Virus record (IMG/VR): IMGVR_UViG_3300030109_003751
Coordinates: 1 to 64,000 of that record
Reading direction: 5' to 3' (one strand)
Source of the DNA: a virus
Length of the DNA stretch: 64,000 nt
Positions 1 through 64,000 of the stretch are shown in pieces. Position 1 is the first letter of the stretch. Each line of letters starts with the position of its first letter. The notes under the pieces were generated by a model, which had not been told where the DNA came from, did no database searches, and saw nothing but the letters and a program-made list of their open reading frames with translations. The translations under genes were made by a program, and so were the position numbers.

Positions 1-716
1 ATACCATCTTGAATCGGTTTAAAAAAGAAAGGGTAGTTGACTGATATTGGTACCACTTTATCGGTAAACATTTTTTTAGCATCAGGACCTGATTTTGATA
101 ATATACCAAACCTTGAATCAGTTGATATAGTAGCCATGTTTACACACTCACCAGATGCCATAAAAGAAAAACCAGATCTACGATTTTTAAGATAACACAT
201 TCCATAACATCTTTCATCTGCTTTACAAGCTTCCCAGAATATATAAAATAATCTATTAGCCTCTCTAAAATCAGGATTACCAACATCTATTTTAGACCAT
301 TGTAAATACATATAATGTGTACCTGTAATATATGTAGGAATTCCTTTGTTTATAAACCAAAACCCATTTTCTCTTCTATCAAATTCATCATCTATATAAT
401 TAAACCATTTTTCTTTAAATGATTCAGGATATTCTTTCCAATCAAAAATTGTTTTAATTCTTTGTAGGTCTTTTGGTTGTGGAGTTACCTCCCATTTGTC
501 ACTATTAAATTTAGTTATTTCTTTAGGTTGTTGAGGTAATGCAATTTTTAATCCTTGTATTTCAATTATATCACCTATCTTACCTGTTTTACTAATGATT
601 ACAACATCATGTTCTCTATCATAACCATATTGCCATTTATTATATCTATTATTTTTAGATAGCAATTTAGGTTTTATATGATTGTTTACTATTCTATATA
701 GTGTTTGCTCGTACAT
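1..716 (-). CDS. terL: Terminase large subunit, N-terminal part (runs off left edge)
   Basis: About 238 residues are visible from the ATG at 716, and the frame stays open to the window edge. The segment PTYITGTHYMYLQWSKID near residues 127-144, followed by YLKNRRSGFSFMASGE at about 175-190, matches the adenine-binding region and deviant Walker A (K-x-R-R-x-G-F) of large terminases from Bacteroidetes and marine phages. It is the ATPase/nuclease motor that packages DNA into the prohead through the portal. The start overlaps the stop of the upstream small gene. The Walker B and nuclease domains lie outside the window. Confidence 0.88.
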   Translation of the reverse strand, partial: MYEQTLYRIVNNHIKPKLLSKNNRYNKWQYGYDREHDVVIISKTGKIGDIIEIQGLKIALPQQPKEITKFNSDKWEVTPQPKDLQRIKTIFDWKEYPESFKEKWFNYIDDEFDRRENGFWFINKGIPTYITGTHYMYLQWSKIDVGNPDFREANRLFYIFWEACKADERCYGMCYLKNRRSGFSFMASGECVNMATISTDSRFGILSKSGPDAKKMFTDKVVPISVNYPFFFKPIQDG

Positions 717-991
717 TATTTTGATCTTCCTTCCGCAAAACCTTTAAAACTATTAGTTTTTTTTGTTTCACTCTGTTTATCATTAAGTAGGTTTTCTTCT
801 TCTTCAATTCTAGACAGAATTTCAAAAGCATCGAATATAGCTAGTTTTTTAGTAGCAGCAGCGTTTTTTAATCTATCTGCTGATACGTCATCTTCTGAAT
901 CAACAATTTTTTCTTTAGCTACTTTGATTAATTCATCAACAGCTCGTTGTCCAGCTTGGATTATATTCTTTTTCGTTTCCTTCGTATTCAT
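716..991 (-). CDS. Probable terminase small subunit
   Basis: 91 aa, highly charged and mostly helical, with no membrane segment. The helical core (AGQRAVDELIKVAKEK and ATKKLAIFDAFEILSRIEEEE) and its place directly before terL fit a small terminase subunit that recognises the packaging site. I see no diagnostic motif, so the call rests on position and size. It overlaps the start of terL and the end of the upstream 201-aa gene. Confidence 0.5.
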   Translation of the reverse strand: MNTKETKKNIIQAGQRAVDELIKVAKEKIVDSEDDVSADRLKNAAATKKLAIFDAFEILSRIEEEENLLNDKQSETKKTNSFKGFAEGRSK

Positions 992-1541
992 ACTTAATTA
1001 CAATATCATTTGATTTCATACAATAGAATCTTTCATTATCAACGATAAATTCAAATTCACTAATAGGTTTAAAACCTATTAAATCTTCTTTGTTAACACC
1101 TAAGTTTTTTAAAGTGTTATTACTATGTTTTAATATACCTGTTAAAGGTTTTTCTTTATTTTGACTTAATAGGTTGTTGTCAATAATAGGTTTAACAAAA
1201 CAATAGTCTAAATGTGTGTACCATTTATTTTTTGTTTTGTAAAGATATATTTGAGATGGATCACAAAAAAATAAGTCTTCTTTAAAAAAAGATGAACTAT
1301 CTTTTTCTTTATCTCTTATGTCATAAAATCTTCTAAATACATTGAAATGAACTATTACGTTATCACCAGGTTTTATATTTGTTTTAAATGCTAATGGTGT
1401 TTCTATAACTATAGCTTCCCTACTAACAAACCTATGATTTTCAATTTTAGTATTTAATATAAGATTTTTATCACCTATTTTCTTTTTATTATTATACCTA
1501 GTGTTAATAGGTTTAATAATAAATTTATACAAGCTTTTCAT
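936..1541 (-). CDS. GroES-like beta-barrel protein (putative second co-chaperonin)
   Basis: 201 aa. Residues about 40-75 (REAIVIETP..KPGDNVIVHF) and the C-terminal stretch about 155-190 (GFKPISEFEFIVDNERF, then CMKSNDIVIKYE) resemble the GD-x-V-I-V strand and the final (L/M)xxxDI(L/V)x strand of the GroES fold, also used by T4 gp31. It is about twice the length of GroES because of a long insertion. It lies just before the terminase genes, among morphogenesis genes. A canonical GroES is encoded separately at 15371-15637, so this could be a capsid-specific co-chaperonin or a structural protein with the same fold. The fold assignment is from pattern only. Confidence 0.45.
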   Translation of the reverse strand: MKSLYKFIIKPINTRYNNKKKIGDKNLILNTKIENHRFVSREAIVIETPLAFKTNIKPGDNVIVHFNVFRRFYDIRDKEKDSSSFFKEDLFFCDPSQIYLYKTKNKWYTHLDYCFVKPIIDNNLLSQNKEKPLTGILKHSNNTLKNLGVNKEDLIGFKPISEFEFIVDNERFYCMKSNDIVIKYEYEGNEKEYNPSWTTSC

Positions 1542-1771
1542 TAATATTCTAAATCATACTCTACGGATATTGCCATATTGGAATTAAATTTTTTCCATGG
1601 TAATACCTCGTCATTTTTTTTAATAAAAATGTTGTAAGAATTGTCATCAATATCAAATAATATATCACAGATCTCATGTCCACCATATACTGTTTGACCT
1701 AAAGAATAATGCATAGCTTCGTTTTTATAGTCAGAACCTATACTTATTTTTCTAACAACTGCTGATTCCAT
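1541..1771 (-). CDS. Small hypothetical phage protein
   Basis: 76 aa, starting KISIGSDYKNEAMHYSLGQ and ending in a strand-rich SVEYDLEY. The pattern looks like a small protein often seen next to terminase genes in marine phages, but I cannot give a function. It abuts its neighbours (1-nt overlaps), so it is translationally coupled with the 201-aa gene and the 104-aa gene. Confidence 0.7.
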   Translation of the reverse strand: MESAVVRKISIGSDYKNEAMHYSLGQTVYGGHEICDILFDIDDNSYNIFIKKNDEVLPWKKFNSNMAISVEYDLEY

Positions 1772-2085
1772 TATTTTTTATCTTCTTCTTTTTCTTCAGG
1801 ACAATCTTTACATTCTTCTTCTTTCACCTCTTCTTCTTCTTTCTTTTCAAGAGGACTAATAGTTCCATCTTTTAAATCTATATTTACTTCTCCATAGATT
1901 TTTTGTAAATCTGCCTTTAACTCATTCATTTCTTTAGTTACAGCCGCGTGAGCTTGAGTTAAAGCATTGTTTCTAATTGATAGTAACCCTAAATCATATA
2001 CTAAATTATTAGATTTTTGTGCTAAATCTTGAACTTTTTTTAGTTCTTCAGTCGTTAATTGTTGTTTATTTTCTGTTTTTGTCAT
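1771..2085 (-). CDS. Coiled-coil protein with acidic tail
   Basis: 104 aa. Residues about 10-75 are amphipathic helix (TEELKKVQDLAQKSNNLVYDLG..), and the last 30 residues are almost all Glu/Lys with CKDC. It is probably a small virion or assembly protein, with no recognised family. The acidic tail resembles tails that mimic DNA or bind basic partners, which is only a suggestion. Confidence 0.65.
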   Translation of the reverse strand: MTKTENKQQLTTEELKKVQDLAQKSNNLVYDLGLLSIRNNALTQAHAAVTKEMNELKADLQKIYGEVNIDLKDGTISPLEKKEEEEVKEEECKDCPEEKEEDKK

Positions 2086-2146
2086 TTGATTAAATTTAAA
2101 TTATTATTCGTTATTTATATAGTCACTTGTTTTTAGTGTTTTTACC

Positions 2147-2197
2147 TTAACACAACCCACAGTAACCATTACATAAAGGGCATATATTATTTTCCAT
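2147..2197 (-). CDS. Tiny cysteine-rich peptide (16 aa)
   Basis: ATG at 2197 opens MENNICPLCNGYCGLC and a TAA stop; four cysteines form two CxxC pairs. It lies in the 133-bp gap between the 1230-aa fibre gene and the 104-aa gene, on the same strand, with an A/T-rich leader. Two adjacent CxxC units in 16 residues are unlikely to be accidental, and the peptide could bind a metal. Too short to prove without expression data. Confidence 0.35.
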   Translation of the reverse strand: MENNICPLCNGYCGLC

Positions 2198-2218
2198 GTT
2201 ATTTTATTTTAATTAATT

Positions 2219-5200
2219 TTAAGATGTTGGTGGTGGAATATTACAACTAGTTGAAAGAGTAACCCCTCCGGGTCCTGTTCCACCTGGTGTGGAGTATACT
2301 CTTAAATAATATCTTTTACCTCCAGAAGAATATAAATAATAATACCCGTTATAAGCCCTACCCGCATTTGTAAGATTAGGGGTTCCATCAGAATTAGATT
2401 GATAAATTGTATTTCCTACTTGTGGATAAAGTTTTCTTCCATTGTGCCAATATTTTATATTATTTGCTGGTTTAGCATATCCTGCACCACAAATTCCACT
2501 TTGTTGATTGTTACTCATATAAAAAGCCGTAACAGCATTAGTGTTATAGCCGTAACTTTGACTCTTTGTCGCTCTATTAAAATGAGTATCCCAGGAATTT
2601 ACATTAACTGGTACATATTCCACATGAACGTACATATCATCTAAACTACTATTATTTTTAATAGCTGTTGTTCCCTGTAATATAAAAGCTAGGTTATTTG
2701 AATATCCTATATTACCTGGGCTACCTGAACCACTATTAGTCCAACAACGATCTGCTGCTGAAGTGTTGTATCCGACGTTGGGGTAATCAAAAGGTATTTT
2801 ATAATATCTATTATTAATGTTTGTGTCTTCTAGGATTGCTTTAGGTATACCACCAAGAACAACCCAAGGTTTATCTCCTGAAGTACTACCCCCATACATA
2901 ATTAATTGAATAGGGTAATCTTCACTTCCCCAGCTTCCACTACCATTTAAAGGAGAAGTTCCATTTAGTCTTACCGTAACACTCATTGGTATAATTACTC
3001 CGTCAGTTACTTTATTAGTTAATCTTACTTGATTACTTCCATTACCAGCATTTTGAGATCCCCAAGAATTAGCGTTTATCTTTACGATTCGAGTTATTCT
3101 TGTTTCAACTATTTTTCCTGTCTCAGTAAATCCTGCGTATGTTTGAACAACATTGTCAGCGCCTGAAGCACCTGCAAATCTTCCTTTACCATAACCTGCT
3201 GCTTTTATATAAGGATCACTTTCAGAAGTAAAAAAACCTTGTTCACTTGCGTTTATGGATGTTTGTTTAATTGTTCCTTCAACATGAAGACGTGATTTAG
3301 GGTAGGATAAATTTATACCCACATTACCAGTGTTATAATAAATATTACTACCAATTGTTGTCCACTGTGAAGACCCTCCGCCACCTCCTGATGGGGTTAG
3401 CCACGCAACACCTGAACCTGTTGATGTTATTACCTGATTAGCTGAACCCTGAGCACCGTTAATTAAAAAATTTGTAGCATCTACGGCGCCTGCAAAAGTA
3501 TTAGTTGATGTTCCATCTGAATCAATACTACCATCAATTTGAAGGTTACCACTCATGTCTAAATCTAATATCTGAGTATTTATTGTATCATCAGAATTTG
3601 TAGAATATATATTAAATCCTCCAGAATCACCACCTATATAAACACCACCATCGCCAGCACCACCACCAGCTCTAAATAACCCTAGTTGTAAATTTGCGTC
3701 ATCACGTGTAAATCTTGAATAAAAATTACTATCATATGATGTAAATGCGGAACCGAGATCATCAAAACTCAACCCTCCCGATGGGATACTTACATCATTT
3801 CCAAAAGTTGCATCAGCAGTTGTATTCATTTCAATAGTAGGAGTAAGTGCACCACTATAAATCTCTAGGGTATTTCCACTACTAGTATCTTTAAGAATTT
3901 TGTAAAGCCCACCAGACCCAATTTCCAGACTAGGAAAAGATGCGTTAGTAATCTTTACAGTTGATCCAGTAACCTCTAGAGCTCCCTGTACCTCTGTATC
4001 ATCATTCAATGTTACACCGCTACTATCTATAGTTGCTTTTGTAACACTATCTATTCTTAATAATAAGTGACCAGTACCGGTATAAGTTGCTGCATCAATT
4101 TCTAAATTATGACTAGCATCTATTAAAGAACTTGCTTGTGTACCACTAGTTTTACCTAAATATATTTTTCCTGAAGTGTTATCTGAAGTTTGTATTCTTA
4201 AATCACCGCTTTCAATATAGAACCCATCCACGGTTGCGGTAATATCTGATCCGTCATCCGTCATACTAGAATCTGTAAGGGTATCACTATCTGACCATTT
4301 TGCAATTGTATTTCCAGTACCACTTCCATCTGGTCCACTAGCACCAATATATGTTTTAAGATTAGCACCACTAACATATTTAACGGTACCTGAATCAGAC
4401 ATTAAAAACTTATCTGTGTCACTACCAATTTCTGTTATACTATCTATGGTTACTGCACCTGCAAAAGTTGCGGCATTTAATGGAAAATATAAGGTATTAG
4501 CATCCTCTCTATACATAGCAGGATTACCATATAAATAAATTCCATTAGCAGCTCCATATCCATTTTGAAGATTTAAATATCCTCTACCAAGGATGTTTCC
4601 AGATGTTTGTGATATTGTTCCTCCAGCTTCAACAGTCCCTGCAAAAGTTGCTCCTGTACTATCTATATGAAATCTTCGTGTTATATCACTTGCCGCATCT
4701 GATGTACCAATTTCTAAATAACCTAAATAATTACCAGTTGTAGCATTTGATTTACCAGCTTTTATTGTTGCAAATAAACTATCATTTGTAGACGAATCTG
4801 TATGTCTACCACCAAAACCTATACTACCACCTAAATCTGCTGCTTGGGCGTTATTGGTATAGATTTCCATATTAGCTCTTTCTGTAGTAATAGCTCTATT
4901 AGCTGCAACAAACCTGAAATCAGTAGCGTCTGCTGCTTCATTATTGTTAGTACCATTAACTACATCTAGTTTTGCGTAAGGGGTTGCGGTCCCAATTCCA
5001 ACTTTACCTTCAAAAGTTGCTCTTGCATCACCTGAACTCGTGTCTAATGTTAATTGAAGAATCTCACTACCATTAGCCTTTGTTTCAAATATTATAGCAC
5101 CATCTTCAGTTCCGTCAGTTACATCGTTAGCTCTAAAACCTATTTTTGAGTATAGTGTTTTTTCATCAGCACTGTTTAATGCATTAAAACGTAAAGTTGA

Positions 5201-5911
5201 CAGATCACCATCAGTAGCGTTACCTGATCCTTGATTATGATATATTGAAATCATTGGACCATTTTCATCTGATCTCGTACCAACAACTTCTAATGGTTGG
5301 TTATCATTTGAATCTGTTGCGGTAAGAACAAATGAATTACCACTAGTAGCTTTTGTAAAATTTCCACTACCTGTAAAATCAATACCTGCATTTGTTGTTT
5401 GAAGTCTCTCGCTATTATTATAGTAAAGGTAAACACCACCCTCGCCTCTTGCTATTATAGCATCTTCTCCAGCTTGAGTATATATAAAGACATCATCAGC
5501 AGCTTGAATTACAACATCATCATTATCGCTTTGAACATACAAATCTCCCGTATTGAGCGCTTTAATATAACTATGTGTTCCATCGTGATATAATTGAAGA
5601 TCTTTTCCAGTACCTAAAGCTATCCTGGATTTATCTGGAAATTTAGTATATAATGCTGTTATTTCAGCACCACTATGCTCAGCACTACCACCATCTAATG
5701 AAAAATATGTTGTGTCACCATTATCACCATCATCACATTGAAATACCATGTTGCCATTATCAGTACGTTGCATAATATACCAATCGCCGCTAGTATTTTC
5801 CATATAAGTACTAGCTCCCGCGTCGTGGTATATTTTTAAATCTGAAGAGTTTCCAAAAGTCAATTGGGCATCATCTGGAAAATTTCCGGTATTTAAAAAT
5901 TGTATAGCCAT
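2219..5911 (-). CDS. Long tail fibre protein
   Basis: 1230 aa. The N-terminus (MAIQFLNTGNFPDDAQLTFG, then SDLKIYHDAG and a second KDLQLYHDGTHSYI unit) is the repeat pattern of marine phage fibres: beta-rich units with an IYHDG signature. The middle has many Ser/Thr/Gly repeats with ATFAG or TFAGAV boxes (about eight). The last 320 residues are different, Tyr/Asn/Gly-rich, and probably form the receptor-binding tip. The N-terminal heptapeptide is shared with the adjacent 783-aa fibre. It likely mediates host attachment. Confidence 0.85.
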   Translation of the reverse strand: MAIQFLNTGNFPDDAQLTFGNSSDLKIYHDAGASTYMENTSGDWYIMQRTDNGNMVFQCDDGDNGDTTYFSLDGGSAEHSGAEITALYTKFPDKSRIALGTGKDLQLYHDGTHSYIKALNTGDLYVQSDNDDVVIQAADDVFIYTQAGEDAIIARGEGGVYLYYNNSERLQTTNAGIDFTGSGNFTKATSGNSFVLTATDSNDNQPLEVVGTRSDENGPMISIYHNQGSGNATDGDLSTLRFNALNSADEKTLYSKIGFRANDVTDGTEDGAIIFETKANGSEILQLTLDTSSGDARATFEGKVGIGTATPYAKLDVVNGTNNNEAADATDFRFVAANRAITTERANMEIYTNNAQAADLGGSIGFGGRHTDSSTNDSLFATIKAGKSNATTGNYLGYLEIGTSDAASDITRRFHIDSTGATFAGTVEAGGTISQTSGNILGRGYLNLQNGYGAANGIYLYGNPAMYREDANTLYFPLNAATFAGAVTIDSITEIGSDTDKFLMSDSGTVKYVSGANLKTYIGASGPDGSGTGNTIAKWSDSDTLTDSSMTDDGSDITATVDGFYIESGDLRIQTSDNTSGKIYLGKTSGTQASSLIDASHNLEIDAATYTGTGHLLLRIDSVTKATIDSSGVTLNDDTEVQGALEVTGSTVKITNASFPSLEIGSGGLYKILKDTSSGNTLEIYSGALTPTIEMNTTADATFGNDVSIPSGGLSFDDLGSAFTSYDSNFYSRFTRDDANLQLGLFRAGGGAGDGGVYIGGDSGGFNIYSTNSDDTINTQILDLDMSGNLQIDGSIDSDGTSTNTFAGAVDATNFLINGAQGSANQVITSTGSGVAWLTPSGGGGGSSQWTTIGSNIYYNTGNVGINLSYPKSRLHVEGTIKQTSINASEQGFFTSESDPYIKAAGYGKGRFAGASGADNVVQTYAGFTETGKIVETRITRIVKINANSWGSQNAGNGSNQVRLTNKVTDGVIIPMSVTVRLNGTSPLNGSGSWGSEDYPIQLIMYGGSTSGDKPWVVLGGIPKAILEDTNINNRYYKIPFDYPNVGYNTSAADRCWTNSGSGSPGNIGYSNNLAFILQGTTAIKNNSSLDDMYVHVEYVPVNVNSWDTHFNRATKSQSYGYNTNAVTAFYMSNNQQSGICGAGYAKPANNIKYWHNGRKLYPQVGNTIYQSNSDGTPNLTNAGRAYNGYYYLYSSGGKRYYLRVYSTPGGTGPGGVTLSTSCNIPPPTS

Positions 5912-5928
5912 TTAATTTAATTTAATGT

Positions 5929-8280
5929 TTACCCAACATTGTGTAATAACACTATATAGTCACTATCTGCTGGGCTATTTAAGAAAGCAAAATCAATTGC
6001 TGGATTAGTGGTACCAGTTGTAGTTCTTGCTATTTCAGGGAATGCTGTTGTGCCATCACTAGCTTTATAACATTCAGCCATAATATTTTCAGCGGAAACA
6101 CCAGTACCAAATACATTGGTATTATCTAAGTCCACTGTATATGTTTTCACATCACCTGATGTTCCAACACTTATCCAAGCGTCTGCAGAGTTTAATGTTA
6201 TTTTTTTACTTGATCCACCGTCTGTTGCAACTGTTGCTGTACCAGAAGAATAAGTTACTGTAACACCAGTTCCACCCTCAACGATTACCGCACCTTTTTG
6301 ACTCGCTGTACTATCTACAACGTCTAATGTAGCGGTACCACTTGAATATGGTGCTGTAACTGTACTTGTACTTCCTGGAACTACATTACCAATACCAACA
6401 CTAGAAGCTGTTGCTAAATCTACATTTTTTTGTACTTCTGTCCAATCAGCTTCACTAGATGGATTATCATCATTTGCGATAATTAAATCCCCAACTTCTA
6501 GATCAACTGACCAGTAACCACCACCATCACCACCTGTTGTTACAACGTATGTCCAACCTTTTTCTGCTGAACTATTAGGACCCGTTGTTGATGCATCATA
6601 ACCCCCTTGAAAAACTAAAGCCCCTGCTGTTGCAGAATCTATATAAGCTTTTACTAACGTAAGAGCAGCCATTGGTATATCTCCAAAAGTTGATTCTTTT
6701 ACTGTAGCTAAATCATCACTATCACTAAATGCTATGCTATCCCCTGCGGCAGCTGTTGCATCAGCCGGTACAAGTATATAGTTATCTGTACCTGCATAAT
6801 CAAGAGCTAATGTTATTGTACCACTTGTTGTAATAGGTGATCCTGAACTAGTTAAACCATCACCACCAGCAACAGTAACTGAAGTTACCGTACCAGTTCC
6901 ATAACCTTGACCGGTTACAAAATCATATATTTGATCCCCTGTGGCTAGGTTTGCGCTAGCATCTGCTACAGCCGCTGTATTAGCTGCAACGGTAGGAGCA
7001 GTAGCTGTTCCACCTATAGTTATGGTATCAGTATTTCCACTAGTTACACTAGTCACTGTTCCACCACTGTCTATATAAGTTTTTAGTTGAGATAAGTTAA
7101 CATAATAAGCGTTATCATCACTTGCATCACTCATTAATACTTTATCGGTTGCTGCAGCGGTTAAACTTGTTCCATCAGCAGCCGCAAGCACAACGTTATC
7201 ACTACCTGCGTAATCCACCTCAATAGTACCTGTTGTTGTTACTGGTCCACCTGTTAAGCCATCACCTGTCGATACACTAGTAACAGTACCATTATCGTAT
7301 GTTGCTAAATTACCTTCACCATCAATATATTGTGAGGAAGATCCCGCCATAGTAACAGCTATAGTACCACTACTTGTTACTGGAGCACCACCTACTGTAA
7401 ACGCATTTCCTTGGTGGGTGTAATTAACCGAAGTAACTGTACCACCTGAGGCATCAAAAGGTAAATCTGAAACATTACCTTTTTTAATAACATCATCACT
7501 AGCATCACTATACCATATCACATCACTAGTTGCTATACTTGTACCTGTTAAATCTCCAGCTACTAGAATAGCATTGTCTGTGCCACTGTAATCAATTTCT
7601 ATTGTTCCTGACGTGGTAATTGTTCCACCTGTTAAACCATCTCCTGTGCCAACAGATGTAACAGTACCTGAGTATTGATCAGCTGAGTTTATTGTTACTG
7701 TAGTACCAGTTACAGAAGTGGTTACGTTAGTACCACCTGAAAACGTAAATGTTCCTGAAGAAGTTATTGCTGTACCAGTGCCTGAATCGGCAGCTAGCGT
7801 TATTGAAGTAACAGTACCTGAGTATTGGTCTGTTGAATTAAAGGTTACAGAATCAGCACCTGCGTCGGTGGTGATAGTCATATTTGTACCTGCAACAAGC
7901 GTTAAAGTATCATCACTTGCATCAGCTACAACGTCTGATTGACCTGAAACTGATATAGTTTTAAAAGCATATAAAGAACCAGTTGCTGTAATTGTTAAAG
8001 TATCAGTGGCACTTACAGCAGTTGTAACTCCTGTACCACCTAAAACCGTTAATGTATTACCAATATCAATTGTTTGAGAATTACCAGCACCATCTTCTAT
8101 AGTCCATGACCCACCTATATCGTTCCATCCACCATCATATATTTTTAATGAGTTATCATCAGTATCATAGTATACCGCACCAGTTTGTGTAGTACTTGGT
8201 TCCGCAGATTGGGATTGAATTGCTAGACCTTCACTGCTATAAAAGCCTAAATCGACGTTATTTAAAAATTGTATTGCCAT
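5929..8280 (-). CDS. Repeat-rich tail fibre protein
   Basis: 783 aa. It begins MAIQFLN like the neighbouring fibre, followed by an AEPSTTQTGAVYYDTDDNSLKIYD unit typical of fibre attachment regions. Residues about 90-490 hold six GTVTS(V/I) blocks, several extended as GDGLTGG..TTSGTI.., with the spacing expected of a trimeric beta-spiral shaft. A C-terminal domain (SSKKITLNSADAWISVG..) ends the protein. It may be a shaft or a side fibre acting with the 1230-aa protein. Confidence 0.85.
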   Translation of the reverse strand: MAIQFLNNVDLGFYSSEGLAIQSQSAEPSTTQTGAVYYDTDDNSLKIYDGGWNDIGGSWTIEDGAGNSQTIDIGNTLTVLGGTGVTTAVSATDTLTITATGSLYAFKTISVSGQSDVVADASDDTLTLVAGTNMTITTDAGADSVTFNSTDQYSGTVTSITLAADSGTGTAITSSGTFTFSGGTNVTTSVTGTTVTINSADQYSGTVTSVGTGDGLTGGTITTSGTIEIDYSGTDNAILVAGDLTGTSIATSDVIWYSDASDDVIKKGNVSDLPFDASGGTVTSVNYTHQGNAFTVGGAPVTSSGTIAVTMAGSSSQYIDGEGNLATYDNGTVTSVSTGDGLTGGPVTTTGTIEVDYAGSDNVVLAAADGTSLTAAATDKVLMSDASDDNAYYVNLSQLKTYIDSGGTVTSVTSGNTDTITIGGTATAPTVAANTAAVADASANLATGDQIYDFVTGQGYGTGTVTSVTVAGGDGLTSSGSPITTSGTITLALDYAGTDNYILVPADATAAAGDSIAFSDSDDLATVKESTFGDIPMAALTLVKAYIDSATAGALVFQGGYDASTTGPNSSAEKGWTYVVTTGGDGGGYWSVDLEVGDLIIANDDNPSSEADWTEVQKNVDLATASSVGIGNVVPGSTSTVTAPYSSGTATLDVVDSTASQKGAVIVEGGTGVTVTYSSGTATVATDGGSSKKITLNSADAWISVGTSGDVKTYTVDLDNTNVFGTGVSAENIMAECYKASDGTTAFPEIARTTTGTTNPAIDFAFLNSPADSDYIVLLHNVG

Positions 8281-8303
8281 TATATTTTTTTATTTTAAAT
8301 GTT

Positions 8304-9029
8304 TTAATTTAAGTAAGCATAACCCTTATTAGCTGCGGATAGCTTAACTTGTAATTTTGAATCAAGATCGTTTCCAGTACCATCACCATAAACTATTTCA
8401 GGTATAATTACAGTGTAATTTGTAGGATCACCTATAACAACTGTTACAGATGGTTTTTTATGTAATGAATGTGTTACATTCCAAGTTGCTGCTGAGGATG
8501 ATTGTGTCCAGGTTTCAGCTGAAGCACCTGTGCTACTAGTATCAAACTGCAACATTGCATATACTGTTTCAGTTATACTACCACTTCCACCAATATAATT
8601 TAGACCTAAATCATAAAAATTACTTTCCGATGAAGCTCCCCATGATGTTATTGTATAATGGCCAAAGTTGCTAAGCGCATCTTGTTGGGTTATTAATATA
8701 TTACTATTAACTAAATAAGCCATAAAATCATTAACCGTTTGCCCACCAATATCTTTTGCGGCAACCTTTAAGGAATTTATAGCTGAAAATGCAGTATTAT
8801 CCCCACCACCAGCGGTGAAAGATATAGTACCTGTGGCTCTAGGACTAGCAATAGTACTAAAATTATAAAACATTTGACCACCTATTTCAATTTTAGCATT
8901 TAAATTTAAATATGATGCTACATCTTTAGCAGTAAATTGTTTTGTTGTTTTATTTAAACTATCGGTACCTATCCACGCATCATTGTCTGTAACATTAGTA
9001 TCCTTTGGATATGAACTTATTTTTGGCAT
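8304..9029 (-). CDS. Putative fibre or virion-surface protein
   Basis: 241 aa. The N-terminus MPKISSYPKDTNVTDNDAWIG and FTAKDVASYLNLN are like the short anchor modules seen on phage fibre and head-decoration proteins. The same type of opening (PIIYTYPKATPKATDLLIGT) occurs in the gene at 17536-18087, so the two are probably distant paralogues. The C-terminus has the strand pattern WNVTHSLHKKPSVTVVIGD. It lies next to two fibres, which supports a structural role. Confidence 0.6.
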   Translation of the reverse strand: MPKISSYPKDTNVTDNDAWIGTDSLNKTTKQFTAKDVASYLNLNAKIEIGGQMFYNFSTIASPRATGTISFTAGGGDNTAFSAINSLKVAAKDIGGQTVNDFMAYLVNSNILITQQDALSNFGHYTITSWGASSESNFYDLGLNYIGGSGSITETVYAMLQFDTSSTGASAETWTQSSSAATWNVTHSLHKKPSVTVVIGDPTNYTVIIPEIVYGDGTGNDLDSKLQVKLSAANKGYAYLN

Positions 9030-9033
9030 TTAG

Positions 9034-9486
9034 TTATTTTTTTGTAATAGTTTGAAATTTTTCAGCTCCACGAGAACCAAAATAGGCTACATATACTGTA
9101 ACTAAAAGTGTTTGTAATAATGTCACCCATCCTTCTGCAACGCTAAATTCTATATTTAAACTATCTAATAATATTAATACAACCATTGAAACAGTTAAAA
9201 ATATTAAAGACATTGGTCGCGTGTTTTTAGAAAGCCATGAATCAGATTTCATGTCACTATCCCAGCGTTTGGATATTTCTTGCATTTCAACCATATCTTG
9301 TTCTAATAATTTTAATGCTTTTTCTTTATCTTCAGGTGGTAGTTGTTTGTCTTTAGTTATTAAATTTTTAACTAAACCAAAAACACCAGCATCTGGTAAT
9401 ACATCACCTGCTAAACCTAAAATACCTGGAGCAGCTTTAGATAAAAACGCACCAACTTTAGTATCTTTAAATTTTTTCTTTGCCAT
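9034..9486 (-). CDS. Holin, three-transmembrane type
   Basis: 150 aa. The block RWDSDMKSDSWLSKNTRPMSLIF followed by two hydrophobic helices (about residues 92-110 and 118-135) matches the 3-TM holin family associated with gene-transfer-agent and marine phage release. An additional hydrophobic segment lies near residues 15-45. Holins form lesions in the inner membrane that let endolysin reach the wall. The M15 peptidase at 12910-13365 in the same operon is a plausible partner. Confidence 0.75.
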   Translation of the reverse strand: MAKKKFKDTKVGAFLSKAAPGILGLAGDVLPDAGVFGLVKNLITKDKQLPPEDKEKALKLLEQDMVEMQEISKRWDSDMKSDSWLSKNTRPMSLIFLTVSMVVLILLDSLNIEFSVAEGWVTLLQTLLVTVYVAYFGSRGAEKFQTITKK

Positions 9487-9489
9487 GAT

Positions 9490-10554
9490 TTAACAATCAC
9501 AAGGAGGACAAACTCCACCTTTGCTTAATCCTTTCTCAACCAACCTTTGACCTCTAGATGGTTTTTCTGGTTTTATTTTCTTTTCTCTTATTTTTTTCTC
9601 TCTTGGTGGTTTAGGAATTTTTTCTTTTTTAACTCTTGGTGGTATTTCTTTTTTCACCCTTGGCGGTTTAGGCTGTTTTCTTTTCTTTTCTTTTGGTGGT
9701 TTTGTTAACTCACCAACTCTTAACTTTTTACCTTCTAATGGATCTTTATCTACAGAGCTATCGTCACCACCACCAGTTACTCTGGTAGGCATTGGTATTA
9801 AAGATGGTTTATCTATTTTTAATTCTACTGGATCTTTTCTTTCAAGCTTTATGTCTTTTACGGATCTTTCTATACTAGTATCTGTTTTTACTCTACTCTT
9901 CGCACCATAACCAGCTTTATCTGCTTTCCATTTACCATATTCAGTTATATTAGTTACTCCTGAGGGTAAATTTCCTTTAAGTTTAGTAAACTCAGGCATT
10001 AAACTTTTATGATATTTACTTGTACTAGCAACTTTTTCTACTTTTCTACCTGGAGAAGTTTCTGTATAACCTTTTGTAATTTGTGTACCACCATCAATTG
10101 GTGTACGAGTTTCAAAATCACTACCTTCTACTTTTGTATAAACTCTTCCTGAATCATCTAATGGCTTAATTTTTGCAGCATCAAGAGCTTCTTTTTTTGT
10201 ATTTAATTGTACTTTTTTATGAGGATGGCTGTGCTCAGGCTTATCTGTATGTAATAAAACAGAACCCTCTCTAGTAACTTTTTTACGAGTATTTATTTCA
10301 TTATCTAGATCTTTTCCTTTAAAAAATTGTCTAATGTTTCTTCTTGATAACCTATCTAGTTTACCTGATCCACCATATTTAGTAGCTACGACACCACCGC
10401 TTTCAATAGCAAATTCTGTAGCACCTTCTTTAACAAGATTCTTCATTGCTTTCTTTTGTTGTCTTTGTTGCTTAGTTAATCCTAATAAAGGACTTGGAAT
10501 TCCGTGCCCTGTTTTATTAAAAGGACTTCTTCCTGGTGATAATTTAAATGCCAT
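9490..10554 (-). CDS. Basic, low-complexity protein with SPF motif and Cys tail
   Basis: 354 aa, strongly basic. The N-terminus carries GRSPFNKTGHGIPSPLLG, one of several SPF/SPL motifs in this phage. Residues about 275-335 are repeated PPRVKKE / KPPREKK units, and the protein ends KGGVCPPCDC. There is no enzyme motif. It may be a DNA- or capsid-binding internal protein. The repeated KPPR blocks look intrinsically disordered. Confidence 0.65.
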   Translation of the reverse strand: MAFKLSPGRSPFNKTGHGIPSPLLGLTKQQRQQKKAMKNLVKEGATEFAIESGGVVATKYGGSGKLDRLSRRNIRQFFKGKDLDNEINTRKKVTREGSVLLHTDKPEHSHPHKKVQLNTKKEALDAAKIKPLDDSGRVYTKVEGSDFETRTPIDGGTQITKGYTETSPGRKVEKVASTSKYHKSLMPEFTKLKGNLPSGVTNITEYGKWKADKAGYGAKSRVKTDTSIERSVKDIKLERKDPVELKIDKPSLIPMPTRVTGGGDDSSVDKDPLEGKKLRVGELTKPPKEKKRKQPKPPRVKKEIPPRVKKEKIPKPPREKKIREKKIKPEKPSRGQRLVEKGLSKGGVCPPCDC

Positions 10555-10573
10555 GTTTTTATTTGTTTAGTAG

Positions 10574-10906
10574 TTATGCTCTTCTATAAGCTTCAGCTTC
10601 CCAAGGAAGTTTTTTATTACCCTCTTGAATTTTGCTTCTTAAATATTTTTTACCTTTCCAATACACATATGTATCATCATAGTTAAGATCACCTCTTTTT
10701 ATTTGTTCTAGGTGAACTTTTTCATGATTAATTACCTCTTCGCTTTGGCTTGGATGTAATTCTTCTGATATAATAATAGTACCATTATTATTAGCTTTGG
10801 CTAAAATACCATCTTCCATTTCCACTGTGTATATTGGAGTATTATCTGTTGTGTATGGTGGTTTTAATTTAATTCCGCCACCCATTGGAAATTTAAATGG
10901 AGCCAT
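10574..10906 (-). CDS. Predicted zincin-like metallopeptidase
   Basis: 110 aa. NHEKVHLEQIKRGDL at residues 60-74 contains an HExxH zinc-binding motif (His61, Glu62, His65). A downstream WEAEAYRRA supplies candidate third ligands (Glu103 or Glu105), the arrangement seen in small DUF-type zincins. The start MAPFKFPMGGG is similar to other small late proteins here. It could process virion proteins or act on the host wall. Function inferred from the motif only. Confidence 0.5.
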   Translation of the reverse strand: MAPFKFPMGGGIKLKPPYTTDNTPIYTVEMEDGILAKANNNGTIIISEELHPSQSEEVINHEKVHLEQIKRGDLNYDDTYVYWKGKKYLRSKIQEGNKKLPWEAEAYRRA

Positions 10907-10911
10907 TTTTA

Positions 10912-11070
10912 TTATTTTTTCTTATAAGGAAATATTGCGTTTAACGCTTCTTTTCTACCTTGACAGCCGCAGGGTATATTTAAACCCTGCGAAACTTTGT
11001 CAACGATAGTTTTTACTCCGGTAACTGTTGTAAATTTCTCTACTGTATCACCTAAGCCTTTTGATGTCAT
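10912..11070 (-). CDS. Small hypothetical protein with CGC motif
   Basis: 52 aa, starting MTSKGLGDTVEKFTTVTGVK and containing IPCGCQGRKEALNAIFPY. It fills the 174-bp gap between the zincin-like gene and the 102-aa gene and is in the same orientation with an ATG at 11070. The pattern (amphipathic helix, P-C-G-C, then R-x-x-x-L-N) looks like a conserved small marine phage protein. No function is known to me. Confidence 0.6.
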   Translation of the reverse strand: MTSKGLGDTVEKFTTVTGVKTIVDKVSQGLNIPCGCQGRKEALNAIFPYKKK

Positions 11071-11080
11071 AAAATTAGAA

Positions 11081-11389
11081 TTATGCTATAACCATAGAAG
11101 TTATACTCATTCCATCTAACATTCTAACAGCTGCAACTTGACCACCTGGGTTAGCTGTAATTGCTTTGCGAATTTGCTGCGCTACCAACGTTCCTGTGTT
11201 GTTTGCACCTCCACCGGTTACTAAAGTGATTTGACTAGTAAGACCATTTTGAAAAATAGTACATTCTGTAGCCGCATCAGCTCCACCGGCGCTTTCATCT
11301 CCTGGTGCTACAATAAAGATATTCTCTGTATTGATAAGAAGCGTACCTCTATTTGCATCAGCAGTTTCTATTGATATAAATTTTGCCAT
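11081..11389 (-). CDS. Small putative structural protein
   Basis: 102 aa. It opens MAKFISIETADANRGTLLINTENIF and continues with Gly/Ala/Thr-rich strands and QIRKAITANPGGQVAAVRM. The composition resembles small head-decoration or capsid-associated proteins. It stands between other small late genes. Role inferred from context. Confidence 0.6.
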   Translation of the reverse strand: MAKFISIETADANRGTLLINTENIFIVAPGDESAGGADAATECTIFQNGLTSQITLVTGGGANNTGTLVAQQIRKAITANPGGQVAAVRMLDGMSITSMVIA

Positions 11390-11454
11390 GATTGTTTGTT
11401 TTTAATTGTTAATAAATAAATAAATATATAGTGTTTATACGGTTGTCTCCGTTT

Positions 11455-11814
11455 TTATTTTTTAGTTACATTACCCATGCGGTTATCTAAAGGCATGTCT
11501 TCTGTGTCCGCGTCATGTACACCGTAATTTAATGCACTAGAATTAGAATGTTTAGACATCCAAGATCCCATACGTTGAGCAGTTTCGTCTATAACGTCTC
11601 CGCCTTCACTTAAATATCTTGATTCTGCATGAAAAGGTTCTGAACCATCATTTCCACCCTTCCAGTTATAACTATCATGTGCATCATCATATAATGCTTC
11701 AGCATGACCTTTATGACCTTCAGCTTCTAATTTTCTACCTCTTTTTACATCTTCTTCTTCCCATGAGTTTACCATGTGTTTATGTAAAGGACTTCCTTTT
11801 TGTTTATAAGCCAT
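11455..11814 (-). CDS. Small late protein with MAYKQ/SPL N-terminus
   Basis: 119 aa. It starts MAYKQKGSPLHKHMVNS, nearly the same opening as the adjacent 72-aa gene (MAYKQHNSPFPKK). The rest is His/Asp/Glu-rich with GHAEALYDDAHDSYNWKGG. No enzyme motif. The shared N-terminus suggests a common docking or sorting signal. Confidence 0.65.
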   Translation of the reverse strand: MAYKQKGSPLHKHMVNSWEEEDVKRGRKLEAEGHKGHAEALYDDAHDSYNWKGGNDGSEPFHAESRYLSEGGDVIDETAQRMGSWMSKHSNSSALNYGVHDADTEDMPLDNRMGNVTKK

Positions 11815-11841
11815 TGTATTAATTTTTAAATTGTTAAATAA

Positions 11842-12060
11842 TTATTTTGAACTACATCCAAAGTTTTTAGCGTAATTTGCCATTTTTACAACTTCTTCGC
11901 TATAGTTATCTGTTTTTGCCATTACAGCGCTAGCAGCAGAACATGCATCTTTATATCCATTTCTTTTTGCCCAAGCTGTAAATTTTCCTTTATTTTCTTC
12001 TTTTATTTCAGGAAAATCCTCTTTTTTAGGAAAAGGTGAGTTATGTTGTTTATATGCCAT
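11842..12060 (-). CDS. Small late protein with MAYKQ/SPF N-terminus
   Basis: 72 aa, helical, starting MAYKQHNSPFPKKEDFP with the helix WAKRNGYKDACSAASAVMA and a C-terminal NFGCSSK. It is a partner by N-terminal similarity of the 119-aa gene downstream. Function unknown. Confidence 0.65.
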   Translation of the reverse strand: MAYKQHNSPFPKKEDFPEIKEENKGKFTAWAKRNGYKDACSAASAVMAKTDNYSEEVVKMANYAKNFGCSSK

Positions 12061-12062
12061 GA

Positions 12063-12899
12063 TTATGAGGGGTTAATGAATCCTACTAGTGCAGCACTTG
12101 CTGAGCTAGTATTAATTCGTGAAACAAAAAACGGTAATGTATCTCCTGCTAAAGGACTAATGCTAAATGTATTACCCATGCTATCAACACCAGTAATATC
12201 ACCAGCGTCTTTTGTGTAAATACCTATTTCACCCATACCTTGATTTTTTAGTATATCGGTTACATTTGCAGCATCACCTGTTATATCTTCATCTACTAAA
12301 GTAATAACTAAAGCAGCTGATCCACCAATAACGCCAGTGGCAACTGTTAATGTATCACCTACTTCATACCCTGAACCTGTTGTAGTTACATCAACCGCTG
12401 TAACCGCGTTACCACTTACAGTAACATCTATAACTGCTCCTGTTCCAGAACCACTTGTTGAAAACGTAGCACCAGTGTAAGAACCATTTACACCATCTGT
12501 TGTGTTTGTGGTTATTGAAGAGGTTAGAGTACCATCCCCAACTAATAGACTACTAATATCTACCGCTGGAGGTATATTTGAAACTTTGTATGCGTGATAT
12601 ATATTATAATCATCACCGTCGTTCCATGTAATGTTTGTGTCTACAGAAGTAATATTACTTCCTGTATAATTTAATCCTGTTATTACACCAATAGTATTAG
12701 GACTAACAGTAGTATTGTAAACTATATCACCAACACTTACCATATTAAAAGTTGTAGCTGGTGAAACTGCTTCAGGGGTTAAAGTTGTGTTTGCCCCACC
12801 CGCGTTAGTTGACGCACCTGTATATAATAAACCTGGTTTGGGTATATTAATAGTAGTACTTGGTATAATTGGAATACTTGCTGTTCCTAAATTTGCCAT
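12063..12899 (-). CDS. Beta-rich virion protein
   Basis: 278 aa, Gly/Thr/Ser-rich with alternating strand patterns and a segment TGAVIDVTVSGNAVTAVDVTTTG that resembles repeats of phage tail or decoration proteins. No catalytic motif. The start at 12899 follows an A/T-rich leader. Placed between M15 peptidase and small SPF proteins, it is probably a virion component. Confidence 0.6.
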   Translation of the reverse strand: MANLGTASIPIIPSTTINIPKPGLLYTGASTNAGGANTTLTPEAVSPATTFNMVSVGDIVYNTTVSPNTIGVITGLNYTGSNITSVDTNITWNDGDDYNIYHAYKVSNIPPAVDISSLLVGDGTLTSSITTNTTDGVNGSYTGATFSTSGSGTGAVIDVTVSGNAVTAVDVTTTGSGYEVGDTLTVATGVIGGSAALVITLVDEDITGDAANVTDILKNQGMGEIGIYTKDAGDITGVDSMGNTFSISPLAGDTLPFFVSRINTSSASAALVGFINPS

Positions 12900-12909
12900 A
12901 ATGTTTTAT

Positions 12910-13365
12910 TTATATTTGTTTATATGCTGTTTTTCTATCGACCTTATAGGCTTTTAAACACCTATTTCTATTTTCTCCTGGATTTACGTAACTAACATGA
13001 ACCCAATCTGGGTTTTCATCTGTACCAAATTCCCAAATCATCTGATCGAAATCTAAATTTTCTTTTATATAATTGTACATAGTAGCATTAGACATATGTC
13101 CATATGTATCATCTATGTCCATTGCTTGCCCATTACAATGTTGCGATTTTGAACTTCCACCAATTGCTTTGTTAAGTTCTGGTCCACGATAAAATGAATT
13201 TATACGTATTGGTCCCCCAACAAATTTTCTTAATGGTTCAAATACTTTCACCGCTAATAACTTCATGTTATTGAGATGCTCTTCATTAGGTGTGTTATCT
13301 AACCCTAGTCTTTTAGCGGTTATGCTTCTTACACCCTCTGAAAGTGAGATGTGTTCACTTATCAT
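12910..13365 (-). CDS. Endolysin, peptidase M15 (D-Ala-D-Ala carboxypeptidase type)
   Basis: 151 aa. The zinc site is complete: SQHCNGQAMDID supplies His76 and Asp83 (S-x-H-x-x-G-x-A-x-D), and DWVHVSY supplies His123. The upstream RINSFYRGPELNKAIGG is the usual substrate-side strand and loop of the M15A family. It cleaves peptide cross-links of peptidoglycan at the end of infection. No signal peptide is visible, so it depends on the holin at 9034-9486. Confidence 0.85.
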   Translation of the reverse strand: MISEHISLSEGVRSITAKRLGLDNTPNEEHLNNMKLLAVKVFEPLRKFVGGPIRINSFYRGPELNKAIGGSSKSQHCNGQAMDIDDTYGHMSNATMYNYIKENLDFDQMIWEFGTDENPDWVHVSYVNPGENRNRCLKAYKVDRKTAYKQI

Positions 13366-13386
13366 ATCACTTAATTTTTATGAAAT

Positions 13387-13590
13387 TTACCCTTGGGCTT
13401 TCATTGTTATTGGACCACCAGAATAAGGTACTGGATCCAATTTAAGTTTCATACCTTTACAACCCCTACTTGAGCCAGGAGCATGATCTCTACCTGCTTG
13501 ACCTAAAGGACCATCCCATATATGAGATTCCCCTACAATCCCTACTGAATTGTGTTTTGATGCTTTTGTGTGTCGTTTGTCTTCTCTCAT
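13387..13590 (-). CDS. Small hypothetical protein
   Basis: 67 aa, basic and Gly/His-rich (KHNSVGIVGESHIWDGPLGQAGRD, SSRGCKGMKLKLDPVPYSGGP). It has no predicted helix or membrane segment. Its spacing in the operon is tight on both sides. Unknown, possibly a small virion protein. Confidence 0.6.
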   Translation of the reverse strand: MREDKRHTKASKHNSVGIVGESHIWDGPLGQAGRDHAPGSSRGCKGMKLKLDPVPYSGGPITMKAQG

Positions 13591-13617
13591 GTTTATTGTT
13601 TTTACTTGTTAAATATT

Positions 13618-14178
13618 TTATCCTCCATAGTTGAAATGACCTGGTAAACCACCTCCTAATAGAGAACTCGCTCCAGTTAAACCAGACGCACCAAACAACG
13701 ATTGTATGACGCTCTGCTCATTGCTTGTAAAATTACTTTGTGGTGTGGGTGTTGGAGCTGATGTTCCTTGTAAATTACTTGTTCCAGCGAATGCAGCTTG
13801 ATTTTCAGCTACGTAGCCAGGTGCATAACCGCCTTCACCTAACTCCATTTGCGTCATAGCAAAATCACTTGTTGTATAATCTGATGCTGGTGGTATATTA
13901 CTTTGGTTGTAAGTGTTTGGATTAGCCGCTTGTACTGATCCAGCACCTGTAAACATATTTCTAGAACTTAACTTATCTTGTACAAATTTACTAGTATCTC
14001 CTCCTGGTTGAAAACCCTCAAGCCTAACATCTGATCCAGCTGGATTGTTACGTCTTTTATCAAAAGAGTGAAGATTCTCTACCCTTGTTCTTTCATATGC
14101 TTTAGCAGGTGCTTGTTGAGCGCCCCAACCTAAAAAATTTAAAGGTGAACCTACTGCTGTTGATTTTGTATAATTCAT
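13618..14178 (-). CDS. Small late protein with SPL motif
   Basis: 186 aa. The N-terminus MNYTKSTAVGSPLNFLGWG contains the SPL motif seen in several small late proteins. The remainder is Gln/Asn/Ser-rich and low complexity, ending in GLTGASSLLGGGLPGHFNYGG. It is followed within 3 nt by the 248-aa SPF protein on the upstream side. Probably virion-associated. Confidence 0.6.
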   Translation of the reverse strand: MNYTKSTAVGSPLNFLGWGAQQAPAKAYERTRVENLHSFDKRRNNPAGSDVRLEGFQPGGDTSKFVQDKLSSRNMFTGAGSVQAANPNTYNQSNIPPASDYTTSDFAMTQMELGEGGYAPGYVAENQAAFAGTSNLQGTSAPTPTPQSNFTSNEQSVIQSLFGASGLTGASSLLGGGLPGHFNYGG

Positions 14179-14181
14179 AGT

Positions 14182-14928
14182 TTATTTTTTTATTAATGAT
14201 GTTTTACCAGTTATGTTTGATAAATCGGGTATACCTAAGATTTTATTTGCTGTTTTATTTTCTTCAACTCTTTTGTTAAAAGCTTCATACCCACCACTCT
14301 TTTTTATATATGGATCTTTATTTTTAAATTCCACAGGTTTTGGAGATGGTGTTAGTGTTGGTGGAGGGGTAGTTGATGTTTGTTTAGGTGGAGCGGGAAC
14401 ATACTTTCCTGAAGCGTCTTTTACATTACCTTGTCTTTCATGCCACCTTGCTTCTCTTTCAGCTATTCTATTAGCTTTTTTTGTTTTTCCTTCAGTTATA
14501 GCTTTTTCTTTTTTTACTTCCCAACCACGTGTGCTTCTACTTTCTACATATCCACCTTTTCCAGAGTTAGCACTTGGATCCCACTGTTCATTAATTTTTT
14601 TACCTATATACGTACCTGGCGCTGGTGTAGTTGAAGGTTCTATACTATTCCAATATTTATCTGCACCACTAAAACTATTTTTATATTCTGTAGTCATAGC
14701 ACTATAAGTTTTCTGAGCGTCATCTAAAGCTGCACCAGTTGTAAACTTAACATTAGGTAAATTACTTACGATCGCATCAGTGTCAGCTTTAAATTTATCT
14801 GACATAGCTGTTCTAATACCATTCTCATTTAGTGGACTTTGACTTTTTAATTTAAAAGGACTACCTTTAAAAAACAACGCTGTTGCTGTATTTAAGTTAT
14901 CTTGTTTACCTGGTTCTGTACTTGGCAT
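14182..14928 (-). CDS. Late protein with SPF and SPLN motifs
   Basis: 248 aa. Residues about 18-35 read FFKGSPFKLKSQSPLNENG, so two copies of the shared motif are next to each other. The middle is charged helix (KAITEGKTKKANRIAEREARWHERQG) and a Pro/Thr-rich linker at about 180-205. No known domain. It may be a cargo or internal virion protein. Confidence 0.6.
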   Translation of the reverse strand: MPSTEPGKQDNLNTATALFFKGSPFKLKSQSPLNENGIRTAMSDKFKADTDAIVSNLPNVKFTTGAALDDAQKTYSAMTTEYKNSFSGADKYWNSIEPSTTPAPGTYIGKKINEQWDPSANSGKGGYVESRSTRGWEVKKEKAITEGKTKKANRIAEREARWHERQGNVKDASGKYVPAPPKQTSTTPPPTLTPSPKPVEFKNKDPYIKKSGGYEAFNKRVEENKTANKILGIPDLSNITGKTSLIKK

Positions 14929-14930
14929 AA

Positions 14931-15374
14931 TTATCTATTTTTATCTTTATTTACATTTTCTATGGATCGTGTTAATACTTTATCCATATATGTGGTACCT
15001 CTAATTATTTTATTCCTTCTTTCACTGATTGGTATATCATCTTTTCCAAGCATGATACGGTACATTCTATTTATAAGTTGTTTGCACTTAAAAGAAACTT
15101 TGTATAAATGATAGGTTTGTGTTGTGCGGTTTCTATGTCTCCACACTACAATCCAATCGTTTTTTAATAACTTGTTCCAGCGTCTATTGTCCCAACTATA
15201 AGAATACGTACCGATCTCAAAGTCATGCTTCGAAAAAATATCTTTACAATCTAAGTATATTAAAAGCTCTAGTTCTGCATCAGTTAAATCATTATTTCTA
15301 CAAGCCCATTTACGTATAATTCTATAATGCTTTAGAAGGTTTAACTCTTTAATGTCACTAGCTTCTAATCTCAT
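14931..15374 (-). CDS. Winged-helix-like DNA-binding protein
   Basis: 147 aa. LTDAELELLIYLDCKDIFSKHDFE, then WNKLLKNDWIVVWRHRN, and LYKVSFKCKQLINRMYRIMLG follow the helix-helix-wing order of MarR-like winged helices, as in small regulators found in flavophages. The C-terminus (DIPISERRNKI..YMDKVLTRSIE) is charged. It overlaps GroES by 4 nt. It may regulate late transcription or bind phage DNA. The call is by pattern. Confidence 0.55.
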   Translation of the reverse strand: MRLEASDIKELNLLKHYRIIRKWACRNNDLTDAELELLIYLDCKDIFSKHDFEIGTYSYSWDNRRWNKLLKNDWIVVWRHRNRTTQTYHLYKVSFKCKQLINRMYRIMLGKDDIPISERRNKIIRGTTYMDKVLTRSIENVNKDKNR

Positions 15375-15637
15375 GCTACAATTACTACGTCACTTTCTTT
15401 TATAACGTTTAACTTAGTTTTATCTATTTCTATTCCATGACCAGCGTGCTTGTCATAAAATATAGTATCGTTTTCTTTAATACCCTCTACAAGAGTACCA
15501 ACTGATTTAACAATTGCTTGACGATACCTAATATCATTTTTGTGAGTTTCACTTAATATTAAACCACCTTTTGTTTTAGTAGAACCTTCTTTTATTATTT
15601 CTATTACTATATTTTTACCTATTGCTTTCATCACCAA
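15371..15637 (-). CDS. groES: Co-chaperonin GroES
   Basis: 88 aa, slightly shorter than cellular GroES (95-97 aa). MKAIGKNIVIEII..TKTKGGLILSE at 3-30 holds the mobile loop region, and the C-terminus ends with the conserved D-V-V-I-V-A strand. Start could be the ATG at 15637 or the third codon at 15631. It overlaps the 3' end of groEL by 23 nt, so the two genes are translationally coupled with groEL first, the reverse of the usual bacterial groES-groEL order. It caps the GroEL chamber. Confidence 0.85.
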   Translation of the reverse strand: MVMKAIGKNIVIEIIKEGSTKTKGGLILSETHKNDIRYRQAIVKSVGTLVEGIKENDTIFYDKHAGHGIEIDKTKLNVIKESDVVIVA

Positions 15638-17168
15638 CCCTTAAGTTATTAATTACACAATCAGTTGATAATATAGTAGTTGCTACGGAAGCCGCGTTTT
15701 TTAAAGCGCTTTTAGTTACTAACAAAGGATCTATTATTCCAGAGCGAATCATATTTACCATATTTCCTGTAACCACATTATATCCTTCACCTTTTACTTT
15801 TGGCATATCATACTTTTCAAATCCAGCATTATGCATTATAGTATTAAAAGGGGATTGGATTGCTTTTAATAAAGCTTGTTCACCTTTGCTATTACTTTCA
15901 ATTTTATTGCTAGCGTTTAGAAGTGCGATTCCACCTCCAGGTACTATACCTTCTTTAATAGCGGCTTTTGTAGCACAGATAGCATCTTCTACTCTATCAT
16001 TCTTTTCTTTTAATTCTACTTCTGAATTAGCCCCAACTTTTATAATACCTACTTTACCATTTAAAAAAGCTAACCTTTTTTCTAAACGAATTTTCATCGC
16101 GGGTGCTTTTTCTTTATCTATCTTTTCCTTTAATGATATTATAACTTGATCTATTTCTTCATTATCTTTATTGAAACGAATAATTGTCTCATTATCAGAT
16201 GTAGTAGATTTTAAACATGTACCTAAATGTTCTGGTTCAATAAGATCTATATCATCACCTAAATCCTCATTTATAACTGTAGCACCTGTTATTAATGCTA
16301 AATCAGTGAACATTTGTTTTCTGTTTATCCCAAAGTTAGGTGCACCAATTATATTAACTTGGATGTTACCTTTAACTTTATTCATTGCTAACGCAGATAC
16401 TAATTGATCTTCAGCGTCTGCTATAACAAGCAATGGCTTATTATTTTTTATTACGTATTCTAATACGTTTTGTATTTTTCTAACGTTAGGTAATTTAGTT
16501 TCTACCAATAAAACAAGTGGGTTATTTAATTCTGCTATCCCCTTGTCTTTTTCCGTTATAAAATGAAAATTAGTTAATCCTTTATCTAATGTTGCACCAT
16601 CAACTATTTCATATGATGTTATTTCATCACCAGCTGATTCCATGCTTACCACACCATCTTTGCCAACTTCTTTGAAAGCACTTGCTATTATCTCCCCTAA
16701 CTCTTTATCATTGTTGGATGAGATGGTTGCAACTTGATCAATCATTTCATTTTTTACTTCAGTGGTTTCTTTTTCTAAGTATTCAATTACTTTTTTAACA
16801 CCACTATTGATCCCATTTCTTATATTTCTTTCGGTATCATCAACTTTGTAAGCTTCTTCTAAAATTGAGCGCGCTAGTACTGTAGCCGTTGTTGTTCCAT
16901 CGCCAGCTTCTTTGACAGTTTGTCTAGCTGCTTCTTTTAGAAGCGTAGCGCCCATATTTTCCACTGGATCTAGTAGAATAATTGAGTTTGCTACTGTTAC
17001 ACCGTCTTTGGTTATCACGGGTTTCCCGTTACTATCCTCAAACATTACACACTTACCGCTAGCTCCTAATGTGGAGCTAACAGCGTTTGTGAGTTTTTTG
17101 ATTCCTTTAAATACTCCACTTTTAGCCTCTTGGCCAAAAGATAGATTTTTGACTATTGCTTCTGCCAT
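15615..17168 (-). CDS. groEL: Chaperonin GroEL
   Basis: 517 aa against about 545 for cellular GroEL. The ATP-binding motif GDGTTTATVLA lies near residue 88, and the sequence keeps the equatorial-apical-equatorial order with the VPGGGIALL block near residue 405. The C-terminal GGM tail is absent: the protein ends in CVINNLRVGDESNR. It folds phage proteins, likely the capsid protein, in an ATP-driven cycle with GroES. A run of TTAAA pentamers stands just upstream of its ATG. Divergent length and tail mark it as a phage version rather than a host gene. Confidence 0.95.
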   Translation of the reverse strand: MAEAIVKNLSFGQEAKSGVFKGIKKLTNAVSSTLGASGKCVMFEDSNGKPVITKDGVTVANSIILLDPVENMGATLLKEAARQTVKEAGDGTTTATVLARSILEEAYKVDDTERNIRNGINSGVKKVIEYLEKETTEVKNEMIDQVATISSNNDKELGEIIASAFKEVGKDGVVSMESAGDEITSYEIVDGATLDKGLTNFHFITEKDKGIAELNNPLVLLVETKLPNVRKIQNVLEYVIKNNKPLLVIADAEDQLVSALAMNKVKGNIQVNIIGAPNFGINRKQMFTDLALITGATVINEDLGDDIDLIEPEHLGTCLKSTTSDNETIIRFNKDNEEIDQVIISLKEKIDKEKAPAMKIRLEKRLAFLNGKVGIIKVGANSEVELKEKNDRVEDAICATKAAIKEGIVPGGGIALLNASNKIESNSKGEQALLKAIQSPFNTIMHNAGFEKYDMPKVKGEGYNVVTGNMVNMIRSGIIDPLLVTKSALKNAASVATTILSTDCVINNLRVGDESNR

Positions 17169-17169
17169 A

Positions 17170-17191
17170 TTAAATTAAATTAAATTAAATT
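17170..17191. repeat. TTAAA tandem repeat in groEL leader
   Basis: Four to five TTAAA/ATTAA pentamers lie immediately before the groEL start on the minus strand, giving an AATTT-type leader. A shorter version (TTTAA three times) precedes the 1230-aa fibre start near 5912-5926. It may aid ribosome loading in a host that does not use Shine-Dalgarno pairing. Confidence 0.6.
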
Positions 17192-17202
17192 GTTGTATAT
17201 AA

Positions 17203-17493
17203 TTATTTAAAGGTTTTTACGACCTTTGGTCCATTTATGAATTCTAGTTTTTTAGCATAATGTTCAATAGAGGCGTCTATTGCTTTTTCTGCTCCTTCTA
17301 GTGTTTCACGTCTGGTTACGTCGTTCCAAGTATCTTTATTATTTGGATCTTGGTATTCGGTTTGATAAAAACCGTTTGGTAATTCAACGATTCTCCAATG
17401 TTTCTTTTCAGCTAAATGCTTCCAAGAATTAATGGTTTCGTCGGATATTTGTGGTTGACTACTCCACGATCTAGTCGTGTAAAAATACGTCAT
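17203..17493 (-). CDS. Hypothetical protein
   Basis: 96 aa: mixed alpha/beta with WKHLAEKKHWRIVELPNGFYQTEY and a helix ETLEGAEKAIDASIEHYAKKL. It resembles no family I know. It is placed upstream of groEL in the late operon, second gene from the divergent control region. Confidence 0.7.
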   Translation of the reverse strand: MTYFYTTRSWSSQPQISDETINSWKHLAEKKHWRIVELPNGFYQTEYQDPNNKDTWNDVTRRETLEGAEKAIDASIEHYAKKLEFINGPKVVKTFK

Positions 17494-17535
17494 AATATAT
17501 TGGTATTTACTGGTTATTTGGCACTATTGCCGGGT

Positions 17536-18087
17536 TTAAAATGATGATGATAATTCTTGTGTTTTGTAAATTATATTTACATACACTAAACCATTACCAT
17601 TTGAAATATTTTCTGTTCCTACGCTTAATACTAAAGCCGCATTAGCTTCCATTACGAGTGAGTTTGTTGGTACTGTTACCCAAGAAGTTTTAGTATTGGC
17701 TGCAACATTTATTATTGATTTGTCTATAGTTATATCACCAGCAGTTTCCCAAGGACCTGCTAATTGAAAATCATAATCAGAGTCAAACGCGATTGTACCA
17801 CCTTCTACATATATTGATATTTGTTGTATGTTTAATACACTGTCAGCACCAGGTGCTGCTAATAAAGTGATAGGGTTACTGTACGCATCTTTTATTTGGT
17901 TTGTTGTTAAAGCTACAGTGGTATCTGTTGTATTCATGTTGAATAAACTCTGAACTTTAGATATAGGGAAACTTACAGTTGGGTTACCTTTAGTTACGGT
18001 TGCCGCACTGTTATCTTCCACTACAGTACCTATTAATAGATCTGTTGCTTTAGGAGTTGCTTTTGGGTAAGTATAAATTATAGGCAT
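17536..18087 (-). CDS. Putative virion protein, first gene of leftward late operon
   Basis: 183 aa from the ATG at 18087, which begins MPIIYTYPKATPKATDLLIGT; the frame stays open upstream to 18213, but the extra 42 residues are of unlike composition, so I prefer the internal start. The opening resembles the N-terminus at 8304-9029 (MPKISSYPKDTNVTDNDAWIG), a short anchor module on fibre-like proteins. The rest is beta-rich. It is the first gene after the divergent region and would be the promoter-proximal late gene. Confidence 0.65.
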   Translation of the reverse strand: MPIIYTYPKATPKATDLLIGTVVEDNSAATVTKGNPTVSFPISKVQSLFNMNTTDTTVALTTNQIKDAYSNPITLLAAPGADSVLNIQQISIYVEGGTIAFDSDYDFQLAGPWETAGDITIDKSIINVAANTKTSWVTVPTNSLVMEANAALVLSVGTENISNGNGLVYVNIIYKTQELSSSF

Positions 18088-18455
18088 ATTAATTTCTTTT
18101 ATATTAGTTAAGGCGTACCTCGCTATACTATATATACTCACATATAAAAGCGAAAATTTACTTAAATGGTGACAATAGCGTATTACTATATTATCTATAT
18201 AGGCTAATGTCATACTTTAAAAAAAAATATTACATATTTGTTAGGGTAGTGTAGCGCCTCTCCTTTTTGCCGCCTTTATCTAAGGAAAACGCGTTTATAT
18301 TTCATGGGCCTCCCATTTTTTCTTAGGTTTTTGCGTATATATATGCAGATTTCATAGCATTCTGCAATATCTTTTATGTTTTTTTCAGGGACTATTCAGC
18401 TTTTTCCTGATTCACCTTACATCGTATTTCATTTGTATATTTATTACAATCTTAT

Positions 18456-18475
18456 TACGATATATAATGGATAAT
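18456..18475 (+). promoter_or_regulatory. Promoter-like motif copy 1
   Basis: TACGA at 18456-18460, seven bases, then TGGATAAT at 18468-18475. Identical boxes and spacing occur five more times on this strand in the early block. It is about 180 bp upstream of the first early gene. Confidence 0.7.
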
Positions 18476-18594
18476 AGATACAAATAACTATTATGAATTA
18501 TATACTATTATTATATAATGTGAGTGAGTGCGGTACACTATTCAACTAAATTTAATGAGTAAACAATTACACACTTACAAACATACAATATAAA

Positions 18595-18614
18595 TACGAA
18601 TACAATTGGATAAT
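18595..18614 (+). promoter_or_regulatory. Promoter-like motif copy 2
   Basis: TACGA at 18595-18599 and TGGATAAT at 18607-18614 with a 7-nt spacer. It stands 45 bp upstream of the 75-aa gene and probably drives it. Confidence 0.75.
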
Positions 18615-18658
18615 AGTAATGTAAATAAAATAAATAAATAACTTTAAAATTAAAAACT

Positions 18659-18886
18659 ATGTCAGTATTAACAAGTAAAAGATTTGTAGTGAGAAAGTCA
18701 CTAATCGGTAAAAATCAAACAATAAATGTAGAATTTCAAAATGGAAAAACTTTCAAATATAATCACGATAAAGTGTGGGAAATTATGAAAGATAAATTAA
18801 GTGAAATGAATTGTTTTATAAAGTATAAAAGTTATACTTCTTCAACAAGTATTCCAACTGTACTAAGAGATAAAGAAGTAGTTTAA
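18659..18886 (+). CDS. First early gene, small hypothetical protein
   Basis: 75 aa, basic, with VEFQNGKTFKYNHDKVWEIMKDKL and CFIKYKSYTSSTSIPTVLR. The composition suits a small host-takeover protein, but no homologue is known to me. It is directly downstream of promoter motif copy 2. Confidence 0.7.
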   Translation: MSVLTSKRFVVRKSLIGKNQTINVEFQNGKTFKYNHDKVWEIMKDKLSEMNCFIKYKSYTSSTSIPTVLRDKEVV

Positions 18887-18905
18887 TAATTACTTCTATC
18901 TCAAA

Positions 18906-18949
18906 TCTCTTCTTGGAGCAGAGGTGGGTTTCGATTACTCACAAGAGAA
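18906..18949 (+). other. tRNA-like acceptor/T-arm minihelix
   Basis: TCTCTT (18906-18911) can pair with AAGAGA (18943-18948), enclosing a T-arm-like hairpin TGGGT-TTCGATT-ACTCA (18925-18941) with a 7-nt loop of T-loop sequence. It is followed by A-CTA, the same 3' context as the two true tRNAs nearby. No D or anticodon arm is present, and the usual G53-C61 pair is T-A. It may be a decayed tRNA or a processing signal for tRNA-maturation enzymes. Confidence 0.4.
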
Positions 18950-18972
18950 CTAATATTAAATAAATAACAATT

Positions 18973-19152
18973 ATGAGTAAAATTAAATTAACTTACAACA
19001 AAGTGTATAAATATGTACACAACACTCATCCATTTAATATATTTATGGATATAGTGATGACTGCGCTTGGAACAGTAGCGTTTGGTGGAATAGCGTATTT
19101 CATCTATGGAATGATAGCGTTTGGAATAACAGTGGACATTTGTTGCTATTAA
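18973..19152 (+). CDS. Small membrane protein
   Basis: 59 aa: MSKIKLTYNKVYKYVHNTHP followed by one or two hydrophobic helices (FMDIVMTALGTVAFGGIAYF and MIAFGITV) and a CCY end. Shorter than the usual cut-off for gene finding. An early membrane protein may alter the host envelope, but that is inference. Confidence 0.6.
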   Translation: MSKIKLTYNKVYKYVHNTHPFNIFMDIVMTALGTVAFGGIAYFIYGMIAFGITVDICCY

Positions 19153-19162
19153 AATAAGAAAT

Positions 19163-19258
19163 ATGAAAAGAATATTAGAAATTACAGCGCAAATATCTTT
19201 TGTAGTAGGATTATTCTTACTACTCTACGTGGCACTATGGATATTCTGCCCTTGCTAA
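19163..19258 (+). CDS. Very small membrane peptide
   Basis: 31 aa, a single transmembrane helix (ISFVVGLFLLLYVALWIF) with a Cys-Pro-Cys end. It lies 10 bp after the 59-aa membrane gene, and the two look like a pair. Confidence 0.5.
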   Translation: MKRILEITAQISFVVGLFLLLYVALWIFCPC

Positions 19259-19268
19259 ACAAACTAAA

Positions 19269-19288
19269 TACGAATAAAGTTGGATAAT
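19269..19288 (+). promoter_or_regulatory. Promoter-like motif copy 3
   Basis: TACGA at 19269-19273, 7-nt spacer, TGGATAAT at 19281-19288. It is 16 bp before the start of the 46-aa gene. Confidence 0.75.
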
Positions 19289-19304
19289 ATAATAAAGAAA
19301 GAAC

Positions 19305-19445
19305 ATGAATAAAAATAAAATAAAATTCTTACCACACAACCAAGTACAATTAACTATGTTTAATAAAACAATAATATTAAATAAAATACTATACACTAAA
19401 GAATATAATAACTATTACACTATAAAAAATAATAACTATGCCTAA
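19305..19445 (+). CDS. Small hypothetical protein, Asn/Lys/Tyr-rich
   Basis: 46 aa, begins MNKNKIKFLPHNQVQL and ends in NNNYA; it overlaps the following gene by 8 nt. Composition is biased by low GC, so it could be non-coding, but it sits correctly after promoter motif copy 3. Confidence 0.4.
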   Translation: MNKNKIKFLPHNQVQLTMFNKTIILNKILYTKEYNNYYTIKNNNYA

Positions 19446-19680
19446 ATACTTTGAAGATTTAACACTACAAGAAATGTTTGAACACCATGACCATACTTAT
19501 ATGATGGCGGATGACCATAGATACTATCAAAATGGTAGATATCAAGCGGATATTATTGAGCAAAAAGTAGCAGATAATGGTGGATGGACTGAAGAATTAG
19601 TAGATGAGTGGAATAAATATGCACCAAATGACTCTAAATTTCAAAAGGATTTTGAGTGGATTAAACAATTTAAGAAATAA
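19438..19680 (+). CDS. Small hypothetical early protein
   Basis: 80 aa, acidic, His/Asp-rich: FEHHDHTYMMADDHRYYQNGRYQADIIEQKV. No recognised domain. The His cluster near residue 17 could bind metal. It overlaps the flanking ORFs (ATG of the next gene shares its last A). Confidence 0.7.
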   Translation: MPKYFEDLTLQEMFEHHDHTYMMADDHRYYQNGRYQADIIEQKVADNGGWTEELVDEWNKYAPNDSKFQKDFEWIKQFKK

Positions 19681-19772
19681 TGGAAGATAATAAATTAGAT
19701 TACTGGATAATGTTTGTAAATGGTGAGATTACTCTCGAAACTTTACAAGAATTACTACTAGATTACGTATAA
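19680..19772 (+). CDS. Very small acidic peptide
   Basis: 30 aa, MEDNKLDYWIMFVNGEITLETLQELLLDYV. Its start overlaps the preceding stop, and it ends 3 bp before the tRNA. It looks like a short degron-like or adaptor helix. Unknown. Confidence 0.5.
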   Translation: MEDNKLDYWIMFVNGEITLETLQELLLDYV

Positions 19773-19775
19773 AAT

Positions 19776-19848
19776 GGCGGGATAGAGCAGTTGGTAGCTC
19801 GCAAGGCTCATAACCTTGAGGTCGATGGTTCGACTCCATCTCCCGCAA
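19776..19848 (+). tRNA. tRNA-Met (anticodon CAT)
   Basis: A full cloverleaf can be drawn: acceptor GGCGGGA/TCCCGCA with a G1-A72 mismatch, D-stem GAGC/GCTC, anticodon stem CAAGG/CCTTG with loop CT-CAT-AA, T-arm GATGG-TTCGACT-CCATC. CCA is not encoded (A-CTA follows). The anticodon stem lacks the three G-C pairs of initiator tRNA, so it is an elongator or a lysidine-modified Ile2 tRNA. Confidence 0.92.
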
Positions 19849-19862
19849 CTAAATTAATAACT

Positions 19863-20282
19863 ATGAATAAATATAGACAAGAAAGAGAGGCGTTAGAAAA
19901 TGCTTACGCAAGAAGATTACTAATCGAGTATAATATTCGTGAGGTAACTACACAAAGACAAGCTAAAAATGGCACCAGAGAATTTGAATTTCCAGTAACT
20001 TGTTGGACTAAACAAGTAATTAAGTGGAATAAAGGTAGAAAACCAACTAATGATAAACTAAGAATAGCTGTATTTAAAAGCGGTTATGTAAGAAAACAAA
20101 ATGGCGCATGGTCACCATATCAAATAAATCCAATTTATAAAAGAAATGAAAGGTATATGTATTTAGGTGATGGTGAGTTAGTAACTAGAAAGTATATTGC
20201 TCAAGCAAGAACTTTAATTGGTAGCCAAATAGCAAGAATGAATTATATGTTAGAATACTATTTAAAGAATTACAAGAAATAG
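19863..20282 (+). CDS. Hypothetical early protein
   Basis: 139 aa from ATG 19863; an upstream extension would run through the tRNA. Basic, with a Trp/Tyr-rich middle (TCWTKQVIKWNKGRKPTNDKLRI, VFKSGYVRKQNGAWSPYQINP) and the end ARTLIGSQIARMNYMLEYYLK. The pattern GYVRKQNGAWSPYQINPIYKR is like a small conserved phage protein but I cannot assign a role. Confidence 0.75.
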   Translation: MNKYRQEREALENAYARRLLIEYNIREVTTQRQAKNGTREFEFPVTCWTKQVIKWNKGRKPTNDKLRIAVFKSGYVRKQNGAWSPYQINPIYKRNERYMYLGDGELVTRKYIAQARTLIGSQIARMNYMLEYYLKNYKK

Positions 20283-20300
20283 TACGCATTACAAACTAAT

Positions 20301-20320
20301 TACGATTATCTTTGGATAAT
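20301..20320 (+). promoter_or_regulatory. Promoter-like motif copy 4
   Basis: TACGA at 20301-20305, 7-nt spacer, TGGATAAT at 20313-20320. It lies about 90 bp before the hairpin RNA and about 190 bp before the next gene, so it may transcribe the RNA element. Confidence 0.75.
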
Positions 20321-20413
20321 CTAATAAATATATGTAATAATAATTACAGGGATTAAAAGAAATTTACAACTATGCAAAAAGAAACCGAGTTCACTGGGCA
20401 TAGACGGTGACTC

Positions 20414-20496
20414 CACTACAAGGAAAGGGACTACAATTACCATTCCCAACTGGAATTCTCTAAGTTAAAAAGGTAATTCCCTTTCCAACTGTAGTG
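20414..20496 (+). ncRNA. Long imperfect hairpin in untranslated region
   Basis: Three stem blocks pair in order: CACTACA with TGTAGTG, GGAAAGGGA with TCCCTTTCC, and AATTACC with GGTAATT. They enclose an inner ATTCC/GGAAT hairpin. A smaller GAGTTCAC/GTGACTC stem precedes it at about 20387-20413. There is no long ORF and no T-run after it, so it is not an intrinsic terminator. It occupies the leader of the 73-aa gene and could be a small RNA or a control element. Confidence 0.55.
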
Positions 20497-20511
20497 TTAA
20501 AAGATAAAAAT

Positions 20512-20733
20512 ATGAGTTATACAAAATTAATGGATATTAAAGCAAAAGAAACTGCAGAGTATCTAATAGAACACGAAATATATAAAGCGTGCGAATGGGC
20601 ACTAGACGACGACACTTTCAAAAACCTTGAAGGTGATGAATACAATGAAGCTCACAGTTATTTGATGGCAAACGTCGCTAGGCATATCGCTAATAAATTA
20701 AATGTAACAACTAATAAATATTACGATGAGTGA
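20512..20733 (+). CDS. Small hypothetical protein
   Basis: 73 aa from ATG 20512; a GTG further upstream is inside the hairpin and less likely. Mostly helical (TKLMDIKAKETAEYLIEHEIYKACEWALDD). It overlaps the next gene by 8 nt. Confidence 0.7.
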   Translation: MSYTKLMDIKAKETAEYLIEHEIYKACEWALDDDTFKNLEGDEYNEAHSYLMANVARHIANKLNVTTNKYYDE

Positions 20734-20971
20734 TTCAGTAAAAGCATGGCATGAAATGAGGGACGACGAAAAAGCGGCAAGAAATCATGCGACTAAAATT
20801 AATAAAAGAAGTTTTGTGTGGGTGTTAGACCATACTTATGGTACAGTACATCTATACAATATAAGACCAGACGCTAACAGTGAAATGTGTGAACAATTAA
20901 TAGAATTAATGGGGCACAGTGTAAACAATTGTCAGTGGATGTTGTCAGAAAGAGATAAAATATACGAATAA
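20726..20971 (+). CDS. Small hypothetical protein
   Basis: 81 aa: MSDSVKAWHEMRDDEKAARNHATKINKRSFVWVLDH followed by strand-rich YGTVHLYNIRPDANSEMCEQLIELM. No known family. It ends only 2 bp before the structured RNA region. Confidence 0.7.
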   Translation: MSDSVKAWHEMRDDEKAARNHATKINKRSFVWVLDHTYGTVHLYNIRPDANSEMCEQLIELMGHSVNNCQWMLSERDKIYE

Positions 20972-20973
20972 AA

Positions 20974-21312
20974 TTGTGGCATTGATGCACCAACCAGGGT
21001 ATCCCATGGTGGTACAAAGCGGATGTAAGTCCACAACTACTAGACTAGTAGAGGAGAAACGTGAGATGTCGGGCGATTGAGCTAGTGCTCACGTTGGAAT
21101 CACCCTCGAATTGCTAGTGATAACTAGGTATGGGTTCAACCTCGGCTTCGGCAAAGGTGAACAATACAGGAAACGCGATAAAGGTTAACAAAGCTTCGAC
21201 AATGGAGGTTCGATTCCTCCACTAGTTACTAAATACCGGCTTAACAGTAAATCGACGCCTTGGCTTCCTTAAGGTATCAGTTGTACAAAGCCAGTCGTAG
21301 TGACAGCCGGTA
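20974..21312 (+). ncRNA. Unidentified multi-hairpin structured RNA with a tRNA-like T-arm
   Basis: No gene fits this 340-nt stretch, which has higher GC than its surroundings and many clear stems: TTGTGG (20974) with CCACAA (21031) enclosing ACCAACCA-GGG-TAT-CCC-TGGTGGT; CTACTA-GAC-TAGTAG at 21037; AACGTGAG/CTCACGTT (21058, 21088); GTTCA-CCT/AGG-TGAAC (21134-21162) with a GC-UUCG-GC tip; a canonical T-arm GGAGG-TTCGATT-CCTCC (21204-21220) closed by TAACTAG (21121) with CTAGTTA (21222); and TACCGGCT/AGCCGGTA (21234, 21305) around CGAC/GTCG and TGGCTT/AAGCCA. It is followed by CTAAAT, as both real tRNAs are. It is not a standard tRNA or tmRNA. Confidence 0.7.
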
Positions 21313-21329
21313 AGATATTACAATATAAA

Positions 21330-21349
21330 TACGATTCAGATTGGATAAT
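21330..21349 (+). promoter_or_regulatory. Promoter-like motif copy 5
   Basis: TACGA at 21330-21334, 7-nt spacer, TGGATAAT at 21342-21349. The next ATG starts at 21356, only 6 nt after the box, so a transcript would be leaderless or nearly so. Confidence 0.75.
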
Positions 21350-21355
21350 AAAAAT

Positions 21356-21580
21356 ATGAAATGTAAATGTAAACCAAATAATATAATACCTCCGCAGCGG
21401 GTAGCTCTAGGGTATACCACTTGCGTCGAGTGTTCAACCACTGAACCATATGGTTGTGTGCAAATCACATACCACAAAACCGGCAATACTATACAGATTA
21501 TGCCTAAAGCTCAGGCGAAACGTATACGTAAGTTATCCGCTAGACGAGGTTACGGAACAATGTTAAATAGAATAAGATGA
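21356..21580 (+). CDS. Cys-rich putative zinc-binding protein
   Basis: 74 aa from ATG 21356. CKCK at the start and TTCVECSTTEPYGC at 22-35 give CxC and CxxC pairs that could bind zinc; a basic C-terminus (KAQAKRIRKLSARRGYG) follows. Codon use is much richer in G and C than its neighbours, like the RNA just upstream, which suggests separate origin. The downstream gene overlaps by 4 nt. Confidence 0.6.
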   Translation: MKCKCKPNNIIPPQRVALGYTTCVECSTTEPYGCVQITYHKTGNTIQIMPKAQAKRIRKLSARRGYGTMLNRIR

Positions 21581-21807
21581 ATTTATACGAACAACTAAAA
21601 CCAGAAGTAAAAAAAGCAATTAAACGAAGTGCTAAGAAATATCCTCATTCTGGTAGGATATTAATAGCAAAATTATATCTTCATACTATGTTTCATGAGT
21701 TAACCATGGGTGACATTAGGGACTTAATTAACTTAAGTAATACTAATGATAACGAATGGGATAACATCAATTGGAAGTATGGAGACAAACTATTTAAAGT
21801 AGATTAA
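21577..21807 (+). CDS. Small hypothetical protein
   Basis: 76 aa, basic and helical: YEQLKPEVKKAIKRSAKKYPHSGRILIAKLYLHTMFHELTMGDIRDLINLS. Looks like a small helix-turn-helix-size protein but with no clear recognition motif. ATGA overlap with the preceding gene. Confidence 0.7.
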   Translation: MNLYEQLKPEVKKAIKRSAKKYPHSGRILIAKLYLHTMFHELTMGDIRDLINLSNTNDNEWDNINWKYGDKLFKVD

Positions 21808-21809
21808 CT

Positions 21810-22274
21810 ATGAGTAAAATTTTAACACCTGATATAGTCAGGGAAGAATTAGAAAAAGACGGTATTATCTTCGGTTTAGAAGGTGATGACGCAAAAGAGG
21901 TGCTATTTAATGCATGGGAATGTGCACTTGATGTTAAAAGTTCTTGGGCTAATGGCGATGAGAGCTTAATTATATATATGCAAAACACAGCTGATAACTA
22001 TGAGGTGTATATATGTACAGATGACCATAACAACAATTTAAGTTGGGACCATGATGTTTATTACTATGAAGCTCATGAAGATTGGATGGAAAGAGTAATT
22101 GATGAACTAAGACACGGTGGTTCTGTATGGATCGACGAAGTTATTTGGGAAGATATGGAATATGAAGCACAAAATGCTTGGAGATACGCTTATGAAGATT
22201 GGTTTTCAGGTATGTTTGATGATAAAAAAGATGAACTATTAGACAAAGGAAATTATGAAGACTATAAAGACTGA
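21810..22274 (+). CDS. Acidic hypothetical protein
   Basis: 154 aa, net negative charge high (many Asp/Glu), with aromatic repeats (WECALDVKSSW, SWDHDVYYYEAHEDW, YAYEDWF). The acidic, aromatic profile can mimic DNA, as in some phage anti-restriction or anti-host proteins, but no family was recognised. It overlaps the next gene by 20 nt. Confidence 0.65.
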   Translation: MSKILTPDIVREELEKDGIIFGLEGDDAKEVLFNAWECALDVKSSWANGDESLIIYMQNTADNYEVYICTDDHNNNLSWDHDVYYYEAHEDWMERVIDELRHGGSVWIDEVIWEDMEYEAQNAWRYAYEDWFSGMFDDKKDELLDKGNYEDYKD

Positions 22275-22539
22275 AAAAGAAGTAAAAAATAATTTACCTA
22301 AATGGTTTAAAGGAGAAGTATATCATCGAGGTGATATAGTGAGAAATCCATTTAGTGGAGAAGAATTTGAATTAACCGCTGAAGAATTATCAATGTATGA
22401 TTTTATAAAAGGTGCTGAATTTGTTATGCAAATGAATAAAGGTCACGTATCCACTAGTAAAATGATAGATGAGTTTCATAAAGGTATAAGATGGTTCTCT
22501 AAAAACAACATTAAAGCTTATATGGCTTTATTAGATTAA
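22255..22539 (+). CDS. Small hypothetical protein
   Basis: 94 aa with VYHRGDIVRNPFSGEEFELTAEELSMYDFIKGAEF and MIDEFHKGIRWFSKNNIKAYMALLD. The second half is like a conserved marine phage small protein (helical, R-W-F-x-K-x-N). Function unknown. Confidence 0.7.
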   Translation: MKTIKTEKEVKNNLPKWFKGEVYHRGDIVRNPFSGEEFELTAEELSMYDFIKGAEFVMQMNKGHVSTSKMIDEFHKGIRWFSKNNIKAYMALLD

Positions 22540-22545
22540 CCCAAT

Positions 22546-22618
22546 TGACTTGTGGTGTAATTGGTAACACGTCTGGTTTTGGTCCAGAAGAGTCGAGGTT
22601 CGAACCCTTGCAAGTCAG
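22546..22618 (+). tRNA. tRNA-Gln (anticodon TTG)
   Basis: Acceptor TGACTTG/CAAGTCA, D-stem GTGT/ACAC, anticodon stem TCTGG/CCAGA with loop TT-TTG-GT, T-arm CGAGG-TTCGAAC-CCTTG, G discriminator. CCA is not encoded (G-CTA follows). It lies between two genes in the same direction. Confidence 0.93.
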
Positions 22619-22632
22619 CTAAATATAATTAA

Positions 22633-22944
22633 ATGACAAAACAAGAATTTAATAAATTAAGTAAGTCTTTAGAAGAAATGGCTAAATCTGTCATGAAATC
22701 TAAAGGACCGGAATATACTCAAGAAGATGAAGATGTTCTTGCAAACTTTAAAAACACTGCTAGTAGATTAAATACTACAGAGCTTAAGGTTTGGGGAGCG
22801 TTTTTTGATAAACAAATATCGAGTATATATGCGCATTTAAACAATGCGAATTTGAAAAAAGCAGAGACTATCGAATCAAGGTTTGCCGATATAATAAACT
22901 ATTGTCACCTTGGTTTAGCATTATTTAAAGAAAGACAACAATAA
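22633..22944 (+). CDS. Small helical hypothetical protein
   Basis: 103 aa, all helical: FNKLSKSLEEMAKSVMKSK.., DEDVLANFKNTASRLNTTELKVWGAFFDKQISSIYAHL. It starts 15 bp after the tRNA. Unknown function. Confidence 0.7.
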   Translation: MTKQEFNKLSKSLEEMAKSVMKSKGPEYTQEDEDVLANFKNTASRLNTTELKVWGAFFDKQISSIYAHLNNANLKKAETIESRFADIINYCHLGLALFKERQQ

Positions 22945-23111
22945 TGGGAATGTCTAAAGAAAACCTTATAGCTCTTTTACAAATATTAGAAAAAGACTAT
23001 AAATTTAGAATTGAAGCGTCTTATCAAGAAGAAAACTCTGATAAATGGAGTAAATTTCATGAAGAAATAAGACAGCAAAGATTAACAATGCAAAAAGGTG
23101 GAATAAAATGA
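22944..23111 (+). CDS. Small hypothetical protein
   Basis: 55 aa: MGMSKENLIALLQILEKDYKF, then WSKFHEEIRQQRLTMQKGG. Helical and coupled to both neighbours by 1- and 4-nt overlaps, which supports translation. Unknown. Confidence 0.65.
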   Translation: MGMSKENLIALLQILEKDYKFRIEASYQEENSDKWSKFHEEIRQQRLTMQKGGIK

Positions 23112-23245
23112 GAAAATTTAACAACGAAGTCTTGTGGAGAGTTACAGTAGATGTAAATGGTAAACAAGAATATAATATAAATGAAAGTAATTATGATCAG
23201 TTATGTGATAAACTAACTGATATAATGATAAAAGAAACATTATGA
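23108..23245 (+). CDS. Small hypothetical protein
   Basis: 45 aa: MRKFNNEVLWRVTVDVNGKQ, then NINESNYDQLCDKLTDIM. ATGA coupling on both sides. A strand-turn-helix size. Unknown. Confidence 0.6.
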   Translation: MRKFNNEVLWRVTVDVNGKQEYNINESNYDQLCDKLTDIMIKETL

Positions 23246-23337
23246 CAGTATTAAACGAAGCAATTATGGTACTATCTATATTCGCTATAGGAATGGCGAT
23301 TTTAATGTACATATTTGATAAACTAGATAATAAATAA
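23242..23337 (+). CDS. Very small membrane peptide
   Basis: 31 aa with one hydrophobic helix (AIMVLSIFAIGMAILMYIF) and a charged tail DKLDNK. Overlaps the preceding stop by 4 nt, so it is probably translated. Unknown function. Confidence 0.55.
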   Translation: MTVLNEAIMVLSIFAIGMAILMYIFDKLDNK

Positions 23338-23339
23338 TT

Positions 23340-23783
23340 ATGGCAACAAGAGCATTAGTAAGAGTAATTCCTCGACAAGAGGGACTATCTTATTCAGAAG
23401 GACACAAGCATGTTAGTAAAGCGTTATGTAACATGTATCATCACTATGATGGATACCCGGAATATTTAGGTGTAAAATTAGCCAAATTTGTAAAAGATAT
23501 AAAAATCAGTAATGGTTTAAGTACACAAGCTGATAATATTAAAATAGCAAATGGAGCAGGCTGTTTAGCTGCTAGTATGATAGCACACTTTAAAACAGAA
23601 GCGGGTAATGTATATTTACATGCTTGTGAACAAGAAGAAGGTGGATGGGAGGAGTATATTTATACTTTATATCCTAAAGAAGGAGAACCAACTTGGATCT
23701 CTATTTATAAAACCTATGGAGATGAAGTAATTTTTGTAGGTAAAGCAGATAAATTAATTAAAAAATATGCCGAACCAGTCTAA
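23340..23783 (+). CDS. Conserved-type hypothetical phage protein
   Basis: 147 aa. ALVRVIP..., CNMYHHYDGYPEYLGVKLAKFV near residues 30-51 and NVYLHACEQEEGGWEEYIYTLYP are patterns I associate with a marine phage family of unknown function (motif YxHYDGYPxxLG). No catalytic assignment. It overlaps the dCMP deaminase by 17 nt. Confidence 0.7.
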   Translation: MATRALVRVIPRQEGLSYSEGHKHVSKALCNMYHHYDGYPEYLGVKLAKFVKDIKISNGLSTQADNIKIANGAGCLAASMIAHFKTEAGNVYLHACEQEEGGWEEYIYTLYPKEGEPTWISIYKTYGDEVIFVGKADKLIKKYAEPV

Positions 23784-24228
23784 AATTGATGAAATTTGCA
23801 TGAAAAATGCCGAAGAATGGCGTAAATTAAGCAAATGTAATCGCAATAAAGTAGCGTGTGTTATTTATAACCCAAGTAATAATACTATTATATCTGTGGG
23901 TTATAATGGAACACCAAGCGGTTTTCCAAACGAGTGTGAAGGTGAACATGAAAATGCAGTAACTACACCTCAAGAATATACTCATTGGTGGGTATTACAC
24001 GCAGAAGCAAATGCTATTGTAAAAATGGCTAAAGATAAAGGGTCTAGTACAAAAGATACTTGGTTATATACCACTTGTAGTCCTTGTAAAGAATGTAGTA
24101 AATTAATAATTCAAGCAGAGATTAAAAGAGTTATATATAAAGAATTATATAGAGATGACCCAGAAAAAGCTATGCCGGGAATTTATCTTATGCAAGACGC
24201 TGGTATAGACGTTAGTCAAATGGAATAA
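23767..24228 (+). CDS. dCMP deaminase
   Basis: 153 aa with the zinc site of the cytidine/deoxycytidylate deaminase fold: HAEANAI (about residue 78) and TTCSPCKECSKLI (about 99-112) with PCxxC. It converts dCMP to dUMP and so feeds the thymidylate-synthase-like enzyme encoded at 31357-32007. GYNGTPSGFPNECE is the usual substrate-loop region of phage dCMP deaminases. Confidence 0.92.
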   Translation: MPNQSKIDEICMKNAEEWRKLSKCNRNKVACVIYNPSNNTIISVGYNGTPSGFPNECEGEHENAVTTPQEYTHWWVLHAEANAIVKMAKDKGSSTKDTWLYTTCSPCKECSKLIIQAEIKRVIYKELYRDDPEKAMPGIYLMQDAGIDVSQME

Positions 24229-24239
24229 TACGAACTAAA

Positions 24240-24259
24240 TACGATAATATATGGATAAT
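24240..24259 (+). promoter_or_regulatory. Promoter-like motif copy 6
   Basis: TACGA at 24240-24244, 7-nt spacer, TGGATAAT at 24252-24259; a second TACGA lies at 24229. The downstream ATG at 24266 is 6 nt beyond the box, as with copy 5. It would drive the ligase-to-RNR operon. Confidence 0.75.
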
Positions 24260-24265
24260 ATTAAT

Positions 24266-24547
24266 ATGACAGACGATGAATTAAACTTATTAGCAGAAAA
24301 AGTACTAGATAGGTTAATTGAAGGTACTCAAAACTCTAGATGGCACCAAATGAGTTCACCAATGACTGTTGGAGAACTATTAAAAGGACAATTGCCATTT
24401 AAAGAAAGTGAAGAAGAAATGTTAATAGCTGAACTAGCTAGATTAACTACACTACTAAACTTATATGAAAATAATGAAGAGTTTATGAAAGCGGCTATTA
24501 TAAAAAGAAAATTAGAAATAATACAAAATAAATTAGACAAACTATGA
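24266..24547 (+). CDS. Small helical protein with UVR-like C-terminal motif
   Basis: 93 aa from ATG 24266 (an in-frame ATG at 24251 overlaps the promoter box and is less likely). The C-terminal part EEEMLIAELARLTTLLNLYENNEEFMKAAIIKRKLEIIQNKLDK is a UvrB-interaction-like helix pair. First gene after promoter motif copy 6; overlaps ligase by 4 nt. Function unclear. Confidence 0.6.
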   Translation: MTDDELNLLAEKVLDRLIEGTQNSRWHQMSSPMTVGELLKGQLPFKESEEEMLIAELARLTTLLNLYENNEEFMKAAIIKRKLEIIQNKLDKL

Positions 24548-25389
24548 ATATAAAACCAATGTTAGCTCACAAATTTGATGAAGCTAGAATAGATTTTAAA
24601 AAAGATGTAGTATACATGCAACCCAAACTAGATGGCGTTCGCTGTCTGTTTACTAAAGACGGTGCGTTTTCTCGTACTGGTAAACAATTCATGAATATAC
24701 AACATATTGAAGAATCTCTAAAAGATTACTTCAAACAAAACCCTGCTATGGTATTAGATGGTGAGTTATATAATCACGATTTAAAAGATGATTTTGAAAA
24801 AATAATATCATTAGTCAGAAAACAAAAACCAACAGACGAGGACAGGTCTGAGGCACGTAGATTAACACAATATCACGTGTACGACTATACTAATATACTT
24901 ATGAATAACATGGTTAATTATAGGTATAGATTAGATCAGTTAACTTGTTCTAACTTATACAATGATAGTATACACTATGTTGAAAGTAGAAGAGTTAAAA
25001 CTATGAAACAAGCAAAAGATTTTCATACAAGAAAGTTAAATGAAGGATATGAAGGTTCTATACTAAGAACTGATACACCGTATAAACATGGTAGATCTTT
25101 TGGCTTAATGAAATTTAAAGATTTTTCCGATACCGAGGCAACTATTATCGGATACGAAGTAGGTAAAGGCAAAAGAACTGGTACACTAGGTAAGTTCTTA
25201 ATGCAAGATGATGATGGTATTAAATTTGGTTGCCCACCAGGTAAAGGTTATACGTATAAAGATTTAACTGCAATGCTAAACAATGTTGCAGATTATATTG
25301 GTAAACGTGCAACTTTTACTTATTTTCAAAGAACTAAAGCAGGTTCATATAGACACCCGCTTTATAAATGTATAAGAAACTACGAATGA
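24544..25389 (+). CDS. ATP-dependent DNA ligase
   Basis: 281 aa, a minimal phage-size ligase. Motif I is QPKLDGVRC with the AMP-accepting lysine at residue 28; LDGELYN (motif III), NEGYEGSILR (motif IV) and LMKFKDF (motif V) follow. A C-terminal OB-fold-like part (TEATIIGYEVGKGKRTGTLG) is present. It joins nicks and Okazaki fragments. Start overlaps the previous gene and its stop overlaps the next ATG. Confidence 0.93.
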   Translation: MNIKPMLAHKFDEARIDFKKDVVYMQPKLDGVRCLFTKDGAFSRTGKQFMNIQHIEESLKDYFKQNPAMVLDGELYNHDLKDDFEKIISLVRKQKPTDEDRSEARRLTQYHVYDYTNILMNNMVNYRYRLDQLTCSNLYNDSIHYVESRRVKTMKQAKDFHTRKLNEGYEGSILRTDTPYKHGRSFGLMKFKDFSDTEATIIGYEVGKGKRTGTLGKFLMQDDDGIKFGCPPGKGYTYKDLTAMLNNVADYIGKRATFTYFQRTKAGSYRHPLYKCIRNYE

Positions 25390-25895
25390 ATATATTTTAC
25401 TTAGATAAATGTCCTGATAAAGCAGCTAGACTACAATATAATAAGCATGTTGTTAAGATGATATTAGAATCAGCTCAAATGCTGTGTGCTGCGCATCATG
25501 TGATAGGTAATCCTGATGACGCACCATATAAATTGGCACATAAAAATCATCCGTCAACTATATGGGTTAGAGAATCTATACATCATTATGATTGGTTATG
25601 GAATCATATGATAGCATTAGGTGATGAATACACGAAGCGTTATGGTAAAACACATTTATCAATAACTAAAATGAATGATTATAATATGTATTGGGCTCCA
25701 TTAAACATGCCTAATACAGAATTTAAACAACCTCCACAGTGTATGCCCGAAGAATTTAAGCGTGATTGTGCTATACACGCGTACTGGCTATATTATGTAT
25801 ACGACAAGAAAACTATAGCGCATAACAAAGAATCAATATATGATACTAAATACATTAAAAGTACTTTTGGTTACAGCGACGATCTATCATGCTGA
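25386..25895 (+). CDS. Conserved marine phage protein, unknown function
   Basis: 169 aa from ATG 25386. MNIFYLDKCPDKAARLQYNKHVVKMILESAQMLCAAHHV and NHPSTIWVRESIHHYDWLWNH..GDEYTKRYGK are a family pattern I associate with phage proteins of unknown function; a possible nucleic-acid-repair role (pyrimidine dimer glycosylase-like naming) is not supported by a catalytic motif I can verify. Many His residues. Confidence 0.7.
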   Translation: MNIFYLDKCPDKAARLQYNKHVVKMILESAQMLCAAHHVIGNPDDAPYKLAHKNHPSTIWVRESIHHYDWLWNHMIALGDEYTKRYGKTHLSITKMNDYNMYWAPLNMPNTEFKQPPQCMPEEFKRDCAIHAYWLYYVYDKKTIAHNKESIYDTKYIKSTFGYSDDLSC

Positions 25896-26181
25896 TCCTG
25901 CACAAACTGATGATACACCGTTTATAACGGCATCAGGTGCACATATTAACCCAGAAAATCCTCAAGGTCATAGATGGATAGCAGTATCCAGAGATTTAGA
26001 GGGTGAAGGGTTAACATTTGGCGTGAAAGTAAAAATTTCAGGAGCAGGTCATTTAGATGGCGTGTGGACTGTACAAGATAGAATGAATGAAAGGTGGAAT
26101 CATCGAATTGATTTTTTAGTTAATAAAAAATTAAAAGGTGGTAAATGGGAAAAAGTTGAAGTTGAAATACTGAGACAATAG
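25840..26181 (+). CDS. Small exported 3D-domain protein (peptidoglycan-hydrolase-like)
   Basis: 113 aa, starting inside the previous gene (56-nt overlap). A hydrophobic N-terminus (LNTLKVLLVTATIYHA) may be a signal peptide. GVKVKISGAGHLDGVWTVQDRMNERWNHRIDFLV contains the two Asp of the 3D/MltA-type domain (about residues 80 and 91) used by lytic transglycosylases. It could weaken the cell wall or aid entry. Unusual in the early block. Confidence 0.6.
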   Translation: MILNTLKVLLVTATIYHADPAQTDDTPFITASGAHINPENPQGHRWIAVSRDLEGEGLTFGVKVKISGAGHLDGVWTVQDRMNERWNHRIDFLVNKKLKGGKWEKVEVEILRQ

Positions 26182-26210
26182 GCTTTAAATAATAAATAAG
26201 TAATAGGCTA

Positions 26211-26816
26211 ATGTCACAAGATAGAAACATAAAGTGGTTAAATGATAGAAAGATTATTTATAGGAGTTTTCCTATTAATGATAAACCTACCATAGAAACA
26301 AATCAGTATATGTATTACGAGAATGGTACTTATGAGTGCTATACATTGTTTAATACACGTGCGAAGATTACTACTTATAAATCTCTTAAGTGGCATTTCC
26401 TAGTACTTTATTATTTAAATGATGAAATAAATTTAAAGCATATCTTTAGATTTATAGCAGATAAAGAAAATGGTTTTGTTACATTTTTTATTAAGCAAAA
26501 ATTATTAGATAGCATGATAATAGATGTATTAAAACAAGGTGGTGAGCCACCAGTAAATAAAATTCGTAAAGTTATATTTAAAGACTTTAGCGGGTTAACA
26601 CTAAGTGAAAAACTTAGTATTGTAGGTAAGTTAATAGGTAGATCAAGCATAGACACTGAAATGATATATCATACAATGTTAGATTTAAACGACATGAGTA
26701 AGAAGATTACTGTAGGTCGAATTGCAGGTTTGCTTAACTGTTCTACAAGAACTATTTATCGTCACATGTGTGATGAATTAAAACAAGAAAAACAAATTTT
26801 AAACAATCAATTATGA
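26211..26816 (+). CDS. HTH-type regulator
   Basis: 201 aa. The C-terminal ITVGRIAGLLNCSTRTIYRHMCDELKQE (about 165-193) is a helix-turn-helix with a recognition helix, like resolvase/AraC-type. The N-terminal 150 residues are unlike any family I recognise. It sits directly before the sigma factor (overlap 4 nt), so it may tune middle-gene transcription. Confidence 0.7.
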   Translation: MSQDRNIKWLNDRKIIYRSFPINDKPTIETNQYMYYENGTYECYTLFNTRAKITTYKSLKWHFLVLYYLNDEINLKHIFRFIADKENGFVTFFIKQKLLDSMIIDVLKQGGEPPVNKIRKVIFKDFSGLTLSEKLSIVGKLIGRSSIDTEMIYHTMLDLNDMSKKITVGRIAGLLNCSTRTIYRHMCDELKQEKQILNNQL

Positions 26817-27571
26817 AAAAATATAATATAGAAAATTATATTAGGTATAAAGAAGATTTATCTTCTGTTATGCCAAAAGATCAAGATTGGGAAAGTTATA
26901 CGAGAAATGAATTAATTACTAAATTCATGCCTTTGGTTGAAAACCTAGCTCGTAAATTTTCTACAGCTCAACAAGCATCAGGTGTAATGGATATTACAGA
27001 TTTAATTCAATGTGGGAATGAGGCTTTAACTCGTGCTACAGATAAATTAGATTTTAACTTATTAAAAGAGTCTGACGATGTTGAGAAAACTTTAAAATCA
27101 TTTTTTAGTAAAAGAGTTAAAGGAGCTATTAGGAGACAAATTGACATCAATAGAGGTGACATGAGAATTCCTGAGCACAAATTAAATGAAATAAGAAAAG
27201 ATAACGGTAAAGATAAAAGGATGGTTGAGATGTTTTTTAATTCTATATTTTTAAGTATAGATGCTCAACCAAAAGATCATGATGGGGATAATTTATTATA
27301 TCAAATTCCTGATAAATCAGAGCCTTATAACATTCATTTATTAAATGCTTATTTAACAAGTTTATTAAAGAAAAACTTAACAGGAAGTGAGTACGAGGTT
27401 TTAAGACTAAGTTATGGGTTGGATTGTGAAAAACATTCCGCTAAACAAATAGCTGAAAAATTAAATATTACTGGAACTAGTGATTATGTTAGAATATCAG
27501 AACTCAAAAAACAAGCAGTTCAAAAATTAATTGATAACGTAGATCACTCTCAAGTACTTGATTACCTGTAA
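26813..27571 (+). CDS. RNA polymerase sigma factor (sigma-70 family)
   Basis: 252 aa. Region 2: FMPLVENLARKFSTAQQ..DITDLIQCGNEALTRATDKLD and FFSKRVKGAIRRQIDINRGDMRIP. Region 4-like: LTGSEYEVLRLSYGLDCEKHSAKQIAEKLNITGTSDYVRISELKKQAVQKL, a helix-turn-helix. It should direct host RNA polymerase to phage promoters; the promoter motif found here or an unseen late promoter could be its target. Region 1 is absent, as in phage sigmas. Confidence 0.85.
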   Translation: MKKYNIENYIRYKEDLSSVMPKDQDWESYTRNELITKFMPLVENLARKFSTAQQASGVMDITDLIQCGNEALTRATDKLDFNLLKESDDVEKTLKSFFSKRVKGAIRRQIDINRGDMRIPEHKLNEIRKDNGKDKRMVEMFFNSIFLSIDAQPKDHDGDNLLYQIPDKSEPYNIHLLNAYLTSLLKKNLTGSEYEVLRLSYGLDCEKHSAKQIAEKLNITGTSDYVRISELKKQAVQKLIDNVDHSQVLDYL

Positions 27572-27582
27572 GTTATGTAAAT

Positions 27583-27597
27583 CATGTTAATAACATG
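27583..27597. promoter_or_regulatory. Palindrome upstream of ERF gene
   Basis: CATGTTA-A-TAACATG, a perfect inverted repeat with a 1-nt centre, lies in the 61-bp gap between the sigma gene and the recombination genes. Its size and symmetry suit an operator for the HTH protein encoded upstream. No T-run follows, so it is not a terminator. Confidence 0.5.
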
Positions 27598-27632
27598 TAA
27601 TTATTATAATAAGCAAATTTAAACACAAACGA

Positions 27633-28154
27633 ATGAACATAAACGAAAAATTAGCTAATATTCAAACCAAATTTAAATCTAAAAAATCTAGATTTAACAG
27701 CTTCGGCAAATATTACTTCAGATCAGCCGAAGACATTCTCGAAAGCATAAAGCCCTACTTATTAGAGTATGGAGTTACAGTAGTAATAAATGAAAAATTC
27801 ATTAAGGATAGAGATGTTGTTATACTTAAATCAACAGCAACTTTAATTGATGAAAAAGGAATGCGTATTGCTGCAACCGCTATAGTAGGAGTTGATCTTG
27901 AACAGAAAGGTATGCAAATGCCACAACGATTTGGAACAGCATCTTCATATGGAAAAAAATATGCCCTAGGTAATTTATTTCTAATTGATGATACGCAAGA
28001 CAGCGATGCAATTAATACGCATGGTAAAGCAATGTCTGACGATCAAATTAAGGCAGCAAAGCAATTTGTGAAAGCTGGTGGTACGATTGAAGCTATTAAA
28101 AAGAAGTATAAAGTAAACCCTCAATTAGAAAAGGAACTAACGACACTAAAATGA
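27633..28154 (+). CDS. erf: ERF-family single-strand annealing protein
   Basis: 173 aa. KYYFRSAEDILESIKPYLLEYGVTVVINEKF and GTASSYGKKYALGNLFLIDDTQDSDAIN match the ERF superfamily core (GxxxSYxxKYxLxxLFxIxxxxDxDA). It anneals complementary single strands, working with the adjacent exonuclease. Coupled to it by a 4-nt overlap. Confidence 0.88.
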   Translation: MNINEKLANIQTKFKSKKSRFNSFGKYYFRSAEDILESIKPYLLEYGVTVVINEKFIKDRDVVILKSTATLIDEKGMRIAATAIVGVDLEQKGMQMPQRFGTASSYGKKYALGNLFLIDDTQDSDAINTHGKAMSDDQIKAAKQFVKAGGTIEAIKKKYKVNPQLEKELTTLK

Positions 28155-28882
28155 GAAAAACAGACATCTTGAAAAAGCTCCGTGATGATGAACATTATTA
28201 CGGAGACTTTGGAAAGAAATATTTGAGTAATTCAGATATATCTACATTACTTAAAAACCCTTTAGCATTAGGAAAACCAATGAAGCCTTCACCAGCTTTT
28301 TTGGTAGGTAGTTATTTTCATACGGCTATTTTAGAACCTAATAAACTTAAAAAGTTTAAAGTTGTAAAATCAACCACAAGAAATACTAAAATGTATAAAG
28401 AGATAACTGGCGGTGAACTTTGTTTATTACAATCAGAAGTTGATCAAATTGAATTAATGACTGAGAAAATATTAAACAATAATATATGTAAAGATCTTAT
28501 ACAAGGTAAAAATATTACATATGAAGAACCAGGTATTACAGAACTTGAAGGAGAAATGTGGAAAGGCAAAGCAGATATTATAAATAAAAATGAAAAATTA
28601 ATAATTGATTTAAAAACGACCGCAGATATTTCAAAATTTAAGTGGTCTGCTTCTAAATACAATTACGATTCACAAGCTTATATTTATAGTAAACTATTTG
28701 GCTATGAGATGTTATTTATTGTTATAGATAAAACAACTCATCAAATAGGTTTGTTTGATTGTTCCCCTGAATTTTATAATAGAGGAGCAGAAAAAGTAAA
28801 ACAAGCTGTTGATCAATACAAGCTATTCTTTAAGTCTGAGGGATTTGATCCCAATCAATTTTTTATTAACAAAACACTTTAA
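28151..28882 (+). CDS. PD-(D/E)XK exonuclease, RecE/lambda-exo type
   Basis: 243 aa. MWKGKADIINK, then LIIDLKTTADI and YDSQAYIYSKLFG give the Asp, Asp-x-Lys and Gln-x-x-x-Tyr residues of the PD-(D/E)XK/Cas4-like nuclease fold. HTAILEPNKL is the usual N-terminal His motif of this group. It would resect double-strand ends for annealing by the ERF protein. Confidence 0.88.
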   Translation: MRKTDILKKLRDDEHYYGDFGKKYLSNSDISTLLKNPLALGKPMKPSPAFLVGSYFHTAILEPNKLKKFKVVKSTTRNTKMYKEITGGELCLLQSEVDQIELMTEKILNNNICKDLIQGKNITYEEPGITELEGEMWKGKADIINKNEKLIIDLKTTADISKFKWSASKYNYDSQAYIYSKLFGYEMLFIVIDKTTHQIGLFDCSPEFYNRGAEKVKQAVDQYKLFFKSEGFDPNQFFINKTL

Positions 28883-28891
28883 TTTAATATT

Positions 28892-29059
28892 ATGGCAAGA
28901 ACTAGAAAAAGAACCTGTGACGTAACAGGTATGACTACAAGCACTAACAATTTTTACACGAATCAATCTCATGTAAAAGCTGTTGACAATTTAAGAAGAT
29001 TAACTGGAGCTAATAAGATTCAGTTAACTAGAATGTTTAACCAATTAAACGCATATTAA
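28892..29059 (+). CDS. Small hypothetical protein
   Basis: 55 aa: MARTRKRTCDVTGMTTSTNNFY, then AVDNLRRLTGANKIQLTRMFNQL. A C-D-V-T-G-x-x motif and basic N-terminus suggest nucleic-acid contact. It lies between exonuclease and SSB-like genes. Unknown. Confidence 0.6.
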   Translation: MARTRKRTCDVTGMTTSTNNFYTNQSHVKAVDNLRRLTGANKIQLTRMFNQLNAY

Positions 29060-29060
29060 T

Positions 29061-29381
29061 ATGGCATCAATAATTAAAGCTAGTATTAACCTTAGTAATA
29101 TCGATAAATCAAAAATTATCGAAGGAAAAAAAGGAAAATACTTACCCATTAGTATAACTATTAATGATGAGGTTGATCAATTTGGAAATCAAGGTCCAGT
29201 GATTATATCTCAAACAAAAGAAGAACGAGATAATAAAACTGCTAAAGTTTATTTAGGTAACGTTCAAGTAGTTTGGACTAACGGGGACAACGTATCAGTT
29301 GCTCCAAGAGATGACGCTCCAAAAGCAACACAACAAAAACAAGAAGACAAAGTACAAGTAGGAGAAGACCTACCATTTTAA
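29061..29381 (+). CDS. ssDNA-binding protein, small phage type
   Basis: 106 aa. Beta-rich core (INLSNIDKSKIIEGKKGKYLPISITIND) and a flexible acidic tail that ends DLPF, the arrangement used by SSBs and T7 gp2.5-like proteins to contact partners. KDNDVQVV-type WTNGDNVSVAPRD precedes the tail. The position before the primase-helicase supports the call. Confidence 0.65.
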   Translation: MASIIKASINLSNIDKSKIIEGKKGKYLPISITINDEVDQFGNQGPVIISQTKEERDNKTAKVYLGNVQVVWTNGDNVSVAPRDDAPKATQQKQEDKVQVGEDLPF

Positions 29382-29394
29382 TATAATTTAATAT

Positions 29395-31107
29395 ATGCAA
29401 ACAGAGATCAATGGATTTTTGATTGATGATTTCAATCAATACAACCTTAAGGTGAAAGATAAACAAGGGATTTGTCCTTTGTGTTCACATGATAGGAAAC
29501 CCGAACATAGGAAACTTAAATGTTCTTCTTATGATTGGGAACGGGGTCTCGGTACTTGTCACAATTGTAATACAACTTTTCAACTACATACTTACCAACG
29601 TAAGGGAAGTAGTGAAAAAGAATATATCAGACCTGACTTTTCTACTCAAACGCATAAAGCGCCAACTAGCAAAGTACTACAATGGTTTGATAGTAGAGGT
29701 ATATCTCAAAGGACTCTTGAAGACTTAAATGTTTCTGAGGGTCCTGAGTATATGCCACAAACCGGAAAGACCGAGAACACAATTAAATTTAATTACACAA
29801 TAGGTAATGAACTTATTAATATTAAATACCGCGACGGCAGAAAGAATTTCAAACTATATAAAGGGGCTGAGAAAGTATTTTATAATATTAATAGTATAGT
29901 TGGTTATAATAATTGTGTAATAACAGAGGGTGAAATGGACGTATTAGCGTTTCATGAAGCCGGTGTTAAAAATGTTATATCAGTTCCTAATGGAGCAACT
30001 ATAACTAATAATAATTTAGACTATCTTGACAACTGTATAGATTATTTTGAAGACAAAGAAAAAATAATTTTAGCAGTAGATTCAGATGCGGCTGGACAAA
30101 CATTACAACAAGAGCTAGTTAGAAGACTAGGTGCTGAAGTATGTTTTATAGCAGATTTAGAAGATTGTAAAGATGCTAATGAATACTTATTAAAATATGG
30201 AAAAGAAAAATTGGCGGAGCGTGTTACGCAAGCAAATCCAGTACCGCTCGAAAACGTTACAACGTTTAGAGACATCGAAGGAGAAATTACTGATTTTGTT
30301 ACCCACGGGTTTAAACCAGGTTATCAAATCGGTTTACCAAACTTTGACAGGATTTTTTCAACTTATACATCCCAGTTTATTACTGTTACTGGTATACCTA
30401 GTAGTGGTAAGTCTGATTTTGTTGATCAAATGGTCATAGGTTATAACCAAAACTATGGATGGAAAACAGCGTATGCTTCACCAGAAAATGCACCTACACA
30501 TTTACACGCTCATAAACTTATGAGAAAAATATGGGGACAAATGCCTAATAAAGGAGACATTGGAAGCAAGAGATGGAATGAAGTAGCAGATCATATAAAT
30601 GATAACTTCTTTTTTATAGACATGGACCGATATACTTTAGATTCAGTATTAAGAAAAGGTGCTGAATTAGTTAAACGTAAAGGTATTAAATGTTTAGTAA
30701 TAGATCCGTATAATAAGGTAAGAGATGTAAATAGTAAAACAGAGGATGTGAATAGGTATACTATGGAATATTTAACAAAAATAGAAACTTTTTGTAAAAA
30801 ATATGACGTGTTAACTTTTATTGTCGCGCATCCAACTAAAATGTATAAAGACAAAGATGGTAAAATGGAAGAGCCGAACATGTACAATATTAAAGGTGGT
30901 GGCGAGTGGTACGATGCTAGCTATCACGGCATATTGGTTCACAGGAATTATGAAGAAAAAACTACAAAAGCAAAAGTCCTTAAAGTAAAATTTCAAAACT
31001 TAGGGGAAAATGGTGCTGAGGCTTATTTTAAATGGGAACCAGGATCCGGTAGATTTTTACCTCATGAATCTGTTTCATTAGACAATGAAAAACTACCCTG
31101 GGAATGA
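29395..31107 (+). CDS. Primase-helicase (T7 gp4-like)
   Basis: 570 aa. Zinc-finger residues C27/C30 and C55/C58 (CPLC, CHNC) head a primase part; the Toprim core has ITEGEMDVLAF and ILAVDSDAAGQTL. The RecA-type helicase has Walker A GIPSSGKSDFVDQM (near 335) and Walker B CLVIDPYNKV. It unwinds DNA and lays down primers at the fork. It overlaps the next gene by 4 nt. No DNA polymerase is in this window. Confidence 0.93.
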   Translation: MQTEINGFLIDDFNQYNLKVKDKQGICPLCSHDRKPEHRKLKCSSYDWERGLGTCHNCNTTFQLHTYQRKGSSEKEYIRPDFSTQTHKAPTSKVLQWFDSRGISQRTLEDLNVSEGPEYMPQTGKTENTIKFNYTIGNELINIKYRDGRKNFKLYKGAEKVFYNINSIVGYNNCVITEGEMDVLAFHEAGVKNVISVPNGATITNNNLDYLDNCIDYFEDKEKIILAVDSDAAGQTLQQELVRRLGAEVCFIADLEDCKDANEYLLKYGKEKLAERVTQANPVPLENVTTFRDIEGEITDFVTHGFKPGYQIGLPNFDRIFSTYTSQFITVTGIPSSGKSDFVDQMVIGYNQNYGWKTAYASPENAPTHLHAHKLMRKIWGQMPNKGDIGSKRWNEVADHINDNFFFIDMDRYTLDSVLRKGAELVKRKGIKCLVIDPYNKVRDVNSKTEDVNRYTMEYLTKIETFCKKYDVLTFIVAHPTKMYKDKDGKMEEPNMYNIKGGGEWYDASYHGILVHRNYEEKTTKAKVLKVKFQNLGENGAEAYFKWEPGSGRFLPHESVSLDNEKLPWE

Positions 31108-31382
31108 CAGCATTCTATAAAAGGAAGTTTTCAATGGGAGACTATAAAAGAAATGATGAAGAAGAAAAAGCTAGACTCTGGTGTCATGAAAATAACATAT
31201 GTATAACACCACGTCAGTCTAAATGGGGAGAAAAAAGTTGGATAATAGAAATCGAAACAGGTTTTTATCCTAATAGAAAGAAAATAGGAGAAAGTCCACA
31301 AGCTTATGGTCCAGGAGAAATATGGAAAAAAATATGTGAATATCAAAAGTATTATTATGGCAAATATAAAAACAAAGTTTAA
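31104..31382 (+). CDS. Small hypothetical protein
   Basis: 92 aa from ATG 31104 (a second ATG at 31134 may be the true start). YKRNDEEEKARLWCHENNICITPRQSKWGEKSWIIEIETGFYPNRKKIG looks like a compact nucleic-acid-binding or adaptor domain. The same region is a common linker gene after phage primase-helicases in marine phages, as I recall. Function unknown. Confidence 0.65.
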   Translation: MTAFYKRKFSMGDYKRNDEEEKARLWCHENNICITPRQSKWGEKSWIIEIETGFYPNRKKIGESPQAYGPGEIWKKICEYQKYYYGKYKNKV

Positions 31383-32007
31383 AAACGCTAATGAAGCGTA
31401 TGAGTACTTCTTAAAGTTAATACCAAAAGAAGGCATTGAATTTAGTGACACAAAAGCTTTATTCAATATAGGTTTTGAGATAACAAATCCCTTAGATAAT
31501 AAAATAAAAAACAAAAAGAGAAAATGGAAACATGATTATGCCGAGGCTGAATGGCAGTGGTATTTATCTGGTGATCCTAACATTAAGGCATTAGAAAATA
31601 TTTATGGTAAAGTACCAAAGATCTGGTGTCATATGGCTGATGAAAAAGGTAGAGTTCAATCTAATTATGGATGGCAATGGATGAGAGGACAGCAACTTAA
31701 TAATATAGTAGCTAAATTAAAATCCACCCAAGACACGAGACATGGAGCTATTAGTATTTATGACGCAAAAGAAATGCGTAATTATGATTACGATACCCCG
31801 TGTACTTATGCGGTTCAGTTTACAATAATTAATAACAAATTATGCATGTCTGTTTATATGCGATCTAATGACCTCTGGTACGGCTTTTGTAACGATCAAT
31901 ACTGTTTTAGTATGTTACAAAAATTAGTTGCAGACAGGTTGTCTATAGACACAGGATGGTACTATCATCACGCGCATAATTTACATTTGTATAACGATAA
32001 ATTATAA
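31357..32007 (+). CDS. Thymidylate synthase-like enzyme
   Basis: 216 aa from ATG 31357, shorter than ThyA (about 264). DTPCTYAVQF has the catalytic cysteine at 149 in the usual P-C context; YMRSNDLWYGF (169-177) gives the RS-x-D phosphate-binding motif; HHAHNLHLYND is the C-terminal His/Tyr motif. It transfers a one-carbon unit to dUMP (or dCMP, a hydroxymethylase activity). The N-terminal folate-contact region is shortened. It follows dCMP deaminase function in the same operon. Confidence 0.8.
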   Translation: MANIKTKFKNANEAYEYFLKLIPKEGIEFSDTKALFNIGFEITNPLDNKIKNKKRKWKHDYAEAEWQWYLSGDPNIKALENIYGKVPKIWCHMADEKGRVQSNYGWQWMRGQQLNNIVAKLKSTQDTRHGAISIYDAKEMRNYDYDTPCTYAVQFTIINNKLCMSVYMRSNDLWYGFCNDQYCFSMLQKLVADRLSIDTGWYYHHAHNLHLYNDKL

Positions 32008-32008
32008 T

Positions 32009-32779
32009 ATGTATTATTTATACCACATACCAGGTAAAAAAATTGGAGTAACAAGTAATCTTAATAAGAGGGTTACGGTTATCCAAGGATATAGACCAGA
32101 TGAGTATGAAGTTCTTGATCAAAGTAATGATATAGATTATATATCAGACAAAGAGATAGAACTTCAAAAGTCTTACGGCTATAGAGTAGATAGAAAATTA
32201 TATAAAAACTTATTTAATAAAATGAATTATTTTAAAATAAACGTAACAGAACAAACAACCACCTTTCCTTGTCCTTTAGACAAACTGAAAGGCCGACTGT
32301 TTGATAATATAGGTATGGAGTGGGATACCGAGCACGGAAAGCTAAATATAACCCCTAACACAATAAGTTGGATAATGAAAAACGTAAAAATCTCTATGTA
32401 TAACCCAGAGAGATGTTATGTTTATAACAAAGCATTTGCTACGTGGCTTATACCAACAACAAAAAAATGTTCTAAGAAACCTTTAAAAATGTTCGAAAAC
32501 ATTAGACAATGGGCTGAAGATAGAGGCTTGTATGATAAAGGTGATTCCAAAACACAGTTCCTAAAGCTCCAAGAAGAGTCAGGAGAATTATCAAAAGCGT
32601 TATTACATGATGATCAAGAAGAAGTAATAGATGCTATTGGTGACATGGTAGTAGTACTTACTAACTTAGCTCATTTAAGAGGTGTGCATATTGAAACTTG
32701 TATTGCATCCGCATATAATGTTATAAATAAAAGAACAGGTAAAATGATTAACGGAACATTCGTAAAAGATGCAGATTAA
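32009..32779 (+). CDS. GIY-YIG-like domain fused to MazG pyrophosphohydrolase
   Basis: 256 aa. Residues 1-65 (YLYHIPGKKIGVTSNLNKRVTVIQGY, then EIELQKSYGY) follow the GIY-YIG nuclease pattern with candidate Arg20 and Glu. Residues about 165-256 (QFLKLQEESGELSKALL, DAIGDMVVVLTNLAHLRG) are the MazG-type NTP pyrophosphohydrolase with E-x-x-E and D-x-x-D-like ligands. The middle 70-160 is unassigned. A fusion of DNA nuclease-like and nucleotide-cleansing domains is unusual. Confidence 0.7.
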   Translation: MYYLYHIPGKKIGVTSNLNKRVTVIQGYRPDEYEVLDQSNDIDYISDKEIELQKSYGYRVDRKLYKNLFNKMNYFKINVTEQTTTFPCPLDKLKGRLFDNIGMEWDTEHGKLNITPNTISWIMKNVKISMYNPERCYVYNKAFATWLIPTTKKCSKKPLKMFENIRQWAEDRGLYDKGDSKTQFLKLQEESGELSKALLHDDQEEVIDAIGDMVVVLTNLAHLRGVHIETCIASAYNVINKRTGKMINGTFVKDAD

Positions 32780-32993
32780 AACTACAGACAAGATAGTACA
32801 AGCAGTACTAAGGAAGATGGACGATCGTAGTATTATAGGCCAAAAGAAATATGGTCAGACAATGCATAACGAAATAGAAACAGGTAAAAAAGATTTACAT
32901 AAGTTTCTAGTTGATGTACAAGAAGAGATAATGGATGCATTATTGTATATCGAAGCAGCTAAAAAATGTATTGAAGATGAGAAGAAAAATTAG
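32769..32993 (+). CDS. Small MazG-like protein
   Basis: 74 aa: KMDDRSIIGQKKYGQTM and KDLHKFLVDVQEEIMDALLYIEAAKKCIE resemble a short MazG-like helical unit (the E-E-x-x-D-x-x-x-Y-x-E block). It overlaps the end of the fusion gene and the start of the next. Possibly a second nucleotide pyrophosphatase subunit. Confidence 0.6.
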   Translation: MQIKTTDKIVQAVLRKMDDRSIIGQKKYGQTMHNEIETGKKDLHKFLVDVQEEIMDALLYIEAAKKCIEDEKKN

Positions 32994-33429
32994 AAGAAAA
33001 AAGGGACCAGTTCAGTCTAAAAAAATAACGTACGATAATATAACCTTTGCTTCAGGTTTAGAAAAATATATGTACACTGTACTTGGACAAGCTAAAATAA
33101 AAGCTTTATATGAAGGTCAAACATTTGAACTCGTTGAAGGATTTGATTTTCCATTTGAATGTTATGAACGATGTGCTAATGGAAAAGGAAAATACCAAAA
33201 CCGAGGAACAAAAAAAATACTTAATATAAAATATACTCCTGATTTTATAGGAAAAAATTTTATAATTGAGTGTAAGGGTAGAGCTAATGAAAGTTTCCCT
33301 TTACGTTGGAAGTTATTTAAAAAGCTTTTAACAGAAAATAGATTAGGACCATTTACATTATACAAACCTCAAAATCAAAAAGAATGCGAAGAAACAGTAC
33401 GCTTAATACTGAAGAGACAAAACGGTTAG
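32977..33429 (+). CDS. Endonuclease I-like Holliday-junction resolvase
   Basis: 150 aa from ATG 32977. SGLEKYMYTVL, YTPDFIGKNF and FIIECKGRAN give the Glu, Asp and E-x-K catalytic set of PD-(D/E)XK T7 endonuclease I-type enzymes; a basic N-terminus (MRRKIRRKKG) may bind DNA. It would cut branched DNA before packaging. The longer frame upstream is in the wrong context. Confidence 0.8.
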   Translation: MRRKIRRKKGPVQSKKITYDNITFASGLEKYMYTVLGQAKIKALYEGQTFELVEGFDFPFECYERCANGKGKYQNRGTKKILNIKYTPDFIGKNFIIECKGRANESFPLRWKLFKKLLTENRLGPFTLYKPQNQKECEETVRLILKRQNG

Positions 33430-33551
33430 CACGAAAAAAATACGCAGAAAGACAAATTGATAAGTGGGTTAAATGGAGTTGGAACATGCGTGGTAAAGTT
33501 TTATATAAAGAGTTAATAGAAAAAATAAAACAATATAAATTAGATGGCTAA
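33384..33551 (+). CDS. Small basic protein
   Basis: 55 aa: MRRNSTLNTEETKRLARKKYAERQ, then DKWVKWSWNMRGKVLYKELI. Overlaps the resolvase by 46 nt and the next ATG by 8 nt. Basic helix suggests DNA binding. Unknown. Confidence 0.55.
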   Translation: MRRNSTLNTEETKRLARKKYAERQIDKWVKWSWNMRGKVLYKELIEKIKQYKLDG

Positions 33552-33693
33552 AAGAAAAATGTTTGGAAGTGCCCTTGCTTTATTTGATAAACCAAAAAAG
33601 AAAAGACCAGGGGTTCATTGCAAAAATAGAAACACAAATCAAAAAAACGGTAAGTATTATAGTGGTACTAAATACCGTGGACAAGGACGATAA
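33544..33693 (+). CDS. Small basic protein
   Basis: 49 aa, MAKRKMFGSALALFDKPKKKRPG then CKNRNTNQKNGKYYSG. Very basic, with a G-x-Y-Y-S-G end that may fold around nucleic acid or be ribosome-like. Unknown. Confidence 0.6.
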   Translation: MAKRKMFGSALALFDKPKKKRPGVHCKNRNTNQKNGKYYSGTKYRGQGR

Positions 33694-33704
33694 AATTTAA
33701 CAAT

Positions 33705-33854
33705 ATGAATATAACAAGATGGGAAGTAAGCTTTGGATTATACGAAGGCTTATTATTTGGATATAGAAATTATCCTGACTGGGATAATGGTAAAATAGAT
33801 CACGTAATCTACTTAGGATTATTTGATTGTTGTATAACGCTTTTTTATAATTAA
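33705..33854 (+). CDS. Small hypothetical protein
   Basis: 49 aa: MNITRWEVSFGLYEGLLFGY, ..VIYLGLFDCCITLFYN. Aromatic and hydrophobic. A membrane-peripheral helix is possible. It ends 2 bp before nrdB. Unknown. Confidence 0.6.
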   Translation: MNITRWEVSFGLYEGLLFGYRNYPDWDNGKIDHVIYLGLFDCCITLFYN

Positions 33855-33856
33855 TT

Positions 33857-34828
33857 ATGGGATTATTTGATGAACGTATACCGTATAAACCTTTTGAATA
33901 TCCAGATTATTATACAGAAGGTTGGTTAAAACAAGCGCAAGCATTTTGGTTACATACTGAAATACCAATGCAAGGCGATGTAAAAGACTGGAATGAGAAA
34001 TTAACAAAAGAAGAAAAAAACTTAGTAGGAAATATCTTATTAGGCTTTGCACAAACAGAATGTGCGGTGTCAGATTATTGGACACAAAAAGTTGTATCAT
34101 GGTTTCCAAAACATGAGATACAACAAATGGCAATGATGTTTGGATCACAAGAAACAATACACGCTGTAGCATATAGTTATCTAAATGAAACATTAGGATT
34201 AGAAGACTATGAAGCATTTTTACATGAACCCGCAACAGCACAGCGATTTGATAACTTAGTAAGTTATGATGGTAAACATGATCCAATTATGATTGGTAAG
34301 TCATTAGCTGTATTTTCAGCTTTTGCAGAAGGAGTAAGTTTATATTCTGCATTTGCTGTTTTGTATTCTTTTCAAATGAGAAATCTTTTAAAAGGAGTAG
34401 GACAACAAATGAAATGGAGTGTGAGAGACGAGTCTCTTCATAGTAAAATGGGTTGTCAACTATTTAGGCATATGTGTGAGGAAATTCCTGAATTAAAAAA
34501 GGAATGTGAAGATCATATATTAAAAGCCGCTAGAATAATGGTTGATTTAGAATTAAAATATATAGATAAAATGTTTGAGATGGGTGATATAGAAGGATTA
34601 AAAGCAGGTGATCTTAAACAGTTTATTTTAAAAAGAGCTAATGAAAAATTAGTTGAATTAGGATATAAACAACATAAGTCTTTATTTGAATTTGATGATA
34701 AAGCCGCAGAAAATCTAGATTGGTTTTATCATTTAACTGGTGGACACACACATACTGATTTTTTTGCTATGCGTCCAACAGATTATAGCAAGGCAAATGA
34801 AGGTGAAGACTTTGAAAATATTTGGTAA
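33857..34828 (+). CDS. nrdB: Ribonucleotide reductase small subunit, class I
   Basis: 323 aa. Metal ligands by alignment with E. coli R2: E68 (position of Asp84), E99, H102, E158, E192 and H195, with a Tyr at 106 in the radical position (ETIHAVAY). Residues GSQETIH and VRDESLH are typical. It makes the radical that NrdA uses. The first ligand is Glu rather than Asp, unlike E. coli, but the radical Tyr is kept. It pairs with nrdA at 36013-37737. Confidence 0.94.
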   Translation: MGLFDERIPYKPFEYPDYYTEGWLKQAQAFWLHTEIPMQGDVKDWNEKLTKEEKNLVGNILLGFAQTECAVSDYWTQKVVSWFPKHEIQQMAMMFGSQETIHAVAYSYLNETLGLEDYEAFLHEPATAQRFDNLVSYDGKHDPIMIGKSLAVFSAFAEGVSLYSAFAVLYSFQMRNLLKGVGQQMKWSVRDESLHSKMGCQLFRHMCEEIPELKKECEDHILKAARIMVDLELKYIDKMFEMGDIEGLKAGDLKQFILKRANEKLVELGYKQHKSLFEFDDKAAENLDWFYHLTGGHTHTDFFAMRPTDYSKANEGEDFENIW

Positions 34829-35388
34829 TGATTTATATAGTAGATAACTTTATAGAGGAAATGTATTTTAAATTAGTTAAGTCACAGTTAACGGATTTTA
34901 AAGAAGTTAAAACACCTGGTAAATCCTTTTGGGTTATGCCAGCGCATGAAGACTTTATAAAACATGTAACAAACAAATTAACTGAATTAGAAGGAAAAGA
35001 GATAGATGTTATATTGTCATTTTTTAGACAAGCAAATTTAAAAGAAGATAACACGTGGAGAATACATAATGATTCTATTATAGACAATCAACAACCAGAT
35101 AGAGCTATAGTTCTTTATATGTCCGATAATGAAACCGATGATTTAAATGGTACAGCATTTTGGGAACATAAAGAATTAGGCGATAAATATATAAACAAAT
35201 CTAAAGAAGATTTTGATAAGTTATTAACTAAAGATTCTGAGGATTTATCTAAATGGAATGTGAGATCAGTTATAGGTCATAAACCTAACAGACTGATTTC
35301 ATATCCATGTAACTATTTTCATAGCAAATATCCTGCTAGATTTATAAAACCTAGAAAAGTATTTGTTATGTTTTATAAAATTAAATAA
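34828..35388 (+). CDS. 2OG-Fe(II) oxygenase-like (prolyl-hydroxylase type)
   Basis: 186 aa from ATG 34828, overlapping the nrdB stop by one base. WRIHNDS gives the H-x-D pair (His80, Asp82), and CNYFHSKYP gives the distal His165, followed by an Arg that would hold 2-oxoglutarate. NRLISYPCN and GTAFWEHKE lie in the barrel strands. It hydroxylates an unknown substrate. Being inside the RNR cluster is unusual. Confidence 0.75.
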   Translation: MIYIVDNFIEEMYFKLVKSQLTDFKEVKTPGKSFWVMPAHEDFIKHVTNKLTELEGKEIDVILSFFRQANLKEDNTWRIHNDSIIDNQQPDRAIVLYMSDNETDDLNGTAFWEHKELGDKYINKSKEDFDKLLTKDSEDLSKWNVRSVIGHKPNRLISYPCNYFHSKYPARFIKPRKVFVMFYKIK

Positions 35389-35389
35389 A

Positions 35390-35761
35390 ATGATATTAAA
35401 TAAAATTATATTAACAACATTAGTGTTTTTTCTTTTTAACCAAGGAGTTGATAAAGCAAAAGCAGAAAAAGGGTCTGTGATTTTATACACAGCCAATTGG
35501 TGTGAACCATGTGACGAAATGCAAGATTATTTATTAGAACTACAAAAAGATTCTTTAGTTGCTAGTAGATATAATTTTTACGTAGTAGATATAAACCAAG
35601 TGTATTGTGTAGAAAATGGAGAATTAGATTTTCCTAACGAATATGATATTGAACCAAACATGATATATCCTACTGTAAAAATATTTAATAAAAATAAAAC
35701 CGATAGATTAAGAGGTTTTGGCTTCACATATAATGAAGTAAGAGATTATATATTAGAATGA
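35390..35761 (+). CDS. Thioredoxin/glutaredoxin-like protein with N-terminal signal or anchor
   Basis: 123 aa from ATG 35390. ANWCEPCDEMQDYL gives the redox pair C38-x-x-C41; FYVVDINQ and YPTVKIFNK are the beta strands of the thioredoxin fold. The N-terminus (IILTTLVFFLFNQGV) is hydrophobic like a signal or anchor. It could supply electrons to RNR, though periplasmic export would argue against this. Located between the RNR subunits. Confidence 0.75.
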   Translation: MILNKIILTTLVFFLFNQGVDKAKAEKGSVILYTANWCEPCDEMQDYLLELQKDSLVASRYNFYVVDINQVYCVENGELDFPNEYDIEPNMIYPTVKIFNKNKTDRLRGFGFTYNEVRDYILE

Positions 35762-36012
35762 AAGAAAGTAAATTATTAGAAATGCAAAATAAAGTTGCTG
35801 CATTAACAAGAGTAGTGCAGCAGCTTATTAATGAAATAGATAATATCAAAAATTTATCTGTTGGAACATTAGAGACAATTAAAAAAATGCCAGACTATAA
35901 TAAAGCTTTAGAAACTTTAAAAAAAGAAATGGAGAAGAAAGCTAAGATGAATGAAAAAAAGTTTGAAACATTAGAAGAATTACAAAAAGAAAAAGAAAAA
36001 AAGAATAAATAA
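35758..36012 (+). CDS. Small coiled-coil protein
   Basis: 84 aa with ESKLLEMQNKVAALTRVVQQLINEIDNI and a repeated Lys/Glu end; heptads are clear. It overlaps the previous gene by 4 nt and ends directly at nrdA. Function unknown; could be an assembly factor for RNR, which is speculation. Confidence 0.6.
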   Translation: MKESKLLEMQNKVAALTRVVQQLINEIDNIKNLSVGTLETIKKMPDYNKALETLKKEMEKKAKMNEKKFETLEELQKEKEKKNK

Positions 36013-37737
36013 ATGTGGAATAAAAATTGGAAGAAAGGTATAGATTATCCCGAGTGGGGTAACACAGATGTGTATAAAAAAACTATAACAGGAGGTTATT
36101 TATATAATGGTGAAAGTCCTAAAGATGCTTATATGAGAGTGTCTAAAGCTGTAGCTAAAAGATTATATAAACCTGAAATGGCTGATAAGTTTTTTGAATA
36201 TATTTGGAATGGTTGGCTGTGTTTAGCTTCTCCGGTTTTATCTAATACAGGTACTGATCGTGGTTTACCTATTAGTTGTTTCGGTATTGATATAGCTGAT
36301 AGCATTTACGATATAGGTACTAAGAATTTAGAAATGATGCTTCTTGCGAAACACGGCGGTGGTGTAGGAGTAGGTATAAATATGATAAGACCCGCCGGAT
36401 CTAAAATAACAGGAAATGGAACATCAGACGGAACAGTACCCTTCTGCAAGATCTTTGATTCAACAATCCTTGCAACAAACCAAGGATCAGTTAGACGCGG
36501 AGCTGCGTCAGTTAACATCAATATTGATCACGGAGATTTTGAACAGTGGCTTGACATACGAGAGCCTAAAGGAGATGTCAACAGACAAAGCCTTAACTTA
36601 CATCAATGCGCAGTTGTTGGTGACAAATTTATGCGTAAGCTTGAACAAGGCGATGCAGAAGCACGAAATAAATGGAGTAAATTGCTTAGAAAAAGAAAAG
36701 CAACTGGAGAACCGTATATCCTCTTTAAAGGAAATACTAACAAAGCAAATCCAAAAGCGTACAAGTCAAACGCTTTAAAGGTACACATGACTAATATCTG
36801 TAGTGAGATAGTTTTACACACAGATGAGAGTCATAGTTTTGTGTGTTGTTTATCTAGTTTAAATTTAGCAAAATATGAAGAATGGAAAAATACAAATATT
36901 GTTCAAGATTCTATCTGGTTTTTGGATGGGGTTTTGGAAGAGTTTATCCAACGCGCTAAAGGCCTTAAAGGTTTTGAAAATGCAGTTAGGTCTGCTGAAA
37001 AAGGTAGAGCGCTTGGCTTGGGAGTTCTTGGGTGGCATACGTATTTACAAGAAAAAGGTTTTCCTTTTGAAGGATTACTTGCTCAATACGAAACTCGGAG
37101 AATTTTTAATCAAATTAAGTTTGAAAGTGAACAAGCTTCTAGGAGACTTGCTGAGACATATGGTGAGCCTCTTTGGTGCGTTAATACTGGTATGCGGAAT
37201 ACTCATCTTAGGGCTATTGCTCCTACCGTTAGCAATAGTAAGCTTGCTGGCAATATTAGTCCTGGTATCGAGCCTTGGGCCGCTAACGTTTTTACTGAGC
37301 AGTCTGCTAAAGGTACTTTCATACGTCGCAATCCTACGCTCGAACTTTATCTCAAAAAATTCAAATTAAATACAGATAAAATATGGGAACAAATTTTAGA
37401 AGATGGAGGTTCGGTTCAAGGTCTCAAAGCGTTAGATAAAATAATGATTGGACCTGAAAAAAATATACCTATAAAAGAAGTGTTTAAAACTTTTAAAGAA
37501 ATTAATCAATTAGAGTTAGTTAATCAAGCTGGTATAAGACAACAATATGTAGATCAATCAGTTAGTTTAAACCTAGCTTTTCCTTCACAAGCAACACCTA
37601 AATGGATTAATCAAGTTCATATGGATGCTTGGCGTAAAGGTATTAAAACTTTATATTACATGAGAACAGAATCTGTATTGCGAGGAGATATTGCTTCACA
37701 AGCAATGGATCCTAATTGTTTAGCTTGCGACGGTTAA
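36013..37737 (+). CDS. nrdA: Ribonucleotide reductase large subunit, class I
   Basis: 574 aa, shorter than bacterial NrdA (about 750) and without an ATP-cone. Catalytic residues: LPISCFG (C89, position of C225), NICSEI (N261, C263, E265), and FVCCLSSLNL with the redox partner of C89; YYMRTESV has the radical-transfer Tyr pair; the C-terminus CLACDG carries the shuttle cysteines. It reduces NDPs to dNDPs. Loss of the ATP-cone would remove dATP feedback inhibition, as in several phage NrdAs. Confidence 0.95.
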   Translation: MWNKNWKKGIDYPEWGNTDVYKKTITGGYLYNGESPKDAYMRVSKAVAKRLYKPEMADKFFEYIWNGWLCLASPVLSNTGTDRGLPISCFGIDIADSIYDIGTKNLEMMLLAKHGGGVGVGINMIRPAGSKITGNGTSDGTVPFCKIFDSTILATNQGSVRRGAASVNINIDHGDFEQWLDIREPKGDVNRQSLNLHQCAVVGDKFMRKLEQGDAEARNKWSKLLRKRKATGEPYILFKGNTNKANPKAYKSNALKVHMTNICSEIVLHTDESHSFVCCLSSLNLAKYEEWKNTNIVQDSIWFLDGVLEEFIQRAKGLKGFENAVRSAEKGRALGLGVLGWHTYLQEKGFPFEGLLAQYETRRIFNQIKFESEQASRRLAETYGEPLWCVNTGMRNTHLRAIAPTVSNSKLAGNISPGIEPWAANVFTEQSAKGTFIRRNPTLELYLKKFKLNTDKIWEQILEDGGSVQGLKALDKIMIGPEKNIPIKEVFKTFKEINQLELVNQAGIRQQYVDQSVSLNLAFPSQATPKWINQVHMDAWRKGIKTLYYMRTESVLRGDIASQAMDPNCLACDG

Positions 37738-37747
37738 ACAACATTAT

Positions 37748-37789
37748 AACCAAATAGAAAAGGGGATCTTCACGATCCCCTTTCTGGTT
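37748..37789. terminator. Bidirectional terminator between convergent blocks
   Basis: AAAGGGGATC pairs with GATCCCCTTT (37759-37783) with a TTCAC loop, flanked by outer AACCA/TGGTT. It stands 11 bp after nrdA (+) and upstream of the end of the minus-strand block, so it can stop both. The A and T bases at each side of the stem suit termination in both directions. Confidence 0.85.
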
Positions 37790-37839
37790 ACAAGAACTTT
37801 TGGGTATGGTACGCCCAGTTTATTTTGTTCCTGATTTTT

Positions 37840-37950
37840 TTATTCACATTCTTTAACTAGTAATTTACTTATTAGTTTATTCCAACCATAAATAATTTTA
37901 CACCAAAGTTGTGAAATTTTTTCTCCTAGTTTTATTAATAGTTTTCCCAT
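37840..37950 (-). CDS. Small membrane-associated peptide
   Basis: 36 aa: MGKLLIKLGEKISQLWCKIIYGW, then NKLISKLLVKECE, one amphipathic/hydrophobic helix with basic ends. Last gene of the leftward block, next to the terminator. Could be a small membrane-active lysis peptide. Unproven. Confidence 0.45.
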   Translation of the reverse strand: MGKLLIKLGEKISQLWCKIIYGWNKLISKLLVKECE

Positions 37951-37951
37951 A

Positions 37952-38200
37952 TTAGTTGTTTTGTATTGAATCACTTTTTAATTTTAAGCTATCAAACTTA
38001 GCATCAATAATAGCTTTTTTCTTTTCCCACCTTGCTTCTCTATATTTTATAATAGAATCAGGGTGTAAATTTTTTAAGCTATCTCTCATTTCCATTTTTC
38101 TTTCTTTATGTTTCCATTTAGGTTGATCACAACCTTCCGTAATTATTGCTAGTGCAACAGCTAGTAATATTGATAATAGTCTTGTGTTTTTGTTTTTCAT
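37952..38200 (-). CDS. Small lipoprotein, possible outer-membrane spanin
   Basis: 82 aa. Signal peptide with lipobox ending ITEG-C (near residue 23), followed by a charged, coiled-coil-like domain. A small lipoprotein with such a helix suits an outer-membrane spanin component in a Gram-negative host. The adjacent 136-aa lipoprotein and the 107-aa TM protein may be partners. Confidence 0.55.
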   Translation of the reverse strand: MKNKNTRLLSILLAVALAIITEGCDQPKWKHKERKMEMRDSLKNLHPDSIIKYREARWEKKKAIIDAKFDSLKLKSDSIQNN

Positions 38201-38204
38201 TATT

Positions 38205-38618
38205 TTAAAATTGTCCCGCTTTATTTATCTCATTAATCGAGCCCTGCAGCTCATCGATTGAAACTGGTAGCAGGAGGTCTAAACCAGCTTTAAACGTTTT
38301 TTCTCTAATACCATCTTTAAATATAATGATAGTAGGTACCATTCTTACTTTATATTTTTTCTTAGCAGCAGCCGCAGTCGCGACGTCAACTCTATAATAT
38401 ATAGCATCTTTAATTTTATCCCACTCTTCCAAGCAATTGCTGGAATTAAAGGAAGCCCAAAACTCCACCACAATAGACTTGTGATTATCCTCTCCAAAAG
38501 CATGTTTTTCATTTATCTTCTTTTCAAAGTTAGAATCATTAATCCAATGTTCTGCTGGTACATCTACTTGACCAAGCATTATATAAGGTATAAAAAATAT
38601 AAATATAAATTTTTTCAT
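38205..38618 (-). CDS. Exported thioredoxin-fold protein with one Cys
   Basis: 137 aa from ATG 38618 (the longer frame to 38714 is out of context). Signal-like MKKFIFIFFIPYIMLGQ; VVEFWASFNSSNCLEEW is the thioredoxin strand-and-loop but the CxxC motif is replaced by S-x-x-C-type (single Cys62); KKYKVRMVPTIIIFKDG includes cis-Pro (V-P-T). A redox role is doubtful; it may bind partners. Unusual. Confidence 0.6.
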   Translation of the reverse strand: MKKFIFIFFIPYIMLGQVDVPAEHWINDSNFEKKINEKHAFGEDNHKSIVVEFWASFNSSNCLEEWDKIKDAIYYRVDVATAAAAKKKYKVRMVPTIIIFKDGIREKTFKAGLDLLLPVSIDELQGSINEINKAGQF

Positions 38619-38622
38619 AATT

Positions 38623-39033
38623 TTAATTTTTTCTTTTAGGATTTTCTCTAGCTGGATTAGGGGGATTAGGTGGTGTAACAATATTTGGACTAGACACATT
38701 AGGTCCAGATCCACTTTGATTTATATTGGGGCTGTTAATATTATTACCTGGTCTAGAAGTATGTTGACCATAAATAGGTTGATACCTATGTGGGCTATAA
38801 TAAAAATAATTAGGTGTAATAGGGTATCTATTAGTGGGGTAGGTATTATAATTATATATAGGTCTTATTACATCAATAGGTAGTTGTAATGTATCTCCTT
38901 CTGCTGTTACAGCTAACACTGACGTTATTTTCATTTGAGGTTGTCTATATACCGTACAAGCATTTAAAACTAAAAGCATAGCACAAATACCTATTATTAC
39001 AGGCAACCATTTAATTATGTTTTTGTTGTTCAT
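38623..39033 (-). CDS. Lipoprotein with Pro-rich tail
   Basis: 136 aa. N-terminal helix and lipobox VLNA-C (near residue 26), then ITSVLAVTAEGDTLQLPID and a Pro/Asn/Tyr-rich C-terminal half (NYNTYPTNRYPITPNYFYY..). The Pro-rich end may span the periplasm. Candidate spanin or surface protein. Confidence 0.6.
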   Translation of the reverse strand: MNNKNIIKWLPVIIGICAMLLVLNACTVYRQPQMKITSVLAVTAEGDTLQLPIDVIRPIYNYNTYPTNRYPITPNYFYYSPHRYQPIYGQHTSRPGNNINSPNINQSGSGPNVSSPNIVTPPNPPNPARENPKRKN

Positions 39034-39311
39034 TTTTCTTTATGTTTATTACAAAAGTTTCTAGCGGCTTCTTTACTACCAAAACCCCATTTTTTTAACG
39101 CCATTTTTAATTTGGTTGGTTCACCTTTAGCATCTTTTAATGCTCCAGCCATGCCAGCAAACCTACAAGCAAAGGATACTCGCCTTTTACTTGTACCACT
39201 AGTTTGTCTACTACCTAAAGTATTACCAGTTTCTTTTTTATGCTCAGCTCGCATTTTTCTATTTTGCTTTTCGTAAGCTTCTTCTTTTATATAAAATGGT
39301 GATTGTTTCAT
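39030..39311 (-). CDS. DUF6321-like small protein with SPF N-terminus
   Basis: 93 aa. MKQSPFYIKEEAYEKQ carries the SPF motif. KRRVSFACRFAGMAGALKDAKGEPTKLKMALKKWGFGSKEAARNFCNKHK matches the pattern I associate with the DUF6321-type phage protein (RVSFACRFAGM, K-x-W-G-F, FCxxHK). Function unknown, likely structural. Confidence 0.6.
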   Translation of the reverse strand: MKQSPFYIKEEAYEKQNRKMRAEHKKETGNTLGSRQTSGTSKRRVSFACRFAGMAGALKDAKGEPTKLKMALKKWGFGSKEAARNFCNKHKEK

Positions 39312-39316
39312 AATTA

Positions 39317-39475
39317 TTATTTATTTTTCATTCCTCTTTGTACATGACTTTCCCAGCAAGGATCACCTTTTGGTTTAGGTAATTTATCTTTTCCTGATCC
39401 TCTTGGGATACAGTTAGGTACTTGTCTATTTAAAGGACTTTTTGCCATGAATGGCGAACTAAATTTACTACTCAT
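39317..39475 (-). CDS. Small late protein with two SPF/SPLN motifs
   Basis: 52 aa, fills the gap after 39472: MSSKFSSPFMAKSPLNRQVP followed by PRGSGKDKLPKPKGDPCWESH. Two motif copies in the first 16 residues. It overlaps the upstream gene by 4 nt. Unknown. Confidence 0.6.
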   Translation of the reverse strand: MSSKFSSPFMAKSPLNRQVPNCIPRGSGKDKLPKPKGDPCWESHVQRGMKNK

Positions 39476-39795
39476 CTTTTTTTATTTTGTAAGTCATAGA
39501 GCCTTTGATCCATTAACTCTAATGTTTTCTTAATTTCTTTAACATCTTCTTGCGTATCCATTATGGTTTGTCGAATCAATTCATCTTTCATATCAAATTC
39601 CATTTTAGATATTTCAGGTTTAGGTAACTCTTTAGCTTCTTGTATATCAGCTTGTAAAGAAAACCACACCCCTGCTAATGATACAATTGCAAATATCATT
39701 GCTCCAATTGTTTTAATTGATAATGAAAAATCTGATTTACCATCTCCATCAATATCAATACCCATAGAGGTATTTTCATCTAATTGTTTCGCCAT
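39472..39795 (-). CDS. Membrane protein with C-terminal coiled coil (holin- or spanin-like)
   Basis: 107 aa. One TM helix near 28-46 (IKTIGAMIFAIVSLAGVWFSL), then a long heptad coil (MDTQEDVKEIKKTLELMDQRLYDLQNKK). The arrangement suits an inner-membrane spanin or a small membrane scaffold. It begins with a glycine-poor acid stretch MAKQLDENTSMGIDIDGDGKSD, a possible Ca-binding loop (D-x-D-G-D-G-K-S-D). Confidence 0.6.
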   Translation of the reverse strand: MAKQLDENTSMGIDIDGDGKSDFSLSIKTIGAMIFAIVSLAGVWFSLQADIQEAKELPKPEISKMEFDMKDELIRQTIMDTQEDVKEIKKTLELMDQRLYDLQNKKR

Positions 39796-39802
39796 TTTAT
39801 TT

Positions 39803-40987
39803 TTATTTTAATGTTATATTTAAACCAATGTTACTATTAAATATTTTTGAATCCCAAAATTTAGTATATTCACCTTCAACAAATACACCAAACATCTTTC
39901 CAATTTTCCACCCAAACATTAAACCATATTGATAATCACTCCATTGCTCGTGAACAGAAAAAGGTCTTAAACCTCCCTTGCCCCAGTTGTTTCTATTTAA
40001 ATAACTAAAATCTTCATCTCCTTTTATATATCTATGATAAGGTAATATCCAATTAAAGTAACTATGTAGCCAAAAATTATTTTGGTAATGATAAAAATCT
40101 AAACCGACAATAGGTGCAATCTCACCGTATGGATCTAATGTATCCAATATTTCGTTATTATAGCGATTCATTAAATCTCCAAAAACCTCATCTCTAAACA
40201 CCTCATCTGTGTGAGCTACAAGTACATCATTTTCATCCATCCAAAACCATGCTGGAAATTGTACAAAATTTCCTTCTTGATCATAATATTCTGCAACATA
40301 GTATGTATCATAATACCCATACTCATAACCTAGTGTATACCAAGGATTAGCTGCTAACCCATTTTCATCTTCTTCATTTAACCATATTTCTATAGGATTA
40401 TAACCGTAAGCTTTTTCATGGGTACGGTAAATTGCTCCAGCTGATATACTAAATTTTTTACCAATAGGTAACCTTACTCTAGCTTCAGCAGAATTATATT
40501 TAAAACCTATATTTCCTTGAGATCGTTGTTCAAGCTTTACAATATGATTTTTACCGGTATGTCTGATAAAGTATCTACTATTTATCCATTCTTCTCCACG
40601 TTTTCTTTCTTTTTCATAATGTATTAAATATTCAAAACCTTTTATTGCAGCTGATGGAGCAGATAAAGCCATATTGTTTTCGGTACCATTATAAAAATTA
40701 GAACCCTTAACCTCATAATCAAATCGAGCAAGCTTTCTAATACCAATACCATATCTATAATCAAATGGATGATATACTGTTTCATCTACCACTTGTGGAA
40801 TAGCATATAGGTTATCTGGATTTGTTCTTACAAAATATTCAGGTCTCTGAGTTTCATAAGGGCTTGTAGCATTACCAGCCACGTATACTGTTCCATACTT
40901 TAAAAAGTCTTCATATAAGTCTTTAAAAAATTGAGCGTTTGAATTTTGTGTTATTAATAAACAAATAATTAATAATATTTTTCTCAT
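39803..40987 (-). CDS. Exported beta-rich protein, outer-membrane-barrel-like
   Basis: 394 aa. The signal peptide MRKILLIICLLITQNSNAQFF is of Bacteroidetes type (cleavage after Ala-Gln region). The mature protein has alternating aromatic strands (YRTHEKAYGYNPIEIW, YQYGLMFGWKIGKMFGVFVEGEYTK) and ends in a barrel-like NIGLNITLK. Phage-encoded outer-membrane proteins are unusual; it may alter the infected cell surface or sit in the virion. No family recognised. Confidence 0.65.
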   Translation of the reverse strand: MRKILLIICLLITQNSNAQFFKDLYEDFLKYGTVYVAGNATSPYETQRPEYFVRTNPDNLYAIPQVVDETVYHPFDYRYGIGIRKLARFDYEVKGSNFYNGTENNMALSAPSAAIKGFEYLIHYEKERKRGEEWINSRYFIRHTGKNHIVKLEQRSQGNIGFKYNSAEARVRLPIGKKFSISAGAIYRTHEKAYGYNPIEIWLNEEDENGLAANPWYTLGYEYGYYDTYYVAEYYDQEGNFVQFPAWFWMDENDVLVAHTDEVFRDEVFGDLMNRYNNEILDTLDPYGEIAPIVGLDFYHYQNNFWLHSYFNWILPYHRYIKGDEDFSYLNRNNWGKGGLRPFSVHEQWSDYQYGLMFGWKIGKMFGVFVEGEYTKFWDSKIFNSNIGLNITLK

Positions 40988-41034
40988 TTTGTGTTTTATT
41001 TTTTAAACGTTAATCATTTAAGATTATATATAAT

Positions 41035-44000
41035 TTAATTATCAAGAATTGTTCGTGTTTTTCTTGATGATTTATATTTTTTCTTTTTTCTATCTGTTGA
41101 GGTTTTAGCTCCTTGTTCTAGTTCCCATAAAGACCAACCACTTAATAAGGCTAATTTTTGCCAAACCTCTGTATCTTCACCAACAGCATCAGCTATGTTA
41201 TTAGTTTTTCTAATTAATCTATCCAAAGGCACATTAGTTGTTGCTGAAATTATCTGACCACCAGCCATGTAACCTGGGTTATCTAAACTAAATCCTTTTT
41301 CTTGTATTTCCTTTGCGTTCCAATCAACTGTTCTCAAAGCAGATCTTACTTTTGTAACTTTAGAAGATATAGGTGGGGAAAAATCTAACATCTCCCATGT
41401 TGCATTTTCATATTTAGGATTTCCTTTTTGATCTTCTTCATATAGTTTAACTAATATATTTTTAACAGTACTAACAGCAGCACCACCAATTCCTATTCCT
41501 CTTAATATAGAATCCATCATACCATTACCTAACCTAATAGCTCTACTTTCATCAATCTCTTCTTCATCGTTAAATAACATAGTAAATAAAGCTTGCTGTA
41601 TAGCGTTAAATATAAAGTTCTGTACTACACCATAGTAAGCTATTTTAGACATGTTTGTTTTCCAATCACCTCTTCTATCTTTTAAATCTAAAAATGCTTT
41701 CTTCTGTAACCTAGCATACTGCATTGGGGTATTAGCAAACGCTAATATAATTCTACCAGCAGCTGAAGCTTGTTCCATACTTATTCTATCTGTTCTACTA
41801 GATTGTTGACTTTCTTCTGAAATATTATACCAATCTAAATAAGCTTGTTCGTCTGCTTGCTTAGTATTTAAACCTTGTTTCTTGTAAGTATTAATTCTAT
41901 TTCTATAAAAACTAGCACCACCAGAAGCAATAGCAAAGCTATCTGCAAATTGTGTTAGTACGAATCCCTTTTTTAATAAGTAACTTATAACACCATTAAC
42001 ACCTTGTGGTCCCGTGGCAGCATCAGCAATTTCTGATTCAGTTACATTTATTTGTAATCCTTTTCTTCTTGTTACAAGATAATCAGAATTAATAAGCTTC
42101 ATAAAGTCACTCCAAAATTGTTTTTGATTTGCAAATGCGATACCAGCTTTTAAAGGATTGTTATCTGTCCAGTTCATATAGTTAATAGCGGATATAGTTT
42201 GTAGTACAGCAGATCTTGTATTTAAGAACATAATTGCACCAACAGAGTTATTCACCCAATCTAAAACATTATTAACTACTCTATTACCTGTATCTAGTTT
42301 ATTAGAACCTTTTTGCATACGAGTTAAAGTATTTCTTAAAGCCTCTACATATTTAGTTCCATAAGCAGCTTCAAGTTTATTCATGTTTTCTGTTGAAAAT
42401 ATAATATCAACATTTTCTTGCCACTCTTGTAAATATTCTTTTCTATTAATTTTATTTATACCACCAATTAAATCAGTTGTTAAATTACCAGCCAACCAAG
42501 TTTCTTCTGGAGCAGGGTAGGGTTTTCCTTTTTGAATTCTAATTAATTCATTAGCGAAACTATTTAACTCTTTATTATCAGTTATAAATTTTTTCAATTG
42601 ATTTATATCTCTTTTTGCTAGTCCAGGAATTTCCTCTCCTTGTTTATTCCATATATAAACTCTTAATGCTTGTTCATATGTAAATCCATCAACAGCTTCT
42701 TTTTTTAAGGTTTTAGGAATTGTTTTATAATTTCTTTTTAATTGTTTAAAATCATTAGCCGTGGATATTCTATCTTGTGTTATTGTTGCCTCTGCTCTAT
42801 TAAATGGATCTAATAAGTTTGTTTTAAACCAAGCCATTTGAGCATCTCCTTCTTTTCCTTTACCAAGTAATGGATAAATTAAACCTGTAAAATCTTCAGC
42901 AGAGTAAGGAATCCAGAAATTAAATCTACCTTTACTAGCTCCAACGGTTTTAGCTCGTGCTGGAGAATATTGAGCCTCTCTTGCTAAACCAGTTTTCTTT
43001 TCTAGTATTATATTAAATTCTTTATTTAATTTTTTAGTTTTACTAAACTTAGCTTGTTGTACTTTAGATTTAACATCTATTTGATCTAATATTTGTTTAA
43101 CTGCTTTTACGTTTTTAATAGCGTCATCAGCAAAATAAAAATTATTATATCCTTTAGCTGCTTTGTCTGCCACCCAATTTGCTTTTGCTTGAGGTGTACC
43201 ATCTTCTAAACCAGTTATATTATCTAAAGGAATTTCTAAACCTATACCTTTTAAGAACCTATGAATAGCTGTCGCTGCTTGTTGTGGTCGTGCTGTTAAA
43301 ACAAAAATATCTTTACTACCAAACTTACCTTGACGTTTTAAAGCAAGATCTGCTAAAGGTCCTTTTTTACCCTTAATAACTTTATTAAATTCAGAAAAAT
43401 CAAAAACAGCTCCCGCATCTTCTAATGATTTAGATTTAACCGCGAATTCCGTAGCACTAAGTTTACCTTTCTTTCCATTAGGGAGCGTGTAAAGTACCTT
43501 AGATTGAGTTTTAGCTAGAGTATCATCAAAATCAAAAACACTAATACCTTTTTCCGGTGTTTTTAAAGCTCTTCCTAATTTAGCAGCTTCATCATAGTTT
43601 GATAAAGTTTGTAATTGACCAATAGAAGATTTAGTTCTACTTAATTTATCAGGGAAAACTTTACTATTTTTATTAGCGGCTTTGTCTTGAGATTCTAAAT
43701 TTTTCAAGGTTGTTAATTGTCCATCGGCACCTACTTTAAATTTATCAAAAGCAGTTTTACCATCTATAAAAACTAAAGATCTAGTATCAATACCACCCTC
43801 GTCTTTTGCTACGTCATTATTAAAGTATCTTTGCCACCAATAATTATTTAACAATCTCCATCCTTTAGGCATTTTCTCTGATAGCTTCGCTGTATTTAGT
43901 TTACCATTATCAAATTTATCTAATGCTATTAATTTATAATTATCCATAACAGCAGCATATTCATTTTTAAAGTTTCCGTTTTCTAAACTAATATTTAATA

Positions 44001-47000
44001 AATATAAATATGCGGCAGTAGCTGGCACAGCATGTTCCCACTCGTATGTTCTACCTTTAAATCCTTTTGGATTAATAGATCTTGCAACAAGCTCTGCACC
44101 TTGTCTATGAGCGTGATCAGACAGGTTGCCAGTCATCTTTAAAAAATTACCTATTACCCTAGCGTTTTCTTTATTATCTCTAATACTCTTATCTATTCTC
44201 TCCCACATTTGACGATGCATGCTAGTATTAATTTCATTATATTTTTTAACAGTACCATCTTTAAAAGCTTTGTTTACTTTGCTTTCATTTTCTCCAAATA
44301 TGTTATCATAAGGTCTAGCTTTCCATTCCTTTCCTTTACCTGTAAAGTCTTTTCCATACGTTAAATCTGAATCCATTAATAGATTATCTCTTTGTTGAGT
44401 ATAGTAGTTATCTACCGTTGTTTTTGTACCGTCAACATTAATTTCTTTTTTACCTTTTAATGGAAGTATTCTATTGCTTGGTCTTAAAACTGTTTTATTT
44501 ATAAATCCTTTTGGAAATAGTGGTATTAATATATTTTTAACAGCTGTAATATATTCGTCTATATTTTCTTTAGTATCTAATTTATAAGTTGGTTTACCAA
44601 TGGTAACTTCTAATAACTTATCAATACGTTTATCAGGATTAAACTCTTGATCAATAATTTTTTGACTAATAGAAAACTTTTCTTCCATGTCTCTATCAAT
44701 CTGTTTGCCTATAAGAGCTGTTTCTTCTGTGGTATCAATAACATCTTTTTCTAATTCCCTTATAGCTTTTCTTTTTTCAGCAACCTCGGTAGTTTGAGAT
44801 ACTTCAGGTGTAGCATCAAAGCCTAATTCTTCGGCTATAGCATCGGCTAAAGCATCTTTACGAGTTCCTTTAGTAGATGGTGCCACATCATCTCCTAGGA
44901 AATGATTAATAAAATCTTGTTGAGTAACAGCTTTTTTATTATATAAAGTAGGGCCAGATGTTCTATTAACATTCCAAGCTAATTTTCTATCTTTAATAGC
45001 TTGATCCACTTCTGTAGGGCTAATATTTGTTTTAACAACTTTAGTAAATACCCTATCATTAGGTGATTTCATTCTTTCAAATTTAACCAATGTGGTTACA
45101 GGTAATTTATCAACAATTGTTTTCCAGTTTTTCTTTAAAAAGTTTTTATACTCTTGTCTTGTACCCATTAAGTTAGCAACAGGAGTTTTTAATTCTGTTT
45201 TATATATTTTACTAAGATCGTCTTTGAATTGTTTATTTGTAGCACTTGGTAATTTAGTACCAAAAGCTTTTTTAACAGCACCTTTTACTTTATCAACTAA
45301 CTCAGTATCTATTTCTAATAATTTTCTAAATGATTTTGGTTTAGTTTTTTCTTTAGTTTTTATAATTTCTTCTTCTACTATAGTATCTTCTGCCGTTTGA
45401 GGAGATGTTACTGCTCTAGCCTCTGTTACATCACTTGTGAATTCAGTATCCAATACTCTGTTAGCTGCCTCAATTGTTCTAGCTTTTAAATATTTGTTTA
45501 TGTAAGCGGCTAAAGGAACACCTTGTTCAGGTCGATAAGCACTAATTAAATCATACACACCACGTGGACCAGTTAATATTTCATCTATTAAAATATCCTT
45601 GTTGGTTGTGTAACCAGGCACCGTATTAAAGTTACTAGCTAACTTAGCGGCCATTGGTTTATATTCTTCTATAATTTCAAAAGCTCCTTGTAATCCCTTT
45701 TCATTATATATATCTTGAACTTTAATAGAAGCTGATTTAGATAATTTATCTCCTTTAATAGTTCTAGCCCCTTTAGTTTGTACAGTAATATTTTTAGTAG
45801 CTCCTTCAATATTTCTAGTATATTCTTTTATAAAATCCCTTATACCTTTACCTGTTTTAAAATCTGCTTTAGCCCATCCAAACTTTCTAAGTACTGGTAA
45901 AATTACTTTATCTTTTATCTTAGTTAATATCCCTTCGTCACCTTTTATATCACCCTCTTTTATCATAGAAGAATACACAGTGAAATACTCATCAGGATTT
46001 TCTTTTAAATATTTAGAATCATAATTTTCTGTAACTCTTTTTTCTAATAAAGTTAATTCGTCTTTAGATAAACTATCTTTAAAATCATTAACTAATTTAT
46101 CAACTTGAGTTTTATCAGAGAATTGATTATTTAATATACGATGTAATAACTCATGTTGTGGTGCACTAAAAGCTCCAGTTTCTTTTGCTGCTTCTTTATT
46201 AATATATATTTGACCAGCCTTGTCTATAAACGCATCAACACCATCTTTTTCTTTCCCAAATTTCTCTATAAACTCTTTGTTTGTTTCAAATGTAGTTGTA
46301 GCGTCGAAACCTAAATCTTTCGCGATTACATCAACCTGTTCTGTTTCTGTGGCTAATTGACCCTCAACAGCCTCTTTTCTAATGTCATCTAGTTCTTTAT
46401 CTATAGCATTTGATTGATTATTAATAGCTCTTTGATAACCACCTAGTTGTTGTTTAGTTATTTCCCCTGCGCTTAGTTGATCTCTTAAACTAATAGACTG
46501 CTTATATAGATTATCTTTCTTATCCATTAACTCTATAAGTCTATTCTTTTGAGATGAATCTAAATAACCCACTATATCATCATTACTTTTAATATAATCT
46601 TTTAGTTCACTTGTAACTCTTTGTATTTCCCCTTCAATAATAGGTTTGTTTTTTGGACTTGCTTGACCTTTTTGTAAACCTAATGCGGATAATTCTTGAA
46701 TTTTTCTATTAACAAATCTAGTACCATCAGTACCATTTCTTAAAGCTCTATTTATCTGTCTACCTCCACCAGCTAAAACACCAGCTCCAACCACTCCTCT
46801 AATATATGATTCCAAACCATCATCTGACAACATTTTGTCCCAAGCTACTTGCCCAGATTCTAACATTGATTTACCTTGGGCTAATTCTAAATTTATTGTT
46901 TCAGCACCAAGCTGTCCCCACTCTGTTAAACCCTCTCTTTGTGTTGTTGTAAGTAATGTAGCAGCACCTCTACTTAAAAAGCTTTTTTGCATAACATACT

Positions 47001-48195
47001 TTGACATACCCTTTATCCCAAATCTTTCCATTCCAATTGAAACAGCGGTTAAAGCGGTTGGTGCTATAACGTCAGTTTGTTCTGTAAAAATTAAATCTTC
47101 TAGTGGATTTTCTGAATCAGGGAAAAGATGTTCTGCTTTTTGAATTTGATAATCAGCAACCATAGGTCCACCAATTTGTCCAATTAAACTTAAACCCCGT
47201 GTTGCAACGGCCGGACCAACAGTCGCAAACATGTCTGCCACTGTCTCAACTGTACCAACTAAAGCATCTCCAGGATTTGAAGCCGCATACGAAGGTAGCA
47301 TGGTGGGTGCGACTGAACCTAAACCTTTAACAATACCGGTACCTGTAGGTAACCTTGATTCTGTAATCTCTTTGTATCCACCAAAGTTTTTGATTAAATA
47401 ATCATAAGAAGCTTTACCAACTTGTTCTCTAGTGTTAGAATATATAGCTTTAATTCTACCTGTTTGTGAGCCTTCTATGTCGTTTAAAAACCCATCATTG
47501 TGTCCACGTTGTGCTTTGTCTAATTCTTTCCACCTATCAGGGTTTATGTTTATATCTATTTCTTCCCCGTTAACTGGATCTATATATATTACATCACCTT
47601 GTTTTTTACTCCAACTAAGATAACCCTCTGAATATGGCTGCTCAATTTCAAGTAGTGTTTCTCCTTTTTCATTTTTCACAGGAGTTGTAACGTTTCCTCG
47701 CACCATATAATCTGATAATTTATTAGCCTCGATAAATGGTTGATATTCAGCTAATGATCTTTCTAATAAATGCCACCATCCTTTAGAAGAAGGTATTGCA
47801 CCAGTGAAACCACCCGGGTTACTTAAAAAATTTTTACCTACATTTTCTAATTTTTCCCAAGTTGTTAGATCATAACCATACGGATCTTTTTCTTCTTGTA
47901 TTTCAAAATCAAATTCATCAGCAACATTATCAATAATTTTTTTATTTTCTTCTCTTTGATCACCAGCTTCTTTGTCATCACCAACACTTTTAGATATTTG
48001 AACAACTTCTTGAGGTTCTAATAAAGTACTACCCGGTTGTATACCTTTGTTTTCATCTTGATTAATTGGTTCTACGGTTTCTTCTTCTACTATAGTTTGT
48101 TCAACCACAACCGCATCAGGATAATCTTTTAAAAAACCCTCTACCAATTCATCAGGAATATCGTATATATCGTTTCCTACTTTATATTTTGGCAT
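41035..48195 (-). CDS. Giant polyvalent internal virion protein (2386 aa)
   Basis: The N-terminus (PKYKVGNDIYDIPDELVEGFLKDYPD) is a short disordered head seen on large flavophage proteins. About residue 682 a HELLH zincin motif; about 832-905 a sigma-70 region-2-like helical part (EYKPMAAKLASNF, ..DEILTGPRGVYDLISAYRPEQGVPLAAYI); about 1553-1700 a HAD phosphohydrolase with FDFDDTLA and VLTARP; C-terminal large helical part (about 1950-2330) like inner-core/ejection proteins. It is probably packaged and injected with DNA. The largest gene in the window. Confidence 0.75.
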   Translation of the reverse strand: MPKYKVGNDIYDIPDELVEGFLKDYPDAVVVEQTIVEEETVEPINQDENKGIQPGSTLLEPQEVVQISKSVGDDKEAGDQREENKKIIDNVADEFDFEIQEEKDPYGYDLTTWEKLENVGKNFLSNPGGFTGAIPSSKGWWHLLERSLAEYQPFIEANKLSDYMVRGNVTTPVKNEKGETLLEIEQPYSEGYLSWSKKQGDVIYIDPVNGEEIDININPDRWKELDKAQRGHNDGFLNDIEGSQTGRIKAIYSNTREQVGKASYDYLIKNFGGYKEITESRLPTGTGIVKGLGSVAPTMLPSYAASNPGDALVGTVETVADMFATVGPAVATRGLSLIGQIGGPMVADYQIQKAEHLFPDSENPLEDLIFTEQTDVIAPTALTAVSIGMERFGIKGMSKYVMQKSFLSRGAATLLTTTQREGLTEWGQLGAETINLELAQGKSMLESGQVAWDKMLSDDGLESYIRGVVGAGVLAGGGRQINRALRNGTDGTRFVNRKIQELSALGLQKGQASPKNKPIIEGEIQRVTSELKDYIKSNDDIVGYLDSSQKNRLIELMDKKDNLYKQSISLRDQLSAGEITKQQLGGYQRAINNQSNAIDKELDDIRKEAVEGQLATETEQVDVIAKDLGFDATTTFETNKEFIEKFGKEKDGVDAFIDKAGQIYINKEAAKETGAFSAPQHELLHRILNNQFSDKTQVDKLVNDFKDSLSKDELTLLEKRVTENYDSKYLKENPDEYFTVYSSMIKEGDIKGDEGILTKIKDKVILPVLRKFGWAKADFKTGKGIRDFIKEYTRNIEGATKNITVQTKGARTIKGDKLSKSASIKVQDIYNEKGLQGAFEIIEEYKPMAAKLASNFNTVPGYTTNKDILIDEILTGPRGVYDLISAYRPEQGVPLAAYINKYLKARTIEAANRVLDTEFTSDVTEARAVTSPQTAEDTIVEEEIIKTKEKTKPKSFRKLLEIDTELVDKVKGAVKKAFGTKLPSATNKQFKDDLSKIYKTELKTPVANLMGTRQEYKNFLKKNWKTIVDKLPVTTLVKFERMKSPNDRVFTKVVKTNISPTEVDQAIKDRKLAWNVNRTSGPTLYNKKAVTQQDFINHFLGDDVAPSTKGTRKDALADAIAEELGFDATPEVSQTTEVAEKRKAIRELEKDVIDTTEETALIGKQIDRDMEEKFSISQKIIDQEFNPDKRIDKLLEVTIGKPTYKLDTKENIDEYITAVKNILIPLFPKGFINKTVLRPSNRILPLKGKKEINVDGTKTTVDNYYTQQRDNLLMDSDLTYGKDFTGKGKEWKARPYDNIFGENESKVNKAFKDGTVKKYNEINTSMHRQMWERIDKSIRDNKENARVIGNFLKMTGNLSDHAHRQGAELVARSINPKGFKGRTYEWEHAVPATAAYLYLLNISLENGNFKNEYAAVMDNYKLIALDKFDNGKLNTAKLSEKMPKGWRLLNNYWWQRYFNNDVAKDEGGIDTRSLVFIDGKTAFDKFKVGADGQLTTLKNLESQDKAANKNSKVFPDKLSRTKSSIGQLQTLSNYDEAAKLGRALKTPEKGISVFDFDDTLAKTQSKVLYTLPNGKKGKLSATEFAVKSKSLEDAGAVFDFSEFNKVIKGKKGPLADLALKRQGKFGSKDIFVLTARPQQAATAIHRFLKGIGLEIPLDNITGLEDGTPQAKANWVADKAAKGYNNFYFADDAIKNVKAVKQILDQIDVKSKVQQAKFSKTKKLNKEFNIILEKKTGLAREAQYSPARAKTVGASKGRFNFWIPYSAEDFTGLIYPLLGKGKEGDAQMAWFKTNLLDPFNRAEATITQDRISTANDFKQLKRNYKTIPKTLKKEAVDGFTYEQALRVYIWNKQGEEIPGLAKRDINQLKKFITDNKELNSFANELIRIQKGKPYPAPEETWLAGNLTTDLIGGINKINRKEYLQEWQENVDIIFSTENMNKLEAAYGTKYVEALRNTLTRMQKGSNKLDTGNRVVNNVLDWVNNSVGAIMFLNTRSAVLQTISAINYMNWTDNNPLKAGIAFANQKQFWSDFMKLINSDYLVTRRKGLQINVTESEIADAATGPQGVNGVISYLLKKGFVLTQFADSFAIASGGASFYRNRINTYKKQGLNTKQADEQAYLDWYNISEESQQSSRTDRISMEQASAAGRIILAFANTPMQYARLQKKAFLDLKDRRGDWKTNMSKIAYYGVVQNFIFNAIQQALFTMLFNDEEEIDESRAIRLGNGMMDSILRGIGIGGAAVSTVKNILVKLYEEDQKGNPKYENATWEMLDFSPPISSKVTKVRSALRTVDWNAKEIQEKGFSLDNPGYMAGGQIISATTNVPLDRLIRKTNNIADAVGEDTEVWQKLALLSGWSLWELEQGAKTSTDRKKKKYKSSRKTRTILDN

Positions 48196-48200
48196 AATAT

Positions 48201-50246
48201 TTAATTTGTTTTATAGTTATTCCAGTCTGTTTTTTTTGTTGGCTTATTAGCTTGGGTAAATCCAACTTTAGTAAATGATTCTTCTAATACGTTTAACAAC
48301 TCTTGTTTCCAACTACCGTCTTTATCAATCTTTATTTCTACTCCATTTGGTAGTTCAATTGCGTTCCCCATTCCTCTTTGAAAATCAGCAGTCTTAGGAT
48401 CAATACCATACATCTCAGCTATTGTCATTTTTTGTGATTTACCACTAGCTTTACCCTCTTCTGTTAACGTTTCAACATCAAACTTATGGGTTGTTAAGAA
48501 GTTTTCTACTGCTTCTTCTGTATTTTTACCCTCATAGTTTTCTAAAGATTTTCTAAAGTTTTTAAGTGATGGGGACCAATCTATTTTTTCTCCTCCATAA
48601 GAAACAAAATCACCACCACCTTTAGCGGTAGGAGTTCCAACTAAACCTAAAAATTGTAATATCTTATCTAGTTCACCTGGTTGTCTAACATTAAAGTTTA
48701 ATATATCTCCTTGTTTACCGGTAGATGTAGTTTTACTTTTTAATATAAAGTCATATTCTTTACCATCAGGATCTTCTACAACGGTCATGTCTTTAATACC
48801 AGTTATGGGTTCAAGTAAATCTTTTAATTTATCATAATCTCCCCTACCGTACGCGTTAAAAGCTTTTCCAAACGCGGAACTAACATTGTTATATATTTTT
48901 CTATTAGATCTTTCTCTTTCTGTTCCACCACCATCACCATCATCATCACCTCCAGGTTTATAAGTATAAGGTTTACTTTGTCCTATATAACCTTGTTTAT
49001 TTTCTAGTTGAGATATACCATTTTCAGCTAACCATCCTAAAGCTTCACTAACTTTTAATGGATCTGCAGCATCCCACTCACTATCTTTATTCATTGCATC
49101 GGTCCATATAACAGCCATATCATTATCTGGTGCTCCACCAGATTGAATCGGTGGATTAAGCAATGCATTATAACCACCCATTTGTATTGTAGCTATCATT
49201 GCAGCTGTTCTACCATTAACATCATTTTTTGAAGGATCAACACTGCTATAAAAAGGATTTGGTATAGGTTGATTATCCTTCATTACTAAACCAGGAATAT
49301 TTAAATACGGTGACATTACATCCTTAACACTTGGGTCCTGTCTATTAGGCATAGAGCTTTTCCATGTGTACATATTTACAGCTTCTTTACCACCTGCGGC
49401 ATTTGTGCCTGGTATAATAACCTCTTCATTTTCTCTATAAGTTCCCATTACCTGACCATCTACTGTAATAGCATCGTTTATAATATCTAAAGTTTCTTTA
49501 GTATAATCTGGCATAGTTTCAAACAACTCTCCACCTCTAGATTCCATATTTAAAAAAGACCCAATATCCATTTGAGCTCCTTTAGTAGTTATCTCATTAC
49601 CATTATATGTATAGGTTTGAGGTGGCATATATAAAAATAATTTTCCTTTATTATCAACTAAACCAACATCTGCTCCACCATGACCTGTTATAGATTTTAA
49701 CATAACTTGTAGATCTGTTGGTGATTGAGACCAAATACTACCTTTTTCTCCTTGTGGTATTTTTAATTGTTGATCTAATAAACCTATAGTTTTTATTAAA
49801 GATGGTGCCGCGGTTTTATATTGAGTCATTAAACCTTCTAATTCTGACATAGCTCTTAAACCAGCACTTCTTCTTTCTGGGTGTTTATCAATATCATTTT
49901 TAATATCAATATATTTTTCTTTTAAAGCATAGAAAAAATCCATTTTATTTGTATCAAACGTAGTGTTTCCAGTATTAACTAAACCCTGTACTTGATTAAG
50001 TTGGTTTAATTCATATTCCATAGCTTCTTTATTTAACAACTCTTGTGCTGCTTTTTCCTCTTTAATAGCTTTTAATTTCTTTTCTCGACTTAATAAACCT
50101 CCTTTAATAGCATCTTGCATTCCCTTGTTAAACACCTCAAAGCTTCTATCTCTGATATATTGAGGATTAGTATATGCGTCTTTACGAACTGATGGAGCCG
50201 AAAACTTAATTGAAGGTAAAACAGAGGGTATTGTATATTTTGCCAT
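48201..50246 (-). CDS. Internal virion protein (681 aa)
   Basis: Starts MAKYTIPSVLPSIKFSAPSVR, then a long helical charged part (EKKLKAIKEEKAAQELLNKEAMEYELNQLNQVQG) and a Gly-rich/Asn-rich linker near 430-445. No enzyme motif. The position next to the 2386-aa polyvalent protein and the 312-aa protein suggests an internal core or ejection protein. Confidence 0.65.
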   Translation of the reverse strand: MAKYTIPSVLPSIKFSAPSVRKDAYTNPQYIRDRSFEVFNKGMQDAIKGGLLSREKKLKAIKEEKAAQELLNKEAMEYELNQLNQVQGLVNTGNTTFDTNKMDFFYALKEKYIDIKNDIDKHPERRSAGLRAMSELEGLMTQYKTAAPSLIKTIGLLDQQLKIPQGEKGSIWSQSPTDLQVMLKSITGHGGADVGLVDNKGKLFLYMPPQTYTYNGNEITTKGAQMDIGSFLNMESRGGELFETMPDYTKETLDIINDAITVDGQVMGTYRENEEVIIPGTNAAGGKEAVNMYTWKSSMPNRQDPSVKDVMSPYLNIPGLVMKDNQPIPNPFYSSVDPSKNDVNGRTAAMIATIQMGGYNALLNPPIQSGGAPDNDMAVIWTDAMNKDSEWDAADPLKVSEALGWLAENGISQLENKQGYIGQSKPYTYKPGGDDDGDGGGTERERSNRKIYNNVSSAFGKAFNAYGRGDYDKLKDLLEPITGIKDMTVVEDPDGKEYDFILKSKTTSTGKQGDILNFNVRQPGELDKILQFLGLVGTPTAKGGGDFVSYGGEKIDWSPSLKNFRKSLENYEGKNTEEAVENFLTTHKFDVETLTEEGKASGKSQKMTIAEMYGIDPKTADFQRGMGNAIELPNGVEIKIDKDGSWKQELLNVLEESFTKVGFTQANKPTKKTDWNNYKTN

Positions 50247-50248
50247 AA

Positions 50249-51187
50249 TTATATTTGTTTAAATTCAACGTCTATTTTAGAATAATCAACTCTATCATAA
50301 CCGTCTTTGTTTTTTATTACTGCACCCATTGGTATTTCATCTGACATAACACCTTGAAAAATACCTTGACCAAAAGCTTTATTAATATATTCAAAGTTGT
50401 ATATTTTTAAACCACTTGGTGAATAACCTATTAGTTTTATATTTTCTTTTAATCTTCTGTCAGAAGCCGGAGGACCACCACCACCCATCATCGCTATACT
50501 ACCTATCTGCCCTATAGCACCTGTAATAGCGCTAGTCTTAGCGGCGTTAGCATCAGCTTGTCTTTGTCTTGCATTCTGAGCTGTAGCAGAGTATCTAGCT
50601 AAATCAGAAGCATCTCTATTTTCTTTAGCCTCAAATTCATAAGCTCTTCCTTGAGCTGTTGCAGCTTGTAATCTTTGTGCTTCACTCATTTCTATCATTT
50701 GCATCCTTTGTGCTTCACTCATTTTTATATCTTGAAGCTTAGCTTCTCCTTGAGCCATTAATTTTTCATTGTTTACTTCTTGTTGCTCTATCCCAGCAGC
50801 AATACCTTTTTTACTTTTTAATGCGGCTTGAGCTAAAGCTGTAGCACCACCTGCACTAGCACCTGAAGATCTAATCGTGTCTAGTGTATTTGCTAATGCT
50901 ATATCTGCTTCTTCCGCTTGCATCTCTGCTGCTTGGGTAGCAACTCCTAAATTAGCGTAAGGATTACTAGCCATATCTGATACGTTCTCCGCTAGATGAC
51001 TCGTGCTCGACACATGGGAATAAGGGTTTATTATTGATGCTCTACCTCTTTCTACATCTTTAACTCTTTTTTCTGCCCTTGCCGCTGCTGAACCTGCTTT
51101 TCTTGCGGCTCTACCCGCTGCTGCTGCGCCAATTGCGCCCGATGCTATTGCCGCTCCTCCCGCGACTATTGCTGTTACTGCTGCCAT
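50249..51187 (-). CDS. Internal core protein with C-terminal S74-like domain
   Basis: 312 aa. An Ala/Gly-rich hydrophobic N-terminus (VAGGAAIASGAIGAAAAG), Gln/Glu-rich helices, then SDRRLKENIKLIGYSPSGLKIYNFEY, a peptidase-S74/intramolecular-chaperone-like domain. This chaperone domain is more usual on fibres, so here it marks an internal core protein with self-cleaving or trimerising end. Similar in order to T7 gp14. Confidence 0.6.
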   Translation of the reverse strand: MAAVTAIVAGGAAIASGAIGAAAAGRAARKAGSAAARAEKRVKDVERGRASIINPYSHVSSTSHLAENVSDMASNPYANLGVATQAAEMQAEEADIALANTLDTIRSSGASAGGATALAQAALKSKKGIAAGIEQQEVNNEKLMAQGEAKLQDIKMSEAQRMQMIEMSEAQRLQAATAQGRAYEFEAKENRDASDLARYSATAQNARQRQADANAAKTSAITGAIGQIGSIAMMGGGGPPASDRRLKENIKLIGYSPSGLKIYNFEYINKAFGQGIFQGVMSDEIPMGAVIKNKDGYDRVDYSKIDVEFKQI

Positions 51188-51191
51188 ATTC

Positions 51192-51599
51192 TTAAATATT
51201 TTTTATTATTTCATATGAAGGTTTTTTATCAACCTTCCAATTTAATTTTTTATGAATATCAATTAAATGTTTATTTCTACCAATAGTAAACATATATTTA
51301 TATCCTAATTCTTTACTTACGTTCTCTGCCCCGTTAATTAATAGCTCGATAGCTTGTTTTCTATCTTTATCTCTATACTCTGGATTAGAAACGATCCATT
51401 CTAACAACACTCCTTTTGAATTAGTAAGATATAAAAATCCTGCTACAATAGGTGTGTTATTTTTTTCTACCATAAAACCACCTTTACCGTTATCTGGTAA
51501 AAAGTCTTGAGGTGGGTTTTCCCACTCTGGCCAAGTTGACCACCAAGATACTAACGTATCCCAATCGGTTTCTTTTAACCGACGAATATTTAATTCCAT
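51192..51599 (-). CDS. GNAT-family acetyltransferase
   Basis: 135 aa from ATG 51599; an upstream extension has no context. ELNIRRLKETDWDTLVSWW at the start and IPIVAGFLYLTNSKG..EWIVSNPEYRDKDRKQAIELLINGAENVSKELGY give the four-strand core and the acetyl-CoA turn (R-x-x-x-R-x-x-A). The substrate is unknown. It lies within the structural block as in some marine phages. Confidence 0.75.
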   Translation of the reverse strand: MELNIRRLKETDWDTLVSWWSTWPEWENPPQDFLPDNGKGGFMVEKNNTPIVAGFLYLTNSKGVLLEWIVSNPEYRDKDRKQAIELLINGAENVSKELGYKYMFTIGRNKHLIDIHKKLNWKVDKKPSYEIIKNI

Positions 51600-51609
51600 A
51601 TAATTATAT

Positions 51610-52935
51610 TTAATAAGAAGATTCTGTAAAATCAGTTGAAGTTGCAAACAATTCATTCGTACCAGACGAAGCATCGTTAACTACACTTAATTTTGCTATT
51701 GCATAAAACCCCTTTATACCAGAGATTGATTTACCATAAATAACCTCACCACTAGTTGCGGCTGATGTATTTATTAAGTTTGCAAAATATTTATCTTCTT
51801 TTGCTTTAAATTTATTTGCTAATAATGAAGCTTCCATATCAGCCAACGTTGTTGGTACTGAGTATTTAGCTACAGCGTTTGCTGTATCTTCATTTGTTAT
51901 AAAACTTTCTAATGTCCAGTTTGGTCCACCTTCATAATTTATAGTTTTAAATCTTTTTACAGATGATGGTTGTATATTAAACACTGTTGTGATATTTGAA
52001 TTACTTGTTGTCCCATAAAAAGTTGCTCTAGGTATAGGTGAACCAGCATCATCTTGAGTTACATAGTGTTGATAAATAGTACCATCTTTTGTGTCACTGT
52101 GACCACTAGTTGTTGAGTAAAAATTATTACCTAAACTAAACATATCATCTGGTTTATAACTAAATAAACTTGTCCAACCTAATACTTGCTCATCAAAATT
52201 TAATGTTTTATACGTGGATCCATCAGAGAATGCTGCTTGTGGTTGAATCGATACTGTATAACATTTATTATGTATATCCCATCCACCGATTATTTTACCA
52301 TTACCTAAGTTAGATAAATGATCTCTAAAGAAATCATACATACCATAATTAGATATTTCAGTTAAACCATCTCTTGATAACCTCATAACTGATCCTTTTT
52401 CCGCATCAGTAAAATATTTTCTATAACCATATACGGCGAATGATTCTGGATTTGTGGATATACCAAACTCACCAGAATAGGATGATATTTGCCCAATAAC
52501 CACATTTGATGTGGTTTGAATAGGTGATCCTTCTGCTGTATATATAGCGTCTTTATCTATTAAAGCTCTATTTACTTTTCTTTCTTGAAAAATAATTAAA
52601 TTAGTATCTTCAGCATGTAATTTTTGTATTGTTCCTTTTGAAGGATCTACAGATTTAGTTATATCTTTACCAGCGTTAAACACGTTTGTTTGGTTAATAC
52701 CAGTTCTAGAATTAAACACACCTGAATAAATTAAAGAATTACCCAGAGACTGTTGTAAATTACTTTCAGCTTCAATAAAAGCTCTTGGTGCTAGACCAGT
52801 TGATACATTGTTATAACCACCTCTTATTCTTGATTCTTCTATATACCAATTATATGAAGTACCATAAGTAGTTGTATCAGCTATCTTCTTAAGAATATAG
52901 GTGTTATAGTATTTTATATCTACGCTTGTTGCCAT
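51610..52935 (-). CDS. Structural protein (tail or connector)
   Basis: 441 aa. VDIKYYNTYILKKIADTTTYGTSYNWYIEESRIRGGYN and AEDTNLIIFQERKVNRALIDKDAIYTAEGSPIQTTSNVVIGQ are patterns I associate with podovirus/flavophage tail-tube or muzzle proteins. Beta-rich throughout. Next to the 1613-aa tail protein. Exact role uncertain. Confidence 0.6.
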   Translation of the reverse strand: MATSVDIKYYNTYILKKIADTTTYGTSYNWYIEESRIRGGYNNVSTGLAPRAFIEAESNLQQSLGNSLIYSGVFNSRTGINQTNVFNAGKDITKSVDPSKGTIQKLHAEDTNLIIFQERKVNRALIDKDAIYTAEGSPIQTTSNVVIGQISSYSGEFGISTNPESFAVYGYRKYFTDAEKGSVMRLSRDGLTEISNYGMYDFFRDHLSNLGNGKIIGGWDIHNKCYTVSIQPQAAFSDGSTYKTLNFDEQVLGWTSLFSYKPDDMFSLGNNFYSTTSGHSDTKDGTIYQHYVTQDDAGSPIPRATFYGTTSNSNITTVFNIQPSSVKRFKTINYEGGPNWTLESFITNEDTANAVAKYSVPTTLADMEASLLANKFKAKEDKYFANLINTSAATSGEVIYGKSISGIKGFYAIAKLSVVNDASSGTNELFATSTDFTESSY

Positions 52936-52967
52936 TTTTTATTATCACTTATTTATTTAGTTACTTA

Positions 52968-55900
52968 CTACAATTCAGGTCCAGTTTCTCCAGAACTAGA
53001 TGTTGCTGTAGGTGTTTCACCGTCACCATACATAGGTGGATTGGTATAGGTTGTTGGGTCCATTGATACCAGATTACCACTTGGAATAGTTGCTATATCA
53101 TCTGAAAGACTTCCTTTTGTTGCTACTATATTTATTTGATAACCACTACCATTTGCTTCAGGGATAGTAACATAAGCATTAGTTATAGCACAATTCGTAT
53201 AATCATATGGTGTACCCGTCCCTGGTGATTTTTGACCAGGTTTAATTCCAGCATTAACTACATTAGCAGCATTACTAAAAGCTTCTAAGTAAGCTAATTT
53301 TCTATAATTTGAATACCCTGTATATGAAGGTCCTGTACCTGTAAATGAAGGCGCCACTGGTGCACCACCTGTAATATCTACTGGTGGAGCATCTTGATCT
53401 ATATATTCTCCAAAAGCTGATGTAGTACTAGTTCGAGCATTTTTAAATTGTACACTAATTGTTGACGATCCTGCCCCAAATACTTTACCTACTCTAACAA
53501 ATAATGTAATTGCATCAGTTGTCCAATTTTGGAATGTTCCAATCCATATAGGGTTTGTTGTTGTCATTCCCGATGTACAATCATTAGCGCCACTACTTTG
53601 TAGTACTAATGATGAACCAGTTGTGTTTCCAGTTGTATTAGGTTTAGGATTACCCACACATACATCAAACGAAGAGTTTATTATACTACCATCGTATCTA
53701 TCGCTAGGTCCAGTAAATGTTATATCTGTTGAAACCGCAGCACCTAATGCATCAGTTAAAGTAGCTGTAACAACATATGTACTACTAGCTACTAACGTAT
53801 AACCACCAGTCGTTGTCATTCCAAAACCATAATTACTTGTTGCTGGATCATCTGTTAAACAATCTGCCGTGCTATTTGATCCCTGAGTATTAATAGTAAA
53901 ATAACTACCAACTGTTTGACTTGCCCCGTCTATTGTTAAAGCTGTTAACGTCCAACCAGCTCCACTAGCTGATGGGAATAAATATCTTTGACATGCATCT
54001 GCACTACCGTTTACACCAGTTGGTCCCGCACCGTTTGTGAATATAGTTGCTGACCCTAGTGTTGGTGTTGGTTGTGAGTATGAATTTATAATTGGGTTAA
54101 TATTTTCTAACGTAGTATTAAAGCTTTGAGTAGAAGCTGTACCATCAGACTGGGTAAACTGTATAGTAAATTCAAAATACCCCGTGTTAGCATTATCCTC
54201 ACTTGCATAAAACACTCCGTTTGTTGTAACTTTAAAAGAACCCGTTTGACTTCCATTATTTAAAGTAAATTTGCTTGTTTCATTAACGTTTAAATTACCT
54301 CCTGTATCTTTAGAAAACACTGATTGTAAAGTAGCTGTTGTATCAGTAACATTTTGCCCACCCGCTGTAGGAAAAAAATCATTTGTTATATCACTTCCAC
54401 TAACCAAACCTTCATTAAAAGAAACTGTTATACTAGATAGACCAGTTATTGCCCCACTTTCGTTTTGTACATTATAATTTAAATCTGATACTAATCCAGC
54501 GGTTGAAGTTTCCCAGTACAATTCTAACCGCGATATAACAGGTTTTGTTTCATAAACCGCTAAATTCATATCATCCGGATATGGACTAGGTGATACTGGT
54601 ATCTCATACGCATCTTCATCTAAACCAATTGGTTTTTGGGTTGTAAACTTAGCTATATATGGTTTAGATAAATAATCATAAATACAATATTGATTTATTT
54701 CATCTGCATCACTTCCAGCGGCAATACCTGGGAATACGTCTGCAATTGTCCCTATTAATTCAACTTTATCAGAATTACTACTTGGTATAAATTGTTGATT
54801 ACCAGGGTTGTTACTTGCATTGTACAAAGTGTTAGTTACTCTACCATACATTCTAACGTCGCTATTAAATTGATCATCTAATGGACCAACCTCTTGAAGG
54901 TTTCTAGGTACTTTATTTATATTATCAGCTATTAAAGTAATAAAACCTATTTCACCTTGTTCATCCGTGTTTGAAACAATTGGATAACCACTGACTATAC
55001 CAGGTAAATAAACATTATAATATTCTTGTTCTTGTTGTTTTATAGCAACTCTATATGTATACCAACCATTTGGGTTTATTGAATAAGTTGCCCATGTTCC
55101 ACCTGTTGTTGGTAATTCAGGTTCTGGTCTATCAGTTGTTCCATTTGCTTTGAAAAAATAAGTATCTGCTACTTGATCTTTAGTTTCTACTGTAAAATAC
55201 TGACTAGGATAAATACCACTTATACCGCTAACAGCTGTTATTTCTGTATAATCTTTATATTTTCCTCTCATATATCTACCAACTTGATATGGAGCATCAG
55301 CTCCAACTGTCATTTCTTCAACACACCCACTACCAATTGGATCACAAGGGTTTATATTTATTATTTTAGATTTAAATCTTTTATTAAGACCTGGCGTAGA
55401 AGAATTACCATAGTAAATTTGAAATCTTACTTCAGAACTACTTGTTAAAGTAACATTATCAGTACCACTTTGATCATAAGTTAGTTCTACTTCATTATCA
55501 GTACCTTCGGCGATAGAATAACTAAAACCATTTTTCCACCCATCACCGTTATTTACAAAAAAATCATAAGTATTCGCAGCATCATTAGCATCGTCATATT
55601 CTAAACCTGAAAAGGAAAATGTAAAAATATCACCAGTTGGAGCCACATACCCCACATCTTGACTACTTAAATCTTCAAAATATGCACTAGCAGCATTAGC
55701 AGCAGCTACTGTGTAATAAGTACCGCTAGCATAAGCACCTGGATAACCACTAATTGCTGAGAAATTTATTTGCTCTGGTATAGTATTATTAAAGTTTAGT
55801 TTTAAATTATCACCATTCCAACCCTCAACATTATTTGCAAATGCAACATTTTTATAATTATTATAAATATTAGAACCAGGTTGAGGATCTCCACTTGCAT

Positions 55901-57809
55901 CTAATTTACCGTCATAACTAGATAATATTATATCAGTTTGTCTACCATATTTATCAGCTAAAATTATACCTACTTGATAATTTCTATTTTGTTTAATAGA
56001 ATGATTAGGGTATTCTGTTGTTTGTTGTGCGCTTTTCTCTCCAATGCTAACATAATAATCTAAAGCAGTTGGTGCAGAGTATCCTTCAGTTAAATTTCCA
56101 TATATAATTCTATTACCTGAACTTTCTTGTGCTAAAGACCTAACTGGTACTTTATCAAAAACCCTAGTATTTTCATCTTGAGGTAACGTTTTAAATGGTA
56201 TCGTTGATTGATAATTGTATTGATATACATTTGTATTAGTTAAACTTGATTTAAAACTAGCATCTACAGGGATAGATTCTAATACTTGATAAGCTAAACC
56301 ATCAGATTCTTTAAATATAATTTCTAATCTATTAATTTTATAATCTTCTAAAATATCTGTAGAAGGTAATTCAATATTTAGTATAGCATTATTGATGTTG
56401 TTTTGCATAAATTCTACAACAGTTGTTCTAAACGCAGCGTCTTCATCGCTAGAGATTATGTTTCCATCACTATCTAGTACTGTAAGAAATCTACCTTCTT
56501 GTTGAGGTATAAAAACATCTTGACTAAATGGTGCTATTAAAGAATATTCATTATCATCAAATTTAAATCTATAACTAAATTTAACAAATTTATCTACTAA
56601 AAACTCAGGATCACCTTGCCACCCTCTATATCCAGCATTTTTTATACAACGTACTGATCTACCTGCTAACCTAGGATTACTTCCAGGAGCAGTAACTTTT
56701 GTAGCACTAGCTGAATCATATTCTAGTTTATAGTAATCATCATCACTATCATCACTTGTCCAATAAGTTGCTTGCTCACCAATGTTAGCAAATGTAGCGC
56801 CTGGATCTCTTTCTCCACTAGCTACAGCTGCAAATCCTGTAGAATTATTACCTGGAACACCACCGCTTGTTTTCCATGTAGGTATACCTTTTAATTGAGT
56901 ACCAGCATCACTTAATCCACTTATCATAGTATCCCATTGTGATTCGGTAGGTATAGCAAAACCTATAGGTGCTAAACCTCTAGAATCTAAAACAGCCCAC
57001 TTATTATATAGTTTTCCATAAGTAGCGCTATTATTAAAATCATTATCGTAATAACACCAGCATCCTTCTTGATCTGTATTTTTAGCATCCCAATCCGTAG
57101 CATTTTCTACGTGTGGTATTTCATCTCCATTTTGATATGTTGATACATTTAAATTATTTTCTGTCCAATCTAAAGAACCTATAGTTGTTGTTTCAGGATC
57201 CGCAGCATTAGACATAGTTCCTGGAAATGGAGTTAAAGTACTTCTTAAATTTATATATTCAGGAGCATTCCATGGTGCGTATTTAGCAACAGATATTTGA
57301 TCTTCATTTGTATAATAAGGAGTTGAAGAGTCAGCGTCAAAAGTAACAGCACTATCTACATTTATTTTACGTGGTTGATTTTTATTGTCAGTCCAAAATA
57401 ATAAACTTTCTACTAAATTAATTCCATATATAGGAAATTGTTTAGATAAATTTAAAAAACTCCCACGAACTAAAGTTTTAGCGTTATTAGTGCTAGTATT
57501 ATATCTTATTATCTCACATAAATTAGATGAAGCGGCTCTATCAGTTAATCCACCATCAAAATCCGTAACAAAATAATAAATATAACCATTACTTTCATCG
57601 GTATATTGTCCAATAATTTTATTTCCACTAGCTCCAGTAACATTTATTTGTTTATTACCTAGTATAGCTTCTAAAGCCCCGACATCACTGCCTTCGGACC
57701 TGGATACAGCAACGTTTTCAGCATCCCGATATTCATTATTAGGAAGTAGTCTATCATCCAAGTCTTTATTCATCTTGGATTTAATAAAACTATTTTTGTT
57801 TTCTGGCAT
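52968..57809 (-). CDS. Large tail protein with FISUMP (C-type-lectin-like) domain
   Basis: 1613 aa. The N-terminus (PENKNSFIKSKMNKDLDDRLLPNNEYRDAENV) is the family opening I know from crAss-like and flavophage tail/stabilisation proteins. About residues 250-390 hold a Fib_succ_major/FISUMP domain (YGKLYNKWAV.., LAPIGFAIPTESQWDTM.., SVRCIKN). C-terminal Ig-like/fibronectin strands follow. FISUMP domains bind sugars or surfaces, so this tail part likely contacts the host or mucus. Confidence 0.8.
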   Translation of the reverse strand: MPENKNSFIKSKMNKDLDDRLLPNNEYRDAENVAVSRSEGSDVGALEAILGNKQINVTGASGNKIIGQYTDESNGYIYYFVTDFDGGLTDRAASSNLCEIIRYNTSTNNAKTLVRGSFLNLSKQFPIYGINLVESLLFWTDNKNQPRKINVDSAVTFDADSSTPYYTNEDQISVAKYAPWNAPEYINLRSTLTPFPGTMSNAADPETTTIGSLDWTENNLNVSTYQNGDEIPHVENATDWDAKNTDQEGCWCYYDNDFNNSATYGKLYNKWAVLDSRGLAPIGFAIPTESQWDTMISGLSDAGTQLKGIPTWKTSGGVPGNNSTGFAAVASGERDPGATFANIGEQATYWTSDDSDDDYYKLEYDSASATKVTAPGSNPRLAGRSVRCIKNAGYRGWQGDPEFLVDKFVKFSYRFKFDDNEYSLIAPFSQDVFIPQQEGRFLTVLDSDGNIISSDEDAAFRTTVVEFMQNNINNAILNIELPSTDILEDYKINRLEIIFKESDGLAYQVLESIPVDASFKSSLTNTNVYQYNYQSTIPFKTLPQDENTRVFDKVPVRSLAQESSGNRIIYGNLTEGYSAPTALDYYVSIGEKSAQQTTEYPNHSIKQNRNYQVGIILADKYGRQTDIILSSYDGKLDASGDPQPGSNIYNNYKNVAFANNVEGWNGDNLKLNFNNTIPEQINFSAISGYPGAYASGTYYTVAAANAASAYFEDLSSQDVGYVAPTGDIFTFSFSGLEYDDANDAANTYDFFVNNGDGWKNGFSYSIAEGTDNEVELTYDQSGTDNVTLTSSSEVRFQIYYGNSSTPGLNKRFKSKIININPCDPIGSGCVEEMTVGADAPYQVGRYMRGKYKDYTEITAVSGISGIYPSQYFTVETKDQVADTYFFKANGTTDRPEPELPTTGGTWATYSINPNGWYTYRVAIKQQEQEYYNVYLPGIVSGYPIVSNTDEQGEIGFITLIADNINKVPRNLQEVGPLDDQFNSDVRMYGRVTNTLYNASNNPGNQQFIPSSNSDKVELIGTIADVFPGIAAGSDADEINQYCIYDYLSKPYIAKFTTQKPIGLDEDAYEIPVSPSPYPDDMNLAVYETKPVISRLELYWETSTAGLVSDLNYNVQNESGAITGLSSITVSFNEGLVSGSDITNDFFPTAGGQNVTDTTATLQSVFSKDTGGNLNVNETSKFTLNNGSQTGSFKVTTNGVFYASEDNANTGYFEFTIQFTQSDGTASTQSFNTTLENINPIINSYSQPTPTLGSATIFTNGAGPTGVNGSADACQRYLFPSASGAGWTLTALTIDGASQTVGSYFTINTQGSNSTADCLTDDPATSNYGFGMTTTGGYTLVASSTYVVTATLTDALGAAVSTDITFTGPSDRYDGSIINSSFDVCVGNPKPNTTGNTTGSSLVLQSSGANDCTSGMTTTNPIWIGTFQNWTTDAITLFVRVGKVFGAGSSTISVQFKNARTSTTSAFGEYIDQDAPPVDITGGAPVAPSFTGTGPSYTGYSNYRKLAYLEAFSNAANVVNAGIKPGQKSPGTGTPYDYTNCAITNAYVTIPEANGSGYQINIVATKGSLSDDIATIPSGNLVSMDPTTYTNPPMYGDGETPTATSSSGETGPEL

Positions 57810-59035
57810 TAGTATTTAATTATTTTCGATTTATTTCTCATTACTTGGACTATCTCATTTAACTTTATGTTAGATAATCTTATTTTAGCATTTCTTAATT
57901 TATTACTTCGTTCTCTTTTCCATCTTTGAACAACGTACTCAGGTTGATTGATTCTACTAGCTAGTATAGAGTAATTTATATGTGCATATAAGGCATCTTC
58001 TGCCATTTTAGGTACTTTAGTATCTAAATCATATGCTAAGCCATCAGAGACATATTCTAATATAATTGTAGCATCTTTTAAATTACTACTAAAAGAAAAT
58101 TTTCCTTCTCTTTCATTTATAGTAAACCAACCATTGAATTGAGACGTTTCAGGATTTAACCCATATCTTCTACCATAAGCCCATCTACTAAAATACCAAG
58201 GATCATCGTAATTTTCTGCATAACCTCTCCAATAATCATTAGTCCAATTTTGAGTTATTAATTTATCATTAGCTGTTCTCCATGCTTCTTCTGTTTGTGA
58301 AGTACCTGTTATATTACTACCAAAATTATCTTGAGTTGGTACACCATCATCATCTTGAATAGGTGATTCATATGGATCACTTGTTAGACCATTTGCTGGA
58401 TATATGGGATGTAATACACCTTGATTATCAATCCATTTTAAACTAACATAGTTTACATAATCTTGAGGTATAATAACACTTAAACTTTGGTTTGGTAAAG
58501 TTAATTCTTGTGATTTTATACTTTTTAAAGTATCATAACTAAACTCTTGTAAACCTCTTTTAGCATGAAAAATTACATCAGTTCTTTTTACATTTGGTAT
58601 TAATTTATCTTCTCCAACATAGGCTATCAAAAAGTTTTCAATAATATCTTTTAATTTAGTATAAGCATAACTTTGAAAATTTTGTTCTTTAGGTTGTTCT
58701 TTTATTTCACATATAAAAAATGAATTTTGTGCAATAGCATTTTGTAATGTTACTATATTTCCTTTTACCGATGTTATTATATAATTAGAATTATTTTGCG
58801 TAGTATATTCAGTCCAATTATATCCATCAACACTTACATAAAACCTTTGATTGTTTAAACTAAAATTTGTGTCTGTTGTGCTGTTACTATAATAAATTAA
58901 CTCTGTATTAAAGCTACTAAAATCAAATACCGTTTGACCTCCAAGGTCTTCTACATGAATCATAGCTCTTCCCGCGTAATATTGCTGATTTGATTCTGTT
59001 ATCAAACCGTTGTTAGGTGGTTTTATTCCTGCCAT
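57809..59035 (-). CDS. Head-tail connector/ring protein
   Basis: 408 aa. KLKDIIENFLIAYVGEDKLIPNVKRTDVIFHAKRGLQEFSYDTLK and LTLPNQSLSVIIPQDYVNYVSLKWID resemble the ring/stopper protein common after the 315-aa protein in marine podoviruses. It probably links the portal to the tail. Start after the 315-aa gene with a 6-nt gap. Confidence 0.65.
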   Translation of the reverse strand: MAGIKPPNNGLITESNQQYYAGRAMIHVEDLGGQTVFDFSSFNTELIYYSNSTTDTNFSLNNQRFYVSVDGYNWTEYTTQNNSNYIITSVKGNIVTLQNAIAQNSFFICEIKEQPKEQNFQSYAYTKLKDIIENFLIAYVGEDKLIPNVKRTDVIFHAKRGLQEFSYDTLKSIKSQELTLPNQSLSVIIPQDYVNYVSLKWIDNQGVLHPIYPANGLTSDPYESPIQDDDGVPTQDNFGSNITGTSQTEEAWRTANDKLITQNWTNDYWRGYAENYDDPWYFSRWAYGRRYGLNPETSQFNGWFTINEREGKFSFSSNLKDATIILEYVSDGLAYDLDTKVPKMAEDALYAHINYSILASRINQPEYVVQRWKRERSNKLRNAKIRLSNIKLNEIVQVMRNKSKIIKY

Positions 59036-59041
59036 AATTTA

Positions 59042-59989
59042 TTATATTTTTTCGTTTTGTTCTTGTTGTGCAATTTCTTGAGCTGCAGCTTGTACTATAC
59101 TTGGGTCTTTTATAACAACTCCAGCATATAGTAAAATTTGCAATATAACATTTGTTTGTTCTTGAGGGTCTAGTTCAAAATCTACAGATGTAGTAGGGTT
59201 GTATTCATAATAACCACTTGGCGATGTAAAATTCCACACTGGATCGTTTGGTTTTTTAACATAAGACGCTTGTATATTATCTTTAATACTTTCTGGATAA
59301 ACTATAACTCTATCTTGTTCATATAAATAAACAGGGAAAGCTGTTGATGGTTTTGTATATGAAGATAAATTTAATTTTATTAACTCTGATCTTGTGATAG
59401 GTTGTAGCTCTTGTTCTTCGTTATAAATAATAGTACCTAATTTATAAAAATCTTTAGGATATATTGTTACTACTAATGTAGATCCTGTTGCAACTGTGGG
59501 TGTAAGTACTAAATTACCACCGGTAATGCTCCATAGTGATGAATCCATTAAGACACCATCTTTAGTTACGGTTACTGTACTATCTTCAGCTTGAGCTTGA
59601 GTAAAACTTGTGATTTCATAATCTGTTTGTAAATTAACAGAGGCAAACGATTGGTTTGCGGTAGGGGTACTAGAAGAACTAGGTACTGTAAAGTATCCAT
59701 AGTTTTGATAAGAAATAGGAATAGTAAGATCAGCAGCTGTATAAGTACAAGCACCTACTCTTTTAAAGATTTCTATTTTTTCATTAACTGATTTAACACG
59801 ATTAGCATAGTCACTATCGTTTTGTGGCACACGTATTTGTTGGTTCAAGGTATCAAAATAAGTATCAAATATTTCTAATTGTACTTGCCTACCTATTTTA
59901 TTAAACTCATCTGGAGTTAAATAACCTCTTTGTTCTTTATTTATTATTAATAAGACTGTTTTGTAAACCTGATCTACGTTTATGGCCAT
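59042..59989 (-). CDS. Head-tail connector protein
   Basis: 315 aa. KTVLLIINKEQRGYLTPDEFNKIGRQVQLEIFDTYFDTLNQQIRVPQ is the conserved N-terminus of a marine phage connector or ring family. Beta-rich middle and NVILQILLYAGVVIKDPSIVQAAAQEIAQQ helix at the end. It follows the 278-aa gene with a hairpin between. Confidence 0.65.
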   Translation of the reverse strand: MAINVDQVYKTVLLIINKEQRGYLTPDEFNKIGRQVQLEIFDTYFDTLNQQIRVPQNDSDYANRVKSVNEKIEIFKRVGACTYTAADLTIPISYQNYGYFTVPSSSSTPTANQSFASVNLQTDYEITSFTQAQAEDSTVTVTKDGVLMDSSLWSITGGNLVLTPTVATGSTLVVTIYPKDFYKLGTIIYNEEQELQPITRSELIKLNLSSYTKPSTAFPVYLYEQDRVIVYPESIKDNIQASYVKKPNDPVWNFTSPSGYYEYNPTTSVDFELDPQEQTNVILQILLYAGVVIKDPSIVQAAAQEIAQQEQNEKI

Positions 59990-60016
59990 TGTAATATTTT
60001 TATTTAATTTATATAA

Positions 60017-60036
60017 GGGCTCAAATAAATGAGCCC
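60017..60036. terminator. Hairpin between connector genes
   Basis: GGGCTCA-AATAAA-TGAGCCC, seven perfect pairs with a 6-nt loop, lies in the 62-bp gap downstream of the 278-aa gene on the minus strand. It is not followed by a long T-run, so it may be a weak terminator, an attenuator or an RNA-stability element. Confidence 0.65.
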
Positions 60037-60051
60037 GTATATAATAATGTG

Positions 60052-60888
60052 TTATTTAAGTTTTTTCATTATTGATTTAAAAACTTCTACACCTTCATCT
60101 GTCTTAAAGAATGCAGCACATGCTGACCAAGGATTTTCATCAAATGGTACTGTAAGTAACTTTCTATCATTACTCGCCCAATGAATAGTTCTTTGATCTT
60201 GAGATAATTTAATAATCCCAGCGGATTGTGCTCTCAATGCAAGATTTCTTAACTCAACATTTTCATCATTAGCAAGTTCTAAAAATAACTTAGGTTTTCT
60301 CTTAGCAAATAATACTAAGTCTCTTTTAAGTTCTTTTGAACTCATTTTTTCAACTTTAGAACCTTCTTCTACTCTCATTATTGCTTCTGCTTGATCAATT
60401 TCCATGTTCAATGCAGCTGTTGCAGCATTAAGTTCTAATTCTATATCTTCTAATTCACTTGTGGCTTTTATAATAGGTTTCATTTCATTATAAATTTTAT
60501 TTAAGCCTGGATGATATAAAGATAATAGTCTTTGTAAATTCTGTTTTTCTTTGGGGACATGTAAAACCCCATCTTCAAAAACTATATGCGCTAACGTAGC
60601 TACTCCTTTTTGTTCATCTACAAAGGGAGACTTCTGATTAGTTGCATAACGTAGTTCTCTTTGATAACCTTTTTCTTTATCAAACCACATTAAAGGAAAT
60701 CTTTGTGTGTGTTTTGAAGCCAATGTAAAGGTTAAAGGAGATTGATTATTTGATAAATAATAATTCCTGCTTTTTATTTCCCACCCATTATTAATTGAAT
60801 GGTTTTTAGGTTTTGCTATAGGTTTGTCAATTACTTGAGTTTCCTTTTCAACAAACACCTCTGCTTTTTGTTTTGCTTTTTTTGTCAT
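60052..60888 (-). CDS. Head-associated protein of unknown function
   Basis: 278 aa. Basic N-terminus (MTKKAKQKAEVFVEKE), then WEIKSRNYYLSNNQSPLTFTLASKHTQRFPLMWFD and a helical region ELEDIELELNAATAALNMEIDQAEAIMR. A -SPL- tripeptide is in a mid-domain context, not at the N-terminus. It lies right after the capsid gene, flanked by two hairpins. Possibly a capsid completion or head-tail joining protein. Confidence 0.65.
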   Translation of the reverse strand: MTKKAKQKAEVFVEKETQVIDKPIAKPKNHSINNGWEIKSRNYYLSNNQSPLTFTLASKHTQRFPLMWFDKEKGYQRELRYATNQKSPFVDEQKGVATLAHIVFEDGVLHVPKEKQNLQRLLSLYHPGLNKIYNEMKPIIKATSELEDIELELNAATAALNMEIDQAEAIMRVEEGSKVEKMSSKELKRDLVLFAKRKPKLFLELANDENVELRNLALRAQSAGIIKLSQDQRTIHWASNDRKLLTVPFDENPWSACAAFFKTDEGVEVFKSIMKKLK

Positions 60889-60917
60889 AATATAATATAA
60901 TTAAATAGTTAAAAAAT

Positions 60918-60951
60918 AAAAGCCTAGGGATCCGAAGATCCCTTTGCTTTT
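60918..60951. terminator. Terminator downstream of major capsid gene
   Basis: AAAAGC/GCTTTT outside and AGGGATC-CGAA-GATCCCT inside, with a GNRA-like CGAA loop. It lies 9 bp after the capsid stop (minus strand), and a T-run follows the hairpin when read leftward, so it will stop or reduce transcription after the capsid gene. It helps capsid dosage to exceed that of the genes beyond. Confidence 0.8.
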
Positions 60952-60959
60952 AATTGTTA

Positions 60960-62381
60960 TTAAACGTCTTGAGTCTGTGTGAATAAGACGAAGTTGTTAG
61001 CTGCTTGAACACATAAACATCTTTCAGAAAGGAAGTGAACTTCCATTGCATCTAGACTTGAAGTGTAAGCTCCACCAACTGATCCTGTTAACCAAGATTT
61101 CATTCTTCTGTCATCAGCTTCAGACGCTCTATATCTTACGTGTAAGAAAGGTCGTCTAATGTTTGTACCAAGAATTTGGTCATAGACAGTTGAAGTACCT
61201 GCAGGTATTAAAACACCGCCGATATTTTTTGCTAATCCTCTTGTAGAAGCATCATTTAAATATTTCCAGTCAGTTTTATAGAAGTCATAAGAACCTCTTC
61301 TGAAACCAGAGAAACCTAAATTAAGTGCCATCTCTTCAGAGTTTTCAAAAACACCATAAGCTACACCACCGTAACCACCTTGTGAAATGCTACCAAGCAT
61401 ATCATCAATGTTTAAAGCAGTAGATCTATTTAAGAACATCATATTCTCTTCAATAGAACCTTGTGTGTCTAATTGTTTAAGGATTTCATCGAAATCGTCG
61501 ATACCTTGAGCAGCATCAAAATTTTGGTATACATTACCTCTATCTTGAATAGCCGCAAACATACCTTGTGTACCTTTAGGGTGTACATCCGCAGTCCAGC
61601 CTTGACCAGTAGTGTTATCAACACCAATAGCACCAGAACCAGCAGCCGCAAGTTCACCTTCTACACATACCATTTCTAGGTAGTCTTCGAATCTTAATCT
61701 AGTTTCACTTTCAGATTTTAAGTACCATAGAAAGCCTGAAGTACCATCTTCAGCCGCAACTTCTACCCAACCAATTTGAGCAGCATCAGATCCAGAGATT
61801 TGATACTTGTCTTTTATAATAACTGGTGAGTTGTTAAATTGAGTGAATGCTGGTTGTACAGCGCCTTCCATACCTTCAGAACCTTTTGGAAATTCTGAAC
61901 CGTATACAAATAATGAAAGTGCTTCATCGTTAGTAAAAATTGAGAAGTCAGCTGCAGTATAGTTATAAACTTCTACTGAAGTTGTAGCAACCGCACCAAT
62001 AATACCTTTAGCAGTATTATATCCGTCTGTTAAAACGATAGTTTGGTTTTTTCTCAATGCGTGTCCGGTTGGAACTGTTAAAGTAGCATCCGTAACATCT
62101 GCAAATGATACACCTGCGTTAAACGCAATGTGTAATCTATTTTGCTCCGACCAAATTACTTGATCTGAAGTCATTGGAAGCTCAGCGCCAACCATTCTTA
62201 AGAAAGAAGAGATAGTACGATTACCGTATCTCTCTACTTCCTGTTCGTATATCTCAGGGAGATATTGCTGTGCGAAATCATTTCCTCCACCATCGGCGAA
62301 GTTTAAATAATTATCCACTAGCAACTGCTGCTTTGCGCTAGGCGTTAAAGTAGCAGGATAAGGAATATATGGTTTTGCCAT
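60960..62381 (-). CDS. Major capsid protein
   Basis: 473 aa. QQYLPEIYEQEVERYGNRTISSFLRMVGAELPMTSDQVIWSEQNRLHI is a strong pattern of marine phage HK97-fold capsid proteins. A mid-protein GLWWYLKSESETRLRFEDYLEMV-type region and the C-terminus (RASEADDRRMKSWLTGSVGG..SSLDAMEVHFLSERCLCVQAANNF) fit the outer fold. The separate scaffold upstream and the strong terminator downstream support this call. Confidence 0.85.
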   Translation of the reverse strand: MAKPYIPYPATLTPSAKQQLLVDNYLNFADGGGNDFAQQYLPEIYEQEVERYGNRTISSFLRMVGAELPMTSDQVIWSEQNRLHIAFNAGVSFADVTDATLTVPTGHALRKNQTIVLTDGYNTAKGIIGAVATTSVEVYNYTAADFSIFTNDEALSLFVYGSEFPKGSEGMEGAVQPAFTQFNNSPVIIKDKYQISGSDAAQIGWVEVAAEDGTSGFLWYLKSESETRLRFEDYLEMVCVEGELAAAGSGAIGVDNTTGQGWTADVHPKGTQGMFAAIQDRGNVYQNFDAAQGIDDFDEILKQLDTQGSIEENMMFLNRSTALNIDDMLGSISQGGYGGVAYGVFENSEEMALNLGFSGFRRGSYDFYKTDWKYLNDASTRGLAKNIGGVLIPAGTSTVYDQILGTNIRRPFLHVRYRASEADDRRMKSWLTGSVGGAYTSSLDAMEVHFLSERCLCVQAANNFVLFTQTQDV

Positions 62382-62392
62382 GATTTTTAATT

Positions 62393-63676
62393 TTAATTGT
62401 TTTTATTAAACTTTGGTTTTTTAATTCTTAACTTGCTGAGATCTGTACCGTCAGTTACTGCTCGTACTTTCCAACCTCCAACGTAAACGTCTTCAGGTGC
62501 TTGCCTTGGTTTTTCATCAATGTTTTTAGATTGCTTCATAATATTTTTTGTAGCATCTGCTTTACCTTGATCGTAAAAATGTTTGGCAATAGTATCAACA
62601 TTCTGTGCGGCATAAATAGCTTTGTGGTATCCTGCATAATCATTTACTTCACCTTTTTCATTTAAGAACTTCCTAATAAATGTGTTAATATTTGATTGAG
62701 ATTCCCCAACTTTATTTGCATCTTTAATACCGTATCTAAATTTCTTTTCTCCAACGCTAAAATCAAAACCTTTGAATTCATCAGAGAACATTTTTTTAGT
62801 AGTATCAACAAAATCCTCATGCTGTTGTTTGGCTACTTCTTCTCGCTTGTTATAATCATTGAAAAAGTCCATTGCTTTTCTTTGTTCATTAGACACCGTG
62901 GGTCTTAATTTAATCTCCTCGTAATATTTGTCTTTTAAACCGTTTAAAAAGTTTTTGGCTTTTGCAATTTCTTCTTTACGAGCTAGTTTTTTCTTTTTAA
63001 CAGCTCGCTCTTCATCAACCTCTTCATCATATGAAAAATTATCTTCCATTAAAAAAGATATTTCTTCATTATCTAAATGTGGTCGAGTTTTTTTATAATA
63101 CTCTTTTAACAAAGTATTATTATCTATTTTTGAATAGTCAGCATTTAATCTTACATAATCATCAATAGATCCACCTGTATCATCCATAAAGTCAACAAGT
63201 TTTTTAACACTGTCTGGCATATACACTACATCACTGTTTTCTTGTGATGTAACTGGTGTTCTACCATCTTGCGTTTCTACCTTTTCCTTAGGTTCTTCTT
63301 CGTTTATTTCTTGGATTGGGTTTTCTTCAGTTTTAGCATCTTCGCTGGACTCTTGTACTTGTTCGTCCACTTTAGTGCTATCTCCGGTTTGTTCTCCCAC
63401 ATCCACCTTCTTTGTCTCTCCGATTGGAATGGCATCGTCTTCTTGTTTAGTTTGTTCTACTTGTTCTTCAACTTTTTGTTGTTCAGATTTTGGGGGCTTT
63501 GATAAGTCTATTTTTGTAACGTTATTTTCACCCGTGTTCTTTTTGAAAGTTGGTTTTACCTTCTTTTTCATTTTCATATCACCACCTTCACTTTGAACAT
63601 CTTCAGAAGCCGTTTTAACTTCTTTTATTTCATCTGTGGTTTTTTCAACCACTTCTTCTTTTTTTGTTTTTGACAT
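62393..63676 (-). CDS. Scaffold-type protein
   Basis: 427 aa, extremely acidic and low complexity in the first 150 residues (many Glu/Gln/Lys, repeated EEQVEQTKQED-like pieces), then helical (RAVKKKKLARKEEIAKAKNFLNGLKDKYYEE). The position between the portal and the capsid and this composition are typical of capsid assembly scaffolds that leave before DNA packaging. Confidence 0.75.
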   Translation of the reverse strand: MSKTKKEEVVEKTTDEIKEVKTASEDVQSEGGDMKMKKKVKPTFKKNTGENNVTKIDLSKPPKSEQQKVEEQVEQTKQEDDAIPIGETKKVDVGEQTGDSTKVDEQVQESSEDAKTEENPIQEINEEEPKEKVETQDGRTPVTSQENSDVVYMPDSVKKLVDFMDDTGGSIDDYVRLNADYSKIDNNTLLKEYYKKTRPHLDNEEISFLMEDNFSYDEEVDEERAVKKKKLARKEEIAKAKNFLNGLKDKYYEEIKLRPTVSNEQRKAMDFFNDYNKREEVAKQQHEDFVDTTKKMFSDEFKGFDFSVGEKKFRYGIKDANKVGESQSNINTFIRKFLNEKGEVNDYAGYHKAIYAAQNVDTIAKHFYDQGKADATKNIMKQSKNIDEKPRQAPEDVYVGGWKVRAVTDGTDLSKLRIKKPKFNKNN

Positions 63677-63705
63677 AATATAATATTATAAAATTAATAA
63701 AAAAT

Positions 63706-64000
63706 TTATTGAGCAAATTGCTCCATACCAAACCCTCCTAAATTATCAGGATTTTCAAAGTTTTTAGGTAATAAATCTCTATTACGTTGATCTATTAACT
63801 CACTTTGTTGTGTGGCTTGTATTTTAGTTCGCTTATCTTTGCGATCTTCTATAAATTGTTCTTTCTGAGCATCCTTTTGAACATCCATTTCTTTCAATTG
63901 CATATCATATTGAAATTGAATTTCCATATGTTCACGTTTAAGTTGGGCTTCAGTTTGCATTCTTTGTATCTCCATTTGAGATTCACTTTGTGCTAACTGT
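63706..64000 (-). CDS. Probable portal protein, C-terminal tail (runs off right edge)
   Basis: The frame is open to the window edge; the visible 97 residues are Gln/Glu/Lys-rich helix (QLAQSESQMEIQRMQTEAQLKREH..) ending in NPDNLGGFGMEQFAQ. Position before the scaffold and this Q-rich coiled tail fit the C-terminus of a portal. The body of the protein is outside. Confidence 0.55.
   Translation of the reverse strand, partial: QLAQSESQMEIQRMQTEAQLKREHMEIQFQYDMQLKEMDVQKDAQKEQFIEDRKDKRTKIQATQQSELIDQRNRDLLPKNFENPDNLGGFGMEQFAQ

What the first reader, a model, noticed from the sequence alone, without database searches (positions are those of the whole stretch)
20974..21312. Unidentified multi-hairpin RNA with a canonical tRNA-like T-arm
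About 340 nt have no gene, higher GC than the surroundings and at least six perfect or near-perfect stems, plus a T-arm (GGAGG-TTCGATT-CCTCC) closed by TAACTAG/CTAGTTA, and end with CTAAAT as do the two true tRNAs. It has no usual D or anticodon arm and no tmRNA tag frame, and does not match group I intron core features. It could be a new phage RNA class, a tRNA-like processing unit, or a decayed element.
Basis: partly seen in the sequence, partly recalled or inferred. Interest (0 to 1): 0.82.

Follow-up and report, generated by a model that had tools for sequence, protein, structure and literature searches.

The report
tRNA-like RNA with swappable modules
A virus of marine bacteria carries a stripped-down tRNA look-alike (no D-arm, no anticodon) fused to interchangeable folded RNA modules; dozens of related viruses carry their own versions at the same place, and the look-alike probably works as a cutting mark that host enzymes use to separate viral messages.

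Summary
Window 20974-21312 has no plus-strand gene, GC 46.9% against about 32% around it, and a T-arm closed by an acceptor-like stem. It is a chain of separable modules: A (20974-21036), an orphan segment (21037-21121), a tRNA-like RNA (21122-21228) and C (21234-21312). The tRNA-like RNA lacks a D-arm and an anticodon and ends in A73-CTAAAT like the phage's true tRNAs. Related flavobacterial phages carry such RNAs: 35 in 1.4 Mb against 0.2 per shuffle. They recur at two conserved places: downstream of 28/38 gene-A orthologues, with over a dozen different, always complementary, acceptor stems, and upstream of gene X, where this one lies. Module C and kissing-loop module K covary strongly. Modules recur nested in different hosts, including the place where tmRNA keeps its mRNA-like domain. 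Same-locus relatives match the tmRNA model without its tag domain; the window copy does not. Best explanation: a natural tRNA scaffold cut out of early transcripts by RNase P and RNase Z (about 0.5; the family itself about 0.9). Rivals: SmpB/tmRNA decoy, or subunit of a multimeric RNA. A new variant of a known kind.

The parts
20974..21036 (+). Module A: GCATTGATGCAC...GGTACAAAGCGGATGTAAG, closed by TTGTGG/CCACAA, with module Q (AACCAGGGTATCCCATGGT, 20992-21010) as its terminal hairpin
   Evidence: Same core with other closing stems and other terminal inserts in L003, L011, L085, L089, and with module F inserted in L009 and L178; Q recurs inside tRNA-like RNAs of L048 and L054
21037..21121 (+). 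Orphan multi-helix segment (hairpin ACGTGAG/CTCACGT; possible outer stem TACTAG/CTAGTG)
   Evidence: Single-sequence fold only, z=-1.55; no relative found
21122..21228 (+). tRNA-like RNA: acceptor AACTAG/CTAGTT, GG-containing D-loop analogue TATGG, GTAT/ATAC stem holding module P, K-like hairpin, T-arm, discriminator A21228
   Evidence: Architecture scan, 35 versus 0.2 per shuffle; orthologous place upstream of gene X in most relatives; type V relatives found by pattern without pairing selection also have complementary acceptors
21134..21162 (+). Module P: GTTC-AACC-TCGGC-TTCG-GC-AAAGGT-GAAC
   Evidence: Recurs in type V (L004, L036), type IV (L006, L053, L059), within another motif (L003) and free-standing (L053), with changing closing stem and tetraloop
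21167..21202 (+). K-like hairpin (CAGGAAAC ... GGTTAAC ... ACAA) in the place of the anticodon arm
   Evidence: Flanks match module K of relatives; K loops of relatives are self-complementary in their inner four bases; the window loop contains GTTAAC; this stem itself is not supported by covariation
21203..21221 (+). T-arm TGGAGG-TTCGATT-CCTCCA
   Evidence: Sequence; canonical T-loop shared by all relatives
21234..21312 (+). Module C: TACCGGCT-[TAACAGTAAATCGACG..TTGGCTTCCTTAAGGTATCAGTTGTACAAAGCCAGTCGTAGTGAC]-AGCCGGTA
   Evidence: 19 distinct sequences; outer stem changes on both sides in 7 of 8 pairs, none of 500 shuffles as high; inserted inside a tRNA-like RNA in L060/L099
18906..18949 (+). 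Second, miniature tRNA-like RNA: TCTCTT-CTTGGAGCAGAGG-TGGGT-TTCGATT-ACTCAC-AAGAGA-A, then CTAAT
   Evidence: Orthologous element downstream of 28/38 gene-A copies; 2 of 11400 shuffles
18659..18886 (+). Gene A (75 aa, unknown function), whose 3' UTR holds the miniature tRNA-like RNA
21577..21807 (+). Gene X (76 aa, unknown function), downstream of the RNA locus in relatives
20301..20320 (+). Promoter-like motif TACGA-N8-GGATAAT that would start the transcript containing the RNA
   Evidence: 6 copies in the window, about 0 in shuffles
21330..21349 (+). Next promoter-like motif, directly after module C, so the RNA forms the 3' end of the unit starting near 20301

Best explanation
The region is the structured 3' end of an early phage transcript. 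Its centre (21122-21228) is a tRNA-like RNA: acceptor stem stacked on a T-arm, a GG D-loop analogue without a D-stem, no anticodon. The place where a tRNA has its D and anticodon arms, or tmRNA its mRNA-like domain, holds exchangeable folded modules. Shown by sequence: the architecture, its recurrence at two conserved intergenic places in related phages, compensatory change of the stems, module exchange, and a 3' flank shared with true tRNAs. Inferred: host RNase P cuts before A21122 (or one base earlier) and RNase Z after A21228, so that the tRNA-like RNA punctuates the transcript, releases a capped, stable insert-carrying RNA and gives defined mRNA ends. It would be a natural counterpart of the laboratory 'tRNA scaffold'.
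For: 35 non-canonical tRNA-like RNAs in 1.4 Mb of related phages against 2 hits in 10 shuffles. Positional, not structural, selection: 28/38 gene-A copies have a 40-44 nt (one about 65 nt) tRNA-like RNA 15-181 nt downstream, with over a dozen acceptor sequences all complementary; 2/11400 shuffles; a stricter scan without a GG requirement found TGG in all 17 hits. In 12 of 28 the upstream stop lies only 15-21 nt before it, and in 17 of 28 the next ATG lies 2-24 nt after N73, often at 21-23 nt with a similar CTAAyA...AACTATG leader: the geometry of a punctuation mark. Most gene-X copies have a tRNA-like RNA within 1.1 kb upstream; 0/7700 shuffles. N73-C[TA]A follows both true tRNAs and the tRNA-like RNAs. 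Acceptor plus T-arm hairpins are efficient model substrates of bacterial RNase P (PMC11143913). Module C and K closing stems covary. Alanine identity (G3.U70) is kept in only part of the family, so charging is not the common property; the 12-13 bp stack with a T-loop is.
Against: No transcript or cleavage data. In L062 and L065 a miniature tRNA-like RNA is nested inside another module (H), where cutting would split that module. In the window the tRNA-like RNA is followed by module C and a new promoter, not directly by a gene, so punctuation is less needed here than at the gene-A site. About a quarter of gene-A copies lack the element. Processing would not explain why the inserts are so elaborate. 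The unconstrained fold of the whole region prefers by 2.6 kcal/mol a structure that breaks the acceptor stem.
Confidence: 0.5

Rival explanations
1. tmRNA mimic: the RNA is a tag-less tRNA-like domain of tmRNA that binds SmpB (and perhaps EF-Tu or the ribosome) and blocks or diverts trans-translation during infection; the inserts replace the tag domain.
For: Same-locus relatives (type IV) match Rfam tmRNA RF00023 over both ends with the middle missing: L046 64.7 bits, E=4e-23, 12 nt in place of 304 model positions; others 33-39 bits; 23 of 47 records match at E<=0.01, 2 over the cut-off. Type IV keeps G3.U70 and A73. Maribacter phage Panino, one of the two nearest named genomes by one capsid gene, has a permuted tmRNA with the same acceptor, GGGGGTG/CACCTCC-A-CTAA. 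A TLD-only tmRNA is known in mycobacteriophage DS6A, and a similar molecule inhibits tmRNA, perhaps by titrating SmpB, chargeable or not (PMC4131195; PMC11915505).
Against: The window copy does not match the tmRNA models beyond its T-arm (9.3 bits) and has C3-G70 instead of G3.U70. The 40-44 nt versions sit in a fixed cis position behind gene A.
Confidence: 0.25
2. Subunit of a homo-oligomeric ornate RNA (GOLLD/ROOL-like): the T-loop elbow, palindromic kissing loops and other modules are 3D assembly motifs, and the whole 340 nt acts as one object.
For: Module K loops carry a self-complementary core in all six variants (AGCT, GATC in two, GGCC, GCGC, GTAC) and in none of seven chance matches in bacterial genomes. 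Module F loop TGATCA and window GTTAAC are also palindromes. GOLLD and ROOL lie near tRNA genes in phages and assemble by kissing loops (PMC12286853).
Against: No Rfam match; K is absent from many relatives, and module content differs widely, which is unlike a fixed cage subunit.
Confidence: 0.13
3. Decayed tRNA, tmRNA or mobile-element debris without function.
For: No D or anticodon arm, no tag frame; very variable inserts.
Against: Compensatory changes in stems far above shuffles and slid controls; over a dozen complementary acceptor variants at one orthologous site.
Confidence: 0.04

Closest known systems
tmRNA tRNA-like domain (SsrA), including TLD-only or CDS-less tmRNA (mycobacteriophage DS6A, some plastids) and permuted tmRNA (RF04321)
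   Same: Acceptor and T-arm, GG D-loop analogue without D-stem, no anticodon, A73; type IV relatives at the same locus match RF00023
   Different: No tag reading frame or pseudoknots; structured exchangeable modules instead; the window copy has no G3.U70 and no significant CM score; elements repeat at a second, 3' UTR place
Minimal RNase P substrates (acceptor plus T-arm hairpins) and the engineered tRNA scaffold for recombinant RNA
   Same: 12-13 bp acceptor/T stack with canonical T-loop; passenger RNA in the place of the anticodon arm
   Different: Natural, phage-encoded, evolving; cleavage not tested
GOLLD and ROOL ornate phage RNAs
   Same: Phage, near tRNA genes, many stems, likely self-kissing loops
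   Different: Much shorter, no Rfam match, modular composition that changes between phages
D-arm-less or armless mitochondrial tRNAs and the tRNA punctuation model of mitochondrial transcripts
   Same: Reduced tRNA shapes between genes that may define transcript ends (from general knowledge)
   Different: No anticodon at all; many members have large inserts; phage, not mitochondrion

Membership tests
tRNA (RF00005) | Canonical T-arm and 7-bp (here 6+1) acceptor with discriminator | tested here: met
tRNA (RF00005) | D-arm and anticodon arm; detection by ARAGORN or Rfam | tested here: not met
tmRNA (RF00023/RF04321) | Covariance-model match of the tRNA-like domain, window copy | tested here: not met
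   Only the T-arm, 9.3 bits; G000 has no match
tmRNA (RF00023/RF04321) | Covariance-model match, relatives at the same locus | tested here: met
   L046 64.7 bits above the cut-off of 47; most others 27-42 bits, below cut-off but E<1e-10
tmRNA (RF00023/RF04321) | Tag reading frame in an mRNA-like domain | tested here: not met
   Middle of the model missing: 12 nt versus 304 in L046; no tag frame seen by eye in the window
tmRNA (RF00023/RF04321) | Alanine identity G3.U70 and A73 | tested here: not met
   Window A73 present but pair 3-70 is C-G; type IV relatives keep G3.U70
RNase P / RNase Z substrate | 12-13 bp coaxial acceptor/T-stem with T-loop | tested here: met
RNase P / RNase Z substrate | Cleavage at the predicted sites | not testable with these tools
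   Needs RACE or an in-vitro assay
GOLLD/ROOL | Match to the Rfam model | tested here: not met
GOLLD/ROOL | Homo-oligomer through kissing loops | tested here: inconclusive
   Self-complementary K loops in relatives; no biochemical data
Group I intron | Match to the Rfam intron models | tested here: not met
   No hit at E<=5; region lies between genes, not inside one

The most novel reading that the evidence does not exclude
These phages encode a combinatorial RNA construction kit: independent 3D modules (tRNA-like elbow, self-kissing hairpin K, cores A, C, D, E, F, H, P, Q) that are swapped and nested through their closing stems to build a different noncoding RNA in each phage at one conserved locus, with a tmRNA-derived tRNA-like domain as the usual scaffold.
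Probability: 0.4. Interest if true: 0.9.

Novelty: new variant of a known kind. Interest (0 to 1): 0.75.

Why it matters
It would show that phages reduced the tRNA/tmRNA fold to about 40 nt and reuse it as a genetic part: a processing mark and scaffold for structured RNA, the natural counterpart of an engineered tool. It makes module-wise RNA evolution directly visible (same module, different host structure, compensated closing stem). It gives concrete tests of phage control of RNase P, RNase Z or trans-translation in marine Flavobacteriia. It also exposes an annotation gap: ARAGORN misses nearly all these RNAs and the Rfam models rarely reach threshold for them.

Tried and rejected
Rfam at gathering and permissive thresholds: no family for the region; SAM-I-IV at E=2.3 rejected as chance. 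blastn against named phages: no relative of the region or of the L046 element. Gene A is absent from named phages, so no isolate with this locus is known to me. Scan of 84,980 bacterial and archaeal genomes with the K pattern: 7 hits, all looking like chance, used as a control for palindromic loops. Canonical tRNA, tmRNA with tag, group I intron, intrinsic terminator (none found near 21312): rejected. Cellulophaga phi10:1, Manatee Spring podovirus and an elemo phage: no comparable tRNA-like family; one isolated match each in Panino and the Manatee record was not followed. The middle segment 21037-21121 gave no relative. Energy z-scores alone (-1.9) would not have supported the finding. Literature searches found no report of such RNAs in flavophages in the held library.

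Full report
WHAT IS THERE. The window is part of a 67,976-base virus record. Its capsid and primase genes are nearest to phages of Flavobacterium, Cellulophaga, Tenacibaculum and Maribacter, and neither gene A nor the RNA itself is found in named phages. Between an 81-aa ORF ending at 20971 and the next ORF lie 339 bases with 46.9% GC against about 32% around. ARAGORN sees only tRNA-Met (19776) and tRNA-Gln (22546), and Rfam sees nothing else. Promoter-like motifs TACGA-N8-GGATAAT lie at 18456, 18595, 19269, 20301, 21330 and 24240, all on the plus strand, against about none in shuffles. The RNA is therefore probably the 3' part of the unit starting near 20301 and ends just before the motif at 21330.

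ANATOMY. Four pieces follow each other. Module A (20974-21036) is closed by TTGTGG/CCACAA and has hairpin Q at its tip. An orphan segment (21037-21121) follows. Then comes the tRNA-like RNA (21122-21228). Module C (21234-21312) is closed by TACCGGCT/AGCCGGTA. The tRNA-like RNA has acceptor AACTAG/CTAGTT, a TATGG D-loop analogue, a GTAT/ATAC stem carrying module P, a K-like hairpin and a T-arm, followed by A-CTAAAT. Pinning the acceptor and T-arm costs only 2.6 kcal/mol against the unconstrained minimum of the whole region.

A FAMILY OF tRNA-LIKE RNAs. Relatives were fetched through a neighbouring protein and through DNA patterns in the T-arm region, module C, module A and module K, and long stretches of about 20 records were read. 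A scan for acceptor + GG-containing linker + T-arm in 1.40 Mb gave 35 elements outside ARAGORN genes; ten shuffles gave two in all. That scan selects for pairing, so its covariation is circular. Two tests are not. First, all orthologues of gene A (window 18659-18886) were located by protein similarity and the DNA behind them examined: 28 of 38 carry a mini tRNA-like RNA within 181 nt, with over a dozen different acceptor stems, against 2 of 11,400 shuffles. Second, most orthologues of gene X (window 21577-21807) have a tRNA-like RNA within 1.1 kb upstream; the printed 56/77 includes duplicate frames, and shuffles gave 0/7700. The window's element is the gene-X one; its own mini copy lies at 18906-18949 behind gene A.

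MODULES. Module C occurs in 19 distinct sequences with at least five different outer stems; 7 of 8 outer pairs change on both sides and no shuffle or slid control comes near. In L060/L099 module C sits inside a tRNA-like RNA, in the place of the anticodon arm. Module K occurs inside type V tRNA-like RNAs and also as a free hairpin in front of type IV ones; all eight pairs of its closing stem covary. The inner four bases of its loop are palindromic in all six loop variants of the phages and in none of the seven chance matches in bacterial genomes, which points to self-kissing. P is found in four contexts, Q in three, F in two, E nested in D or alone, and the miniature tRNA-like RNA itself nested in module H in L062 and L065.

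RELATION TO tmRNA. At the same locus other phages carry type IV tRNA-like RNAs (GGGCGTG/CACGTCC, GGGAGTG/CACTTCC, GGGGGTG/CACCTCC, with G3.U70 and A73). These match RF00023 at both ends with the middle absent: L046 64.7 bits, others mostly 33-39; 23 of 47 records match at E<=0.01. Maribacter phage Panino has a permuted tmRNA with the same acceptor and flank. The window's type V copy does not match and lacks G3.U70. I therefore say that it works in the frame of a tmRNA tRNA-like domain, not that it is a tmRNA. TLD-only tmRNA has a precedent in mycobacteriophage DS6A, where inhibition of tmRNA was inferred from a similar molecule (PMC4131195; PMC11915505).

HOW IT PROBABLY WORKS. At the gene-A site the element is tightly placed: 15-21 nt after the stop codon in 12 of 28 cases, and 2-24 nt before the next ATG in 17 of 28, often at 21-23 nt with a similar leader. 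The base after N73 is C in all but one of the true tRNAs and tRNA-like RNAs examined, usually CTAA (the one exception is L027, a type V RNA that ARAGORN calls tRNA-Thr with a register one base off). Acceptor/T-arm hairpins are accepted RNase P substrates (PMC11143913). From this I infer RNase P and RNase Z cleavage that separates messages and releases the tRNA-like RNA with its insert. Cleavage, CCA addition and stability are inferred, not shown. The decoy role towards SmpB (0.25) and a multimeric RNA (0.13) remain open and are not mutually exclusive with processing.

LIMITS. All relatives are metagenomic contigs of one broad phage group; some loci are duplicates of one another, and counts are of distinct flanking sequences. 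Some orthologues lack the element. The stem of the K-like hairpin in the window and the orphan segment have no comparative support. No expression data exist here.

Noticed in passing
window 20414-20494: A strong hairpin (CTACAAGGAAAGGGA...TTCCCTTTCCAACTGTAG; z=-3.2, no shuffle as stable) in the 5' leader of the same transcription unit; no relative found by blastn.
   Followed up: partly
window 18456, 18595, 19269, 20301, 21330, 24240 (+): Phage-specific promoter-like motif TACGA-N8-GGATAAT, all on one strand of the early region.
   Followed up: partly
L018 12990-13450: In an unrelated virus contig, an array of four D-arm-less tRNA-like genes (GGTTCTG-AAAGG..., GGTTGTG-ACAGGAAA...) with inserts of 26-88 nt; ARAGORN finds none. 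Suggests the design arose elsewhere too.
   Followed up: partly
L188 27590-27798 (Maribacter phage Panino): Permuted tmRNA (RF04321, 62.2 bits) inside a tRNA island; the deposited annotation gives different tmRNA ends, overlapping two tRNA genes.
   Followed up: partly
window 19776-19849 and relatives: The phages' tRNA-Met has an unpaired 1-72 position, as in an initiator tRNA, and is often followed within a few nt by a start codon.
   Followed up: partly
window 21043-21055 with 21216-21227: ACTAGTAGAGGAG can pair with the 3' strand of the T-arm and acceptor; the unconstrained minimum fold uses this instead of the tRNA-like fold. Chance or a switch is unknown.
   Followed up: partly
L005, L006, L007, L013, L027, L089, L170, L175: Another recurrent motif (AGTTCCACTTGTT...GAAyrAGTA) just upstream of the miniature tRNA-like RNA behind gene A.
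   Followed up: no
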